Positions 1-64,000 of a DNA stretch of 64,000 bases are shown here, piece after piece. A model generated the notes under the pieces. It was not told the DNA's origin. It was given only the letters and a program-made list of their open reading frames with translations, and ran no database searches. Location of the stretch: positions 1 through 64,000 of the forward strand of contig CAMZAX010000008.1 of the NCBI GenBank assembly GCA_947304355.1, in the 5' to 3' direction. Numbering within the stretch: position 1 is the first letter of the stretch; each line of letters starts with the position of its first letter. The position numbers were made by a program, and so were the translations under genes. This DNA comes from an uncultured Selenomonadales bacterium (GTDB taxonomy: Bacteria > Bacillota > Negativicutes > Selenomonadales > Selenomonadaceae).

Positions 1-1
1 G

Positions 2-535
2 CGCTACCTGCGGCAAATAAATAAGCTCTCCGACGAAATCGAAGAGCAACTGCGCACGTCAATGCGCAACTCGGACATCTTGCGGCTGATGGAATTGCAA
101 CGCGGTCTGACTTATTTTAACGCCTCGCTCCGCTCCAACGACGCGGTCTTTGAAAAACTGCTGCGCCTGCGCAACAACCGAACCGTCGAAGGAATTCTTG
201 AGATTTACGAGGAAGACGAAGAATTGCTTGAGGACGTTATCATCGAAAACAAACAGGCGCGCGAGATGGTCGAAATGTACAGCCAAATTCTTTCGCAGAT
301 GGCGGATATTTTTTCGTCGATAATCTCGAACAATCAGAACATGGTAATGAAATTCCTTGCCGCCATGACGATTATAATCGCGGTGCCGACCGTCATTGCA
401 AGCTTTTTCGGAATGAACGTGCCCGTCCCGCTAAGCGAAAACCATTTCGGTTTCGTAATTGTCATTGTGATAGCGTTGATTGCGTCAATCGTTGCGGCGA
501 TAGTTTTCTGGAAAAAGCACATGTTTTGGGGTTGA
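2..535 (+). CDS. corA: CorA-family magnesium transporter, C-terminal part (5' truncated by window edge)
   Basis: Open frame from base 2; two C-terminal TM segments and the GMNVP motif (ASFFGMNVPVPLSENHFGF). Confidence 0.9.
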   Translation, partial: RYLRQINKLSDEIEEQLRTSMRNSDILRLMELQRGLTYFNASLRSNDAVFEKLLRLRNNRTVEGILEIYEEDEELLEDVIIENKQAREMVEMYSQILSQMADIFSSIISNNQNMVMKFLAAMTIIIAVPTVIASFFGMNVPVPLSENHFGFVIVIVIALIASIVAAIVFWKKHMFWG

Positions 536-538
536 AGT

Positions 539-2005
539 TCAAGCCTCGTCGGCGTTGTCGGCGGGGTTTTCTTTTGCTTCGGCTTCGGCGGCGGCTTGAG
601 CGGAGGCCTTGGCAGCTTCGGCAGCAGCAATTTCTTCGGGCGGACGATAATCTTTTTGCGGTTCCAAACCGGCGAAGGCATAAAGGAAGACGTATTCTTT
701 CGGCTTGAAGATGATGTTGGTTATGCCGCGAACTTTATACTTGAAATTGCGTTCGGCGTCGGGGTCGTCCATGTTGTCGCGGTATTCGTTGAGCAAATTC
801 AGTGCCGTGTCGAAGGGCGCGGGCGCGTCTTTTTTCGTGCCGAGCAGATTGTCGAACGCAAAGAAATCGACCAGCATGAAGAATTTTTTCTCCAGTGCAA
901 GATATTTTTCAATCTTGGCGGCGTCGGCACCCTGCGCTTTAAGTTTTGCGTAACCGTCAAGCCACTCGAAGAAATTGCTTATGATGTTGGCAATGCGTTC
1001 CTTGTTTTTGGCGAAAAAATTACAACGGCGGGCAATGCCGCTTATGCTGTGCGTGACGGCTTCGGCGATGTCGTCGAAGGGCACGCGGTCTTTGCTCCTG
1101 TGTTCGGAGTCGGGGTTGGTAACGTATTCAAGAAAGCTCATGTATTCAAACTGCGCCTTCGTGCGTTCGGCGTGCATTTTCAGTTCGTAAAGCATGTCGT
1201 TTACCGCGCCCATGCCGTGACCGAATGCGCGGAACATGCGCTTTTGTTGCGACTCGAAGAGTTGATTTTCTTCGTCGGTGAAGATTTCACGCGGCTCGTA
1301 TTTCGCGCCGAGGGGATTGATTGTGTCGCGCATTTCCGCCAAAAACGGTCTGTTCTTCATGCCGAAAGAGTTTATCAGCCTGAAAGCCTTAGTCGTGAGC
1401 TTGTTGACGGCAAGCCAATAGCGTATGGTCGACGAATCGGGGTCGTAGAATTTGTTTTCGCAGTTGACAGCCCATACGTCCATGATGGGGCTCAGTCGCG
1501 GCTTAATCAGCTTGTACTCTTTTCGGGGCATGCCGAGGGAGGTGTAGTTTTCGATGAACTGATTGCCGGCGACGACTGCTTCGCTGTAGATGTCGCGCGT
1601 TGCCGTGTTGAGGGTTTCGATTTCGGGGGAAGGCGGAATGAACGGCGAGCTGCCTTGGTTGTTCGGGTCGAATGAAACGTTCGGGTCGCCCTGGAACGGT
1701 TGGTAACCGCCTTTGCCGCGTTTTTTCCTTTTCTTGCCGCTGCCTTGTTGTGCGGGAGGCTGTTCGCCGGGCGCGTCGGGCGTTTCAGCGGACTGTTCGG
1801 GCACGGGCGGAGCAGGCGGCGGTTCGGGGGCGGGCGGCGGTTCGGGCGGCGCGGTGAATTTCGCTTTGAGCATGTTGTAAGTATCGTCGGTTACCGCGCT
1901 GAGCCGATTGCCGACTTTGATGCCCTGGCTCGTCAAAAATTCGATGATTTCTTTGTCGTCGCGCTCGAACTCCTTTGCAATTTGATAGATTCGCTTTGCT
2001 GCCAC
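539..2005 (-). CDS. Translation initiation factor IF-2 N-terminal-domain-containing protein with Pro-rich/basic linker and uncharacterised C-terminal domain
   Basis: N-terminus RIYQIAKEFERDDKEIIEFLTSQGIKVGNRLSAVTDDT resembles the IF2_N fold; PPAPEPPPAPP and KKRKKRGKGG linkers; no GTPase motifs. Confidence 0.75.
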   Translation of the reverse strand: MAAKRIYQIAKEFERDDKEIIEFLTSQGIKVGNRLSAVTDDTYNMLKAKFTAPPEPPPAPEPPPAPPVPEQSAETPDAPGEQPPAQQGSGKKRKKRGKGGYQPFQGDPNVSFDPNNQGSSPFIPPSPEIETLNTATRDIYSEAVVAGNQFIENYTSLGMPRKEYKLIKPRLSPIMDVWAVNCENKFYDPDSSTIRYWLAVNKLTTKAFRLINSFGMKNRPFLAEMRDTINPLGAKYEPREIFTDEENQLFESQQKRMFRAFGHGMGAVNDMLYELKMHAERTKAQFEYMSFLEYVTNPDSEHRSKDRVPFDDIAEAVTHSISGIARRCNFFAKNKERIANIISNFFEWLDGYAKLKAQGADAAKIEKYLALEKKFFMLVDFFAFDNLLGTKKDAPAPFDTALNLLNEYRDNMDDPDAERNFKYKVRGITNIIFKPKEYVFLYAFAGLEPQKDYRPPEEIAAAEAAKASAQAAAEAEAKENPADNADEA

Positions 2006-2033
2006 AGGTTATCACACTCCTAATAAAAAAAAT

Positions 2034-2555
2034 TTATTTTGATCGCCGAAGTTTCTCAAGCTTGGCGAAAACATCTGCGCCGATTCTGTCGCCGACTTCG
2101 TTGCGCTTGACGGGCAAAGTCACGTTGCCGAGATATTCTTTGCGCAAGTGTTGTTTGGCGCGCTTGACCGCCCGATAGAATTCGCTTGACGGGTGATGAT
2201 ACGCGCCCGCGCCCAGAATCACGGTTTCAATCGTCGCGTCGGAGCTTACGACGTGCACTTCGCGCCGTTTGCGAACTTCCTCGTAACTTAGCCGCTCAAT
2301 GACGTTGTCCGCCGTCTCGTTGAAGCCGCTGTAAATCACGCGGAAGAAGTCGTCGTAAACTTCCTTGCGTTCCTCGTCCTCGCTGCGTGCGGCATCGAAG
2401 ACCAAGGTTATGTCGAATTTTTCATACGCGCCGTATTCGTGCAGACTGCGAATCAGGAATTCACGCGCCGTCGCCAAATCGTCCATGTTGATTTCTTCCC
2501 AGACGTGAATCAGATTGTAGCCGTCAACGAGATAATGCGGTCGCTTTTTTTTCAT
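2034..2555 (-). CDS. NYN domain ribonuclease-like protein (YacP/Rae1 family)
   Basis: YLVDGYNLIHVW, LVFDAA, VVSSDATIE motifs; position next to rlmB/mrnC/cysS. Confidence 0.88.
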   Translation of the reverse strand: MKKKRPHYLVDGYNLIHVWEEINMDDLATAREFLIRSLHEYGAYEKFDITLVFDAARSEDEERKEVYDDFFRVIYSGFNETADNVIERLSYEEVRKRREVHVVSSDATIETVILGAGAYHHPSSEFYRAVKRAKQHLRKEYLGNVTLPVKRNEVGDRIGADVFAKLEKLRRSK

Positions 2556-3292
2556 TGCGCACGGCACCGCCGATTAAAGATTTCGTACATGAGCACCGCG
2601 CCCGCCGCCGAAGCATTGAGCGAATTGATTTTGCCGACCATCGGGATTTTTATCAGCAAGTCGCAATTTTCCCGCGTCAGGCGTCGCATGCCCTTGCCCT
2701 CGCTGCCGATAATCAAGACGATTGCGCCGGACAAATCCGCCTGCCGAAAATCAACCGCCGCGCCCATATCGGAGCCGACAACCTTCAAGCCGAGCCCGCG
2801 CAGATTTTTCAGCGTTTGAGCGACGTTGGTGACTTGTGCGACTTTGACGTATTCCGCCGCGCCCGCCGACGTTTTGAAGACTGTCGCGTTGAGTTGGACG
2901 CTTCGACGCTTGGGGATTATGACGCCGTGCACGCCGACAGCCTCCGCCGTCCGAAGTATCGCGCCAAAATTTTGCGGGTCTTCCAATTCGTCAAGCAGAA
3001 TCACGAACGGAGGCTCGCCCTTGCTTTCGGCAAGCGACAAAATTTCTTCGACGGTTGCGTAATTAACCGCCGCCGCCACAGCCGCAACGCCCTGGTGACG
3101 CCCGTCGCAAAGCCTGTCAAGTTTGTCGCGCTTTACGAATTCTACAACAACGCCCGCTGTTTTGGCAAGCGCAAAAATTTTTTGGACGGAGCCTTCGCGA
3201 CTGCCTTCCGCGATAAAAATTTTGTTGACGCTGCGTCCCGACTTCAACAGCTCGGTCACGGCGTTTCGCCCGAAGATTAAGTTGTCATCCAC
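2552..3292 (-). CDS. rlmB: 23S rRNA (guanosine-2'-O-)-methyltransferase, TrmH/SpoU family
   Basis: IFGRNAVTELL...LLDELEDPQNFGAILRTAEAVG...VLIIGSEGKGM...IPMVGKINSLNASAAGAVLMYE; start (GTG at 3292) inferred. Confidence 0.9.
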   Translation of the reverse strand: MDDNLIFGRNAVTELLKSGRSVNKIFIAEGSREGSVQKIFALAKTAGVVVEFVKRDKLDRLCDGRHQGVAAVAAAVNYATVEEILSLAESKGEPPFVILLDELEDPQNFGAILRTAEAVGVHGVIIPKRRSVQLNATVFKTSAGAAEYVKVAQVTNVAQTLKNLRGLGLKVVGSDMGAAVDFRQADLSGAIVLIIGSEGKGMRRLTRENCDLLIKIPMVGKINSLNASAAGAVLMYEIFNRRCRAQ

Positions 3293-3323
3293 CGTCAAGC
3301 CTCCTTGAGCGTAATGGATTTTT

Positions 3324-3722
3324 TCATGTCGAAGCCTCCCTGAACGCAAGCTCGCAAATCTCGTCAAGGCGCGTGAAATTTTTCCGCAGGAACAATTCGC
3401 CAAGCAAAGCCTCAAAGCCGGTGCTGGCGTGATATTCGGCGACGGTGACTTTGCGCGGCGCGTGACTTTTGGCGTTGCGTCCGCGGCGGAAGGTGTCGCG
3501 CTCGTCGTCGGTCAAGGAATTTTCTATCGCGTGATAGGTCTTTGCCTGCGCGGCGGCGGAAACGATTTGCGCGCTCAGGTCGTGCAGGCGCGTGACGTTG
3601 TGCGTGACGTGCAACAGGCGCGTGCGAACGTACAGATGAAAATAAGCGTCGCCGATATGCGCAAGAATCAGCGGCGACAAAGTTTTAATCTCGTCCGGCG
3701 GAAAGTTCAAGCCCTGTGCCAT
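3324..3722 (-). CDS. mrnC: Mini-ribonuclease III
   Basis: LAHIGDAYFHLYVRTRLL ... RRGRNAK ... STGFEALLGELFL; overlaps the end of cysS. Confidence 0.9.
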   Translation of the reverse strand: MAQGLNFPPDEIKTLSPLILAHIGDAYFHLYVRTRLLHVTHNVTRLHDLSAQIVSAAAQAKTYHAIENSLTDDERDTFRRGRNAKSHAPRKVTVAEYHASTGFEALLGELFLRKNFTRLDEICELAFREAST

Positions 3723-5239
3723 GTTGCACCGTTGGGCGTGTCTTCGACGATTATGCCCGCCTCTTTGAGCTCGTGGCGAATTTTGTCCGCCATAACCCAA
3801 TTTTTCGTGACGCGCGCACCCTGCCGAATGTTCAAGATGATTTTCATGAGCGCGTTGACAAGTTCGTCGTCGTTGGAAGATTTTTCTTCGTCCGCAGCTT
3901 CGACTGGCACGGGCTGTTCAAATATGCCGATAATCGACGCCATCTCCATGTAAATCGCCTGCACGCGCAAGAGAATGTCGCCGTCAATCGACACGGGCAG
4001 AATCTCGCCTTTGACGAACGCGCCGTAATAGTCGCCGACTTCCTTGGCAAGCTCGAACATGTGCGTTATCGCAAGCGCGGTGTTGAAGTCGTCTTCCATT
4101 GCCGCGTAGAAATTCGCAAGCAAACGTTCCGCCACTTCGACGAGACCGCCCGCCTGACTTACCGTTATCGCGAAATTTTTGTCGCCCGTGTCCTTGACGA
4201 ATTCACCGGCGTGAATCTTGCGCGCCAACGTGTCCAGCTGCCAATAAGCCCGCGCCAACTTGCCGAAGAATTCTTGCGACTCCTTGACGCGATCTTCGTT
4301 GAACTCAAGCGGATTGCGGTAATGCGTCTGCAACAACAGCAAGCGCACGACTTCGCCGGGATATTTCGCCAAAACTTCCGCGACGGTGAAAAAGCCTTTG
4401 TTGCGCTTGACCATTTCCGCATTGGACTTGCTGAGCTTCTCATTGCCGTCGGTTATGAAGCCGTTGTGCACCCAATAGCGCGCGAAGGAATTTTCGTCGC
4501 CGATAGCCGCCTGCGACTGCGCGATTTCGTTTTCGTGGTGCGGGAAGATTAAATCGGAGCCGCCGCCGTGAAAGTCGAAAGTCTCGCCCAAATATTTCAG
4601 CGACATGGCGGAGCACTCGATATGCCAACCGGGACGACCTTGACCCCACGGGCTGTCCCAATACGGTTCGCCGGGCTTTGCCGCCTTCCAAAGCGCGAAG
4701 TCCATCGGATTTTGTTTGCGTCCGTCGATTTCGACGCGCGCGCCCGCCATCATATCGGACAGCTTGCGCCCGCTGAGCTTGCCGTAGTTGGCGATTTTCT
4801 CGACGCTGTAAAACACGTCGCCGTTGTCAAGCACGTAAGCAAAGCCCTTGTCGACGAGCGTCTGAATCATCTTGATAATATCGTCCATGGTGTCGGAGAC
4901 GCGCGGGTAAAAATCTGCGCGGCGGATGTTGAGGGCGTCCATTGCTTTGAAGTAAGCGGCGATATTTTTTTCGGCGACATCCTTCCACGTGACGCCCTGT
5001 TGATTGGCGGTCTTGATGATTTTGTCGTCAACGTCGGTGAAATTTTGAATGTAACGGACGCTGTAACCTTCCTTGGCGAAAAAGCGGCGAATCACATCCC
5101 ACGTCACGAACGGTCGGGCGTTGCCGATATGCGGCTCGTTGTAGGGCGTCACGCCGCAGCAATAGATACTGACCTCGCCGGCTTTCAGCGGCTTGAAGAT
5201 TTCTTTCGTGCGGCTCATGGTGTTGAATACTTTAATCAT
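3707..5239 (-). CDS. cysS: Cysteine--tRNA ligase
   Basis: YCCGVTPYNEPHIGNARPFVTWDVIRR, GWHIECSAMS, HHENEIAQSQA, KLSKS motifs. Confidence 0.97.
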   Translation of the reverse strand: MIKVFNTMSRTKEIFKPLKAGEVSIYCCGVTPYNEPHIGNARPFVTWDVIRRFFAKEGYSVRYIQNFTDVDDKIIKTANQQGVTWKDVAEKNIAAYFKAMDALNIRRADFYPRVSDTMDDIIKMIQTLVDKGFAYVLDNGDVFYSVEKIANYGKLSGRKLSDMMAGARVEIDGRKQNPMDFALWKAAKPGEPYWDSPWGQGRPGWHIECSAMSLKYLGETFDFHGGGSDLIFPHHENEIAQSQAAIGDENSFARYWVHNGFITDGNEKLSKSNAEMVKRNKGFFTVAEVLAKYPGEVVRLLLLQTHYRNPLEFNEDRVKESQEFFGKLARAYWQLDTLARKIHAGEFVKDTGDKNFAITVSQAGGLVEVAERLLANFYAAMEDDFNTALAITHMFELAKEVGDYYGAFVKGEILPVSIDGDILLRVQAIYMEMASIIGIFEQPVPVEAADEEKSSNDDELVNALMKIILNIRQGARVTKNWVMADKIRHELKEAGIIVEDTPNGATWHRA

Positions 5240-5245
5240 TGGCAA

Positions 5246-5683
5246 TCACTCCTTAAAATTTTTTTCGACGTGGGCGCAAAGTTCTTCGGGCGTAAAAATT
5301 TTAACGGCGTCGTCGGTAAAGCCCTGCATGTTGCGCGTAACGATGCCGTCAAAATTATTCGATTTGGCGACGGCGTATTGAACGGAGTCCTCGAAGTCTT
5401 TCCAATCCAACGCAAAGGCGGCGTGAATATCCTCGGCGGTCACCTTAACGACGCCAACGAACTCGAAAAGTTCTTTGAACAGATTACGCACCACTTGACG
5501 ATTCTTCAAATTTTTGTAAGTGATGTAATAGATGTCCGTGACGGTCGACGCCGAAATAAAATTTTGGACGTCGGGATATTGTCTTGAAAGGGAAATTGCG
5601 CGCCGACTCATGAAAAGGAAAGGCTCGCGTTCCAAAAAAGAATCAACAACGACATTCGTATCAATCAGAAAGTTTAACGCCAT
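5246..5683 (-). CDS. PIN-domain protein, VapC-like toxin candidate
   Basis: [19 protein letters not shown] ... DFEDSVQYAVAKSNNFDGIVTRN; overlaps upstream antitoxin-like ORF by 23 nt. Confidence 0.82.
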   Translation of the reverse strand: MALNFLIDTNVVVDSFLEREPFLFMSRRAISLSRQYPDVQNFISASTVTDIYYITYKNLKNRQVVRNLFKELFEFVGVVKVTAEDIHAAFALDWKDFEDSVQYAVAKSNNFDGIVTRNMQGFTDDAVKIFTPEELCAHVEKNFKE

Positions 5684-5936
5684 AACGTTCCTCCAACCTT
5701 TCTCTGCGCCAATCGTCGAGAGTTTTCGATTTGTCCAAGCCTTCCAAGCAACCCGAAAGCCTGCCCCAAATTTCAGCGATTTCTTCTTCGCTCAAAATTT
5801 TTTTTGGCTCTTTGGGAACAGTGGGGTAAATCGTGACTTCCACGCGCTGATTGTCGGCGTAGTCGGGCAGGTCGATGATACCTTTCAAGTCGCGGGCAAG
5901 CATCTCCTTGCGGACGGTTTTCGGTTCAGCGTTCAT
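5661..5936 (-). CDS. Antitoxin-like small protein preceding the PIN-domain gene
   Basis: Approx. 91-aa ORF immediately upstream of and overlapping the PIN gene. Confidence 0.6.
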
Positions 5937-6783
5937 GTTCAACACTCCTTTTGGTTAAGTCAACTTTATTCGTCAAGGCGACTTCGATGGACGACGTGCG
6001 CATTGCCTCGTTAGAAATTTCTGCGCGGGCGGCGGCGAGTTCGGTTTCCAATTCGTTGACGCGCCGTTCAAGCCGTTGAATTTGACGGAGCGCGACTTCA
6101 ATCATTTCGCGGTCGGGGTCGGGCAAGATGTCATGATTCAAGTCAACGTCGATTTCCTCCATGAGTTCTGCGCGGACGTTCGGGTCGTGTTCGTCGTAGC
6201 CGCGAGCCCTGCACAATTCGGCGACGGCTTCGCGGTATTCGTCTTCGTTGTGGACGCGTTTGCCGTGCAAGACGACGACGCGTCCCGGTATACCGACAAC
6301 GGTCGCGTGGGGCGGAACTTCCTTGAGCACGACTGAGCCCGCGCCGATTTTGGCATGGTCGCCGACTTTGAACGAGCCGAGCACTTTCGCGCCCGTCGCA
6401 ACCACGACGTTGTTGCCGATTGTCGGGTGACGCTTGCCCTTTTCCTTGCCGGTGCCGCCGAGCGTCACGCCCTGATACAGCGTCACGTTCTTGCCGAGTT
6501 CGGCGGTCTCGCCGATGACAATGCCCGTGCCGTGGTCGATAAAAAGTCCGTCGCCGATTGTCGCGCCGGGGTGAATCTCAATGCCCGTCAAGAATCGGCA
6601 GAAATTCGACACCAGCCGCGCAGAGACAATCCAGCCGCGTGTGAAGAGGGCGTGCGAAATTCTGTGCAACCAAATCGCGTGGAGCCCCGAATAACACAGG
6701 ACGACTTCCAAGACGCTTTTTGCCGCAGGGTCGCGCTCAAAGATAACGCGAATGTCTTTCTTGATGCGCGAAAAAAAATTCAT
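5926..6783 (-). CDS. cysE: Serine O-acetyltransferase
   Basis: Hexapeptide repeats; [46 protein letters not shown]. Confidence 0.96.
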
Positions 6784-6804
6784 TGCCGCCACCTCGACCG
6801 CTGA

Positions 6805-7275
6805 TTATTTGTTTAAGCTTGCTGTTGCGTAAGCTGCGATGCCCTGTTCCGTGCCGGTGAAGCCGAGACCTTCTTCGGTTTTCGCTTTCACGCTGATTGC
6901 GTCGAGTTCGATTTGCATAGCCGCCGCCAACCGTTCGCGCATGGGCAGGATATGCGGCGCGAGCTTGGGGCGTTGCGCCACGATTATCGAATCGACGTTG
7001 CCGATTGCGTAACCCTTTGCCGCGACGAGCGCGCAAGTTCGTTTGAGCAGTTCGACACTTGAGATGCCTTTGAATTCGGGTGTCATGGGGAAATGCTGTC
7101 CGATGTCGCCGAGCGTCGCCGCTCCGAGCAGTGCGTCAATTATCGCGTGAATCAAAACGTCGCCGTCCGAATGCGCCTCAAGTCCGAGCGCGTGCGGGAT
7201 TTCGACGCCGCCCAAAATTAATTTTCTGTTCGGCGCGAGTTTGTGCACGTCGTAGCCGATACCGAATCGTGTCAT
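6805..7275 (-). CDS. ispF: 2-C-methyl-D-erythritol 2,4-cyclodiphosphate synthase
   Basis: RFGIGYDVHKL ... HSDGDVLIHAIIDALLGAA; KAKTEEGLGFTG. Confidence 0.97.
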   Translation of the reverse strand: MTRFGIGYDVHKLAPNRKLILGGVEIPHALGLEAHSDGDVLIHAIIDALLGAATLGDIGQHFPMTPEFKGISSVELLKRTCALVAAKGYAIGNVDSIIVAQRPKLAPHILPMRERLAAAMQIELDAISVKAKTEEGLGFTGTEQGIAAYATASLNK

Positions 7276-7958
7276 TTATTTTCACTCCGTAACAAAGTTT
7301 CGGCGACGCCCAAATCTTCGGGCGTCGTGATTTTTATGTTGTCGTAGCTGCTTGCCACGACCTTGACCCGTGCGCCGAGTCGTTCGACAAGGCTTGCGTC
7401 GTCCGTGCCCAAAAATTTATCGGCGGCGGCTTGCGCGTAGGCTTGCAACAAAATTTCGCGCTTGAAACCTTGCGGCGTCTGCACCGCAACGAGTTCACTG
7501 CGCGGCGGCGTGCTTTTGACGAAACCGTCAGCGTCGACGATTTTGATTGTGTCCTTCGACGGGACAGCCGCTATCGCTCCGCCGAATCGCTCTGCCGCGT
7601 CGATAACGTCGTCGATTGTCCGCGCGCTGATTAACGGTCTTGCCGCGTCGTGCACCAAAATAATTTCGGCGTCATCGGGCAGGAGTTTCAAGCCGTTGGC
7701 GATTGAATATTGACGTTCACTGCCGCCGACCGTCACGCGCCACGGTTTGAGCCCCGCCGTTGCCGACAAAAGCCCTTCGACCGCCGCGACTTCATGCGCC
7801 GCCACGACAACGATTAAAAAGTTCACGCGCCCGACCTGCGAAAAAGTTTTCAGCGTCCGAATCAAAATCGGTTCGCCCGCCAGTTCCAAAAGATTTTTAT
7901 TGACGCCGCCGCCCATGCGCACGCTTGAGCCGGCAGCGGGAAAAATTGCCGTAACCAT
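7272..7958 (-). CDS. ispD: 2-C-methyl-D-erythritol 4-phosphate cytidylyltransferase
   Basis: VTAIFPAAGSSVRMGGGVNKNLLELAGEPI; VHDAARPLIS; overlaps ispF by 4 nt. Confidence 0.96.
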   Translation of the reverse strand: MVTAIFPAAGSSVRMGGGVNKNLLELAGEPILIRTLKTFSQVGRVNFLIVVVAAHEVAAVEGLLSATAGLKPWRVTVGGSERQYSIANGLKLLPDDAEIILVHDAARPLISARTIDDVIDAAERFGGAIAAVPSKDTIKIVDADGFVKSTPPRSELVAVQTPQGFKREILLQAYAQAAADKFLGTDDASLVERLGARVKVVASSYDNIKITTPEDLGVAETLLRSENK

Positions 7959-7959
7959 G

Positions 7960-8766
7960 TCAAATCAGTCCGTAAGCGATAAGCCGCCGAATGCCGACCA
8001 AAACGCCCGCCTCGTCGTTACTCGTCGTCTCGAATCGGGAAATGCGTTTCAAATCGGGGTGAGCGTTCGCCATCGCGAAGGGGTAGCCGACTTCCTGCAA
8101 CATTTCGTAATCGTTGAGGTAATCGCCGAACGCCGCGCACTCGTCGCGTCCGAAGTTCATGACGCGTTGGATATTCTTGACCGCCTCGCCCTTGTTGATA
8201 TTCGGCGACATGACGTCAACCCAATAATCGGAGCTCAAGACGATTTTCAAGCCAACGCAGCTCGGCGCAAGTTTGTCGTAAATATTTTCCTTGGCTTTGG
8301 CTTGCGGGTCGAAGAACGCCAATTTCAGCGGGATGTCGTCAAGCGTGTTGAAGTCGTCGACAACGCCGTTGTGCGTGTAATATTTTTCAAGCTCGACGTG
8401 GAAAGCGGGCACGTCCTGTTCGCGGCGAAGGTAAGCATCATTTTTGCCGCAGTAGACGCGCAGGATGTTTGAGCCCAAAGATTCGCTCGCCGCCAAAATT
8501 TTGCGCGCCGCCTCGAAACCGATCGGGCTACTGAAAATTTCTTTGCCGCGATACATGACAAGTGTCCCGTTTTCGGCAAGGAATAAAAATTCGTCGCGAT
8601 ACTCCTCGAACGAACGAATCAGCGAAAAATATTGTCTGCCGCTCGCCGGCGCGAAGATGACGTTGCGGCGTTTGAGTTCCGCCATTGCCTCCGCGAAGCC
8701 TTCGGGCAAACGATTCGCGCTCGTCAAAAGCGTGCCGTCCATGTCGGAAAAAATTATTTTAATCAT
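7960..8766 (-). CDS. Cof-type HAD-IIB family hydrolase
   Basis: IFSDMDGTLLTS ... GRQY ... NINKGEAVKNI ... AFGDYLNDYEML. Confidence 0.9.
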   Translation of the reverse strand: MIKIIFSDMDGTLLTSANRLPEGFAEAMAELKRRNVIFAPASGRQYFSLIRSFEEYRDEFLFLAENGTLVMYRGKEIFSSPIGFEAARKILAASESLGSNILRVYCGKNDAYLRREQDVPAFHVELEKYYTHNGVVDDFNTLDDIPLKLAFFDPQAKAKENIYDKLAPSCVGLKIVLSSDYWVDVMSPNINKGEAVKNIQRVMNFGRDECAAFGDYLNDYEMLQEVGYPFAMANAHPDLKRISRFETTSNDEAGVLVGIRRLIAYGLI

Positions 8767-8865
8767 CGCGTTGCCTCCTAAAAATTATGTGGCGATTGTA
8801 TCACGCGCAACATTTATTTGCAAAATTCGCGGCGGGAATTTAAACTCTCGGCGGGAGATGATAAC

Positions 8866-9903
8866 TTGCGTAAAAAAAATTTATTCGGGCTCACGCTCGA
8901 CGAACTGATTGACGAACTCGCGCCGTTGCCGAAGTTTCGCGCAAAACAAATCGCCGCGCAGATTTACAAGCACGGCGTGAAAAATTTCGACGACATGAAC
9001 GATTTGCCCAAGACGATGCGGGCGGAACTCAAGGCGCGTTACGAAATTAAAATCGCCGACGTGTTGAAACGTCTGGACTCGCGCGACGGCTTGACGACGA
9101 AATTTCTGCTCGCCTTCGCGGACGGCGCGGCTGTCGAAGTCGTCCTCATGCGCCACGATTACGGCAACAACGTCTGCATTTCAAGTCAAGTCGGTTGCCA
9201 AATGGGTTGCAAGTTCTGCGCGTCGACGCTCAAAGGTCTCGAACGCAACTTGACGGCGGCTGAAATGCTCGGTGAAATTTTTTTCGCGGAAGAATTCCTG
9301 CGCGGCGAAGGGCTCAAGCTCGATTCGGTCGTCGTCATGGGCACGGGCGAACCGCTGATGAATTACGACGCGCTGATTAAAATGCTCCGCCTCCTGCACG
9401 AAGACTACTGCTTGGGCATGAGCTACCGCAAAGTCACGATTTCGACGTGCGGCGTCGTCCCCGCAATAAAAAAATTACGCGACGAGAAAATTCCCGTCAC
9501 GCTGTCGATTTCATTGCACGCGCCCGACGACAAGCTCCGCAGTGCGCTCATGCCGATTAACTCCGCCTTCGGGTTGAACGGTCTGCTTAAAGCCGGCGAC
9601 GACTACGCGCAGGCGACGGGGCGGCGCGTCACCTACGAATACATTTTGCTCGGCGGCGTCAACGACACGGAAGAACACGCCCGACGCCTCGCGAAGATTT
9701 TAAGCGGGCAACTCGCCAATGTGAACTTGATTCCGTTCAATCCCGTCACCGAATGCAGTTTCGCGCCGCCGACCAATGCCGCCGTGAAAAAATTTTTCCA
9801 CTTCCTGAACACGCACGGGATAGGCGCGACAGTCCGCAAGGAAATGGGCGCGGATGTCAACGCCGCCTGCGGTCAGCTTCGTGCAAGAGTCACTGCCCGT
9901 TGA
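8866..9903 (+). CDS. rlmN: 23S rRNA (adenine-2503-C2)-methyltransferase, radical SAM
   Basis: SSQVGCQMGCKFCASTLKGL; VVMGTGEPLMNYDA; start TTG 8866 inferred after GGGAG. Confidence 0.95.
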   Translation: MRKKNLFGLTLDELIDELAPLPKFRAKQIAAQIYKHGVKNFDDMNDLPKTMRAELKARYEIKIADVLKRLDSRDGLTTKFLLAFADGAAVEVVLMRHDYGNNVCISSQVGCQMGCKFCASTLKGLERNLTAAEMLGEIFFAEEFLRGEGLKLDSVVVMGTGEPLMNYDALIKMLRLLHEDYCLGMSYRKVTISTCGVVPAIKKLRDEKIPVTLSISLHAPDDKLRSALMPINSAFGLNGLLKAGDDYAQATGRRVTYEYILLGGVNDTEEHARRLAKILSGQLANVNLIPFNPVTECSFAPPTNAAVKKFFHFLNTHGIGATVRKEMGADVNAACGQLRARVTAR

Positions 9904-11116
9904 ATTCGTCGCTTTGCCAAAATTTTTCCGTGAACAAAACTTTGCCCGCGTCAACTTGGTGTTGCAACAGTTCTTCAGCCTTGGCAAGTTGCGGGTCATT
10001 TTGCTCGTCAAGATTCAAATCGTACATCGGGTGCGGTATCGCCGGCGACGTTATCTCAATATCGGGCTCAATGCCGACGCCGTCAATGCAACGTCCGCTC
10101 GGCGTGTAATACTTTGCAATCGTCAACTTCAAGCCGTCGTCGTGCGCCATGGGAATCAGCGTCTGCACGGAGCCTTTGCCGTAACTCGTTTCGCCGACGA
10201 CAACAGCCGCCTTGGTGTCCTGCAACGCGCCGCTCAAAAGTTCAGAGGCACTCGCACTGTTGCGGTCAATCAGCACAACAATCGGGAACCGCGCGGCGGG
10301 CAAATCCGACGTGTAAACTTCCTTGGAGCCGTCGCGCTTAATCACAGAGGCAATCGTTCCTGCGGGAACCAATTGCCGGGCAATTTCAATGCAACCGTTT
10401 ATGACGCCGCCGGGGTTTTGGCGCATGTCGAGGATAAGACCTTTCATGCCGGCGCGTTCCAATTCGGCAAGCGTCGTTTTGAACTCGTCGCCCGTGTTTT
10501 CGCTGAAGTTGGAAATTTTAATGTAGCCTATTCGACCGTCAATCATCTTGCCCGCCACGGTCTGGACGTGAATGTTTTCGCGCGTCAAGTTGTAAGTCGT
10601 GTCGTCGAAGCCTTCGCGGTGAATCAGCAATTCGACGGACGTGCCGATTTGCCCGCGAATTTTCAGCGCAACTTCGCCGGGGGAAATTTCTTCGACGGGC
10701 TGACCGTCCACCGCCAAAATTTCGTCGCCCGCCAAAAGCCCTGCGCGTTGTCCGGGTCCGTCGGGTATGACGCTCATGACTTGCACGCCGCCGTTTTTGA
10801 AGCCCATGTAGACGCCGATGCCGCCGAACGCTCCGCTTGTCTCCGCGCGCAGTTGGCTGTAGAGTTGCGGCGCGAGATAAATCGAATGCGGGTCGCCGAG
10901 CGAATTGACCATGCCGCTTATCGCTCCGTCGATTAAATCGCGTCGCGCAACGTCTTGAACGTAATTGCTTTCGATAAACCGCAGCGCAACGAAAAATCTG
11001 CCGAGGTCGAGCGCATTGGTTGAGTTTATGCCCAACAGCAGGCACACCAGCCCCAAAGTCAGTGTCGCGCTTATCAGTGCGCCGAAAATGATTCCTGCAA
11101 AAATTTTTTTCTTCAA
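9890..11116 (-). CDS. ctpA: S41-family C-terminal processing peptidase with PDZ domain
   Basis: N-terminal TM; GGIGVYMGFKNGGVQVMSVIPDGPGQRAGLLAGDEI; DLRQNPGG; NSASASELLSGALQD; GKGSVQT. Start TTG 11116 after GGGAGGT. Confidence 0.92.
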   Translation of the reverse strand: MKKKIFAGIIFGALISATLTLGLVCLLLGINSTNALDLGRFFVALRFIESNYVQDVARRDLIDGAISGMVNSLGDPHSIYLAPQLYSQLRAETSGAFGGIGVYMGFKNGGVQVMSVIPDGPGQRAGLLAGDEILAVDGQPVEEISPGEVALKIRGQIGTSVELLIHREGFDDTTYNLTRENIHVQTVAGKMIDGRIGYIKISNFSENTGDEFKTTLAELERAGMKGLILDMRQNPGGVINGCIEIARQLVPAGTIASVIKRDGSKEVYTSDLPAARFPIVVLIDRNSASASELLSGALQDTKAAVVVGETSYGKGSVQTLIPMAHDDGLKLTIAKYYTPSGRCIDGVGIEPDIEITSPAIPHPMYDLNLDEQNDPQLAKAEELLQHQVDAGKVLFTEKFWQSDEFNGQ

Positions 11117-11293
11117 GGCGTGACCTCCCTCCGAAAAAATTTTTGTCACTATACCAACTTTATCTGAAAATCGTGTTAAAGTCAATTTGCCGCGCCGCGC
11201 CGCTTGTGATAGACTGGGGCTGTTTGTGAATCGGGTTGGTTGCCGAGATTCGGCGTTTTTACCAACAATCATTTCGGATTTGGAGGTTGTGAC

Positions 11294-12031
11294 ATGAAAG
11301 CAATTTGCGTTATACCTGCAAGATATTCGTCGACGCGCCTGCCGGGCAAGCCGCTCAAGGACATTTGCGGCAAGCCGATGATTTGTCGCGTGTGGGAGCG
11401 GGCAAGCCGTGCCGCGTCTGTCGCTGAAGTCATTGTGGCGACCGACGACGAAAGAATTTTTCAAGCCGTCGAAAAAAATTCGGGGCGGGCGATGATGACG
11501 CGCGCCGACCACAAGACCGGCACCGACCGCCTTGCCGAAGTTGCCGAGCATTTTCCCGACGCCGATGTTATCGTCAATGTGCAGGGCGACGAGCCGTTGA
11601 TTGAGCCCGCGCTGATTGACGCGCTTGTTGCCGAGTTCGACGCCGACGCCGCATTACAGATGGCGACCGTCGCCACAGAGCTGACCGACGCCGTCGAAAT
11701 GCAAAATCCCAACAACGTCAAAGTTGTCGTCGACCGCACGGGCAACGCGTTGTATTTTTCGCGTGCGCTGATTCCATACCCGCGCAACACGGGCAAGGCG
11801 GCTGTCTTCAAGCACATTGGCATTTACGCTTATCGTCGCGAATTTCTGCTTGCTTATGCCAAAATGGAGCCGACGCCGCTTGAGCAAGCCGAATCACTTG
11901 AACAGCTGCGCGCATTGGAGAACGGCTTTAAGATTCGCGTGATTAAAAGTTCGTGCCGCTTCGTGGGCGTCGACACCGCCGAGGACTTGGAGCTTGTCAA
12001 CGAAATTTATCGCCGCGAGGGTTTGTCTTGA
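11294..12031 (+). CDS. kdsB: 3-deoxy-manno-octulosonate cytidylyltransferase
   Basis: VIPARYSSTRLPGKPLKDICGKPMI; NVQGDEPLIEP; HIGIYAYR. Confidence 0.96.
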   Translation: MKAICVIPARYSSTRLPGKPLKDICGKPMICRVWERASRAASVAEVIVATDDERIFQAVEKNSGRAMMTRADHKTGTDRLAEVAEHFPDADVIVNVQGDEPLIEPALIDALVAEFDADAALQMATVATELTDAVEMQNPNNVKVVVDRTGNALYFSRALIPYPRNTGKAAVFKHIGIYAYRREFLLAYAKMEPTPLEQAESLEQLRALENGFKIRVIKSSCRFVGVDTAEDLELVNEIYRREGLS

Positions 12032-12708
12032 GACTGCCGCAATGTGAAATTTTTACGTCGCTTGCCGCGCAGGAAGTTCTGTTCGTGGCGGGCGGGCGCG
12101 TGCCCGGCGTCGATTGGTTCCGTGAAGTTGCAAGCGGGCGGAAAATTTTTTGCGTCGACAAGGGCATTGAACTTTGCCGGGCGTGCGCGATTGTTCCGAG
12201 ATTTTTAATCGGCGACTTCGACAGCGCGGACGATTCAGCCGTCGCGTGGGCGCGGGCGAACGGCATCCCCGTCGAGCAATATCCCGTCGACAAAGACTTG
12301 ACCGACACGCAACTTGCCCTGCGTCGCGCTACAGAACTTTTCGGCGAACATGTCGCGCTTGTCACGGGCTGTTTCGGCGGACGCTTCGACCACATGTTCA
12401 GCACGGCGTTCACCTGCGCAGCGATTGAGCGGCGGGTTGTTCTTGCGGACGAACGCGAAATAATTTTCTTCGTGAAGGGCAGCGAATCCGTCGACGTGCA
12501 ATTTTCCCGCGAGCCGCTTGCTCTGTCGCTCCTGCCGATGTCGACGACCTGCGCGGGCGTGACAATAAAAAATGTTCGTTGGGAACTGGACGGCGCGACG
12601 TTGATTCAGGCTTTGCCCTATGCCGTGAGCAATCGCGTAACGGACGACAGAATTTCGGTCGGCGTCGAACGCGGGACGCTTGCCGTGTATTTTTGCTTCG
12701 ACGAATGA
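12028..12708 (+). CDS. thiN: Thiamine diphosphokinase
   Basis: DKGIELCRACAIVPRFLIGDFDS ... DKDLTDTQLAL ... GCFGGRFDHM; overlaps kdsB stop (TTG start). Confidence 0.88.
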   Translation: MRLPQCEIFTSLAAQEVLFVAGGRVPGVDWFREVASGRKIFCVDKGIELCRACAIVPRFLIGDFDSADDSAVAWARANGIPVEQYPVDKDLTDTQLALRRATELFGEHVALVTGCFGGRFDHMFSTAFTCAAIERRVVLADEREIIFFVKGSESVDVQFSREPLALSLLPMSTTCAGVTIKNVRWELDGATLIQALPYAVSNRVTDDRISVGVERGTLAVYFCFDE

Positions 12709-12713
12709 AAAAA

Positions 12714-12741
12714 ATCCCGCCGTTTGACGGGATAATTTTTT
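12714..12741 (+). terminator. Putative intrinsic terminator after thiN
   Basis: ATCCCG-N8-CGGGAT followed by AATTTTTT. Confidence 0.7.
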
Positions 12742-12752
12742 GTCCGAAATTT

Positions 12753-13103
12753 TTAAGCCAAAAGAATTTCTTTGTTGTCGAGGATTTCAACCCCCAACGT
12801 GCAAGCCTTGCAGTTGCAATATTTCGCGCCGCGCCGTCTGAGAGCTTCGGCGTTGGCGAGGAATTTTTTTGCGCCTTCCCTGCCGAAAGCTTCAATGGCG
12901 CGATTCGAGTGCGCGAAAATTATCAACCAGTCGACCGGAACAACGTCGTGCTTAATTTCGTCGAGAAGTTTTTCTGCGGCGAGTTTTTCGCCGGGCGTGC
13001 CCAATGTGTCAAGGTACAGTTCAATCTCATGCTTGAGCCTGACGTAACAGCTCGGCGACGATGCCAAGTCCTTGAGTTTGTCAATTAGTGTTTGCTTGTC
13101 CAA
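12753..13103 (-). CDS. Small Cys-motif protein, tandem paralog 3 of 3 (116 aa)
   Basis: DKQTLIDKLKDLASSPSC...GAKYCNCKACTLGVEILDNKEILLA; TTG start after GGAGG. Confidence 0.8.
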   Translation of the reverse strand: MDKQTLIDKLKDLASSPSCYVRLKHEIELYLDTLGTPGEKLAAEKLLDEIKHDVVPVDWLIIFAHSNRAIEAFGREGAKKFLANAEALRRRGAKYCNCKACTLGVEILDNKEILLA

Positions 13104-13122
13104 TGAATGCCTCCAAAAAATT

Positions 13123-13473
13123 TTATTTGAGCAAAACGTCTTTGTGGTCGAGAATTTCAAGCCCCAATGTGCACGCACTGCAGTTGCAATATTTTGCGCC
13201 GCTTGCTTTGAGTGCGTCGGCGTGAGCCGCGATTTTTTTTGCCGCCTCCACGCCGAATTTTTCGATGGTGCTGTTGGAATGCTCCCGAATGACCAGCAAT
13301 TCAATCGGCGTGATGCTCGCCTTGGTGACTTTAATCAAGTTCTCGGCGGTGTCTTTTTCGTAAGGCTTGCCCAAAGCGTCAAGGTAGTATTTGACGGCGA
13401 CCTTGAGTTCTTCGCAACAGCTCGGCGACGCGCCCAACGCTTTGACTTTTTCAATCACAGTCGGTTTGTCCAT
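13123..13473 (-). CDS. Small Cys-motif protein, tandem paralog 2 of 3 (116 aa)
   Basis: MDKPTVIEKVKALGASPSCC...GAKYCNCSACTLGLEILDHKDVLLK. Confidence 0.85.
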   Translation of the reverse strand: MDKPTVIEKVKALGASPSCCEELKVAVKYYLDALGKPYEKDTAENLIKVTKASITPIELLVIREHSNSTIEKFGVEAAKKIAAHADALKASGAKYCNCSACTLGLEILDHKDVLLK

Positions 13474-13491
13474 GTGACACATCCGAAAATT

Positions 13492-13842
13492 TTACGCAAG
13501 GAGCACGTCTTTGTTGTCGAGAATTTCACGAGCGGGCGTGCAAGCCTTGCAATCACAATATTTCGCGCCGCTTGCTTTGAGTTCGTCGGCATGTGCGGCG
13601 AATTTTTTTGCGCCGTCCGCACCGAAGATTTGAACGGCGGTTTCCGAATGCGCGAACGGAACCAAATCTTCCACCGTGGTGATGTCGTTTTCGATTTCGG
13701 CGATGAGATTCTGCGCGGCAGTCTTTTCGTCAGCTGTGCCCAATGCGTCGACATAAGCAGCGACCTTCGCTTTGAGTGGCGCGCAACAGCTCGGAGCTGC
13801 CGCCATAGCTTTGACTTTTTCAATCAGTGTTTGCTTATCCAT
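13492..13842 (-). CDS. Small Cys-motif protein, tandem paralog 1 of 3 (116 aa)
   Basis: MDKQTLIEKVKAMAAAPSCC...GAKYCDCKACTPAREILDNKDVLLA. Confidence 0.87.
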   Translation of the reverse strand: MDKQTLIEKVKAMAAAPSCCAPLKAKVAAYVDALGTADEKTAAQNLIAEIENDITTVEDLVPFAHSETAVQIFGADGAKKFAAHADELKASGAKYCDCKACTPAREILDNKDVLLA

Positions 13843-13857
13843 AATGATACCTCCAAT

Positions 13858-14121
13858 TTAAGCTGTTCGCGATTTCAATGCCTCGTCAATCGCTATCGAC
13901 AGCTGATCTCCACAACTGGTACCGCGACCACCGCAGTCGTTGCCGCGCAGGATGTCAGCGATTTCCTTGGCGTCTTTGCCTTCGACGAGCTTGCCGATTG
14001 CCTTAAGATTGCCGGGGCAACCGCCCGTGAATTGTACGTCGTGCAAGCGACCCGCCTCGTCCAGGCTGAAGTCAATGCGCTTTGAGCAGACGCGTTGCGG
14101 TGTGAATGTGTAGTTGTCCAT
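13858..14121 (-). CDS. TSCPD domain-containing protein
   Basis: CSKRIDFSLDEAGRLHDVQFTGGCPGNLKAIGKLVEGKDAKEIADILRGNDCGGRGTSCGDQLSIAI. Confidence 0.88.
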   Translation of the reverse strand: MDNYTFTPQRVCSKRIDFSLDEAGRLHDVQFTGGCPGNLKAIGKLVEGKDAKEIADILRGNDCGGRGTSCGDQLSIAIDEALKSRTA

Positions 14122-14122
14122 G

Positions 14123-14659
14123 TTAAAAACTCTCCTTTAGGTACTGCGCGGGGACGTGTTCGGTCAGCCATACGCCATTGACTGAACGGAAGAATTTGCA
14201 ACCGTCGGCGAACATGCGCCCGCTTTCGACGATAAAAATTTTCGGCTTGCCGTGACGACGCCCAACATTGATTGCGGTTTCAACGTCGCTTGAAAGGTGC
14301 ACGTAAAGCCGCGACTTGCGAATCAGCCCTTGCGCCCGAATCGACGCGGCAAATCTTTCGCCCGTACCGTGATACAAAATTTTGGGCGGCTCAAGCTCGG
14401 CAAGCTCCACGTCGACGGGTATCGAGTGTCCTTGATTGGCGCGAATCAACTGCCCGTCCGCGCTGAAGGAATAGCGTTGCTTTTCGTCCGTCGCGACAAT
14501 CTGCTCAAGCGTCGCGCGGTCAAGCGGGCGTTTGCGGCTCACGCGCCGAATCAATTCGTCAACGTCAGCCCAGCCGTGTTCGTCGAGTTCAAGCCCGACT
14601 GCTTGCGGTTTGTGGCGAAGTATCAGGCTCAAAAATTTACTCGTGTCCTTCAATGACAA
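14123..14659 (-). CDS. kptA: RNA 2'-phosphotransferase, KptA/Tpt1 family
   Basis: SKFLSLILRHKPQAVGLELDEHGWADVDELI; RANQGHS; LYHGTGERF; VHLSSDVETA. Confidence 0.93.
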   Translation of the reverse strand: MSLKDTSKFLSLILRHKPQAVGLELDEHGWADVDELIRRVSRKRPLDRATLEQIVATDEKQRYSFSADGQLIRANQGHSIPVDVELAELEPPKILYHGTGERFAASIRAQGLIRKSRLYVHLSSDVETAINVGRRHGKPKIFIVESGRMFADGCKFFRSVNGVWLTEHVPAQYLKESF

Positions 14660-14815
14660 ATGCCGACGCCTCCAATAAAATTTTAGTTATCGTAATTCAA
14701 CGGCGCGGGCGTGTCAAGTGCGAAAATTTTTTTCGGCGTTGCAGTTAGCTCCACGATAGACAATAAAAAATTTTTATCATAAAATTTGCGGCGAAAAATT
14801 TTTGGAGGTTGAAAA

Positions 14816-16351
14816 ATGAACAGCTGGAACGAAGGCTACTTCACCGATTCCACGTACACTTACGGTTACTACCGCGAGCTGTCGCCGAATTTCATGCGCT
14901 GGTGTCTCTTGGTCAACGGCATTGCCGCGCCGGAGATCACGGCGGAAAGTTGTCATTGCGAATTGGGCTTCGGGCAAGGTCTGTCGGCGAACATTCACGC
15001 GGCGGCGACTCCCGGCAAATTCTTCGGCACGGACTTCAATCCCGCTCACGCCGCGCAGGCAAAGGAAATGGCAACGGCTTCGGGCGCGGACGCTCACTTT
15101 TTCGAAGACAGTTTCGATGAATTCGCCAAACGCGACGACCTGCCGCAATTTGACTCAATCGGCTTTCACGGCGTGTGGACGTGGATAAGCGCGGAAAATC
15201 GTCGGCACATGCTTGAAGTCGCGCGCCAACATTTGAAATCGGGCGGCATGGTTTACAACAGCTACAACTGCTTGCCCGGCTGGGCACCCGCCGCGCCGCT
15301 TCGCGAACTGTTGACGCTTTACGATAAAAATTTCCACGGCAACGGCAACACTAAAGAGCGCGTTCAAGCCGCGATTAAATTTATCCAGGAAATGATTGAC
15401 GCCGAGCCCGCTTACCTGCAAATCGCGCCGAGCTTCAAGCCGGTCTTCGAGAATATCAAGAAAAACAATCCCGATTACATTGCGCACGAGTACTTGAACT
15501 TGGATTGGGACTTGATGTACTTTTCGGACGTGGCTGAGCTTTCGCAGGAGGCAAAGCTTGACTTCGCGACGCAAGCCGTGCCGATTGACGGAGCGGCGTT
15601 CCACCTTTCGCAAAAGGCGCAAGACTTCCTGAACAAAATTTCCAACCCGATTGTACGCGAGCAGTTGGCGGATTATTTCACGCGGCGTCAGTTCCGCAAA
15701 GATTTGTACGTTCGCGGGATTCGCCGATTGCCGCCGCCCGAAGTCATCGATAAAATTTTGTCGACGCGTTACGTGCTTTTGATTCCCGCCGCCGAAGTGT
15801 CAATGAACGTCAACACGGAACAGGGCAATTTGAAATTGGCGGAGGCGGCTTATCGTCCGTTCGTCGAATATTTGGCGGAAGACAATCACCGCCCGAAAGA
15901 TTTGCTTGAATACGCCGAACGCAACAACGTTTCGACGAGAAATGTCATAGAAATGGTGCGGGTCTTGACTTTCGTGGATCGCGTCATGCCCTGCCAGAGC
16001 AAGGCGGCGGTCAATCTCGTGAAGAAGAATTGCGACAGACTCAACGCCCACCTTTGCGAGCGCGCCAAATTCAATGAATCAATCAGCTTTTTGGCGAGCC
16101 CGCTCACCGGTTGCGGCTTCAACGTCAATCGGGTTGCGCAACTGTTTTTGGCGCAATACAAAGGCGGCGTCAAGACGGCGGACAGGCTTGCGGACGAGGC
16201 GTTGAAAATCTTGACGCAGGGCGGGCAACAGATTCTGTTCAACGGCAAGCCGCTGGAAAATCCCGAAGACAACATCAAACATTTGCGGACTTTGGCGGAA
16301 CGATTCTTGACACGCGATTTGCCGATTTACAAAGCGTTGCTTATCGCCTGA
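14816..16351 (+). CDS. Class I SAM-dependent methyltransferase with methyltransferase regulatory domain
   Basis: YTYGYYRELSPNFMRWC...CELGFGQGLSANIHAAATPGKFFGTDFNPAHA; C-terminal regulatory-like region. Confidence 0.8.
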   Translation: MNSWNEGYFTDSTYTYGYYRELSPNFMRWCLLVNGIAAPEITAESCHCELGFGQGLSANIHAAATPGKFFGTDFNPAHAAQAKEMATASGADAHFFEDSFDEFAKRDDLPQFDSIGFHGVWTWISAENRRHMLEVARQHLKSGGMVYNSYNCLPGWAPAAPLRELLTLYDKNFHGNGNTKERVQAAIKFIQEMIDAEPAYLQIAPSFKPVFENIKKNNPDYIAHEYLNLDWDLMYFSDVAELSQEAKLDFATQAVPIDGAAFHLSQKAQDFLNKISNPIVREQLADYFTRRQFRKDLYVRGIRRLPPPEVIDKILSTRYVLLIPAAEVSMNVNTEQGNLKLAEAAYRPFVEYLAEDNHRPKDLLEYAERNNVSTRNVIEMVRVLTFVDRVMPCQSKAAVNLVKKNCDRLNAHLCERAKFNESISFLASPLTGCGFNVNRVAQLFLAQYKGGVKTADRLADEALKILTQGGQQILFNGKPLENPEDNIKHLRTLAERFLTRDLPIYKALLIA

Positions 16352-16402
16352 GCGCGATAATCTTGTCACGAAAAAATTTTTGCTGTAAAGTTTACGGCAA
16401 AG

Positions 16403-16413
16403 TTTTTTTTTTT
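16403..16413 (+). repeat. T11 homopolymer immediately upstream of hisD RBS
   Basis: aagTTTTTTTTTTTgcggaggcgaagtgtATG. Confidence 0.9.
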
Positions 16414-16428
16414 GCGGAGGCGAAGTGT

Positions 16429-17745
16429 ATGCAGATTGTAAACAGTGCAACGGTCGGGCGCGCGGCTGTCGAACGGCTCCTGACGAAAAAATCTTTCGAC
16501 GAGGTCGAGCTGTCGCCCAAAGTTCGCGACGCCAACAAAAAAATTTTCGGCGAAGACTTGACCGCGATTGAAATTGTGCGACGGATTGTCGGCGACGTTC
16601 GCGCGCGCGGCGATTCTGCCGTCGTCGAGTGGACGCGCAAGATTGACGGCGTTGAGCTTGAAAGTTTTGCCCTTGACACGTCGGAAGTCACTGCGGCGGT
16701 CGAACGCGTCAAGCCCGAAGTTCTTGCGTCGTTGAAGGTTGCGGCGGAGAATATTCGTCGCTTTCACGCCGAGCAACTGCCCAAGTCGTGGATAACGTAT
16801 CGCGGCGCGAATTCGCTGTTGGGTCAAGTCGTCGTCCCATTGAATCGCGTCGGCGTCTACGTCCCCGGCGGCACCGCTGCTTACCCGTCGAGTGTGCTGA
16901 TGAACGTCATTCCCGCCAAAGTCGCGGGCGTCGGCGAAGTCGTCATGTGCACGCCCAATGCCAATCCCCACGTGTTGGCGGCGGCTCACCTTGCGGGCGT
17001 CGACAGGATTTTCAAAATCGGCGGCGCGCAGGCTGTTGCAGCTATGGCTTTCGGCACCGAGCAAATACCTCGTGTCGACAAAATCGTCGGGCCGGGAAAT
17101 ATTTTCGTCACGCTGGCGAAAAAGGAAGTCTACGGGCACTGCGATATTGACATGCTTGCCGGGCCGAGTGAAATTTTGATTATCGCGGACGAGACCGCCA
17201 ATCCCGAATACGCGGCGGCGGATATGTTGAGTCAAGCCGAACACGACCCGCTTGCCTGCAGTATCGTCATCACCACGAGCGCGCCACTTGCCGAACGAAT
17301 CGCCGCACAGGTTGACGCTCAACTTAAACGCTTGCCGCGCAGGGAAATCGCAACGGCGTCAATCGAACGCAACGGGCTCATCGTCGTGGCGAAGGACTTG
17401 GACGAGGCGGCGGACTTTGCGAACTTCTCCGCGCCCGAACACCTGGAACTTTTGACGGGTGCACCGTTCGAGCTCCTGCCGAAGATTCGGAACGCGGGCG
17501 CGATATTTTTGGGCGCGTATTCGCCCGAACCGCTGGGCGACTACCTTGCGGGTCCGAATCACGTTTTGCCGACTGGCGGCACCGCAAAATTTTATTCCGT
17601 GCTCAACGTCGAGACGTTCCTCAAGCGCACGAGCTTAATATCGTACACGCGGGGCGATTTGCTCAATGCCGCGCAGGACGTGATTCGTTTGGCCGAGGCG
17701 GAAGGTTTGCAGGCTCACGCAGCCGCCATTCGTCAACGCGCTTAA
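16429..17745 (+). CDS. hisD: Histidinol dehydrogenase
   Basis: VGVYVPGGTAAYPSSVLMNVIPAKVAGV; GPSEILIIAD; AEHDP; GPNHVLPTGGTAKF. Confidence 0.97.
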   Translation: MQIVNSATVGRAAVERLLTKKSFDEVELSPKVRDANKKIFGEDLTAIEIVRRIVGDVRARGDSAVVEWTRKIDGVELESFALDTSEVTAAVERVKPEVLASLKVAAENIRRFHAEQLPKSWITYRGANSLLGQVVVPLNRVGVYVPGGTAAYPSSVLMNVIPAKVAGVGEVVMCTPNANPHVLAAAHLAGVDRIFKIGGAQAVAAMAFGTEQIPRVDKIVGPGNIFVTLAKKEVYGHCDIDMLAGPSEILIIADETANPEYAAADMLSQAEHDPLACSIVITTSAPLAERIAAQVDAQLKRLPRREIATASIERNGLIVVAKDLDEAADFANFSAPEHLELLTGAPFELLPKIRNAGAIFLGAYSPEPLGDYLAGPNHVLPTGGTAKFYSVLNVETFLKRTSLISYTRGDLLNAAQDVIRLAEAEGLQAHAAAIRQRA

Positions 17746-17814
17746 TTTTCGTTGCCAAAAACTTCGCGCCTGTGTTACAATCGGCAAAAATTTGTAACCG
17801 CAAAGGACGGCAGC

Positions 17815-19599
17815 ATGAACAGACAATTTTACGACAACGAACGAGAGATCGACCTTGCCGAACAAAAAACCCTGCACAAGCGCGAAAAACAAATCGTCGC
17901 CGCCCGCACGTTAACTTTCTTGGCGGCGGTCGGCAGCTTCGGGCTCGGTTGGGATTTCGGCGTGAATTACCTCTACATCGTCGCGGCACTGTTCGCGATG
18001 ATTTTTATTCGGCTGGTTAATTTTCACGACGACATAAAGCGGCGCAAACGTTTCCTGAAAAGCCGCCTTGCCGTGCTGAATTCGTACATCTCGCGGGCAA
18101 AGGGCACGTGGCGCAAGCGTTCGAACGACGGCAGCATTTACCTGAAAAACGGACGTCCGCAAGACGTTGACTTACACATTTTCGGCGAAGGCTCAATCTT
18201 CCAATACATCTGCGCGGCGCGGACGAAACGCGGACGCGATTTGCTTGCCGAGGCGTTCAATCCCGAACCGCCCGACTTCAACGAGGTGCGCAATCGTCAA
18301 CGCGGCGTCGCCGAAATTTTGCAACGCCCGCGCCTGTCGCTGGACTTGGAGGCTTACGCACGGCTCATGCCCAACAATCACGACACGAGCGAATTAATCG
18401 TCAGCGTCGAAGAGGAATTGCCGCCGCTTGGAAAAATTTATCTGTTGCGCTTCATCCTGCCGACGCTTATAATCTCGTCGTGTGTCCTCACGGCGTTCGG
18501 CTTCATGGATATTTATTTCGCGCCGGCACTCATGACGCTTGCGCTGGTTACGGCAATCGTCGCCATGCCCGCGATAAACGAATTGCTTGCGCCGCTGAAA
18601 ATAATTTCAAAGGAACTGCGGCTGTATCGCGCCATCTTCGAGCGGTTGGAATCGACGAACTTCAGTTCAATCCGCCTGAACGCGATACGCGACCTTTTGA
18701 CCGACGAAGTGTCCGCCACGCAAAAATTGCAGACACTGTCGCTTTTGGTCGACGCGGCAGACGCTCGGCATAACCCGATATTCTTTATAATTGGCAACGC
18801 GCTGTTCCTGTCCGATTTCTTTTTGGTGACGGCTTTCATGCGTTGGCGCGTGGACGCGGCAAATCATCTGCGCACGTGGCTTGACGCCTTCGCCGAAGTG
18901 GAAGTTTTAATTTCTCTGGCGTCGATAGGGCAGACGCGAACGACTTACTGCTTCCCGACGTTCTACGAGGAGCCGGAGCCGCATTTATCGGTTGAGGGCT
19001 TGACGAGTTTGCTTGTCGCCGACGCGAAGGGCGTACCCAACGACGTGGAGCTTACGGCGGGCACGACGATAATCACGGGCGCGAACATGAGCGGCAAGAC
19101 GACTTGGATACGGACGTTGGCGGCGGCGGTTATGGTTGCGTATTCGGGCGCGCCGGTCTGTGCAAAAAGTTTCGCCGTGAGCCGCCTCGCCGTCATGACT
19201 TCCATTCGCGTCAACGACGACCTTAGTCAAGGCGTGTCGACCTTTTACGCGGAGCTTTTGCGTATCAAATCGATGATCGAGTACACGGAAAAAAATTTGC
19301 CCATGCTCGCCTGTATCGACGAAATCTTCAAAGGCACGAACGTTAACGACCGCGTGCTCGGCGCAAAGGAGGCGATTCGCCGCCTGACAAACGAACACAG
19401 CATTACCATTGTCACGACGCACGATTTTCAGCTGTGCGACATGGTTGACGAAAACCCGAACATCAAGAACGCGCACTTCGAGGAATATTACGAGGGCGAC
19501 GAAATTAAATTCGATTTCAAGTTGCGCAAGGGCAGGACGCACACCACCAACGCCAAGTATCTGTTGCGGCTTGCGGGCATTCTTCCGCCCGAAAAATAA
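17815..19599 (+). CDS. Membrane-anchored MutS-family ATPase (MutS domain V protein)
   Basis: N-terminal and central TM segments; Walker A TGANMSGKTTWIRTL; CIDEIFKGTNVNDRVLGAKEAI; VTTHDFQLCDM. Confidence 0.85.
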   Translation: MNRQFYDNEREIDLAEQKTLHKREKQIVAARTLTFLAAVGSFGLGWDFGVNYLYIVAALFAMIFIRLVNFHDDIKRRKRFLKSRLAVLNSYISRAKGTWRKRSNDGSIYLKNGRPQDVDLHIFGEGSIFQYICAARTKRGRDLLAEAFNPEPPDFNEVRNRQRGVAEILQRPRLSLDLEAYARLMPNNHDTSELIVSVEEELPPLGKIYLLRFILPTLIISSCVLTAFGFMDIYFAPALMTLALVTAIVAMPAINELLAPLKIISKELRLYRAIFERLESTNFSSIRLNAIRDLLTDEVSATQKLQTLSLLVDAADARHNPIFFIIGNALFLSDFFLVTAFMRWRVDAANHLRTWLDAFAEVEVLISLASIGQTRTTYCFPTFYEEPEPHLSVEGLTSLLVADAKGVPNDVELTAGTTIITGANMSGKTTWIRTLAAAVMVAYSGAPVCAKSFAVSRLAVMTSIRVNDDLSQGVSTFYAELLRIKSMIEYTEKNLPMLACIDEIFKGTNVNDRVLGAKEAIRRLTNEHSITIVTTHDFQLCDMVDENPNIKNAHFEEYYEGDEIKFDFKLRKGRTHTTNAKYLLRLAGILPPEK

Positions 19600-19606
19600 T
19601 GCAACA

Positions 19607-19642
19607 AAAAATCTCCTCGTCACGACGGCGGGGAGATTTTTC
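19607..19642 (+). terminator. Putative terminator after MutS-like gene
   Basis: AAATCTCC...GGAGATTTTTC stem. Confidence 0.65.
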
Positions 19643-19657
19643 ATTACGCATTGCGCA

Positions 19658-20884
19658 TTACGCATTTCGCATTGCTTTCAAGATTTTTTCTGCAAGCCCG
19701 TGCATTTTCGCGAAGGAAGTCGAACACGCCGCGACGCGAATCCCAAGCTTGAGCGGGACGGCGAAAATCAAATCGTCGTGCAGGCGGCGGCAGACGGCGG
19801 CAGGATCGTCGGCAGGTATCGCGATAAAGAAACCGCCCTTGTACGGAACAATCCTCAAGCCGCAAGCCCGCGCCTCGTCGACGAAAACATCTGCGCGGCG
19901 TTTGACCATTTGGTACAGTGCACTGCGCTCCGCCTCGTAAATCGGTGTAAGGTCTTTGTCGGCGGCAAGCTTGACAAGCAACGCCTGCGCCCCGCGATTG
20001 ATATTCGACCAAGCGGCGCGGCTTGAATACTTGCTGACGTTTTTGAACTCGTCGATAACCGCCGCACTCGACGACACGCCGATAAGCGCGCCCGTCCGCT
20101 GCCCGTAAAACGTGTAGCTCTTCGACATGCTGAACGCAATCATCACGAACAGATTTTCGGGCAAGTCGCCGAACTTGCGCATGAAAGCCCTCGTCGCATT
20201 TTTTTCGCCCGCGAAGTCAATGTAAGCAATGTCGACCAGCAGAGAAATTTTTTTGCCCGCCGAAACCTGCGCCTTCAAAACGTCAAGGACTTTATCCCAT
20301 TCGTCGCCGCCAAGCGCGTAGCCCGTCGGGTTGTGCGCGGGTGTGTTGATTATCACGAGCAAGGATTTTTGTTTCTTCAACAGCGCGTCGACCTTTACGG
20401 CAAAGTCGGCGATATTAAAATTCAGCGCGTCGTCGAAAAGCTTAAACGTCTCCAACCGTTTGCCGGTCTCGACGCAAATGACGTTGTAGGTGCCCCAACA
20501 CCAATCGGAAGTCAAAACGGCGTCGCCGCGTTCGGCGTAGTTGGCAATGGCGTGGTGAATCGCGCCCGTGCCGCCGGCAGTCGCCACCGCCCCGAATTGC
20601 GCATCGGGCTTGTTGTCGGCGAACGTCAAATCGATAACGGTGTCCAGATAAGCGGGCAGACCCGAAATCGGCGCGTAGGCAACCATGTCCGAAAAGTTCA
20701 TAGCGCGGAAAGTTTTTTCAACCGTCGGAAGCGTCGCAAGCTTGCCGTCGTCGTTCAGCACCACGCCGATTGTCGCGTTGGTTACGGCGTTCGCCCCGTG
20801 AATTTTTATCGCCTCGTTGCAAGCCTGATTCGCGTCAAAGATCGCGTCCTTGAGCTTCCTGCCCGCCGCGTGTGTTGCTGTCAT
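19658..20884 (-). CDS. Pyridoxal-phosphate aminotransferase class I/II
   Basis: NTPAHNPTGYALGGDEWDKV; DIAYIDFAG; FSMSKSYTFYGQRTGALIG. Confidence 0.9.
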   Translation of the reverse strand: MTATHAAGRKLKDAIFDANQACNEAIKIHGANAVTNATIGVVLNDDGKLATLPTVEKTFRAMNFSDMVAYAPISGLPAYLDTVIDLTFADNKPDAQFGAVATAGGTGAIHHAIANYAERGDAVLTSDWCWGTYNVICVETGKRLETFKLFDDALNFNIADFAVKVDALLKKQKSLLVIINTPAHNPTGYALGGDEWDKVLDVLKAQVSAGKKISLLVDIAYIDFAGEKNATRAFMRKFGDLPENLFVMIAFSMSKSYTFYGQRTGALIGVSSSAAVIDEFKNVSKYSSRAAWSNINRGAQALLVKLAADKDLTPIYEAERSALYQMVKRRADVFVDEARACGLRIVPYKGGFFIAIPADDPAAVCRRLHDDLIFAVPLKLGIRVAACSTSFAKMHGLAEKILKAMRNA

Positions 20885-20962
20885 ATGAAGAGCCTCCTAA
20901 AGTTTTGTCGACGCCGATTATAACTGCTTATAAGCTTTTGGCAAAGGTTTGCGCCAATGTAT

Positions 20963-21859
20963 TCAAGTATTCTTGCCGCGAACGAAATGCGGATATTTTT
21001 TCAGGAAGTCGGCAAGCGCGGGCAACTTGATTTCGCTCACGTCGCAGGGCACGAACTTTGCGGGCGTGTGAAAATATTTTCCGTTCGCCATAGCCGCTGC
21101 CACGAAATTTTTATCCAGATACTTCGCGTCGACGGCGGACAACTCCACGCACTCGACAGCCGCCGCCATTTTCTCGACAACCTTATCGACGCCGCCCATG
21201 TTTGAAAAATGCCATCCGCCGTTCGTGATTCTCGGCAAAGATTCGCGGGCATTGCGGAAGGCTTGCGGTGATTTCATGTGCTTAAACTTGCCTATAACCG
21301 TGCCCGACCATGGCAACTTGCGGCAAATCCAATCGAAATAATAACTGTGAAATTTTTGTTGGCAACCGACGGGGCTCAAGTCCAGAAAGTCGTTAATCCT
21401 CATGCCGCAATGAAACGGCACCAACTTATTTTTCGTGTAGGGCGACGTGTCGTAAAAAGCAACAACGTCAACGTGCTTACCGGCTTCGTTTAAGCTGTCG
21501 CGGATCGTCTTGACTATCGCGGGGTCGGGGAATTCGTCGGCGTCGCTTATCATAATTAAATCGTCGGGCTCGGCGTCGCTCAAGCCCTTCATGATGTTGT
21601 TGCGCTGATTGTTTTCGATTGACCAATCGCCCACGCCCTTGTACGGCACGACGGAAGTATCCATGACGTATCCGACCTTCGACAGATACTTTTCGTAGTC
21701 GCGAATGTGTTCGTAAAAGTTGAAGGGCTTAGGCTCGTTGGCGTGCGTCTTGTTCGCCTCGACGATAACGAAACGGTCGACGACATCCCAAAGACTTGCA
21801 AAGCGCAGCTCCAAAAGTTCAAGCTCGTTAAAGAAGGTGAAGCAGTCGTAAATTTTCAT
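20963..21859 (-). CDS. GT17-like glycosyltransferase
   Basis: MKIYDCFTFFNELELLELRFASLWDVVDRFVIVEANKTH; ISDADEFPDP; HFSNMGG. Confidence 0.82.
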   Translation of the reverse strand: MKIYDCFTFFNELELLELRFASLWDVVDRFVIVEANKTHANEPKPFNFYEHIRDYEKYLSKVGYVMDTSVVPYKGVGDWSIENNQRNNIMKGLSDAEPDDLIMISDADEFPDPAIVKTIRDSLNEAGKHVDVVAFYDTSPYTKNKLVPFHCGMRINDFLDLSPVGCQQKFHSYYFDWICRKLPWSGTVIGKFKHMKSPQAFRNARESLPRITNGGWHFSNMGGVDKVVEKMAAAVECVELSAVDAKYLDKNFVAAAMANGKYFHTPAKFVPCDVSEIKLPALADFLKKYPHFVRGKNT

Positions 21860-21899
21860 CGTACAATCTCCATAGATAAAACGAACGCCGCGAAAATTG

Positions 21900-21921
21900 G
21901 GGCGCGCATGGACGCGCGCCC
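21900..21921. repeat. Perfect 8-bp inverted repeat
   Basis: GGGCGCGC-ATGGAC-GCGCGCCC. Confidence 0.9.
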
Positions 21922-21923
21922 TC

Positions 21924-21956
21924 CGCCGCGTTTGAAACAGGATGTTTCAAGCGGCG
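21924..21956. repeat. Inverted repeat, ~13-bp stem with bulge
   Basis: CGCCGCGTTTGAAAC-AGGAT-GTTTCAAGCGGCG. Confidence 0.9.
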
Positions 21957-22028
21957 ACCACTCGGCACGGGTTGTTTGTCGCTCCGAACTGTTATCGGCA
22001 GCCGCCCCTGCGAGGTGCCCTTTCTTTG

Positions 22029-22058
22029 CTACTTTCTTTGGGCACGCAAAGAAAGTAG
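22029..22058. repeat. Perfect 12-bp inverted repeat
   Basis: CTACTTTCTTTG-GGCACG-CAAAGAAAGTAG. Confidence 0.95.
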
Positions 22059-22170
22059 ATTCTAACCATAAAAATCATTGCAACGCCGAATCAGCGGGAC
22101 ACGTCCGCCGTCGACAACCCGCGCTGTCTTTGCGTACTTTTGCTTAGCAAACGAAAGGACGCCCGCCCGC

Positions 22171-23406
22171 TTACCTGTCGGGGAAAAATTCGTCGTGAAT
22201 GCTGTTGACCGCCTCCGTGACTTGCGAACCCTTGACCAAACATGAAACGCTGATTTCGGACGTGCTGATAATGTCGATATTGACATCTGCGCGGGCGAGT
22301 GCGCCGAACATGCGAGCCGCGACGCCGGGACTGCCCAACATGCCCGCGCCGACGATTGAGACTTTCGCCATGTCCTCTTCGACGAGCACGGACGCCGCGT
22401 TGATTTTTTCGCTGGTCGTGCCGATAACTTTCTTCGCTTCGGGCAAGTCGTTGAGGTTAATCGTGAAGACGATGTCGTTGATGTTCCTGTCGATGTTGCG
22501 AATGCTCTGGACGATCATGTCAACGTCGATATTGGCTTCGGCGAGCGCGTGAAACAGCGTGTAAGCGACGCCGGGATTGTTCGGGACGCCGATAACGGAA
22601 ATTTTGGCAACCTTCATGTCGTGGGCGACGCCGCGAATTTCAAAATCTTTTTCCTCCACCGTGTAATCCTCCCTGATAATCGTGCCGACGTCCTTGGTGA
22701 ACGTCGAACGGACGTGAATCGGAATGTTGAAGAACTGACCCATTTCAACCGAACGCGGTTGCATGACGCCTGCGCCGAGCCGAGCCATTTCAAGCATTTC
22801 GTAGTAGGTAATTTCTTTCATCTTGCGTGCATGTTTGACCAGACGCGGGTCGGCTGAATAAACGCCGTCAACGTCGGTGAAAATTTCGCACTCGTCGGCT
22901 TTGAGCGCGCCCGCCAATGCAACGGCGGAAGTGTCGGAGCCGCCGCGTCCCAACGTCACGGGGTCGCCGAGTTCGTCCGCGCCTTGGAAGCCCGCCACGA
23001 CGACGACGTTGCCCTTGTTAAGTTCGTCGTGCACGCGTTTGGGTTTAATGCCGAGGATTCTGCCTTTCGTGTGCACGGAATTTGTCCGCATGCCGACTTG
23101 TGCGCCCGTCAAAGAAATCGCGGGTTGACCCAATTTTTTGAACGCCATAGCCAACAACGCGATTGAAACCTGTTCGCCCGTCGTCAACAGCATGTCGAGT
23201 TCGCGCAGGTAATCTGCTTTGTAGGGTTGCGCGTCTATGCCGCCGGCAAGCGCAAGCAAATCGTCGGTCGTCTTGCCCATTGCCGAGACCACAACGACGA
23301 TTTTGTCGTCGGGCTTTTTTTCGGCGAGGATTCGTTGTGCCACCGCCAAAATTTTTTCCGTCGTCGCAACCGAAGAGCCGCCGAATTTTTTCACAACCAG
23401 AGCCAT
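22171..23406 (-). CDS. lysC: Aspartate kinase
   Basis: VVKKFGGSSVATTEKI; TLGRGGSDTSAVALAGALKADECEIFTDVDGVYSADPR; two ACT-like regions. Confidence 0.97.
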   Translation of the reverse strand: MALVVKKFGGSSVATTEKILAVAQRILAEKKPDDKIVVVVSAMGKTTDDLLALAGGIDAQPYKADYLRELDMLLTTGEQVSIALLAMAFKKLGQPAISLTGAQVGMRTNSVHTKGRILGIKPKRVHDELNKGNVVVVAGFQGADELGDPVTLGRGGSDTSAVALAGALKADECEIFTDVDGVYSADPRLVKHARKMKEITYYEMLEMARLGAGVMQPRSVEMGQFFNIPIHVRSTFTKDVGTIIREDYTVEEKDFEIRGVAHDMKVAKISVIGVPNNPGVAYTLFHALAEANIDVDMIVQSIRNIDRNINDIVFTINLNDLPEAKKVIGTTSEKINAASVLVEEDMAKVSIVGAGMLGSPGVAARMFGALARADVNIDIISTSEISVSCLVKGSQVTEAVNSIHDEFFPDR

Positions 23407-23454
23407 GCTATCAATCCCCCTTCGTACAGCTCAATAGTAAGTTTCAAAAAGAAA

Positions 23455-23478
23455 GCGACTCCGTGCAAGCGGAATCGC
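23455..23478 (-). terminator. Putative terminator hairpin downstream of lysC-proximal gene region
   Basis: GCGACTCCG-TGCAAG-CGGAATCGC with T-rich flank on minus strand. Confidence 0.5.
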
Positions 23479-23499
23479 CTCAAAAATTTTCAAGCGTAA

Positions 23500-23802
23500 T
23501 TATTTTTTAGCCGAGGCGCGTGCAGGTTTTTCCGAAGCCTTCGCGGGAGCGGCGGCGGGTTTTTCGGGAGCCTTGGCGGGTGCGGGCGCAGGCACCGGCG
23601 TCATCAATTCAACGAAAATATCCGCAAGCGCAACCGATACGACGCCCAACACATCCTTGAGCACCGCGTTATAAAGGTCGCCGCCGTCCACAACGCCGCG
23701 ACCGTTTTCCGTCATGAAAAATTTTTTCGGGTGCTCGCTTGATTGTGCCGCCGCTTCGATTTTGTCGGCAATCATTTTCGCAAGCTGCTCTTTGGTCATC
23801 AA
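23500..23802 (-). CDS. Small hypothetical protein with Pro/Ala/Lys-rich C-terminal tail
   Basis: Intact 100-aa ORF; PAPAPAKAPEKPAAAPAKASEKPARASAKK tail. Confidence 0.65.
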   Translation of the reverse strand: MMTKEQLAKMIADKIEAAAQSSEHPKKFFMTENGRGVVDGGDLYNAVLKDVLGVVSVALADIFVELMTPVPAPAPAKAPEKPAAAPAKASEKPARASAKK

Positions 23803-23934
23803 TTTTCACTCCTTGAAACTTTTTCCTGTCAACTTCCACGCGCCTAATAAAATTCCTGCCGCAAGAAAATTTTTAACCGCCGCCTAAAGACAAACGCGAC
23901 GATTTGACTTATACTTAACACGAGGTGAATTGGC

Positions 23935-24594
23935 ATGAACAACTTCAAGAAAAAAATTCTCACGGGTCTTTTGAGCGGCGCGTTGCTTTTGACGGGCGCG
24001 CAAGCATTGGCGGCACCGACCGAAATTCCCGAAGACTACGGTTGGCACGACGAAGCGGCGGCGCACAGTGGTTGGGCGAAATTCATTTCCGAACGTTACG
24101 ACGTCGACGCCGCGCAGGTCGAGACAGCTCTGAAAAACGGCACACGTATCGAAGACATTTGGAATGCGGCAATGTTGTCGAAACTCAGCGGCAAAAATTT
24201 TTCGGACGTGTTGGCAATGAAAGTCGATTGGCCGCAAGTCGCCAAAAAGTTGAACATAACCGGCGAACAGTTTCGGGAATTCTTCAAGACCGAACGCGCT
24301 GAAGCTTTTGCCAGACGCGCGGGCATTGATGTCAAGACGTTGGTCAATTTGCTCAACGACGGCTACGATCTGCGCGACATCGACATTGCCGCAAGAATCG
24401 CGAAGGCGGCGGGCAAGGACGTAAAGAGCGTCCTGGGCAAGCGCAAAATCAACAACACTTGGGACGACGTGGCGAAATCTTACGGCGTCGACATGGAAAA
24501 AATTATGCCTCCTCCTCCGCCGCCACCCAGTCACTACGGTCACCCCGGACAACATCGCGGACAACGCGGACATCGCGGACAACCTCAAGGTTAA
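23935..24594 (+). CDS. Secreted hypothetical protein with internal repeats and Pro/His/Gly/Gln-rich tail
   Basis: Signal peptide MNNFKKKILTGLLSGALLLTGAQALA; related segments GKNFSDVLAM/GKDVKSVLGK; PPPPPPP...GHPGQHRGQRGHRGQ. Confidence 0.75.
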   Translation: MNNFKKKILTGLLSGALLLTGAQALAAPTEIPEDYGWHDEAAAHSGWAKFISERYDVDAAQVETALKNGTRIEDIWNAAMLSKLSGKNFSDVLAMKVDWPQVAKKLNITGEQFREFFKTERAEAFARRAGIDVKTLVNLLNDGYDLRDIDIAARIAKAAGKDVKSVLGKRKINNTWDDVAKSYGVDMEKIMPPPPPPPSHYGHPGQHRGQRGHRGQPQG

Positions 24595-24615
24595 TACCTT
24601 TCCATAAAAAAATTC

Positions 24616-24648
24616 AGCGACAGGCTCGATTGAACCTGCCGCTTTTTG
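24616..24648 (+). terminator. Putative terminator
   Basis: AGCGACAGG-N10-CCTGCCGCT-TTTTG. Confidence 0.65.
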
Positions 24649-24661
24649 TTTGCAAAAATTT

Positions 24662-25075
24662 TTAAGCAGTGACTGCACCCGCAGTGTAGCCCGCTTTGTT
24701 AATCGCCTCGCGGAGCGCGTCGTCGGGAACGTCCGCCTTCAAGCCGACAAGCGCGGACTGTTTTTCAAGACTCGCCGCCGCAATCGTCACGCCGTCAACT
24801 TTTTCAAGCGCGCGCACGACACGATAAATGCATTTCTCGCACGTCATGCCGTCAACGTCAATCGTTCGGTGCAACGGAAATTTTTCAATCTTCTCGACAC
24901 GGGCACGATAGCTGTCGTCCAAAATTTTTTGCGCGTTACAGCCGCCCTTGCAGCCCGCGCAGCCGTCTTCCGAACAACAAGCCGCCTCGCCCTTGAAGAA
25001 CGCACGATAAGCCGTCCTGAGCCCGAAGACGAACGCCGCCGCGATTACCGCGCCGAGTATAATCGTTGCCGTCAT
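24662..25075 (-). CDS. FeoB-associated Cys-rich membrane segment fused to heavy-metal-associated (HMA) domain
   Basis: N-terminal TM, CCSEDGCAGCKGGC cluster, then VDGMTCEKCIYRVVRALEKVDGV (CxxC HMA). Confidence 0.82.
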   Translation of the reverse strand: MTATIILGAVIAAAFVFGLRTAYRAFFKGEAACCSEDGCAGCKGGCNAQKILDDSYRARVEKIEKFPLHRTIDVDGMTCEKCIYRVVRALEKVDGVTIAAASLEKQSALVGLKADVPDDALREAINKAGYTAGAVTA

Positions 25076-25090
25076 TTGAAGTCATCTCCG

Positions 25091-26992
25091 TCATTCAAAG
25101 CCGAGGAGCCTGCCGCCCTGATAGACGATAAGCGACACAACCCACGCGACCGCCGTCGTGTAGAAAAATACGAACGCCATCCACTTGAAGCCTTGCGCCT
25201 CTTTCTTGACGGTGCCGAGCGCGGTCATGCACGGCGAATACAGCAAGCTGAACACCATGAACGCCAACGCCGACAGCGGAGTGAACGCGCTGCCCATTGA
25301 CGTTGCATTTAAGACTTCTGCAGTGCCTTCCGCATCGTCCGTGTCAACAGAATCTTCGTCCACGCCGTAAAGAATTCCCATCGTCGAGACGACAGCTTCT
25401 TTCGCAAGGATGCCCGTCACGACAGACGCGCCCGCTTCCCACGTGTCAAAGCCTTGCGGGGCGAACAGCACGGACGTCGTCGAGCCGATACTTGCAAGAT
25501 AACTGGTGTCCATGTCTTCGGTCATGCCGTCGGAATTGAAATTGCTGAGGAACCAAATTATAACGCTCATCGCGAAAATAATCGTGCCGGCTTTAATCAA
25601 GTAGCCCTTGCCCTTGTCCCACGCCTCAAGCAGGACGGTTTTAATGTCGGGCAGACGATACGGCGGCAGTTCAAGCAGGAAGGTCGATTGCCGTTCGGTG
25701 AACATCGTCGAGCTTAAAACTTTCGCCATAACAATCGCCGTGATTATGCCGAGGAAATACATTGCGAAGACGACGTTGGCAACGTTGTCGGGGAAGAACA
25801 TCGCCGCGAACAGCGCGATAATCGGGACTTTTGCGTTGCAGGTTATGAACGGCGTCACGAAGATTGAAATCATCCTGTCCTTGTGCGTGTCGAGTGCGCG
25901 ATTCGCCATAATGGCGGGGACGGCGCAACCGAAGCCCATCATCAGCGGCATAATCGATTTGCCCGACAAACCTGCGCGGCGCATAATCGGATCCATAATG
26001 AACGCGACGCGAGCCATATAACCCGTGCCGTCGAGGAAACTCAAAATGATAAACAGCGTGAAAATCAGCGGCACGAAGTTGATAACCGCGCCGACGCCCG
26101 CGATAATGCCGTCCGAAACGAGCGACTGCATCCAACCTTCGACGCCCGCCGCCTCCATTGACTCCGCCGCCCAAGGTACAAGCGTTTCGTCGAAGAATTC
26201 GCCGACAATGTCCGCAAGCGGTTGCCCTATCCAGTTGAACGAGATTTGGAACATCAAATAGAATATTGCAATCATCAAGATTATCGACGTGACGCCGTTG
26301 GCAAGGTAGGAGTCAAGCTTTTCGGTGAGCGTCTTGCCCGCCGCGCTGACCGTCACCGCGCTTGCCATAATCTTATCAATCAAGTCGTAACGCGCCGCGA
26401 TAATTTCTTCGTCGACCTTCGCGGGAGCCAAGCCGCTGCGTTCCAGGTTGCGGACGCGCTCAATGTGTTCGTTGATAAGTTTGCTCGGTTTGTAGTTCGT
26501 CATGACGGCGTTGGTGAACACGTCAAGCAATTTGCGGACGCTTTTGTTGCTGCGCCCGACGGTGTTTGTCACGGGCATGCCGAAGGCGTCTTCGAGCTTC
26601 TTCATGTCGATTTTAATGCCGTGACGTTCGGCCTCGTCCATCATGTTCAGGTTGAGGATAAGCGGAATGCCGTTTTCCATGAGCTGAACCGTTAGGAACA
26701 AGTTGCGCGAGATATTCGACGCGTCGATAATGTTGACGACGATATCGGGCTTGTTGGTCTTGAAATAATCGCTGACGACCTGTTCTTCCTGCGAGCGGGC
26801 GTTGATTGAATAAGTGCCGGGCAAGTCAATGACGGAAATTTTTCTGCCGTTGTGTTCGATGACGCCGACTTTCTTGTCGACGGTGACGCCCGGCCAGTTG
26901 CCGATTTTCTGCCGCGCGCCCGTGAGTTCGTTAAAGATTGTCGATTTGCCGGTATTGGGGTTGCCGGTCAAAGCTACTGATAATGCTGACAT
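25091..26992 (-). CDS. feoB: Ferrous iron transport protein B
   Basis: ALTGNPNTGKSTIFNELTGARQKIGNWPGVTVDKKVG; DLPGTYSI; multiple TMs. Confidence 0.97.
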   Translation of the reverse strand: MSALSVALTGNPNTGKSTIFNELTGARQKIGNWPGVTVDKKVGVIEHNGRKISVIDLPGTYSINARSQEEQVVSDYFKTNKPDIVVNIIDASNISRNLFLTVQLMENGIPLILNLNMMDEAERHGIKIDMKKLEDAFGMPVTNTVGRSNKSVRKLLDVFTNAVMTNYKPSKLINEHIERVRNLERSGLAPAKVDEEIIAARYDLIDKIMASAVTVSAAGKTLTEKLDSYLANGVTSIILMIAIFYLMFQISFNWIGQPLADIVGEFFDETLVPWAAESMEAAGVEGWMQSLVSDGIIAGVGAVINFVPLIFTLFIILSFLDGTGYMARVAFIMDPIMRRAGLSGKSIMPLMMGFGCAVPAIMANRALDTHKDRMISIFVTPFITCNAKVPIIALFAAMFFPDNVANVVFAMYFLGIITAIVMAKVLSSTMFTERQSTFLLELPPYRLPDIKTVLLEAWDKGKGYLIKAGTIIFAMSVIIWFLSNFNSDGMTEDMDTSYLASIGSTTSVLFAPQGFDTWEAGASVVTGILAKEAVVSTMGILYGVDEDSVDTDDAEGTAEVLNATSMGSAFTPLSALAFMVFSLLYSPCMTALGTVKKEAQGFKWMAFVFFYTTAVAWVVSLIVYQGGRLLGFE

Positions 26993-27012
26993 TTAATCAC
27001 CTTCCTTGTTGT

Positions 27013-27243
27013 TCAGCCGACTTCGGAAACTTCAATCTGCGCGGCGTCGTCGCGTCGCATGGCGAGGTTGTAGGAACGCAGGCGCAGGGCAATGGGGTCG
27101 CCGAACGGTGCCGAGTTCAAAATTTCCACGCGCGTGCCGGGAATTAAGCCCATGGTCATGAGCCGCTGTTTGAGTTCGGATTCGCCGACGGAATCGATTC
27201 GCACGACCATGCCGGGCTTTGTATCTTTAAGCGTCAATGTCAT
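27013..27243 (-). CDS. feoA: Ferrous iron transport protein A
   Basis: GELKQRLMTMGLIPGTRVEILNSAPFGDPIALRLRSYNLAMRRDDAAQIEV-like FeoA pattern. Confidence 0.92.
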   Translation of the reverse strand: MTLTLKDTKPGMVVRIDSVGESELKQRLMTMGLIPGTRVEILNSAPFGDPIALRLRSYNLAMRRDDAAQIEVSEVG

Positions 27244-27379
27244 CAGCTCCTTGAAAAAGATTTTCGTTTGCTTGCCGCGAAGTTTATCACGCGTGAAAAC
27301 AATTATCAACACCCTTGCAAAAATTTTTGCAACAAAAAAGAGCCGCCCCGCAATCGGAACGACTCCCGCGAAAAATTTT

Positions 27380-28885
27380 TCAGATTTCGGCAAGAAAAGC
27401 CGCGTAACCTTTTTTCGTTTCGTAAATGTCGATTTTGGACGTTGCCTCCCACGGCGCGTGCATACTCAACACCGCGACGCCGCTGTCGATGACTTCCATG
27501 CCGTATTCAGCCATCATGTAGGCGATCGTGCCGCCGCCGCCGAGGTCAACCTTGCCCAGTTCGCTGAATTGATATTTGACGTTGTGCTTGTCGAGAATGC
27601 CGCGCAGTTTGCCGACGTATTCGGCGTTGGCGTCGCTGGAACCCGACTTGCCGCGCGAACCAGTGAACTTGTTGAACACCATGCCCTTGCCGAGGTAGGC
27701 GACGTTGCGTTTTTCAAAGGCGGAAGCATACAGCGCGTCGAAGGCACTGGACACGTCCGAGCTTAACATGAACGAATTTCTTAACGCGCGGCGCAGGGCG
27801 AGTTCGCTGTACTGTCCGCAGGCGTTCAAGAGTTCGGCGAGCGTGTTCGCGAAAAAGCGGGACTTCATGCCGGTCGCGCCGTAGCTGCCGATTTCCTCCT
27901 TGTCGACGAGCAGACAGCACGCGGTTTTCCCGAAAGTTTGATTCGCCGCCTCCAGCATGGCGACGAGCGACGTGTAGGAGCAAACGCGGTCGTCTTGCCC
28001 GTAGCCGAGCACCATTGAGCGGTCAAAGCCGAGTTCGCGAGCCTTGCCCGCCGGCACCAGCGCGAGTTCAGCCGAAATGAAGTCTTCTTCGTCGATGTCG
28101 TATTTGTCCTTGAGGAGCTTGAGGACGCCGCGCTTGACGGACTCTTTGTCGTTTTCTTTGAGCGGGTAATTGCCGACGAGGATGTCGAGCTTTTCGCCTT
28201 CGATAACTTTATCGGCGGTCTTTTTAAGCTGTTCCTGCGACAAGTGAATCAGCAAATCCGTCACGCAAAACACGGGGTCGCCTGCGTCTTCGCCGATGAC
28301 GATTTCGATAACGCGCCCGTCCTTTTTGACAACGACGCCGTGCATGGCGAGCGGCAAGGTAACCCACTGATATTTTTTGATGCCGCCGTAATAATGCGTG
28401 TCGAGGTAGGCAAGCCCGCTGTCTTCGTAAAGCGGATTCTGCTTGAGGTCGAGGCGGCAAGTGTCGATGTGCGCGCCGAGAATTTTCAAGCCGTTTTCGA
28501 GCGGCTCCGTGCCGATTTGGAACAGCGCGACGGTTTTCTTCATGCAGACGCTGTAAACTTTGTCGCCCGCCGCGAGCTTGCCGCCGGACTTAATCACGTC
28601 GTCGAGATTTTTGTAGCCGACAGCCTCCGCGCGCTTTACCGCCTCAACGACGGATTCGCGTTCGGTCTTGCAGCGGCTGATGAAGTCGATGTAACCCGCC
28701 GCCAGCTGTTCCATGGCAGCCTTGTCGTCGTCGGTGTATTCGCTCCAGACGGAAAATTTTTTGTCTTTGGTGTCTTTGTCGTCAGACATTTTGCGTTTCT
28801 CCTTTTCGAGTTTGATTTGTTTCCACGCGCGCAATTTGTCCCGCAATTCGGAAACCTGCGCGGCAAGTGTTTTATCGTCGGTCAA
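27380..28885 (-). CDS. M18 family aminopeptidase
   Basis: KILGAHIDTCRLDLKQNPLYEDSGLAYLDTHYYGGIKKYQW; VDKEEIGSYGATG; start uncertain (28885 TTG or internal ATG). Confidence 0.88.
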   Translation of the reverse strand: MTDDKTLAAQVSELRDKLRAWKQIKLEKEKRKMSDDKDTKDKKFSVWSEYTDDDKAAMEQLAAGYIDFISRCKTERESVVEAVKRAEAVGYKNLDDVIKSGGKLAAGDKVYSVCMKKTVALFQIGTEPLENGLKILGAHIDTCRLDLKQNPLYEDSGLAYLDTHYYGGIKKYQWVTLPLAMHGVVVKKDGRVIEIVIGEDAGDPVFCVTDLLIHLSQEQLKKTADKVIEGEKLDILVGNYPLKENDKESVKRGVLKLLKDKYDIDEEDFISAELALVPAGKARELGFDRSMVLGYGQDDRVCSYTSLVAMLEAANQTFGKTACCLLVDKEEIGSYGATGMKSRFFANTLAELLNACGQYSELALRRALRNSFMLSSDVSSAFDALYASAFEKRNVAYLGKGMVFNKFTGSRGKSGSSDANAEYVGKLRGILDKHNVKYQFSELGKVDLGGGGTIAYMMAEYGMEVIDSGVAVLSMHAPWEATSKIDIYETKKGYAAFLAEI

Positions 28886-29852
28886 TAAGGTTAATCACCT
28901 CCGTGAAGTCGTCGACGGTCTCCGCGCGGTTGAAGGCGTTGCGAAGTTCCGCGCCGCCGGGCAAGCCTTTGGTGTACCAGGCAGCGTGAGAACGCATTTC
29001 ACGGACGCCGACGCGTTCGCCCTTGTAATGAATAATCTTCGACAGGTGGCGGCGCATGACGTTGGCGCGTTCGTCGACGGCGGGCGGCGGAAGTTTTTCG
29101 CCCGTCAAAAAATATTTCAGCAGGCGATTGATAATCCACGGATTGCCCTGCGCGGCACGACCGATCATAACACCGTCGGCTTGCGTCACAGAAAAAATTT
29201 TATCGAGACTGTCGAAGTCACGCACGTCGCCGTTGGCAATGACGGGAATCGTGACGGCGGCTTTGATTGCGGCAATCGCGTCCCAATCGGCCGAACCCGA
29301 ATAAAATTGTTCGCGCGTCCTGCCGTGCACGGTCATGAAATCGACGCCCGCGCTTTCCGCCCGCCGCGCGACTTCCACGGCGTTGATATGAGCCGCGTCG
29401 ACGCCGAGCCGAATCTTTACGCTGACGGGCAAGCTGACGGACTTTTTGACGGCGGACAGAATTTTTTCGAGCAACGCGGGATTTTTCATGAGCGCGGAGC
29501 CGTCGCCGTTCTTGACGATTTTGGGCGCGGGACAGCCCGCATTAAAATCAATGACGGCAGCCGAGCCGAGTTGTTCGACGTAAGCCGCCGCAGCCGCGCA
29601 GATTGTCGGGTCTGAGCCGAAAATTTGAATCGCCGTCGGTCGTTCAGCCGCGACGGTCTCAAGCATTGCCAAAGTTTTTTCGTTGCGGTATTGCACGCCC
29701 GCCGCGCTTACCATTTCCGAAAACATCAGCAAGTTTTTTCGGGCGAAGTCGTCGCCGATAAGTTCGCGCACGAGAATTCTGAACGCCGTATCCGTGACGC
29801 CCGCCATCGGCGCGAGGAAAATCGGCGTCTTGAAAATTTCAGCGACCGTCAT
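28872..29852 (-). CDS. dusB: tRNA-dihydrouridine synthase
   Basis: LAPMAGVTDTAFRILVRE; DFNAGCPAPKIVKNGDGSALM; VHGRTREQFYSG; MIGRAAQGNPW. Confidence 0.95.
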   Translation of the reverse strand: MTVAEIFKTPIFLAPMAGVTDTAFRILVRELIGDDFARKNLLMFSEMVSAAGVQYRNEKTLAMLETVAAERPTAIQIFGSDPTICAAAAAYVEQLGSAAVIDFNAGCPAPKIVKNGDGSALMKNPALLEKILSAVKKSVSLPVSVKIRLGVDAAHINAVEVARRAESAGVDFMTVHGRTREQFYSGSADWDAIAAIKAAVTIPVIANGDVRDFDSLDKIFSVTQADGVMIGRAAQGNPWIINRLLKYFLTGEKLPPPAVDERANVMRRHLSKIIHYKGERVGVREMRSHAAWYTKGLPGGAELRNAFNRAETVDDFTEVINLIDRR

Positions 29853-30622
29853 TGCGAATTTCTGTCGTGCAGGACGCGCAAGCCGCTGAGCGTCAAGAAG
29901 TGGTCGATTCGGTCGATTGTCTTCGATTCGCGCTGAATCATCTTGGCGAGACCACCCGTCGCGATAACCTTGGCGTGCCAGTCCGCGCCCATTTCGGAGC
30001 GAATCTTTTCGACAATCGCGTCAATCTGCCCGACGTAGCCGTAGATAATGCCCGCCTGCATACAAGTCGTCGTGTTGTGCCCGATTACGCTTTTGGGCGG
30101 AATAAGTTCAATGCGCGGCAACTTGGCGGTCGAGCTGAAAAGCGATTCGGCACTTGCGACGATACCGGGCGCAATGACGCCGCCGAGGAAGTCGCCCGTA
30201 TCCGACACCACGTCGAAAGTCGTCGCCGTCCCGATGTCAATCACAATCAGCGGGCCGCCGTAAAGTTCAAAGGCACCCACGGCGTTGACGATTCTGTCCG
30301 CGCCGATTGTTCGCGGGTTCTCGTAATTTATCTTGATACCCGTCTTGATTCCGGGGCCGACAACCAGCGGCTTGACTTTGAAGTAACGCTCACACATTTT
30401 GGTTATCGGCACAATCAGCGGCGGCACGACGGAGGAAATGATTATGTCCTTCACGTCGGAGATTTTCACGCCCTGATAGCGGAACAGGTCGTTAATCAAC
30501 ATGCCGTATTCGTCGCCGGTCTTTTGCCTGTCGGTCGATATGCGCCAATGTTTCATAAGATTTTTTCCGCTGTAGGTGCCCATGACGATATTGCTGTTTC
30601 CAATGTCGATAACAAGCAGCAA
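29849..30622 (-). CDS. coaX: Type III pantothenate kinase
   Basis: LLVIDIGNSNIVMGTY; GADRIVNAVGAF; VIDIGTATTFDVV. Confidence 0.96.
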   Translation of the reverse strand: MLLVIDIGNSNIVMGTYSGKNLMKHWRISTDRQKTGDEYGMLINDLFRYQGVKISDVKDIIISSVVPPLIVPITKMCERYFKVKPLVVGPGIKTGIKINYENPRTIGADRIVNAVGAFELYGGPLIVIDIGTATTFDVVSDTGDFLGGVIAPGIVASAESLFSSTAKLPRIELIPPKSVIGHNTTTCMQAGIIYGYVGQIDAIVEKIRSEMGADWHAKVIATGGLAKMIQRESKTIDRIDHFLTLSGLRVLHDRNSQ

Positions 30623-30642
30623 GTGACCACTTCCCTAAAAAT

Positions 30643-31918
30643 TTATTTCCAAGTCTTCAGGAGCCGTTGCAGATAATCCAAGTCGGTGAAATCTTTCCAC
30701 ATCCAGTTCACGCGCATGACGTTCATCATTTGCGGGATAATTTGCAGGCACGCGCCGCGCAGGTCGTTGACGACGGGATAGGGCAACGGCAACAGATCGG
30801 GCAGTTCGCGAATCAAAAGTCGTGCGTCCGCCAAGCTCATGCCGCCGCTTGCAATGGTGCGGAGAATCGCGACAAGTGACGCCTCCTCGAAAAATTTTGC
30901 GGGTGCGTCGTCGGTCAGCCGTGTCTTGAGATATGCGGCGACTGCGCGACACGTAAGGAACGTTTCCATTTTGCCCGCGTAGAATTGCGGCGGGGTTGTC
31001 GGCACCAGCGTCGGCGACAGGTTTGTTGCCAGCGCGGTGAATAATCGTTCGTCGGCGCGAGACTTGTCGGGCGGTTGGAAAGTTTTTGCTCGCTCCGCGC
31101 GGTAGCGTAAAATCCCGTCGTCGAATTCGTCGTTGCGGTCATTAAATTCCAAATAAGCTTTACGCATTGAATAGACTTGCATATTGCCGTCAGCAGGTCC
31201 GCGAGAAGTCTTTTGCATATATTCTTCGATTGATTTACACAGATAATGGTTGACAACAATTTTTTCGGCAGTCACAGGCTTACCATAGCCGCCCGATACG
31301 GGAATGGCGATTTCATTTATGGAGTAAACATCTGCAAAGTAATAGGGAAAGTGAGGACTGCTTAAAAAATTTATCTTTCGCGGATTGGCGATCGTTTTAA
31401 TGAGAGCATTTGTTTCGCCTTTATCGGGTGTATAATCTTTCGGAGCACGCCGCGTGAATCGTTCAAGGACGCCGCGAGAGTAATCAGCTTTCTCTTGACC
31501 GTTGGAGCCGAAGTTTTGCCAATGAATTGCCAAGCCCGCCGCGTTCGGGTTGGGCGATAAAACTTCGTCGACAACTGTTGCAATAACCCCCCCCCCCGGC
31601 TGATTTTGGGAAGATGAACTCGTCGCCGTCAATGAACGCAATGTAGCGGCTTTGAAACTTGAAACTCTTGACAGCGTCATTGTAAGTCTGAATTTGCATG
31701 AACTTGCCGGGCGCGGAGATATAATCGGCGAGACCCGCCGCAACGTAGGGCTTTGCGATTTCCGCCTGATTGTCGGGGCTTTCGTTGTCTTAAAGATAAA
31801 AATGGTCGACGCCCGCCAGCAAATGATAATCAAGCCACTCCTTGATGTAAGGACCTTCGTTTTTCATGATAGCGACGACAGCCAGGTCGTGCAGGAAAAG
31901 ATTTTTGTCGACAGCCAA
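30643..31918 (-). pseudogene. GT92/GT2-like glycosyltransferase, interrupted by an 11-G tract frameshift and one in-frame TAA (phase-variable OFF or decayed)
   Basis: Reconstructed: (TTG)AVDKNLFLHDLAVVAIMKNEGPYIKEWLDYHLLAGVDHFYL*DNESPDNQ...RYIAFIDGDEFIFPKSAGG[G11]VIATVVDEVLSPNPNAAGLAIHWQNFGSNG... Confidence 0.82.
31587..31597 (-). repeat. Homopolymer C11 on + (G11 on coding strand) within glycosyltransferase
   Basis: caataaCCCCCCCCCCCggctg. Confidence 0.98.
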
Positions 31919-32007
31919 AAAAAATCACCTTCGCAAATGAATCGTCATAACAAAGATAAAAGTGGCCTCCGGTCGAGCCACTTTAAGATAGTCGTCGTTT
32001 TAGGTCG

Positions 32008-32973
32008 TCAGCGGCGCAGAAGTTTCGATTCGATAATCGCCAAGTCGTCTTCGGAAAAATTCGGCTTCCTGATGTAACCCGCCGCCGCCGAACGTTTGAT
32101 CTCGCTTAGGATGGCAAAGTCGCGTGTGTCCGTCATGATTATCACGGGAATATTTTTCAGCTTGTTGTTGGCGGTTAAAAGCTCCAAGAACTTGAGCCCG
32201 TTGACGAAGGGCATATCCAAGCTGACCAACACCAAATCTGCGCCGTGACTTTCCAGGTGACGCATACCCTCCGCTGCGCTTTGAGCAGTCGTCAATTCGC
32301 ACGGGAAACGGTGTTGAATTGTGTCGCGTTCCTGCCGCAAGTCAAAAATGTCGTCTTCGATAAGGACAATGCGGAACGCCGTCTTTGAGCGCGTGTCGTC
32401 AAAGAATTCGTCATTATCTTTGGCGTTGAGCACTTTGTTGATTCTTTCGACGAGGTCTTGCGGCGAACAGGGCTTTGTAACGTAATCCTGCACGCCAAGT
32501 GAAAAGACGCTTGCGACAAGTTCCCGTTGCGTCGAGCCGGACATCATCATCACGGGCAAAGATTGAAATTTCTCCTCGGAACGGATGCGACTTAACATAT
32601 CGACGCCGTTAAAGTCCGCGTCCAAGATAACAAGATTTATATCGTGGCTTATGAGTGTGTTAATCGCGTTGAGGAGATTGTTTATCGCCAGGATTTTGCA
32701 GTCGGGCAATCCGCGTTCCAAAACGATTTTCGTTATGTTGAGGTTGCGTTCGTCGCTGTTGATAATCATGATTGTGGTTTCGTGCCGTTCCCCGGCGATT
32801 TTCTTCAAATCGTTGCGCTTCATCGCCTCAATGCGTCTGCCTTGCACTTTGGCACGTTCGCGAAATTTTTCAAGACAGAGCGAACAATAGAGCCCGGTTT
32901 CAATTATTTTTCCGCAGCCGGCGCACGGGCGTCCGACCGTTCGATTTCTGCTGTTCAATCCTTTTCCGGCCAT
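32008..32973 (-). CDS. Two-receiver-domain response regulator with N-terminal zinc-ribbon-like motif
   Basis: CAGCGKIIETGLYCSLC; REC1 (INSDERN...VILDADFNGVDML...TKPCSPQDL); REC2 (VLIEDDIFDL...VLVSLDMPFVNGLKFLELL...IRKPNFS). Confidence 0.85.
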   Translation of the reverse strand: MAGKGLNSRNRTVGRPCAGCGKIIETGLYCSLCLEKFRERAKVQGRRIEAMKRNDLKKIAGERHETTIMIINSDERNLNITKIVLERGLPDCKILAINNLLNAINTLISHDINLVILDADFNGVDMLSRIRSEEKFQSLPVMMMSGSTQRELVASVFSLGVQDYVTKPCSPQDLVERINKVLNAKDNDEFFDDTRSKTAFRIVLIEDDIFDLRQERDTIQHRFPCELTTAQSAAEGMRHLESHGADLVLVSLDMPFVNGLKFLELLTANNKLKNIPVIIMTDTRDFAILSEIKRSAAAGYIRKPNFSEDDLAIIESKLLRR

Positions 32974-33193
32974 GTCGTTTAAAAATTCCCCTCCTCCGCG
33001 GAAACGCCAAGAGTACTTTCTACAGTTTACTAATTTTCGCCGATATGTCAATAAAAAAATCCGTCCGCTTCAAAAGACGCGGTGATTGATTACGGTTAGG
33101 AACGGTTGGACGCGACTGCTGTTCCGTCGCTTTTAAGCGACAAAAAATCCGACGAGGTTGATCCCGCCGGATTTGCGTATTCAATCGTTAAGC

Positions 33194-34642
33194 TTACTTG
33201 TTTATGAGTTTCTTGTAGAGTTCAATGTACTCGTGCGCGGAATTCTTCCAGCTGTAGTCGCTGTTCATGGCGTTGGAAGAAATCTGGAGCCAAACTTCAA
33301 ACTGCGCGTAAGTCGACAGGGCGCGCTTGAGAGCGTACATCATTTCGTGCGCGTTGTAGTTCGAGAAGACGAAGCCGTTGCCTTGCTTGGTGTACTTGTC
33401 GTATTGCTGAACAGTGTCTTTCAAGCCGCCCGTTTCGCGAACGACGGGAGCTGCGCCGTAACGCATGGCGATAAGCTGACCGATGCCGCACGGTTCGTAA
33501 TTCGACGGCATAAGGAAGATATCGGACGACGCGTAAATTCTCTGCGCCAGTTCGTTCGAGAAATAAATGTTCGACGAAACTTTTTGCGGATAACGCCACG
33601 CCAAACCTTTGAACCAGTCTTCGTAAACTTTGTCGCCGGTGCCGAGCAGGACGAATTGGAAATCTTCGTGCTGAAGGAGTTCGTCCATCATGCGGACGAC
33701 GAGGTCGAGACCCTTCGCCGCGACGAGACGCGTGACCATTGAGACAATCGGAATCTTTCTGCCCTGCGGCAAGCCGAGCAACTCTTGGAGCTTGATTTTG
33801 TTTTCGCACTTCTTGTCGAAGGCAGAATAGGCGTCGGAGTTGTCGTAGTTGACGAACAGATTTTTATCGGTCGCGGGGTTGAAGACGGTGTAGTCAATGC
33901 CGTTGACAATGCCGTAGAGGTCGTCTTTGCGGCTGCGAAGGAGCCCGTCGAGGTGTTCGCCGAAGTATTCGTATTGAATTTCCTGCGCGTAAGTTTTGCT
34001 GACGGTCGAGACGTAATCGGCGTAGATAATGCCGCCCTTCATGAAGTTGACCGCGTCGTAGAATTCCAGGTCGCCGTTGTTGAAGTATTTCCAGTCGAGA
34101 CCGAGGACGTCGCCCATGATGTCTTTGGTGAAGACGCCCTGATATTTGAGGTTGTGAATCGTGTACAAGGTTTTGATGTTTTCGTAACGCTCGTCGCCCT
34201 GGTGTTCGAGTTTCAACAGGACGGGAACCAGACCGGAATGCCAGTCGTTGGCGTTAATGACATCGGGGAAGAAGTCAAGTGCGGGCAGGCAGTTGAGGAT
34301 GGCGCGGCAGAAGAACGAATAACGTTCGGCGTCGTCGTCGTAGCCGTAAAGCCCTTCGCGAGCGAAATATTCTTCATTGTCGACGAAATAGTAGGTCACG
34401 CCGTCGAGGTCGTATTTGTCGATGCCGACGTATTTGGTGCGCCACGACACGGGGACTGTCCCGTCGTAAACGTGCTCCATGCCTTCGCGGTATTTCTCGC
34501 CAATTTTGCTGAACTTCGGGAGGATAACGCGCACGTCAACGCCCTGCTCCTTGAGAGCCTTCGGGAGCGAACCTGCCACATCTGCCAAGCCGCCGGTTTT
34601 CACGAACGGCACTGCTTCCGACGCTACATAAAGAACTTTCAT
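33194..34642 (-). CDS. glgA: Glycogen synthase
   Basis: MKVLYVASEAVPFVKTGGLADVAGSLPKAL; NDWHSGLVPVLL; PSNYEPCGIGQLIAMRYG. Confidence 0.97.
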   Translation of the reverse strand: MKVLYVASEAVPFVKTGGLADVAGSLPKALKEQGVDVRVILPKFSKIGEKYREGMEHVYDGTVPVSWRTKYVGIDKYDLDGVTYYFVDNEEYFAREGLYGYDDDAERYSFFCRAILNCLPALDFFPDVINANDWHSGLVPVLLKLEHQGDERYENIKTLYTIHNLKYQGVFTKDIMGDVLGLDWKYFNNGDLEFYDAVNFMKGGIIYADYVSTVSKTYAQEIQYEYFGEHLDGLLRSRKDDLYGIVNGIDYTVFNPATDKNLFVNYDNSDAYSAFDKKCENKIKLQELLGLPQGRKIPIVSMVTRLVAAKGLDLVVRMMDELLQHEDFQFVLLGTGDKVYEDWFKGLAWRYPQKVSSNIYFSNELAQRIYASSDIFLMPSNYEPCGIGQLIAMRYGAAPVVRETGGLKDTVQQYDKYTKQGNGFVFSNYNAHEMMYALKRALSTYAQFEVWLQISSNAMNSDYSWKNSAHEYIELYKKLINK

Positions 34643-34693
34643 GTCAAAAAATCCCTCCTGTGTGATCTGTTATTGTTGGGGAAAAGTTTTTCG

Positions 34694-36607
34694 TTATAAG
34701 CTTTTGGCTATAATCACGTCGTGTTTAAGGAAAATCGTCGCCAGCGGCGGGACAGTCAACGTGATTGAGTGACTGCGGTTGTGCCAAGGAAATTCTTCAG
34801 TAATCAAGCTGCCCGCGTTCGTGACGCCGTTGCCGCCGAATTCCGCCGCGTCCGAGTTGAAAACTTCGACATAGGCACCGGGGTCGGGCACGCCGATTCG
34901 GTAGCCTTCGCGGACGTTCGGCGTGAAGTTGCAGACCGCTATCAAGTAGTCGCTGCTGTGTTCCGCCTTGCGTATGAACGAAATGACGCTGTTGTCGTTG
35001 TCGTTGCAGTCAATCCACTGGAAGCCGTTCCAATCGAAATCCACTTGCCAGAGCGATTTGTTTTCAAGATAGAATTTGTTTAACGCCCGCGAATAGGCTT
35101 GCATCTGTTGATGCTTTTCGTATTGCTCGACGAGGTGCCAATCAAGGCTGTCGTTCTCGTTCCACTCGACGAACTGCGCGAACTCGCCGCCCATGAACAA
35201 AAGTTTCTTGCCGGGGTGCGCCATCCAGTAGCCGAAGAAACAGCGCAAGCCCGCGAACTTTTGCCAATAATCGCCGGGCATTTTTTCAATCAAGGAGCGT
35301 TTGCCGTGAACAACTTCGTCGTGCGAAAGCGGCAAGATAAAATTCTCCGCGAAGGCGTACATGAACGAGAAGGTAACCTTGTCGTGATTCCACTTGCGAT
35401 AAATCGGGTCAAGGCTCACGTAGTCAAGCATGTCGTTCATCCAGCCCATATTCCACTTGTAGTTGAAACCCATGCCGCCCATGTAGACGGGCTTGGAGAT
35501 AAGTGGCCACGACGTGGATTCTTCAGCCATCATCAAGGCTTGCGGGTGGTACTTGAACACGGTTTCGTTGAGTTTTTTAAGGAAGTCAACCGCCTCAAGG
35601 TTGCCGGTGTCGCCGTAGCGATTTGGAGTCCACTCGCCCTCCTCGCGACCGAAATTAAGATACAACATATTTGCCACGCCGTCAATCCTTAAGCCGTCAA
35701 TGTGGAACTCCTCGAACCAGAACAGCGCGTTGGAGATAAGGAAGCTGTGAACCTCCGTGCGACCGTAGTCAAAATTAATCGTACCCCAGCCGCGATTTTC
35801 GGATCGTTGCGTGTTGTCGGACTCGTACAGGTTTACGCCGTCGAATTCGCGCAAGCCGTGCGTGTCTTTGCAGAAATGCCCCGGCACCCAATCCATTATG
35901 ACGCCGATACCGTTTTGGTGCGCGGTCTCGACGAAGTAACGGAAGTCGTTCGGCTCGCCGTAGCGGCTCGTGACGGCGTAGTAGCCCGTCGTCTGATAGC
36001 CCCACGAATTGTCAAGCGGGTGTTCGGTCAGCGGCATGAACTCGATATGCGTGTAGCCCATGTCCTTGACGTATTTAATCAGCTTGTCGGCAAGTTCGCG
36101 GTAGGTGAGATATTTTTTGCCGTTGCGCTGCCAAGAGCCCGCGTGCACTTCGTAAATCAACATCGGGCGCGTATAGGACGTTTGCCGCTTTTTGAGTTCA
36201 AGCCAGTCGCCGTCCTGCCAATCGTAGCCTTCAAGGTCGTAAAGCCGCGACGCCGTGTGCGGACGCCTCTCCGCGTAAAAGCCGTAAGGGTCGGCTTTCA
36301 TGATGTGCGCCTTGCCGTGTTGCGGCAGGATGGCGTATTTGTAATTGTCGCCCTGCTTGAGCCCGGTGATGAACGTTTCCCACGTCTCGCCGTCTTCCAA
36401 GCGAATCATGCGATTGACGCGGTTGTCCCAGTTGTTGAAGTCGCCGACGACGCTGACGGATTTGGCGTGCGGAGCCCACACCGCGAATCGGACGCCCTGT
36501 TTGCCGTCGCGTTCGGTGAAGTGCGCGCCGAGCATTTCGTAAGCACGACAGTTGGTGCCTTGGTGGAACAGGTACAGGTTGTAATCGTTGAGATTGGAAG
36601 TGTTCAC
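34694..36607 (-). CDS. glgB: 1,4-alpha-glucan branching enzyme
   Basis: GVRFAVWAPHAKSVSVVGDFNNW; IEFMPLTEHPLDNSWGYQTTGYYAVTSRYG; GLRIDGVANMLY; LPLSHDEVVHGK. Confidence 0.97.
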   Translation of the reverse strand: MNTSNLNDYNLYLFHQGTNCRAYEMLGAHFTERDGKQGVRFAVWAPHAKSVSVVGDFNNWDNRVNRMIRLEDGETWETFITGLKQGDNYKYAILPQHGKAHIMKADPYGFYAERRPHTASRLYDLEGYDWQDGDWLELKKRQTSYTRPMLIYEVHAGSWQRNGKKYLTYRELADKLIKYVKDMGYTHIEFMPLTEHPLDNSWGYQTTGYYAVTSRYGEPNDFRYFVETAHQNGIGVIMDWVPGHFCKDTHGLREFDGVNLYESDNTQRSENRGWGTINFDYGRTEVHSFLISNALFWFEEFHIDGLRIDGVANMLYLNFGREEGEWTPNRYGDTGNLEAVDFLKKLNETVFKYHPQALMMAEESTSWPLISKPVYMGGMGFNYKWNMGWMNDMLDYVSLDPIYRKWNHDKVTFSFMYAFAENFILPLSHDEVVHGKRSLIEKMPGDYWQKFAGLRCFFGYWMAHPGKKLLFMGGEFAQFVEWNENDSLDWHLVEQYEKHQQMQAYSRALNKFYLENKSLWQVDFDWNGFQWIDCNDNDNSVISFIRKAEHSSDYLIAVCNFTPNVREGYRIGVPDPGAYVEVFNSDAAEFGGNGVTNAGSLITEEFPWHNRSHSITLTVPPLATIFLKHDVIIAKSL

Positions 36608-36622
36608 AGCTTATCCCCCCTA

Positions 36623-36652
36623 GTCCCTTGTCCCTTATCCCTTGTCCCTTAT
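36623..36652. repeat. Short tandem repeat array (CCCTTGT / CCCTTAT heptamers)
   Basis: gtCCCTTGTCCCTTATCCCTTGTCCCTTATt. Confidence 0.9.
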
Positions 36653-39117
36653 TGAATCTTGCAGGGCTTGATGTTCCAGATTTCCGCCGCGTATTCGTCA
36701 ATCGTCCTGTCGGAAGAGAATCTGCCGGAGTTTGCGATATTCATTGCCGCCGAGCGGAGCCAACCCGGGCGGTCGGCGTAGCGCGCATAAATTTCGCTGT
36801 GCGCGTCGATATAGGCGTTGAAGTCCTTGAGGATAAAGAATTCGTCGTTGCCCTGAATCAGATAGTCGCGAATCGAATGGAAGTTGCCGAAAGTGCCGTC
36901 GGTGAGCTTGTCGACGACGAGCCGCGCGTTGGGGTTGCCGGTGTATTCATTCCACGCGGAGTAGGTGCCGTTTTCGTAATAAGCCAAAACTTCGCCCGCC
37001 TTGAGCCCGAAGATAACGATATTGTCGTCGCCGACGGCCTCGCGGATTTCGACGTTCGCGCCGTCGAGCGTGCCGAGCGTTATCGCGCCGTTCATCATGA
37101 ATTTCATATTGCCCGTGCCCGACGCTTCCTTCGACGCCGTGGAAATTTGTTCGCTGACGTCCGCCGCAGGATAGACGATTTCGCCGATTGACACGCCAAA
37201 GTTTTCGATGAAGACGACTTTCAAGCGGTTGTCGATTGACTTGTCGTTATTAACCTTGTCGGCGATTGCGTTTATCAGGCGAATCGTTTCCTTGGCAATG
37301 TAGTAGCCCGCCGCCGCTTTGCCGCCGAAAAGATACGTCGTGGGGAGCGGCTTGTAACTTGGGTCGGTCTTGAGCTTTTCGTATTGCCAAATGATGTGGA
37401 GCGCGTTCATGAGCTGACGCTTATAGGAGTGAATGCGCTTGACTTGAATGTCGAAAATCGTGTTCGGGTCGAGTTCGATGCCTTGATGTTTCTTGATGAA
37501 GTCGGCGAGGTCGGTCTTGCGAATCAGCTTGATTTCGTCGAGTTCCTTCAAGACTTTGCGGTCGTCGACGGATTCGTTGAACAAGTCGAGCTGTTCGGGG
37601 TGACGGTGCCAGACGCGGCTGCGAATCGTCCTGTCGATTAGGTCGGCGAGTTCGGGGTTGTTGCCCATGAGCCAGCGGCGGTGCGTTATGCCGTTGGTCT
37701 TGTTGTTGAACATGCGCGGCCAGTATTCGTAAAAGTCGTGGAGCGTCGTCGATTTGAGTATGTCGCTGTGAATGCGTGCGACGCCGTTGACCGAGTGCGA
37801 GCCGACGACTGCCAAGCGAGCCATATGGACTTCGCCGCTTTCGATAATCGACATTGCGCGGAGCTTGTCGACGTTGTTCGGGTAGCGCGCCCGGACGTAT
37901 TCGAGGTGACGGCGATTAACTTCGTCGATGACCATGTAAATGCGCGGCAGGAGCGTCTTGAACATATCGACAGGCCACTTTTCCAACGCTTCGGGCATAA
38001 TCGTATGGTTGGTATAAGCGACGACGCCGCGAGTAATCGTCCAGGCTTCGTTCCACTCAAGTTCGTAATCGTCAATCAAAATGCGCATGAGTTCGGCGAC
38101 GCAAAGCGCGGGGTGCGTGTCGTTAATGTGGATGGCGATTTTCTTGTCGAGTTCGCGAATGTTGCCGCCGGAGCGCACGAAGTGACGGATAATGCTTTGC
38201 GTGCCTGCCGAGACCAAAAAGTACTCTTGAATCAGACGCATTCGCTTGCCTTCGTTGGAGCTGTCGTCGGGGTAAAGGTATTCGGTGATGCTTTCGACGA
38301 ATTGACGGTACTCGTTCTTTGCGCGCATTTGTTCATGCGTCAACATGCCGTAATCGGAAAAGTCGCGATTAACTTCGGCGTTCCACAGGCGCAGCGTGTT
38401 GACGGTCTTGTTGTGGTAACCGACAATCGGCACGTCGTAGGGGACAGCCATAACCGTCATTGCGTTTTCGTGCACGAGTTTGAGTGAGCCGTCGGGCTGT
38501 TCCTTCATGTAGGCGTTGCCGTTGAATTTGACGTTGATTGACTTGTCGGGCTTGCGATATTCCCAAGCAAAGCCGTCGCGGAGCCAGTTGTCGGGGATTT
38601 CGACTTGCTGCCCCTGAATGATTTTCTGTTCGAAGAGCCCGTATTGATAGCGGATACTGCAGCCGTGACCGGGCAGGCGGTGCGCGGCGAGCGAATCGAT
38701 AAAGCACGCAGCCAAGCGACCCAAGCCGCCGTTGCCGAGCCCCGCGTCGGGTTCTTCTTCATAGATGTCGTCGAGGTTAAGGTCGAGGTCTTCGAGCACT
38801 TCACGGAAGGCCTCGTCGATACCGAGGTTGATGAGGTTCGCTTTGAGCAAACGACCCATCAAGAATTCGATCGAGAAGTAGTAAACCTGCTTTTCCTGCC
38901 TGTCCATGTAGGCGCGGTTGGTCTTAATCCAGTTTTCGGAGATGACCTGTTTGGCGACTGCCGCGACCGTCTTGTAGATTTCGTTCATTGGCAGTTCGTG
39001 AACGTCGCGCCCGAACATGATGTGCGCCGAGCTGATAAAGCGGTTCTTGAGCGACTCTTTGAGCTTCTCGTACTCCTTGCTGTGAGCAGTTTTTCTGTCG
39101 TTCGTATCTTTTGCCAA
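36649..39117 (-). CDS. glgP: Glycogen/starch phosphorylase
   Basis: EEPDAGLGNGGLGRLAACFIDSLA; QYGLFEQKI; HINDTHPAL; KRIHSYKRQLMNAL; ASGTGNMKFMMNGAITLGTLDGANVEI. Confidence 0.98.
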   Translation of the reverse strand: MAKDTNDRKTAHSKEYEKLKESLKNRFISSAHIMFGRDVHELPMNEIYKTVAAVAKQVISENWIKTNRAYMDRQEKQVYYFSIEFLMGRLLKANLINLGIDEAFREVLEDLDLNLDDIYEEEPDAGLGNGGLGRLAACFIDSLAAHRLPGHGCSIRYQYGLFEQKIIQGQQVEIPDNWLRDGFAWEYRKPDKSINVKFNGNAYMKEQPDGSLKLVHENAMTVMAVPYDVPIVGYHNKTVNTLRLWNAEVNRDFSDYGMLTHEQMRAKNEYRQFVESITEYLYPDDSSNEGKRMRLIQEYFLVSAGTQSIIRHFVRSGGNIRELDKKIAIHINDTHPALCVAELMRILIDDYELEWNEAWTITRGVVAYTNHTIMPEALEKWPVDMFKTLLPRIYMVIDEVNRRHLEYVRARYPNNVDKLRAMSIIESGEVHMARLAVVGSHSVNGVARIHSDILKSTTLHDFYEYWPRMFNNKTNGITHRRWLMGNNPELADLIDRTIRSRVWHRHPEQLDLFNESVDDRKVLKELDEIKLIRKTDLADFIKKHQGIELDPNTIFDIQVKRIHSYKRQLMNALHIIWQYEKLKTDPSYKPLPTTYLFGGKAAAGYYIAKETIRLINAIADKVNNDKSIDNRLKVVFIENFGVSIGEIVYPAADVSEQISTASKEASGTGNMKFMMNGAITLGTLDGANVEIREAVGDDNIVIFGLKAGEVLAYYENGTYSAWNEYTGNPNARLVVDKLTDGTFGNFHSIRDYLIQGNDEFFILKDFNAYIDAHSEIYARYADRPGWLRSAAMNIANSGRFSSDRTIDEYAAEIWNIKPCKIQ

Positions 39118-39233
39118 GCGAATTCCTCCTTTGAAAGCGTTATTTTTGATGGTTAAGAGTTTCGTTTTGCGAATGTAATTTTATCAAACGGGAAAATAGT
39201 TGGCAACATTGCTTGACCAAGCACAATCGCAGA

Positions 39234-39285
39234 AACGGCGAATCTTTACGCAGGGGCGAGTTCCCGCAGGTAAAAATCCGCCGTT
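39234..39285. promoter_or_regulatory. Long imperfect hairpin between glgD and glgP
   Basis: AACGGCGAATCTTTACGCAGGGGCGAGTTCCCGCAGGTAAAAATCCGCCGTT. Confidence 0.6.
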
Positions 39286-39312
39286 GTCTGTCAATATGTT
39301 AATGTTCGACGA

Positions 39313-40422
39313 TTAGATGCGTGCTTTCTTTTTAACTATATAAGGATAGTTCTCCGCGCCTTTGAGCCAGCGATTCTTGGTGATGATGACTTCTTTGTCA
39401 CAGATGACGTTTTCGACGCGCGCGCCCTCTTGCACGTCGCAACGTTGCATGAGGATGGAGTCTTTAACGACCGCGCCCTTGCCGATTTTGACGCCGCGGA
39501 AGATGACGCTGTTTTCAACCGTGCCGCGAATTTCGCAACCGTTGGCGATAAGCGAATTCTTGACGTCGGCGGTCTCTTTGTACTGAACGGGAACTTCGTC
39601 CTTGACCTTCGTGAAGATCGGGCGTTCGTTGTTCATGAAGAGTTCTTCCCAAATTTCGGGCTTGAGGCAGTCGCGGTTCGCTGCGTAGTATTCCATTGTG
39701 GAATTGATGTGCGCGACGTAGCCTTCGTGTTTGTACGCGCTGATTTTGAATTCTTCGGCGTGACGAATCAAAGCGTCGAGCAGGAAGTCTTGACCGCCGC
39801 GTTCGTAAGACGATTTGACGATGTAAGCGAAGGTCGGGACGGGCATGAGGTACGCGCCCATGACGTCTTTTTGACCGGCTTTAATCGCGGGCACTTCGGC
39901 GAGGTCGGTGACGATGCCGTTGGTGCTGGTTTGAATGACGACGCTTTTGCCTTCGCGGTCGATTTGCGCCTTCGTGTAAACCATGGTGATGTCCGCCGCG
40001 CTCTTCTTGTGGAATTCAACGACTTCTTGGAAGTCGATGTTGTAAATGTAGCTTGCGTTCGTCAACAGGACGTATTGTTTGCCGCTGAGTTCGGCGAAGT
40101 CGAGGTTTGCGTAAATGTCTTTGAGGTCGCCTTTGCGCGAATCGTTATCGGGCAGAGCTGCGGGCAGGTAAGTCAAGCCGTCGCGGCGGCGAGCCAAATC
40201 CCAATCTTTACCGGAGCGGATGTGGTCGAGCACTGCGCGCGAGAAATCGGGGAGCAAAAGCCCGACCGTGCTGATGCCGGAGTTGACCATGTTGGAAATC
40301 GCGAAGTCGACGAGGCGATAACGTCCCGCGAACGGCAGAGCTTCAACCGCACGCGTCGCCGCCAATTCTCTAATCAGGCTGTTGCCTTCCTGAAGATTTA
40401 TTATCCCCACTACTTGTTTCAA
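39313..40422 (-). CDS. glgD: Glucose-1-phosphate adenylyltransferase regulatory-type subunit GlgD
   Basis: GIINLQEGNSLIRELAATRAVEALPFAGRYRLVDFAISNMVNSGI; paired with glgC. Confidence 0.95.
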   Translation of the reverse strand: MKQVVGIINLQEGNSLIRELAATRAVEALPFAGRYRLVDFAISNMVNSGISTVGLLLPDFSRAVLDHIRSGKDWDLARRRDGLTYLPAALPDNDSRKGDLKDIYANLDFAELSGKQYVLLTNASYIYNIDFQEVVEFHKKSAADITMVYTKAQIDREGKSVVIQTSTNGIVTDLAEVPAIKAGQKDVMGAYLMPVPTFAYIVKSSYERGGQDFLLDALIRHAEEFKISAYKHEGYVAHINSTMEYYAANRDCLKPEIWEELFMNNERPIFTKVKDEVPVQYKETADVKNSLIANGCEIRGTVENSVIFRGVKIGKGAVVKDSILMQRCDVQEGARVENVICDKEVIITKNRWLKGAENYPYIVKKKARI

Positions 40423-40458
40423 TTCAAAGCACCTCCTGAAGTGCAGACGAATTCAAAA

Positions 40459-41592
40459 TCACGCTTCGACGACGGAGCCTTCGGGAACGACGAAAATTTC
40501 GCCCTCTTTGCCTTCGACTCGTGCGCCCGATTTAATGACGGCGTCCTGAGCGATAATCGCGTAATTGACGACTGCACCGTCTTCGATAACCGCCGACGGC
40601 AGGATAACCGAATTGGTGACCTTCGCGCCTTTGCCGACACGCACGCCCTGGAAGATAACGGACTTGTCGACGTCGCCTTCGATTTTTGCGCCTTCGTTAA
40701 TCATGGACTGCTTGACGGAAGCATAGGGGCCGACGAATTGCGGCGGGAGCGACGGGTTGGACGAATAGACTTTCTGGTCGCCTTTGAGGTCGAAGGGCGG
40801 CTGGTCTTGGAGCAAATCCATATTCGCCTGCCAGAGACTTTCAATCGTGCCGACATCTTTCCAGTAGCCGTCGAACGCGTAGGAGAACATGCGCGCGCCG
40901 TCCGCCAACATTTTCGGAATCAAGTCGTTGCCGAAGTCATGCGTCGAATCTTCTTTCACGCCGTCTTCTTCGAGATACTTTTTAAGGAAGGGCTTCGAGA
41001 AAATGTAAATGCCCATGGACGCGAGGTTGGATTTAGGTTCTTTCGGTTTTTCCTGGAACTCGGTAATGCGGCCGGTTTCTTTGTCGGTGACCATGATGCC
41101 GAAGCGCGGAGCCTCTTCCCACGGCACTTCAAAGACGCCGATAGTGATGTCCGCGTTGTTGTCCTTGTGAGCCTTGAGCATCCACGAATAATCCATGGTG
41201 TAGATATGGTCGCCGGAGAGAATCAGCACGTAGTCGGGGTCTGCCAAGTCGATGAAGTTCAAGTTCTGGTAAATGGCGTCCGCCGTGCCGCGATACCAAT
41301 CCGCGCCCTTTTCGCGAGCGTAAGGAGGAAGAATGAAAACACCGCCGCCCGTGCGGTCGAGATCCCACGAGCTGCCGCTGCCCAAATAGTTGTGGAGTTC
41401 GAGCGGCTTATACTGAGTGAGCACGCCAACTTTCTCTATGCCCGAATTTGCGCAATTGGAGAGCGGGAAGTCGATGATGCGATACTTTCCGCCGAACGGT
41501 ACTGCCGGCTTCGCAACGGTCTTCGTCAAGGCCTTGAGGCGGCTGCCCTGCCCGCCGGCCAATATCATTGCCAAGCACTCTGTCTTTCTCAT
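40459..41592 (-). CDS. glgC: Glucose-1-phosphate adenylyltransferase
   Basis: [63 protein letters not shown]. Confidence 0.97.
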
Positions 41593-41751
41593 AGAATAAT
41601 CCCCCCTGAACGAAATACAAGCTCCTAATGCCTCAAACTTCCGAAGCAACGTCGGAGTCACTTCATTAGGTTGGCATTTCTACGCGCCGCGCCTTTTTCC
41701 TGCCGAAAATTTCAGAAAAAAATTTACTTTCGGCATGAAGTTTGACTGAAA

Positions 41752-41782
41752 AAAATCCCCGTCGATTGGCGGGGAAAAATTT
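41752..41782 (-). terminator. Putative intrinsic terminator downstream of GT8 gene
   Basis: Minus strand CCCCG-CCAATCGA-CGGGGATTTTTTT. Confidence 0.65.
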
Positions 41783-41784
41783 TT

Positions 41785-43022
41785 TTACATTGCCTGAATC
41801 AGCGGGTAGGAGTTGAGCGGGACGCCCTGCGCCTCCGACAAGAACTCCAGCCCGTTGACGAAATCTTTGCCCGGCGTGAAACCCGCTTGCGTCAAAATTT
41901 GGAACGGGAAGTTCGGCAACATGATGAAGAAAACTTTCTTGCCGCGCGCGCGTTTCATGGCGTCAAGCAATTTGTTCAGCGATTCTTGACTGTCCACCGT
42001 GATTATTTCTTCGTCGGCGCGTACCGCGAAAAAATTTTTGAACCCGTCGATGTTATCGGGCGCAACGAAGAAAGCGCGCGTCTTGCCGCTCATAAGAGCC
42101 GTGAGATTTACCATTGACTGCTTAAAGCCGACGTGAAGCTGTTGCACGCTCGCGTAGAGCCGTCCGATTGTCTCCTCGTCGAACCACGGCGTTTGAGCAA
42201 AATATTTCATCCACAGGCGGTTGAACAGGTCGCGCATGTCCATTCCGAAGCCTGCACCCGTAAAATGATAAATTCGTCGATAACAGAGATTTTCATTGAG
42301 GCGGCGAGCTTTGCGAACAAAAGCATTAAATTTCTCGTCCAGTTTAAGATAATTTTTCGAGAAAAGGTAATTGAGGACTTCTTGGTCAAGATATATAAGT
42401 TGCGGATGCTCACCGACAAATTTCACGCCGTCCATCAGGTGTTCATTTTCTTTACGCAAAATTTTTATATTTATCAACAACACGCCGGAATTGAAATAAT
42501 CGTTATAATCGACGAATCCATTGGTTACCAAGTAATTTGATGCGGCGTTACTCGGATGATCGAAGGGATCTGCTCTAACTTCGTCAGCCGCAGCAAGCGG
42601 TTTGTCGCCGAGTTCAACCTGCCAGAGCTCTTTTATGTCAAGATTGACGATTGTATCAGAGTCGAGATAAATGGCTTTGTCGATGTCAGCCGCAAGGAGG
42701 TACGGAATAAAAAAACGATAAAACATTCCGATAGAGAAGCGCGTTTCGGACGCCTGCGGGAACATTTTTTTTATGTATTCGATTTTGTCCGCAAAGAGTT
42801 GTTCGACATTGTAGAACTTGACGAGCTGACCGTAACGCCCCGCCACGTAGGAAAACTTATCGCAGTTTTCGGTCGTCAACGTGTTGTCGTGAAGGATGTG
42901 CACCGTGATTGATGGCGTGGGGGGGGGGGGTTATGGTTTTCAAACATTGACAACATTGCCGTGCCCGTGAATTTGGAGTAACGCCCCGTCTTGTCGTAGA
43001 GACAATAGCAAACGTGAATCAT
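41785..43022 (-). pseudogene. GT8-family glycosyltransferase with C12 tract frameshift (putatively phase-variable, OFF)
   Basis: Start MIHVCYCLYDKTGRYSKFTGTAMLSMFENHN[C12]; downstream frame TPSITVHILHDNTLTTENCDKF... intact to stop; only the tract breaks the frame. Confidence 0.88.
42919..42930 (-). repeat. Homopolymer G12 on + (C12 on coding strand) within GT8 gene
   Basis: gcgtGGGGGGGGGGGGttatgg. Confidence 0.98.
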
Positions 43023-43033
43023 TAAATCACTCC

Positions 43034-44260
43034 TTACATTGCTTTGATAAGCGCATGGGAATCGAGCGGCACGCCCTGCACCTCCGACAGAAATTCCATA
43101 CCGTTGACGAAATCTTTGCCCGGCGCAAAACCCGCGTCCGTCAGTGCTTTGAACGGGAAGCGCGGCAACATGATGAAAAATAATTTCTTGCCGCGAGCAC
43201 GTTTCATGGCGTCGAGCAATTTGTTCAGCGAGTCGTTATTGTCCGCCGTGATTATCTTTTCGTCGTTGCGTATCGAGAAAATTTTTTTGAACGCGTCAAC
43301 GTCCTTGGGCGCGGCGAAAAATTCGCGACGCTTGCCGACCATTGCCGCCGAAAGATTTATCAGCGAGTTCTTCAGCCCGACGTGCACTTGACGGAAGCCC
43401 GCGTACAGTCTGCCGAGCAAATATTCGTCGAACCACGGCGTCTTCATGAAATGCGCCATCCACAGCCGATTCAAGTCGTCGTTCATGTCCAAAGTCAAAG
43501 CCTCAACCGCGTAATGGTAAATCGCCTTGCGCGGCTTGACGTCCTTTGCCCGCGTGCGCTCCACGTCGACGAACACGTCAAATTTCTCCGACAGCTTGAC
43601 GTAGTTGCCCGCGTACAAATAGTTCAGTACGTCTTGATCGGGCCAAGCCATTTGCGGGTGCTCGCTTAAAAATTTCAGACCGCGCCGAATATTTTCTTCC
43701 TCGTGGCGCATGACGTTCAAATTCATCAGCAAGACGCCCGAATTAAAATAATCGTCGTAAGCCACAAGCTTTTGAACGATTAAATATTTTATTTGCAAGC
43801 TGAATTTCAAGCGCACGGGGTCAACAGCCGTTTCATTGGCGGCGGCAAGAGGTTTGTCGCCGAGTTCAATTTGCCACAGCTCTTTTATGTCGAGGTTGAC
43901 GATAATATCCGAGTCGAGGTAAATGACTTTCTCAACGTCCGCCGGAAATAGCTGCGGGATAAAAAATCGATAAAACATTGCAATGCTGTATCGAATTTCA
44001 ATCAAGCCCAGAAAGGTCGTCCTGAGCTCCGCGATTTTTTCCGCGCAGAGCTGTTCGACGTTATAAAATTTCACGTGCTGACCGTAGCGACCCGCAATGT
44101 AAATGAACTTGTCGCGGTTTTCGTTCGACAGCGTATTGTCGTGGAGGATGTGCACCGTGACTTCCGAGTTCGTGTGTTCAAAAATCGAAAGCATCGTCGT
44201 GCCCGTGAATTTGGAATAACGCCCCGTCTTGTCGTAAAGACCGAAGCAAACGTGAATCAT
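43034..44260 (-). CDS. GT8-family glycosyltransferase
   Basis: MIHVCFGLYDKTGRYSKFTGTTMLSIF; MFYRFFIPQLFPADVEKVIYLDSDIIVNLDI (DxD). Confidence 0.9.
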   Translation of the reverse strand: MIHVCFGLYDKTGRYSKFTGTTMLSIFEHTNSEVTVHILHDNTLSNENRDKFIYIAGRYGQHVKFYNVEQLCAEKIAELRTTFLGLIEIRYSIAMFYRFFIPQLFPADVEKVIYLDSDIIVNLDIKELWQIELGDKPLAAANETAVDPVRLKFSLQIKYLIVQKLVAYDDYFNSGVLLMNLNVMRHEEENIRRGLKFLSEHPQMAWPDQDVLNYLYAGNYVKLSEKFDVFVDVERTRAKDVKPRKAIYHYAVEALTLDMNDDLNRLWMAHFMKTPWFDEYLLGRLYAGFRQVHVGLKNSLINLSAAMVGKRREFFAAPKDVDAFKKIFSIRNDEKIITADNNDSLNKLLDAMKRARGKKLFFIMLPRFPFKALTDAGFAPGKDFVNGMEFLSEVQGVPLDSHALIKAM

Positions 44261-44277
44261 CGAATCACTCCTTTTTG

Positions 44278-44296
44278 AGGGACAAGGGACAAGGGA
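44278..44296. repeat. Short tandem repeat (AGGGACA heptamers)
   Basis: AGGGACAAGGGACAAGGGA between DUF5693 gene and GT8 RBS. Confidence 0.85.
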
Positions 44297-46369
44297 TTAG
44301 TGTTTTAGTCGCTTGACAAAGAACTGCAGGAATATTATCAGCACCGCGCCGATTATCGCGCCGGGAATCAGACCGTCGAGCCCGCGAATGAACGACATCA
44401 AAATCGGCGTGCGCATGTGCGCAAACGTCTCAACCATCGAGCTTTGACCGATTGTGCCCGCCATAACCAGCACGAAGCAAATCATTTTCGGGAACTTTTT
44501 CAGGAAGGCGGCGAACGCCAACATGAACGCCGGGTGCCCGAAGAAGATTTCCTTCGAGCGAGGGCGAGCGTAAAACATTTGCTCAAGCATGGCGCGAATT
44601 TTTATCTCCGCGCCCGAAACCGGCATCCCCGACGTGTGTCCGCTCCGCGCTATCAAGACGACGAACGCGCCCGCAACGACCATCAACGCCAAAAACATTT
44701 TCACGCTGACCGACTTGTCGAGGAGTTCTTTTATCTGTTGCGTGGCGGGGACGTTCTTGCGCAATTCGTCCACGACGTTGAAGCGTTGCAGGAACGCGAC
44801 CGCCACCAAAATCAGCGGCAGGACGAACGTAAGTTTTATGCCGCGAAAGATTTCAAACTCCAGGAAGTACGACACGTCCGACAACGCGCCCGACAGGTAA
44901 GCCGCGCCCGTCATTGACAGCACGCCCGTCACGAGCAACGCAAAGCCCGAAGTCCAGACCAGTTGCGCCGTCGACAAATTTTCTTTCAGACGCGCCGCCC
45001 GATTCTGTATGCGAATCTTGTATTGAATCACGCGCAACAAGTCCAGCTGCCAGATTATCGCCAACGCGGGGAACAAGTTCGCGCTTGCCAACGCCGCCAA
45101 CAATCGGACTTTGCCGCCCGCCCCCATCAAAACAGGTATCGCCGCGCAGATTGCAATTATCGCGAACAGTTGCAGTTGGAGCCGCCGATTGCGATTGAGC
45201 CGCCGCGAGACAAGCGACAGGTAAAGCACGCCCGCCGCCGCCGTGCCGACAATCACAAGCGCACGCAAAATGACGTTCGGATAATAATTTTCAAACGTGC
45301 CCGCCTTGCCGAAGGTAAAGCCGTCGCGTTCGAGACCTGCGCGGACTTCGCGGAAATATTTCATGTTCGTTTCGAGCAAAGTCGTTTCGGGTTCGGGCTT
45401 GTCGTAAATGCGCAGGAGGTTGATACGGATATTGCGTTCCCTGTCCGTCGTCGACCAACGATTAATCGCCGTGGACATTGCGAGCTTGGGCTGTTCGTCC
45501 TTCGGAATGGCGTAGAGGCGCGCGACGTGATCTTCGCCGATTTTCTGCGCGAGGTAGTACATGCCCATTTGCGGATAGAATTGCAGTTGCGTGAAGTGTT
45601 CGATAACGCCGAGAGTAATTTTGCGCCGCGACATGTTCGCCGCCGTCAAGTCGAGGAAATTTGACGCGCCCAAGACAGCCGGCCCGTCGAAGACGATTTC
45701 GGAAATCGGGTAGCCTTCAATCCTGTCGAAGACGAATTGAACGTTCTCCGCCGTGCACTTGTGAAAATTCATCGGGCGGGCAAGAATCGTGAACCCGAAG
45801 GCGCGCGCCTTGTTCATTTCGTCGCGGGGCAGGGCGAGCGGCATTTTCATGAGTTCGCCGAATTGCGCCTTGACTTCGATGACTTCAATGCCGCCGACGG
45901 AAAAAATCTTTACGCGTTCTTCGCCGAGCCGCTGAAGCAAAGCCTCTTTGGTGTCGTAGTAGCTGTCGAGGTCGCCGCCGATAACGTAAACCCGATTCGG
46001 CGCGACGAGCCCGAATTCAATCGTCTGCCGCCAAAGTTCGTTGGTCAGTGTGCCGCTCTGATAGTTGGCGAGGATGTCGCTGCCCGCAAGCGTGAAAATT
46101 TTTCCGGTGCGCGCCAACTTTTCAAGCGATGAATCGTAAATGGCAAGCGACGTAATGCCCGCCTCTTTTGTCAGCTTAAGCACGTCGTCAAGCTCCAAGC
46201 CTTCGCGTTCGGCGAGGTCGACGACGCTTTGATAGTCAACCGCCAAGTCGATTTGCTTGTTTTCAGACTCCACGAAGAACCGTTGCCCCGCGATAATCAG
46301 CGCGGCGAACAGCCCCACGCCGATTGCCGCCAGCAGTACCCGATTGTATGTAAACTTTTTCATAAACAC
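44297..46369 (-). CDS. DUF5693 family membrane protein
   Basis: N-terminal TM, large soluble region (EREGLELDDVLKLTKEAGITSLAIYDSSLEKLARTGKI), many C-terminal TMs. Confidence 0.8.
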   Translation of the reverse strand: MFMKKFTYNRVLLAAIGVGLFAALIIAGQRFFVESENKQIDLAVDYQSVVDLAEREGLELDDVLKLTKEAGITSLAIYDSSLEKLARTGKIFTLAGSDILANYQSGTLTNELWRQTIEFGLVAPNRVYVIGGDLDSYYDTKEALLQRLGEERVKIFSVGGIEVIEVKAQFGELMKMPLALPRDEMNKARAFGFTILARPMNFHKCTAENVQFVFDRIEGYPISEIVFDGPAVLGASNFLDLTAANMSRRKITLGVIEHFTQLQFYPQMGMYYLAQKIGEDHVARLYAIPKDEQPKLAMSTAINRWSTTDRERNIRINLLRIYDKPEPETTLLETNMKYFREVRAGLERDGFTFGKAGTFENYYPNVILRALVIVGTAAAGVLYLSLVSRRLNRNRRLQLQLFAIIAICAAIPVLMGAGGKVRLLAALASANLFPALAIIWQLDLLRVIQYKIRIQNRAARLKENLSTAQLVWTSGFALLVTGVLSMTGAAYLSGALSDVSYFLEFEIFRGIKLTFVLPLILVAVAFLQRFNVVDELRKNVPATQQIKELLDKSVSVKMFLALMVVAGAFVVLIARSGHTSGMPVSGAEIKIRAMLEQMFYARPRSKEIFFGHPAFMLAFAAFLKKFPKMICFVLVMAGTIGQSSMVETFAHMRTPILMSFIRGLDGLIPGAIIGAVLIIFLQFFVKRLKH

Positions 46370-46386
46370 AACCTTCCGAACGACGT

Positions 46387-47970
46387 TCAGTGAATTTTGG
46401 AATTCAACTTTTCCTGCGCTTTTCTGAAGCCCAAATCCGCCGCCTTTTTAAACCATTTTTGCGCTTCTTCCGTGTCCTGTTCGACGCCGATACCGTTCTG
46501 ATAATATTCCCCGACGACAAACATGTTATACATATTTCCCTGCAAAGCCTTCTTCAAATTGTCGTTGAACCGCCGAATATCGCGGGAAGGCTTATTCGAC
46601 TTGTCACTGAACAGATTCTTTATATCGGGTATCGAACCCAATTTAATTATCGGATGAATGTAGCCTTTGTTGTTTGGGTTATTGTTTTGGATGATAATAC
46701 GCAAGCGGTTCAATTCTCGTTCAGAAATGTCCGGAACAAGATTTAATTCCTCATATGCGCTGAGCAAATGAACTTGCGCGTCGTAATGCCCTTTATCTGC
46801 CGCCCGTTTGAGCCAATAGATTATTTTATCGGCGTCATACCTGCAACCGATTCCCTTAGCATAGTACATGGCGATTTTGAATTGCGCATCAGGGTGCTCG
46901 TCCTCTGCGGCACTCAACAGCCACAGAAAAGATTTGCTCACGTTGCGCTCGACGACTTTGCCAAAATAATACGCGATGCCGACATTGTACTTTGCGCTGA
47001 CGAGACCTTGATGAGCGGCGCGGAGGAAATATTGGAAAGCCTTCTTCTTGTTTTGATTAACAAACTGTCCCGAATTGTAGAAAGTCCCCAAGTTGTATTG
47101 CGCCAAAGGATTGCCTTCGTCCGCGTACTTGGTAAGGAGTTCAACGCCTTTCTTCGCGTCGCGCAAAACGAAGCCGCCTTCCATTAAGTAAGATTCGGCA
47201 AGCGCGCATTGAGCCTCAAAATTGCCTTGCTCAGCTTTTCGCTCTATCTTGTCGATAATGTCGGCAGCTTTTACGTTCGTACCCGGAATTTCATAAGAAC
47301 CTATGTAATGTATATCCGCGCCCTGCAAACGCATGAGATTTTCCGTCGCCAAATCGTCGCCTTGCTCGGCGGCTTGTTTATACCAATAAAGTGCTTTGTT
47401 TAAATCTTTTTTGCCGCCGATTCCCGACTCCAACATTCGTCCCAAAGTAGTCTGCGCGTACATGTTGCCTTGGACGGCCGACTTCTCCAAATACTCTGTC
47501 GCCTTGACCATATCCTGTGCCACGCCCAGACCGTCAAGATACATGCACCCCAAAGCGTTTTGCGCATCGGCGTCGTCGTATTCGTCCGCAGCTTTTTTCA
47601 AGTACTTGCAAGCTTTTTCGTGATTCGGCTTGTCGTTTAAGCTGTAACATTTTGCCAGCTCGAACATGCTTTCGTAGTAAAGTCTTTTGGCGTTTTCGTT
47701 AAGCTCGTCAAGTATTTCGATTGATTGTTTGTCGACGACACGTTTGAGAGGAAAGTTTTCACGATAGAGGCACAGAGCCATCTCGAAAAAATCTATGGCC
47801 TTACCGAAATTTTCTTCATGTTCGTAGTGTTGCGCCAATTGCCCTGCCGATTGCAATTCATATAACGGGAAAAAATCTTCATTGGCAATGAGACGGGACG
47901 GCGTGTTTTTAAGTACAACAGCGCGCTCCTTATCGGTCAATCCCTTGAAGAACCGCGATTCCGAAGACAT
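46387..47970 (-). CDS. Sel1-like repeat protein
   Basis: Multiple SEL1 repeats (DAQNALGCMYLDGLGVAQDMVKATEYLEKSA; NMYAQTTLGRMLESGIGGKKDLNKALYWYKQAA). Confidence 0.9.
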   Translation of the reverse strand: MSSESRFFKGLTDKERAVVLKNTPSRLIANEDFFPLYELQSAGQLAQHYEHEENFGKAIDFFEMALCLYRENFPLKRVVDKQSIEILDELNENAKRLYYESMFELAKCYSLNDKPNHEKACKYLKKAADEYDDADAQNALGCMYLDGLGVAQDMVKATEYLEKSAVQGNMYAQTTLGRMLESGIGGKKDLNKALYWYKQAAEQGDDLATENLMRLQGADIHYIGSYEIPGTNVKAADIIDKIERKAEQGNFEAQCALAESYLMEGGFVLRDAKKGVELLTKYADEGNPLAQYNLGTFYNSGQFVNQNKKKAFQYFLRAAHQGLVSAKYNVGIAYYFGKVVERNVSKSFLWLLSAAEDEHPDAQFKIAMYYAKGIGCRYDADKIIYWLKRAADKGHYDAQVHLLSAYEELNLVPDISERELNRLRIIIQNNNPNNKGYIHPIIKLGSIPDIKNLFSDKSNKPSRDIRRFNDNLKKALQGNMYNMFVVGEYYQNGIGVEQDTEEAQKWFKKAADLGFRKAQEKLNSKIH

Positions 47971-49121
47971 TAAAATTCCTCCCTGCGCCGCAAGATTTTT
48001 TTGTACTCTTCATAATCCAGCTGATTTAATTTATTCGTGGCACCGCTGTGACCCGATAAAGCCGCCAAGGAATAGTAATGTTTGGCTTGCGACAGATCCT
48101 TTGCCGTGCCGACGCCTTTTTCGTAACACTGCCCGACTTTATAGCAGGCGTCGCGGTCTCCTCTTTTGGCAGCTTTAAGATAACACTCCAAACTTTTGGC
48201 AAAATTCTTTTCGGTGCCCAAGCCGTATTGATGGCAATCGCCCAGTTTTATCCAAACCTTGGGAATAAAGACGAAATAATCATCGTCGTCGTTACCTTGC
48301 TCGACGATATGATTGTATCGCGCAAAATTATCTTTCGGGTTGTAGGGAATTCCCGAAGAGGGAGTTTCAATCGGGTTGAAATGTTCCGCCAAAGCATATT
48401 CCGCAAGCAAATTACCCTTGCTCGCAGCACTGACAAATAAATCGTATGCGGCTTTTGCATCTCGATTGAGCCCGTATGAATTCATGTACATGAAGCCGAG
48501 AATATATTCTGCGTCGACGGAACCTTTATTCACGGCTTCTTTAAAGAGAGCAGCAGCTTTCTTGAAATCCTGTGCCCTGATTTTGCCGTAGAAATAAATC
48601 AACCCCAAGTCTCGCAAAGCAAAAGGACTGCCGTTTTCGCAAGACTTTTCAAGCCATTCGATTTGTTTGTCCGTATCGGGCTCCGTGCCTGTGCCGACCT
48701 CATAACAAACCGCCACACAAAATTGAACGTCCGCCAACAGATTTTCGTCTGCAATAAGCCGATGATCGGAAGAACCGTACCATTGCATAACTTTGAACAA
48801 TGCCTTTAAGGAACGTTCAGCCTCTTCCCGAAAAGTCAACCGGGTATGAACTCCGATGTTCCCCAAAAAGCGTACGATATGCATTGCTTCGATAATATCG
48901 CGCTCAACGCCCCAAAATTCCTCCAATTCAATTATGCGACTGATAAGATTGCCTTTTTGTCCGACCATGCTTTCGACAAGAATTTCCAAAATCAGTCGGC
49001 TTTGGGCAAGGGAAATATTCGGGTTAAGCTTCTTTGTGACGTGAGCGGAATAAACGAATCTGTAAAGGAGGCTGTAATCGGTATGGAAGTAAATATATTT
49101 CTCGGATAACGCAAAGCTCAT
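47970..49121 (-). CDS. Sel1-like repeat protein
   Basis: SVDAEYILGFMYMNSYGLNRDAKAAYDLFVSAA; DACYKVGQCYEKGVGTAKDLSQAKHYYSLAA. Confidence 0.88.
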   Translation of the reverse strand: MSFALSEKYIYFHTDYSLLYRFVYSAHVTKKLNPNISLAQSRLILEILVESMVGQKGNLISRIIELEEFWGVERDIIEAMHIVRFLGNIGVHTRLTFREEAERSLKALFKVMQWYGSSDHRLIADENLLADVQFCVAVCYEVGTGTEPDTDKQIEWLEKSCENGSPFALRDLGLIYFYGKIRAQDFKKAAALFKEAVNKGSVDAEYILGFMYMNSYGLNRDAKAAYDLFVSAASKGNLLAEYALAEHFNPIETPSSGIPYNPKDNFARYNHIVEQGNDDDDYFVFIPKVWIKLGDCHQYGLGTEKNFAKSLECYLKAAKRGDRDACYKVGQCYEKGVGTAKDLSQAKHYYSLAALSGHSGATNKLNQLDYEEYKKILRRREEF

Positions 49122-49133
49122 TCTTAGGCTCCT

Positions 49134-49853
49134 TTAATTCCTTGTCGCCTTCACGAAGGTTTCGCCGTCGCGCATTTCCACGGTTCTGAACTGCAAGCCG
49201 AACGGCATTTTGACTTGCTCGGTCAAGTTGAAGTCGTGCAGAAACTTATCAAGGTTGACGCGGCGCAGGATGGCGTTCTCAACGTTGATGTGATTCATTT
49301 GGAAATAAAGATGACCGTCGCGCGCAATGATTTGCCCGCCGATTTCAACGTCAGCTTCGCGCCCGAAGATTTTGACTTTGCCGGACGCCTTGATGTCTTC
49401 GGGCGTCATGTTAACGTCCAAGTCTTTCAGACCTTTGCCGTCGGTTTTCTGCACGAGAAAATTTCGTAAGCTGTCCGCCGTGATGACGCCGCTCAATTCA
49501 AGACTGCCCGCCGAATTCAAGCAACGGTTGGTATGTTCTTCGCGGCTTATGCCTTCGGTGGGCAAGAGCAATTCTTTAATGTTGATATGAAGTGCCGTGC
49601 CGTCAAGTTCCGCCTGCTTGAGGTTGAGTTCACCGATATTGGCGTCGGCGGCGGTGCAGTGAATCTTGTCGACGTAACCCAGCGCGATTTTGGCGGCAGG
49701 CAGGGCGTCAAATGTCAAAGCGACTTCCTGCGCTTGAGTGGCCTCGGCGACTTTGCCTTTGATATAGTTCGTCAAAGCTTTGGGCACGACGAATTGAGCG
49801 AACGCGCCCGCCGCTATCAGCAGGACGACTATCGCGGCTAAAAATTTTTTCAT
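49134..49853 (-). CDS. DUF2993/LmeA-like exported lipid-binding domain protein
   Basis: Signal anchor MKKFLAAIVVLLIAAGAFAQFVVPKAL; topology of DUF2993 proteins. Confidence 0.6.
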   Translation of the reverse strand: MKKFLAAIVVLLIAAGAFAQFVVPKALTNYIKGKVAEATQAQEVALTFDALPAAKIALGYVDKIHCTAADANIGELNLKQAELDGTALHINIKELLLPTEGISREEHTNRCLNSAGSLELSGVITADSLRNFLVQKTDGKGLKDLDVNMTPEDIKASGKVKIFGREADVEIGGQIIARDGHLYFQMNHINVENAILRRVNLDKFLHDFNLTEQVKMPFGLQFRTVEMRDGETFVKATRN

Positions 49854-49867
49854 GACGCGCCTCCGTG

Positions 49868-50975
49868 TTAAATTTTGACGTTCGCCTTCGCGGCAAGGTA
49901 GGCGCGGATAAACGGGTCGATGTCGCCGTCCATAACCGCCTGCACGTTGCCGGTCTCTTCGCCCGTGCGCAAATCCTTGACGAGTTTGTAGGGTTGGAAG
50001 ACGTAAGAGCGGATTTGACTGCCCCATTCGATTTTTTTGAGGTCGCCTTCAAGCCCGGCGATTTCGGCTTCTTTTTTCTCAAGTTCAAGCTCGAAAAGTT
50101 TTGCGCGGAGCATTTTCAAGCAACGCTCGCGGTTTTGGATTTGCGAACGCTCGTTCTGGCACTGCACGACAATGCCCGTCGGGATATGCGTCATGCGGAC
50201 GGCGGAAGACGTTTTGTTGATGTGCTGACCGCCCGCGCCGCTTGCCCGATAGGTGTCGACGCGCACGTCCGCCATATTTATTTCGACTTCAACGGCGTCG
50301 TCGATTTCGGGCATGATGTCGCACGCGCTGAACGACGTGTGCCGTCGCGCATTTGAATCGAACGGCGAAATTCTGACCAGGCGGTGAATGCCCTTTTCGG
50401 ACTTGAGGTAGCCGTAAGCGTTGTGCCCTTTGACGAACAGCGACACGGACTTGACGCCCGCTTCGTCGCCGGGGAGCAGGTCGACGGTCTCGATTTCAAA
50501 GCCGTGACGTTCTGCCCAACGCGTGTACATGCGCAGAAGCATTTGCGTCCAATCTTGCGCCTCGGTGCCGCCCGCGCCCGCGTGCAAAGTCAAAATCGCG
50601 TTGTTTGCGTCGTAAGGTTCGCTCAGCATGATTTCAAGCCGCAGATTTTCCAAACCGCTTTCGACAGCCGCGATGTCCGCCGCGATTTCGGCTTCCTGCG
50701 AAAGGTCGTCTTCTTCCAGTGCGAGTTCAAGCAAAACCTGCGCGTCGTCGAATTTCGCCGTCAAGCCTTTGTAGGTCTCGATGCCCGATTTGAGCCCGTT
50801 GAGTTCCTGCGTTATCTTCTGCGCGGCGTCGGGGTCGTCCCAAAAATTCGGCGCGCCCATTTTGTATTCAAGCTCGGCGATTTTTTCTTCTTTGCGGGCG
50901 ATGTCAAAGTGAATTCCCCATTTCGTTGAGTTTGTCGCGCAGAGCGGTGAGCTCGGCTTTTCTGTCTTCCAGCAT
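49868..50975 (-). CDS. prfB: Peptide chain release factor 2, programmed +1 frameshift at CTT TGA C (50904-50909)
   Basis: Zero-frame MLEDRKAELTALRDKLNEMGNSL-TGA; +1 frame DIARKEEKIAELEYKMGAPNFWDD...GAGGTEAQDW...SGAGGQHINKTSSAVRMTH. Confidence 0.95.
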
Positions 50976-50988
50976 TGAATCACGTCCT

Positions 50989-52595
50989 TTAAGTTTTAGG
51001 TTCAAGTTTTATTTGAATCGCGTTGAGCTTGACGCCGTACGAATAAAGCGTTTCGCCGTTTTTAGCCCAAGGCGTCCATTTGCCGTCGAATTTGTGTACG
51101 CGATAGAGGATATCGGTTTTTTTTGTGCCGGCTTCGTCGAGGCGAATCTTCACGCCGAAAATTGATTTGGATTTGCCGGTGGTGCCCGCAGGTTCGGGAG
51201 CCGCCACTTCATCCGACCAACCTTCCGCATCGCCGTAGTAAACAGCGTAATAAACTTTGTGGATTGAAGAATTTATTTTAATCGCCTGAATGTCCAGCTT
51301 TTGGTCAAGCGAATTGCTGATTTGATTTTCGCCCATCCACACGCTCCAACCGTTTTTGTGGACATGCGTTTGATAACTCAACAACGGTCTGAATACATCC
51401 CAATCGGTCGGCAGAGCATAAGCTGTTATCAAGTCCTCGCGCTTTTTCAGCCGCTCCATGAATGACGAAAAAACCGTGCCGTAAGTCTGTACCAAACTTT
51501 TATTTATTGTGCGACCTTTCGCGGCGGCAAGCCCGACATATTGTAAAAATGCTTTAAAATTATCATTCTCGTCATCGGCGTCGAATTTATCGCCAAAGAA
51601 ACTTTTAAGTTGCTCGCTTAGCAAGAAGCAATGCAAATCATGGCGCACATTGAAAACCGACATGGTCGAATCCACGTAATAAGAATTTATTTCGTGCACT
51701 TGCTCAAGGGTTTGCTGATAGCCCGTAAAAGAATTGACGGAACGCGGAATAAGAATTGTCTCTGTTCCGTCACGCAGGAAAACTGAATTGTGCGAACAAG
51801 ATCCCACCGTCGACACGAAACTTTCCGCGTTTATCAGCAAGTTCAGTTGCTCTTCGAGAGTAAGCTTTTCGGGCGAAATCGTCTCGTAGCCTTTGGACTT
51901 GAAATACTCGGCAAGACGTTCTTCGCCGACTTGTCTCGCGCCGTAAAAATAATAAATTTTTTTGCTTGAAGTCGGCGTGCGATTTTTCAGCGCAAAGTCT
52001 CTTATGCGTTCAATCGTCTCGCGATATTCCGCCGTGAATTATCTGCCCGTATCCGTCAGAAAAAAAGATTCGTCGGGCAAGATTATTTTTTCAAAACGTG
52101 TCGGACAATCAACAGCTTGAAGTCTGTCAAAGTCTACATCCAAAATTTTCAACAGTCGCCTGAAATTTTTTTGACCCTTGAGCGGAGCAGTAGCCCAATT
52201 AATGTAGATGATCGGACAATCCTTGAATTGGTTTTTGAATTCGTCACTTTTCAAGAACCACAAGCGGCTTAGGTTGTCGGTAATTGCATGACCCCAAACG
52301 GGACAAAATATGCCGAGATAAATTACCGTTTTGGAGCTGTGAATAATCGCCGTGGGGGGGGGGTATAAGATTTGCCGGCTCCGTCAAAAACATGACTGCT
52401 TTTAATGAATTCTCCGTTGCCGTCGATAATGCCGCCCGAACCCCATGTCCACTTCCCATCAACCATAATGTCTTTGTGCGGAAGGATAGTGCCGTTCTCT
52501 ATAACGCTGAATCCCAACTCCTTGTCAAGGAAAAAGTCTCTCGCAAAAAAATTTTTCGCGTCGGCGGGATTGTAAAGATAGTCCAAATTAACCAT
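50989..52595 (-). pseudogene. GT61/DUF563-like glycosyltransferase interrupted by a C10 tract frameshift and one in-frame TAA
   Basis: MVNLDYLYNPADAK...VFDGAGKSYTPPP[C10]TAIIHSSKTVIYLGIFCPVWGHAITDNLSRLWFLKSDEF...FFLTDTGR*FTAEYRETIERIRDFALKN...NLLINAESFVSTVGSCSHNSVFL. Confidence 0.8.
52354..52363 (-). repeat. Homopolymer G10 on + (C10 on coding strand) within GT61-like gene
   Basis: cgccgtGGGGGGGGGGtataag. Confidence 0.98.
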
Positions 52596-52607
52596 ACGCA
52601 CGCTCCT

Positions 52608-53846
52608 TTAGAATTGTGACATGATTTTTGCGTTCTCGGCGGCGGACAGGCTCGGCGAAAATTTTTTCAGCGCGGCAATCGCCTCGTCAAATGAATTAGC
52701 CAAAACCAACTCGACGCGCCCGCCCAACAGCCGCTTCGCCTGCTTGAACACCAATCGATAATCGGGGCTCGACGCGACCAAAACGTAGCTCGACGCCAAA
52801 TCCGAATGTGCCGCGCCGATTATCTCGGACAGTGACGGCGACGATTCTTCGGAGCCCGAAACAAGTATTGACGCGCCGGCGTCCTGAAGTTTTTGCGCCT
52901 CGACAGAATCTTTTGCGACAGCCAACGCCGCGACTTTCATGATGGCTTCGTTGGCGGGCAAGACGTGCGCCTCGCTCATGTTGGTTATCTTGACTTCGGA
53001 CAGAGGACCCCAGCCTATTGCCTGTTCAAGCGTGGTGCCGACATGATCCGTGTGTAAATGGATGTCCAAGCCGCCGCGTGCACGTTCCACGATAGAAAAG
53101 CTGCTGAAGTCGCGCATTTGCCGTTCAAGTTCGGGCAAGCTCGCCTTTGAATTTTTCACGCGCAGACGAATGCAATACGGGCGCACCAAGTCGTTGCGCG
53201 GGTCGGGCATATTTTTATGCGTGCCGAGACCGAGCGACAGGCTCACGGCGGGCGAAACGAAATTCCCGTCCAAGCCCTTCAAACAGCCGCGCAGGAAACT
53301 CAACATGATATTCGCGCCCGCCTCGTTCAAGCCGATTTTCTTAACGGACGCCTCGCCCGAATGAATAGCCTCTTGCAAAATCTCGACAATCGGTCTGCCG
53401 TCGCGCACGGCATGATACGCGCCCTTCGCAACAGCCTTTGCCACGGCAATGAACGGTCGTTCGGGCTCTTCGGGGATAACTCGTTGCGCGTAAAGAATGC
53501 CGTATTGAAAAGCCTTGCCGAATTCGGAACCCGTCGCTTCGTATTTGCCGGCAAGTCCCGCGCTTATCCCGCGAAACATCTGAGCCAACACGACGCCCGC
53601 ATTACCGCGCGCACCGAAAACCGCCGCCGTCGCCACGCGTCGCGACAGCCCGCCGATTGAATCGTCTTTGGCGTCGGCAAGGGGCATGACCGCCGCGCCC
53701 ATCGTCCGCAAGATGTGTGTGCCCGGCAAAGTCCCTGCGCCGCCGAGCGCGTTTATCGTTTCGTACTCCAAAAGAAATTCGCTGTAGGCACCCGCAACCA
53801 TGCGCTTGAAGTCGCCGCCCGTGATAACTTCTCTGCTGCCCGTCAT
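52608..53846 (-). CDS. DAK2 (dihydroxyacetone kinase-like, phosphatase) domain protein
   Basis: GDFKRMVAGAYSEFLLEYETINALG; GARGNAGVVLAQMFRGIS; NEAGANIMLSFLRGCLKGLDG. Confidence 0.82.
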   Translation of the reverse strand: MTGSREVITGGDFKRMVAGAYSEFLLEYETINALGGAGTLPGTHILRTMGAAVMPLADAKDDSIGGLSRRVATAAVFGARGNAGVVLAQMFRGISAGLAGKYEATGSEFGKAFQYGILYAQRVIPEEPERPFIAVAKAVAKGAYHAVRDGRPIVEILQEAIHSGEASVKKIGLNEAGANIMLSFLRGCLKGLDGNFVSPAVSLSLGLGTHKNMPDPRNDLVRPYCIRLRVKNSKASLPELERQMRDFSSFSIVERARGGLDIHLHTDHVGTTLEQAIGWGPLSEVKITNMSEAHVLPANEAIMKVAALAVAKDSVEAQKLQDAGASILVSGSEESSPSLSEIIGAAHSDLASSYVLVASSPDYRLVFKQAKRLLGGRVELVLANSFDEAIAALKKFSPSLSAAENAKIMSQF

Positions 53847-53948
53847 ATCAACACCGCCTTTGCCAGTGATTTTTAACCGCTTGAAGGGATAATCTTGTTG
53901 ATTCGCGAAATAGGCGCAATAACCTTTAATTGGCAAGGAGAAAATTCA

Positions 53949-56327
53949 ATGGACGATAAAAAAATTGGTGCGGAGCCGAAACCCGCCGACAAACTTTCAC
54001 GCCACGGACGACCAAAAAAATTCGACGCGCCTGACAAAAATCGACGCGCCCGCAAAAAAATTTCCTACAAGGACAACGGCAGAGAAAAAATTTTTGCGCT
54101 CGACATAGGCACGCGTTCGGTTATCGGTATCGTCGCGGAACAGGACGACGACGGCATTTTGAAAGTAATCGCGACGTATCGCTTGGAGCACACAAGCCGC
54201 GCCATGCTCGACGGACAAATCCACGACGTGCCGCAAGTCGCCGAAGTCATCATCCGCGTGAAAAATTTTTTGGCTGACAGGGTCGGCGAACTCAAAAGCG
54301 CGGCAATCGCGGCGGCGGGTCGCGCCCTCTACACAATGACTGCCGAAGCAAGCGTCGAAGTCAACGGCGTCATTACCGACGAAGTGCAAAGCAGTTTAAA
54401 TTTCGCCGCCGTTCAGCTCGCGCAATCGCAACTGACCAAGGAAAAGAAAATCGACGCGCGAATTTACTACTGCGTCGGTTTCAGCATCATCAGCTACGAA
54501 CTCGACGGCATTCGTCTGAAAAGTTTAATCGGGCAACGCGGCAAGCTCGCCAAGACGAAAGTTATTGCGACGTTTCTGCCGCGTCAAGTCGTCGACTCAA
54601 TGCAGACCGCTTTGACTTACGCCGGGCTTGAAGTGCGCGCGCTGACGTTGGAGCCTATCGCCGCGATTAACGTCCTTGTGCCGCCGTCAATGCGTCATTT
54701 AAACATCGTCCTCGTCGACATAGGCGCGGGCACCTCCGACGTCGCGATAACCAAAAATGGCTCCGTCATTGCTTACGGCATGGTGCCGCTTGCGGGCGAC
54801 GAAGTCACCGAGGCGATTTCGCAACGCTTCCTGCTTGACTTCAACGTCGCCGAAGACATCAAGCGCAAGGCAACCAACGGCGAAGGCGCGACGTTCAGCG
54901 ACATATTGGGGCGCAGTTACGACTTGACGGCTGACGAAATTCTCATGCCCATCAACGAGCACGTCGGAATGATTGCAAACGCCATTGCCAAGACGATTTT
55001 GGAATTGAACGGCAACGAACCGCCGCAAGCGTTGTTGTTGGTCGGCGGCGGCGCGCTGAGCCCGAACTTAAACAAACTCGTCGCCGAAGCTTTGAACATG
55101 CCGCAAGACCGCGTTGCCGTCCGCAAGCCCGAAAACGTCGAAGGCATTAAAAATATTCCGCCCGCTTTGCAATCGCCCGACGCCGCCACGCCGCTCGGTA
55201 TCCTTAAGGTCGCGTCGACGGACACTTTCCATTTCTTCAACGTCACGATTAACGGGCAGGAAGTCAACCTGTTCCACTTCCGCGAACTGACGGTAAGCGA
55301 CGCCGTGTTGAGCGCGGGCATCGACTACAAAAAATTCAACGGCAAGCCCGGACTCGGTGTCATCATCACGTTGAACGGCGAGAAAAAATCTTTCCCCGGC
55401 ACAATGGGCACCTTCGCGAAAATTTTCGTCAACGACAAGCCCGCCACGCTCGACACGCCGCTTGAAGACAACTGCCGAATCGTGATTGAGCCCGGCACGG
55501 ACGGAATAAGCGCGGTGATTAAAATCGACGACGTGATTGCGATTGAGCCGACCTTCGCCGTGACCGTCAACGGCAAAGACATTTCCGTCAAGCCCAAAAT
55601 CCTCGTGAACGACGAAGTAAGTTTGCCCACGCGAATCCTGCAGGACGGCGACGTTGTCGACACAAAGACGCGGCGCACCGTCGGAGAGCTGTTGCGGCTG
55701 GCAAACTGCCCTCCCGCAGGCAAAAAGATTCACTACACGCTTAACGGTAGCAGAGGGCATTACGTCTGCAAGCCCGACATCTTTTTGAACGGCGACCGCG
55801 CAGATATTTCGGACGTGCCGCAGGCGGGCGACGCGATTGAATACGTTGCCAACGACGCGATTAAAGTTTCCGAAATCATCAAGGACGAGAGCCGCGCCGC
55901 CGCCATAAAAATTTTTTACAACGACAGGGAATACGCAATCCCGACGGCGACGACGGTTTTGCTCAGCGTCAACGGGCGCGTGTCGAACGAGAACACAATC
56001 GTCGAAGACGGCGCGGACATCCTTTACGAGCGTAAGGAAAAAAATTCCGTCATGGTCAGCGACGCGCTCCTTGCCGTGAATTTCAAACCGCCGCCCGCGT
56101 CGAGCCGCATGAGTTTCGAGATTAAAGTAAACGGACTGCCCGCCGACTTCGCCGACCCCGTCAAGAGCGGCGACCGTCTTGAAGTCATCTTGAAGACGCC
56201 CGACGGTCTGGAGTTCAAGCCGCTTGACGATTTGGAAACGCCAATTCGCAACGACAAGCCGCAAACTCCCGCGCAGCTTGAGCCCAACAAAAAATTTTCG
56301 ATAAGCGACTTCATGCGCACGGATTAA
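53949..56327 (+). CDS. FtsA/PilM-like actin-fold ATPase with long C-terminal extension
   Basis: FALDIGTRSVIGIVAEQDDDG; AAAGRALYTMTAEA; NIVLVDIGAGTSDVAITKNG; LLVGGGALSPNLNKLVAEALNM. Confidence 0.85.
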   Translation: MDDKKIGAEPKPADKLSRHGRPKKFDAPDKNRRARKKISYKDNGREKIFALDIGTRSVIGIVAEQDDDGILKVIATYRLEHTSRAMLDGQIHDVPQVAEVIIRVKNFLADRVGELKSAAIAAAGRALYTMTAEASVEVNGVITDEVQSSLNFAAVQLAQSQLTKEKKIDARIYYCVGFSIISYELDGIRLKSLIGQRGKLAKTKVIATFLPRQVVDSMQTALTYAGLEVRALTLEPIAAINVLVPPSMRHLNIVLVDIGAGTSDVAITKNGSVIAYGMVPLAGDEVTEAISQRFLLDFNVAEDIKRKATNGEGATFSDILGRSYDLTADEILMPINEHVGMIANAIAKTILELNGNEPPQALLLVGGGALSPNLNKLVAEALNMPQDRVAVRKPENVEGIKNIPPALQSPDAATPLGILKVASTDTFHFFNVTINGQEVNLFHFRELTVSDAVLSAGIDYKKFNGKPGLGVIITLNGEKKSFPGTMGTFAKIFVNDKPATLDTPLEDNCRIVIEPGTDGISAVIKIDDVIAIEPTFAVTVNGKDISVKPKILVNDEVSLPTRILQDGDVVDTKTRRTVGELLRLANCPPAGKKIHYTLNGSRGHYVCKPDIFLNGDRADISDVPQAGDAIEYVANDAIKVSEIIKDESRAAAIKIFYNDREYAIPTATTVLLSVNGRVSNENTIVEDGADILYERKEKNSVMVSDALLAVNFKPPPASSRMSFEIKVNGLPADFADPVKSGDRLEVILKTPDGLEFKPLDDLETPIRNDKPQTPAQLEPNKKFSISDFMRTD

Positions 56328-56339
56328 GGAGATGTTGCC

Positions 56340-57575
56340 ATGATTCATATTTGCTTCGGTCTTCACGACAGAAACGGACTCTATTCAAAATTCACGGGCA
56401 CGACGCTTTTGTCGGTCTTCGCAAACACCGCGTCGGAAATCACGGCGCACATCCTGCACGACACCACCTTGACGCAAGACAACCGCGAAAATTTCGTTTA
56501 CCTTGCGGGGCGTTTCGGTCAGCGCGTCGAGTTTCACAACGTCGAAAAATTATTCGCCGAAAAAATTTTGGCACCGCTGTCCGAAAAGTTTCAAGCCCTC
56601 TACAGCGAGGCGGCAATGTACCGATTCCTTATCCCGCACGTCTTGCCCGCGACCGTCGACAAAGTGATTTACCTTGATTCGGACGTTATCGTTAATCTTG
56701 ACATCGAAGAACTGTGGCGCATCCGAATCGTCGGCGAGCCGATTGCCGCAGTGCCCGTGTCCTATCAAAATGCCGATATTCAAGCCGGCATAAAGCGCGC
56801 AAGAAAAATGTTCCGCATGTGCGAAGACGGCGGCGTCAAGGCTGCGGAGTATTTCAATTCGGGCGTCCTGCTCATGAACTTGAACAGCTTCCGCGACGAG
56901 GAAGATACCCTAATCAGCGCGATTGAATCGATTGCCGTTTATCCCGAATACGAATTCCTTGACCAAGACGTCTTGAATTACTGCTTTGCGGCGAGGGCGG
57001 TGCGCTTGCCCGTCAAGTTCAATCGCGCCGTGCGTTACGAGCGGACGGAAGGCACAGGCGTCGTCGCGAACAAAATTTATCACTACGCCGGGCAGAATTA
57101 CGCTTGGAGCTTCAATCTCGACATGAAGGACGCGTTCAATCGCCTGTGGATGGATTATTTCATTAAGTCGCCGTGGTTCGATGTGCAGACGATCGGGCGG
57201 CTTTATGAGAGCGTTAAACGTTTGCACATCAACTTGAAAAACGCAATGGTGCAGACTTCGGCGGTAATCAGCGGCAAGACGCGCGTCTTTTTCACCATGC
57301 CGAGTAATTTGGAGGCGACGCGCGAAGTCTTTTCGGTGCGCGACGACGAAGAAATCATTCTTGCCGAATCGGACGCTTCGCTTAACGAATTGCTTGACCG
57401 AATGCACAACGCGCAGGGCAAAAAAGTTTTCTTTATCATGACGACGAATTTCCCGTTCGACGTGCTCACGGAGGCGGGCTTCGTTCGCGGGCGCGACTTC
57501 CTCAACGGCTTTGAATACCTGTCGGAGGCGAACGGCTTCCCGCTGGATTCTCATCGACTTATCAAGGCAATGTAA
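56340..57575 (+). CDS. GT8-family glycosyltransferase
   Basis: MIHICFGLHDRNGLYSKFTGTTLLSVF; KVIYLDSDVIVNLDIEELW. Confidence 0.9.
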   Translation: MIHICFGLHDRNGLYSKFTGTTLLSVFANTASEITAHILHDTTLTQDNRENFVYLAGRFGQRVEFHNVEKLFAEKILAPLSEKFQALYSEAAMYRFLIPHVLPATVDKVIYLDSDVIVNLDIEELWRIRIVGEPIAAVPVSYQNADIQAGIKRARKMFRMCEDGGVKAAEYFNSGVLLMNLNSFRDEEDTLISAIESIAVYPEYEFLDQDVLNYCFAARAVRLPVKFNRAVRYERTEGTGVVANKIYHYAGQNYAWSFNLDMKDAFNRLWMDYFIKSPWFDVQTIGRLYESVKRLHINLKNAMVQTSAVISGKTRVFFTMPSNLEATREVFSVRDDEEIILAESDASLNELLDRMHNAQGKKVFFIMTTNFPFDVLTEAGFVRGRDFLNGFEYLSEANGFPLDSHRLIKAM

Positions 57576-57586
57576 GGAGTGATTTA

Positions 57587-58807
57587 ATGATTCACGTTTG
57601 CTTCGGTCTTCACGACGAAACGGGGCGTTATTCCAAGTTCACGGGCACGGCAATGCTTTCAATCTTCGCGAACACCAAAGCGGAAGTCACTGCACATATT
57701 TTGCACGACGCCACACTGACGCAAGACAACCGCAATAAATTTTCTGCCGTGGCGAATCAATACAATCAACGCGTCGAATTTCACAACGTCGAAGAAATCT
57801 GCGCGGACAAGCTCGCCGAATACGTAAGCCTTGTGCCGTCCGTAAAAGATGCGCCCGTCACGGTCGGAGCGTTCTATCGGCTCGTGCTGACGGAAATTCT
57901 GCCGCCCGACGTTGAGAAAGTCATTTACCTCGACTCGGACGTTATCGTCAATACGAACATTGCCCGCCTGTGGGAAATCGAACTCGGCGACAAAATTTTT
58001 GCTGCCGTCCCCGAAGCCGCCAACGGTATGCTCTTGCAAAAAATCATGCCGCTTTGCCGCGAAGGTTACGTTAAGCCGGAAGATTATTTTAACAGCGGTG
58101 TCTTGCTCATGAACTTGAACAGACTGCGCGGCGAAGGCGAAACCCTCAAACGCGGCGCAATTTTTCGCGGGACACGCAACAACGGCTGTTACGACCAAGA
58201 CATTTTAAATTATCTGTTCGCCGCCGATTACGTTAAGTTACCCGTCGAATTTAATTGTTTCGTGAAATTTAATCGCCGGTTGAATGAAGAAGCCGCCTTC
58301 GGAAAAATTTATCACTACACATACGGCAGGGCGGGCAAAGGACTTACGCTTGACTCGGACGACGCGTTTAATCGCTTGTGGCTTGATTATTTTGCAAAGA
58401 CGCCGTGGTTCAACGCCGAAACGATAAGTCGGCTCTGCGCGGGCTTTCGGCAAGCATACGCCGACTTAACTGTTGCAATGATAAGATTGACGGCGACAAT
58501 GAGCGGCAAGGCGCGGGCGTTCGTCGTGCCCAAAGACGACAGCGACGACATTAAAACGCTCTTCGCCGTCCGCGCCGACGAGGACGTAATCACGGTCGAC
58601 AAATACATCCCGTTGCAGGAGATTTTCGAGCAAATGAATTCGTCACGCGGCAAAAAAATTTTCTTCGTCTTCGTTCGCGACTTCCCGTTTGAAAACTTCG
58701 AGCGATTGGGTTTCGTTCGCGGGCGGGATTTCTTTAACGGTTACGGGTTTTTCTTGGAGACGCAAGATTTTTCGCTTGATTCTCATCGAATAATTAAAGC
58801 AATGTAG
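57587..58807 (+). CDS. GT8-family glycosyltransferase
   Basis: MIHVCFGLHDETGRYSKFTGTAMLSIF; KVIYLDSDVIVNTNIARLWEIELGDK. Confidence 0.9.
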   Translation: MIHVCFGLHDETGRYSKFTGTAMLSIFANTKAEVTAHILHDATLTQDNRNKFSAVANQYNQRVEFHNVEEICADKLAEYVSLVPSVKDAPVTVGAFYRLVLTEILPPDVEKVIYLDSDVIVNTNIARLWEIELGDKIFAAVPEAANGMLLQKIMPLCREGYVKPEDYFNSGVLLMNLNRLRGEGETLKRGAIFRGTRNNGCYDQDILNYLFAADYVKLPVEFNCFVKFNRRLNEEAAFGKIYHYTYGRAGKGLTLDSDDAFNRLWLDYFAKTPWFNAETISRLCAGFRQAYADLTVAMIRLTATMSGKARAFVVPKDDSDDIKTLFAVRADEDVITVDKYIPLQEIFEQMNSSRGKKIFFVFVRDFPFENFERLGFVRGRDFFNGYGFFLETQDFSLDSHRIIKAM

Positions 58808-58823
58808 TTACCGACATCAATTA

Positions 58824-58865
58824 AAAGGAGCCGGTTTCATATGGACAACGGTCGGCTTTTATTTT
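58824..58865 (+). terminator. Putative terminator after GT8 pair
   Basis: AAAAGGAGCCG...CGGTCGGCTTTTATTTTT. Confidence 0.5.
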
Positions 58866-58894
58866 TAATTGTTGAAGTTAAGGAGTGACGCCCA

Positions 58895-60247
58895 ATGAAT
58901 CAAACGCTTATCGGCATATGCGGCTTCGTTTGCATGGCGGTAATAATGTTGTCTCTGTTCAAAAGTAAAACCGTGCCCGCCGTTGCATTTATCTTGTTCC
59001 CGACAATCCTCGGCATATTTCTGACGACGTGGGGGGGGGCTACTATAGCATTACAGACCTCGGCAACTTAATCAAGGCGGGCTTCGGCAGTACAGCCCCG
59101 ACTGCCGCGCTGTTTATGTTCAGCGTGCTTTATTTCAGCGTGATGAACGAGGCGGGCATGTTCGCCGTTATGGTTGACAGCCTGACGCGGCATATCGGCA
59201 CAAGCGTTATCGGCGTGACAATGATGACGACGATTTTAACGATTGTCGCGCACTTGGACGGTAGCGGTGCCTCGACATTCCTAATCGTTATCCCCGCAAT
59301 GTTGCCGATTTATCGGAAGATGAACATGCGCACGACGACACTTTTGCGCGTCATGGTCTTGCCGATGGGAATAATGAACTTGATGCCGTTGGCAGGTCCG
59401 ACGGTGCGGGCGGCGACGGTTTTGGGCACGGAGACGAGCGTCCTTTGGCAAATGATTCTGCCCGTGCAAATATTCGGAGTCATAATCTGTTTGGCTCACG
59501 GCGTACTTGCGGGCATTCAAGAAAAACGGCTCGGCGCAGGTCTTATCAGCGGACAAGATTTTAAATCGCCCGAAGTCACCGATAAAACTTCACGCGACAA
59601 AAAAATTTTTATCTTCAATGTGCTGTTGACGCTTGCCGTTGTCGTCGCGCTGATTGATACAGAAATTCCCGATTACGTGCCGGTTATGGTCGGCTTGGCG
59701 TTGGCACTCATTGCGAATTACGGATTCGACGCGAAGACTCACAAGAAAATCATAAATAACTGCACACGCCGCGCCCGCGCTCATTATGTGTTCGACACTT
59801 TTGGCGGCGGCAGTTTTGATGGGCATCTTTGTTAAGGAAGTGACGGTTGACGGCGAGAAAATTCCCGGCGTAATTAACTGCATGTCCAATCTTGTCACGC
59901 TGATTTTGCCCGAAACTTTTGGAGAACATCTGCCTGTTATAATCGGCGCGCTCAGTGTACCGCTGGCTTTGATTTTCGACACCAACAGCTATTTTTACGG
60001 TATGTTGCCCGTCATGATTGGTATCGGTGAAAATTTTGGCGTCAGTGCCGAAAGCATAACCGCCGTCATGCTGATTTGCCGCAACTGCGCGACGTTTATC
60101 AGCCCGATGGTTCCTGCCGCACTGTTGGGCGTCGGGCTTGCCGAAGTCGACATAAAAGAGCATATCAAAGCTTCTTTCGGCTTCGCATGGCTTTTGTCGA
60201 TAATCTGTCTGGGTTTCGCCGCGCTGATAAAAATCATTCCGCTGTGA
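58895..60247 (+). pseudogene. CitMHS-family citrate transporter-like gene, frameshifted at a G9 tract and again near 59760
   Basis: MNQTLIGICGFVCMAVIMLSLFKSKTVPAVAFILFPTILGIFLTTW[G9]YYSITDLGNLIKAGFG...KKIINN / HAAPALIMCSTLLAAAVLMGIFVKEVTVDG... Confidence 0.82.
59031..59039 (+). repeat. Homopolymer G9 within CitMHS-like gene
   Basis: gacgacgtGGGGGGGGGctactatagc. Confidence 0.98.
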
Positions 60248-60335
60248 CGTTGGCAATATCATTGCAGGAAAAAATTTTCGGCGGCAGAATATTCCCCGCA
60301 TTGATAATCAGATTCGGAAAGGAAGTAATCTTGTT

Positions 60336-61613
60336 ATGGACAACGTAAAAATCGGACTGCTGGGCGCGGGCACAATCGGCGGAAGCGTCATTGAGGTTTT
60401 GCATAATAATCGCGACATCATTGCCGAACGAGCGAACACCGCGATTGAAATAAAAAAAATCCTCGTCCTGCCGCGCGAAATCCCCGCTCTGCAAGAACGC
60501 GGTCTGCCCGCAACCGACAACTACGACGAAATTCTTGACGACCCCGAAATAAAAATCGTCGTCGAACTCATGGGCGGCGTCAAGCCCGCGAAAGATTTTA
60601 TCCTGCAGGCAATGGCGCACGGCAAGCACGTCGTCACAGCCAACAAAGATGTCGTCGCGCAATTCGGTCACGAGCTGTTCGACGCGGCGGACGCCAATCA
60701 AATCGACTTCCTGTTCGAGGCGGCTGTCGGCGGTGCAATCCCGATTATCATGCCGCTCAAGCGTTCCCTTACCGCAAACAAAATCACAGAGGTCTTGGGC
60801 ATCGTCAACGGCACGACGAACTACATGCTCACCAAAATGACGGACAGCGGCGCGGATTATGACGCCGTGTTGAAAGAGGCGCAGGCTCACGGTTACGCGG
60901 AACGCAACCCCGAAGCAGACGTCGAAGGCAAGGACGCTGCCCGCAAAATCGCCATCCTTGCGTCGATTGCCTTCAACAGCCGCGTCAAGTTCGAGGACGT
61001 CTCCGTCGAGGGCATAACGCACATCACGCCCGCCGATATTCTTTACGCCAAACGGCTCGGCTACGTCGTCAAGCTGTTGGCGGTTGGGCGCAGTACCGAT
61101 TCGGGTATCGACGTGCGCGTTAATCCCGTGCTGTTGCCCAAGGAACACCCGCTTTCGGCTGTCAGCGGCGTCATGAACGCGGTTTTCGTGCGCGGCTATC
61201 CGATTGATGAGGCTATGTTCTTCGGTCCGGGCGCGGGCAAGCCCACAGCCTCCGCCGTCGTCAGCGACATTATCGAAGTCGCGCGCGGGCTTGAACGCAA
61301 CTCGGCGGGTCGTTTCGGTTGCACCTGCTATCATAAGTTGCCGATTTGTCCCGTCGAAGAAACCGTGTCGTCGTATTACATTCGCTTGCTCGTCGAAGAC
61401 AAACCCGGCGTCCTCGGCAAAATCGCCACGACTTTCGGCAACGTCGACGTGAGTTTGAAATCGGTCGTGCAGACGGAGGCGAACCTTGACAACCACGTCG
61501 AGATTGTTGTAATAACCCACGCCGTCAAACACAAGAACATTTTGGATGCGCAAGCGGCTTTGCGGGCTCTGTCGGTCGTCGACGACATTTTTAACGTGAT
61601 TCGTGTCGAGTGA
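60336..61613 (+). CDS. hom: Homoserine dehydrogenase
   Basis: KIGLLGAGTIGGSVIEVL; VTANKDVVAQFG; AAVGGAIPIIMPLKRSL; GIVNGTTNYMLTKM; C-terminal ACT. Confidence 0.97.
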   Translation: MDNVKIGLLGAGTIGGSVIEVLHNNRDIIAERANTAIEIKKILVLPREIPALQERGLPATDNYDEILDDPEIKIVVELMGGVKPAKDFILQAMAHGKHVVTANKDVVAQFGHELFDAADANQIDFLFEAAVGGAIPIIMPLKRSLTANKITEVLGIVNGTTNYMLTKMTDSGADYDAVLKEAQAHGYAERNPEADVEGKDAARKIAILASIAFNSRVKFEDVSVEGITHITPADILYAKRLGYVVKLLAVGRSTDSGIDVRVNPVLLPKEHPLSAVSGVMNAVFVRGYPIDEAMFFGPGAGKPTASAVVSDIIEVARGLERNSAGRFGCTCYHKLPICPVEETVSSYYIRLLVEDKPGVLGKIATTFGNVDVSLKSVVQTEANLDNHVEIVVITHAVKHKNILDAQAALRALSVVDDIFNVIRVE

Positions 61614-61618
61614 CTGCC

Positions 61619-62569
61619 ATGAAAAAAAATCTTACGGACAGCAAAAAAAATCGCGTCGTCGTGCGCGTGCCCGGCACCTCAGCGAATTGCGGTCCCGGCT
61701 TCGACTGTTTGGGTTTGGCGACGACGATTTACAATTACTTGGACTTGACGCTGATTCGAAGCGGCAAAGTCGTTGTCGAGTCGGTCGGCGAAGGCGCGGA
61801 GAACATTCCCAAAGGTCGCCGAAATTTGACGTGGCAAGCCGTGAGTCGTTTCCTCAAGGCTGTCGGCAAGGAAGACGAATTTAAGGGCGCGATTATCCGC
61901 ATGAAAAACAACGTCCCGATTTCGCGCGGGCTCGGCTCGTCGTCGACGGCGATCGTTGCGGGCTTGTTCGCGGCAAATGAAATCGTCGGCGCGCCGCTCA
62001 ATCGTCAAGAGCTGTTGAAGTTGGCGACGGAGCTTGAAGGTCACCCCGACAACGTCGCGCCCGCGCTGTTCGGTGGCTTCACGGTCAGCGTCATGCAGGA
62101 CGGCGAAGTGCAGACCTTCAGCTTTCTGCCGCGCGTCAAGTTGAAATTAATCGTGGCGGTGCCGGACTTTGAACTGTCAACGCGTTTGGCTCGGAAAGTT
62201 TTGCCGCGCAACGTATCAATGAAGGACGCGATATTCAACGTCAGCCGTGCGTCCATGCTTATCGCCGCGCTTGTCGAGGGTCGCGAAGACTTGTTGCCGT
62301 TGGCGTTCGACGACGCGTTACATCAGCCGTATCGTAAAAAATTGGTGCCGGGCATGAGTGCGGTCTTCGACGCGGCGAAATCGGCGGGCGCGTTGGGTGC
62401 GGCTATTTCGGGCGCAGGCTCGTGCTTGATTGCTTTTACGACGTTACACAGCGGGCTTGAAGACAAAATCTCCACGGCTATGACGACGGCTTTCAAATCG
62501 GCGGGCGTCACGTCGAAGGCTTTGATTCTGGACGTCGACAGACGCGGTGCTCAGGTTGTGCGGCGTTGA
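61619..62569 (+). CDS. thrB: Homoserine kinase
   Basis: VRVPGTSANCGPGFDCLGLA; VPISRGLGSSSTAIVAGL; LGAAISGAGSCLIAF. Confidence 0.96.
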   Translation: MKKNLTDSKKNRVVVRVPGTSANCGPGFDCLGLATTIYNYLDLTLIRSGKVVVESVGEGAENIPKGRRNLTWQAVSRFLKAVGKEDEFKGAIIRMKNNVPISRGLGSSSTAIVAGLFAANEIVGAPLNRQELLKLATELEGHPDNVAPALFGGFTVSVMQDGEVQTFSFLPRVKLKLIVAVPDFELSTRLARKVLPRNVSMKDAIFNVSRASMLIAALVEGREDLLPLAFDDALHQPYRKKLVPGMSAVFDAAKSAGALGAAISGAGSCLIAFTTLHSGLEDKISTAMTTAFKSAGVTSKALILDVDRRGAQVVRR

Positions 62570-62573
62570 CAAA

Positions 62574-62912
62574 TCACGTTGTCCCCTCCGGCATATGTTC
62601 CTTGTAATACTCGCCGAAATTGTAGAGCTCATTGAGTATTGATTTAAACTCCTCGCCCAATTTCGTCAGCGAATATTCTACGTGCGGCGGCTTTTCGTTG
62701 AAGACTTTTCGCTGAACCAATCCGTCAGCCTCCAGCGAACGTAAACTGTCTGTCAAAACTTTTTGGCTTATCCCCGCGATGGATTTTTTCAGTTCATTGT
62801 ATCGCCACGGTCGCTCCGTCAGTTTTTGCAAGATAAATACTTTCCATTTGCTGGTTATCAAACTCAAGGTCGTCGCTACAGGACAAGTCGGCAATTCTTT
62901 TTTGCTTATCAT
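62574..62912 (-). CDS. HxlR-family winged-helix transcriptional regulator
   Basis: CPVATTLSLITSKWKVFILQKLTERPWRYNELKKSIAGISQKVLTDSLRSLEADGLVQRKVF. Confidence 0.92.
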   Translation of the reverse strand: MISKKELPTCPVATTLSLITSKWKVFILQKLTERPWRYNELKKSIAGISQKVLTDSLRSLEADGLVQRKVFNEKPPHVEYSLTKLGEEFKSILNELYNFGEYYKEHMPEGTT

Positions 62913-63037
62913 TTTTATCACCCGATAAAATTTTAAGCCGCAGTTCAAGAAAACTCAAATGGTTATAAAAAGGTGCCTACTTGTTTTTCCACGCAAAAAA
63001 TTTTATCATGCCGGCAAAACTTTGGGAGGTTATCGAA

Positions 63038-63670
63038 ATGAAAATTGCAGTAGTGGCGGCGGCAGGCAAGGCAGGCAGGAAAATCGTCGCGGAGGCGGCG
63101 GCTCGCGGCTTCGAGGTTACGGCTTTCGTAAGGCGGGCGGCTGAAATTGACGGCGCGGCTAAAGTTATCGTGAAAGATATTCTTGCGCTGACGGCAGGCG
63201 ACTTGAAAGACTTCGACGCGGTTGTCGACGCGTTCGGCGCGTGGACACCCGAAACTTTGCCTTTGCACACCACGACCAGCCAACATCTTTGCGACCTTTT
63301 GAGCGGCACGGACGTTCGGCTTTTGATTGTCGGCGGCGCGGGTAGCCTTTACACAAATCCCGAACACACCGAGCAAGTTGCTGATGCGCCGAATTTTCCC
63401 GCCGATTGGCAACCGCTTGCAAAGGCAATGGCAAAAGCTCTCGACGAACTCCGCAAGCGCGACGACGTGAAGTGGACGTTCGTCAGCCCCGCATGTGATT
63501 TCCAAGCGGACGGCGAACGCACGGGCAAATACATTGTCGGCGGCGAAGAGCTGATTTTAAACGCGGCGGGCGAAAGCGTCATAAGCTACGCGGACTACGC
63601 CCTTGCCATGGTTGACGAAATTGCGGGCGGCAATCACATTCAGCAGCGTATCGGCGTCGTTAAAGCGTAA
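63038..63670 (+). CDS. NAD(P)H-binding (atypical SDR/NmrA-like) protein
   Basis: MKIAVVAAAGKAGRKIVAEAAARGFEVTAFVRRA; GGAGSLY; SYADYALAMVDEI. Confidence 0.88.
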   Translation: MKIAVVAAAGKAGRKIVAEAAARGFEVTAFVRRAAEIDGAAKVIVKDILALTAGDLKDFDAVVDAFGAWTPETLPLHTTTSQHLCDLLSGTDVRLLIVGGAGSLYTNPEHTEQVADAPNFPADWQPLAKAMAKALDELRKRDDVKWTFVSPACDFQADGERTGKYIVGGEELILNAAGESVISYADYALAMVDEIAGGNHIQQRIGVVKA

Positions 63671-63682
63671 AATTTTTCCAAG

Positions 63683-63717
63683 CAAAAAGGCGGCTTCTCT
63701 CAGCGGAGGGAAGTCGC
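63683..63717 (+). terminator. Putative (possibly bidirectional) terminator
   Basis: AAAGGCGGCTTC...GAAGTCGCCTTTCG. Confidence 0.65.
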
Positions 63718-63740
63718 CTTTCGTTTATGCTGTTATAAGT

Positions 63741-64000
63741 TCATTTGCCCTTGATGTCGGAGGCGCAATGCGGACACTTCGTTGCGTCGTCGGCCACCAC
63801 TTCGCGGCAATACGGGCACTTGCGCGGATCGGGTGCGGGCGGCGGCGGTGCCGGCATGAAACGATTGACCTGCTTTATCAAGATGAAAATTGCTGTCGCG
63901 ACGATGAGGAAATCAAGACACACATTCAAGAACGCGCCGTAAGCGATGATTGGTGCGCCCGCCTCCTTGGCTGCCGCGAACGACTCGTACTCAACGCTTG
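63741..64000 (-). CDS. mscL: Large-conductance mechanosensitive channel, C-terminal part with zinc-ribbon tail (5' truncated by window edge)
   Basis: EAGAPIIAYGAFLNVCLDFLIVATAIFILIKQVNRFMPAPPPPAPDPRKCPYCREVVADDATKCPHCASDIKGK. Confidence 0.87.
   Translation of the reverse strand, partial: SVEYESFAAAKEAGAPIIAYGAFLNVCLDFLIVATAIFILIKQVNRFMPAPPPPAPDPRKCPYCREVVADDATKCPHCASDIKGK

Follow-up and report, generated by a model that had tools for sequence, protein, structure and literature searches.

In a 64-kb window of metagenomic DNA (the whole stretch analysed here), a glycosyltransferase family 8 (GT8) gene is in all likelihood a translational contingency (phase-variation) locus, and the C tract near its start very probably works as an on/off switch controlling a cell-surface sugar. 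The MAG to which the window belongs (as contig 8) comprises 2.4 Mb and is 88% complete. Because its homologues in named records belong to Quinella sp. and other Selenomonadaceae MAGs, from digestive tracts of sheep, goat, buffalo and deer, the MAG is probably to be placed in Quinella (Selenomonadaceae, rumen), as judged by these shared matches.

We infer the following course of events. Slipped-strand mispairing in the C tract would lengthen or shorten it by one base or a few. At frame-keeping lengths, the product would be a complete GT8 enzyme (about 410 aa) in which the tract is translated into a short stretch of prolines within the alpha1-beta2 loop, and other lengths would give a short stump. 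As assembled, the genome is in the OFF state. The likeliest role of the enzyme is the transfer of a sugar onto a glycan at the cell surface, and switching would provide part of the population with a different surface structure, with phage or host avoidance, for example, as a possible benefit.

The C12 tract and the reading frame of the GT8 gene

On the coding (minus) strand of 41785-43022, the sequence runs from MIHVCYCLYDKTGRYSKFTGTAMLSMFENHN into C12 at 42930-42919 (a length taken from the MAG consensus) and continues with TPSITVHILHD in another frame. The tract breaks the frame at codon 31. The N-terminal frame reaches a stop after 48 aa, and the frame downstream of the tract is open for 373 codons, a length which random sequence would reach with a chance of about 1e-7. 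Tract and spacer together amount to a multiple of three plus 2 nt, which puts the gene in frame at 10 or 13 C. The first-pass annotation had located C12 inside this gene, quoted the equivalent strings of three window paralogs, named 10 and 13 C as in-frame lengths and reported no other lesion. Position and tract were confirmed, the quoted strings (all from copies without tract) are exact, the lengths are consistent with the frame arithmetic and the codons downstream of the tract are intact.

The downstream part alone matches PF01501 (Glyco_transf_8) with an E-value of 5.6e-27 and 95.4 bits, against a cut-off of 24.3, and the DxD metal/nucleotide-sugar motif is present in this copy (YLDSDTIVN). 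As in contingency loci, the repeat is longer than composition predicts and lies inside the 5' coding region, and its length decides in which frame the rest of the gene, itself intact, is read. Across the window, 10 matches to C9 were found where shuffles predict 0.07, and there are four C/G runs of at least 9, with lengths of 9-12.

Few bases separate the gene from the adjacent tract-free paralog, and an RBS-like AAGGAG precedes its ATG. The first-pass annotation suggested that this paralog may provide a constitutive activity, but the two proteins share only about 61% identity and may differ in substrate. Since the tract gene ends just before a terminator-like hairpin, the OFF state should leave downstream genes unaffected.

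Table 1. Coordinates of the GT8 tract gene, its parts and related features in the window
Feature	Position	Strand	Basis or remark
C12 homopolymer (G12 on the plus strand), proposed switch	42919..42930	-	Same site is C7-C12 in 26 other Quinella-type GT8 copies
GT8 gene, OFF in the present assembly	41785..43022	-	PF01501 match; dN/dS 0.25 against the neighbour paralog (dS 1.16, near saturation)
GT8 5' part preceding the tract (beta1-alpha1 in the GT-A fold)	42931..43022	-	76% identity with paralog residues 1-33; AF2 model of an ON relative
GT8 3' part, intact, in another frame than the 5' part	41785..42918	-	Open frame
Adjacent tract-free GT8 paralog	43034..44260	-	61% identical to the tract gene; upstream in the same gene run
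Tract-free GT8 paralog	56340..57575	+	One of three window paralogs lacking a tract
Tract-free GT8 paralog	57587..58807	+	One of three window paralogs lacking a tract
Terminator-like hairpin and T run directly 3' of the tract gene	41756..41775	-	Consensus match only; 6 such sites in the region vs 9.9 expected

In an AlphaFold2 model of an in-frame C9 relative (L065:1384-2613, mean pLDDT 85), the prolines encoded by the tract lie in the loop that connects helix 14-28 with strand 37-43, so that the predicted position of the tract is the alpha1-beta2 loop of the GT-A fold. Structural relatives retrieved by Foldseek are WbbM, LARGE1, UGGT and LgtC. In every tract copy the loop is of a longer class (at least 27 nt in frame), compared with 18 nt in 115 tract-free copies. 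The tract is therefore part of an insertion in a loop tolerant of length change, which supports the earlier description of it as an insertion relative to the paralogs, since the tract copies all exceed the common 18-nt class.

The tract site among Quinella GT8 copies

Searching 66 genomes of the genus gave GT8 relatives in 60, from which 173 distinct copies were collected (168 scored automatically, five by eye). Runs of 7-12 C occupy the identical site in 27 copies from 21 genomes. Ten of them are in frame (ON) and 17 out of frame (OFF), an ON share of 37% which fits one third (binomial p 0.69). Among the copies without tract (C<7), 142/146 are in frame, and the four that are not carry C5 or interrupted C runs at the site. 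The association between tract and out-of-frame state reaches a Fisher p of about 6e-14, computed with 3 OFF tract-free copies (the fourth, the last relict, was added afterwards); as the copies are akin to one another this value overstates their independence, a concern limited by the spread of the tract copies over the tree.

Related copies differ in tract length, and both ON and OFF alleles are seen across species and paralogs. Near-identical flanks surround tracts of C10 (OFF) and C9 (ON) in two L198 copies of one genome, of C8 and C10 in L084, again in one genome, and of C8 in L160 vs C7 in L167, from two species. The first-pass annotation had proposed a comparison of GT8 loci in related genomes, and ON-length alleles are indeed present in relatives (the ten copies above). 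Its reading of the gene as an ON/OFF candidate is supported by C7-C12 at the identical site, in ON as well as OFF register, and by OFF copies that are intact and under purifying selection, as detailed below. The C7 tracts of some relatives may be too short for a high switching rate. No further alleles were found in the viral contigs searched.

Two side observations concern the wider set of copies. Tract-bearing GT8 domains lie inside longer open frames at L100:149, L198:983 and L198:4318, the one in L100 apparently as a fusion with a GT2-like domain. A MAG labelled Synergistaceae (L228, contig JAFSUP010000124.1) contains a GT8 array that reaches 87% identity with Quinella copies, by misbinning or recent transfer.

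Among other explanations, decay has to be weighed against the state of the OFF copies. The gene could be a decaying pseudogene, broken once in the tract and with no switching back, as it is OFF in the present assembly and degraded copies with further lesions exist in some relatives (L104, L075_5283 and G070:C1). We regard this as very unlikely: the 13 OFF tract copies that reach their 3' end within the contig all remain open over 360-378 codons, none having a second lesion, in-frame tract alleles exist in ten copies, and dN/dS is 0.17-0.39 in the tested pairs containing an OFF copy. Because a pair containing an ON copy averages selection over both lineages, the two OFF-OFF pairs, with values of 0.22 and 0.39, give the cleaner estimate. 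As judged by these comparisons, purifying selection acts on the OFF copies, which are intact apart from the tract. The out-of-frame length might also be a homopolymer assembly or sequencing error in a gene truly fixed ON, given that the source is a MAG and homopolymers are error-prone. The recurrence of the tract in independently assembled genomes of many projects, in all three frames, and the ON state of the 142 of 146 tract-free copies make such an error most improbable; random miscounting would, besides, still presuppose a long tract.

Transcriptional slippage can arise at long homopolymers, and slippage of RNA polymerase or ribosome on the C run could yield some full-length protein at any DNA length, the tract tuning output. 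That OFF bodies are still under selection would suit this explanation. The tract lengths, however, cover all three frames, as DNA-level drift predicts, and we consider such tuning unlikely in place of a switch, while transcript or ribosome slippage may coexist with DNA-level switching.

Spread of the tract between paralogs

Alongside phase variation through tract length, we considered how the tract came to be distributed among the GT8 copies. A single origin followed by vertical descent was rejected, because the gene-body tree, with 23 tract tips, shows 21 changes of tract status, about as many as with shuffled labels (21.6, sd 1.1). The long loop is clustered on the same tree (28 changes vs 40.4 shuffled). 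Mosaic copies were detected in triplets picked after the alignments had been seen, with p values uncorrected for this choice. In one of them, L174_1278 is 92-100% identical to the tract-free L171_1412 over nearly all of its body, and its nt 87-138 match L172_117 at 16 sites against 1, compared with 7 against 386 elsewhere. Similar patches are found in L172_117 and L198_4318 (25 against 1 and 15 against 0, respectively) and a weaker one in L228_261 (14 against 5). Other triplets gave no mosaic signal, and the search for a conversion donor of the window copy detected no 5' segment from another tract copy.

The scattered tract and the mosaic copies suggest, at the level of sequence, that gene conversion moves a 5' tract segment among paralogs, perhaps alongside fresh expansion of the C run in long-loop copies. 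We see evenly balanced chances that the switch is a mobile cassette, in which the poly-C segment (about nt 50-165) passes from one tandem GT8 paralog to another on short gene-conversion tracts; it would then belong to a phasome spanning this genus of uncultured rumen commensals. A separate rule, by which the tract copy would be the last gene of its tandem array, did not emerge clearly (9/16 last vs 6.0 expected).

Long C/G tracts in Quinella and known switches

C9 nine-mer hits have a median of 12.2/Mb in 65 Quinella genomes vs 0.65/Mb in 60 other Negativicutes genomes, raw counts in which long tracts are counted several times and which vary with base composition across genomes. The window's own genome holds 31 tracts, often in glycan-related genes. 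According to Pfam, they lie in or beside four GT2 genes and genes for FkbM and TylF methyltransferases, a hexapeptide transferase, DUF5672, radical SAM proteins, a GT92-like protein, a CitMHS transporter and a fused cytosine methylase-HpaII endonuclease; the same search gave no match around several tracts, and some may be intergenic. A mutator through MutS loss was ruled out: MutS is present, and there is thus no sign of a mutator.

A G11 tract at 31587-31597 (coding strand, minus) splits a glycosyltransferase family 92-like gene, the N-part of which has a weak PF01697 match (23.2 bits, cut-off 23) in a frame that differs from the downstream open part. At 52354-52363, a C10 tract (minus) splits a gene resembling, by eye, that of a GT61-type transferase, and the pieces on either side of the tract gave no Pfam match; a ChW-domain ORF (50989-51840) follows it. 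A G9 tract at 59031-59039 lies near the 5' end of a CitMHS-type transporter gene and leaves the 5' part in a frame of its own, and this transporter is possibly phase-variable. Elsewhere in the genome, the fused C-5 cytosine methylase and HpaII-type endonuclease (L107:2-2032, plus strand) ends at a G13 tract (L107:2035-2047) and is a possible phase-variable restriction-modification system. In the same genus, the near-complete genome G003 (contigs C8, C13 and C16) greatly exceeds its relatives, with more than 20 GT8 matches together with 370 C9 nine-mer hits, or about 154/Mb.

The closest parallel to the GT8 switch is lgtC of Neisseria, which encodes a GT8 alpha-1,4-galactosyltransferase and carries a poly-G tract (PDB 1G9R). 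The same frame-switch logic is established there, with (G)8-(G)16 alleles in gonococcus (PMC5320596). LgtC shares GT family and fold with the Quinella protein (phmmer E 6e-11; Foldseek E 2e-12, TM 0.75 by target length), and an intragenic homopolymer toggles the reading frame in both. In contrast to lgtC, which belongs to another phylum, the Quinella gene has C in the coding-strand tract, and the tract occurs in some members of a tandem paralog family, whose C-terminal part is longer than that of LgtC. The Quinella tract falls in the alpha1-beta2 loop, and the Gly-rich stretch of LgtC, presumably the poly-G site of lgtC, aligns one loop further on.

At genome scale, Quinella resembles the phasomes of Campylobacter, Helicobacter and Neisseria, in which each genome has long C/G tracts by the dozen that often fall in genes for glycan modification; in H. 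canadensis, 29 tract-associated coding regions are described (PMC2823697). It differs from them in being an uncultured rumen commensal of Negativicutes. A literature search for phase variation through homopolymers in Quinella, Selenomonas or Negativicutes retrieved nothing relevant. The kind of GT8 tract switch is thus known from Neisseria and, as far as we found, apparently not previously described in Quinella, a rumen commensal genus which, with its dozens of tracts per genome, is an unexpected host for it.

Kumar et al. 2022 described two surface types among Quinella cells of one sample, granular or smooth, with or without an electron-dense layer, listed GT8 among the Quinella surface-polymer enzymes and noted a higher abundance of the genus in some low-methane sheep (PMC9585023). 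Phase-variable glycan genes are one testable reason for the two surface types, species differences being another. Transfer of the tract from paralog to paralog may add a twist beyond the known kind of switch: if the mobile cassette is real, not only the on/off state would change over time in Quinella, but also which enzyme is switchable.
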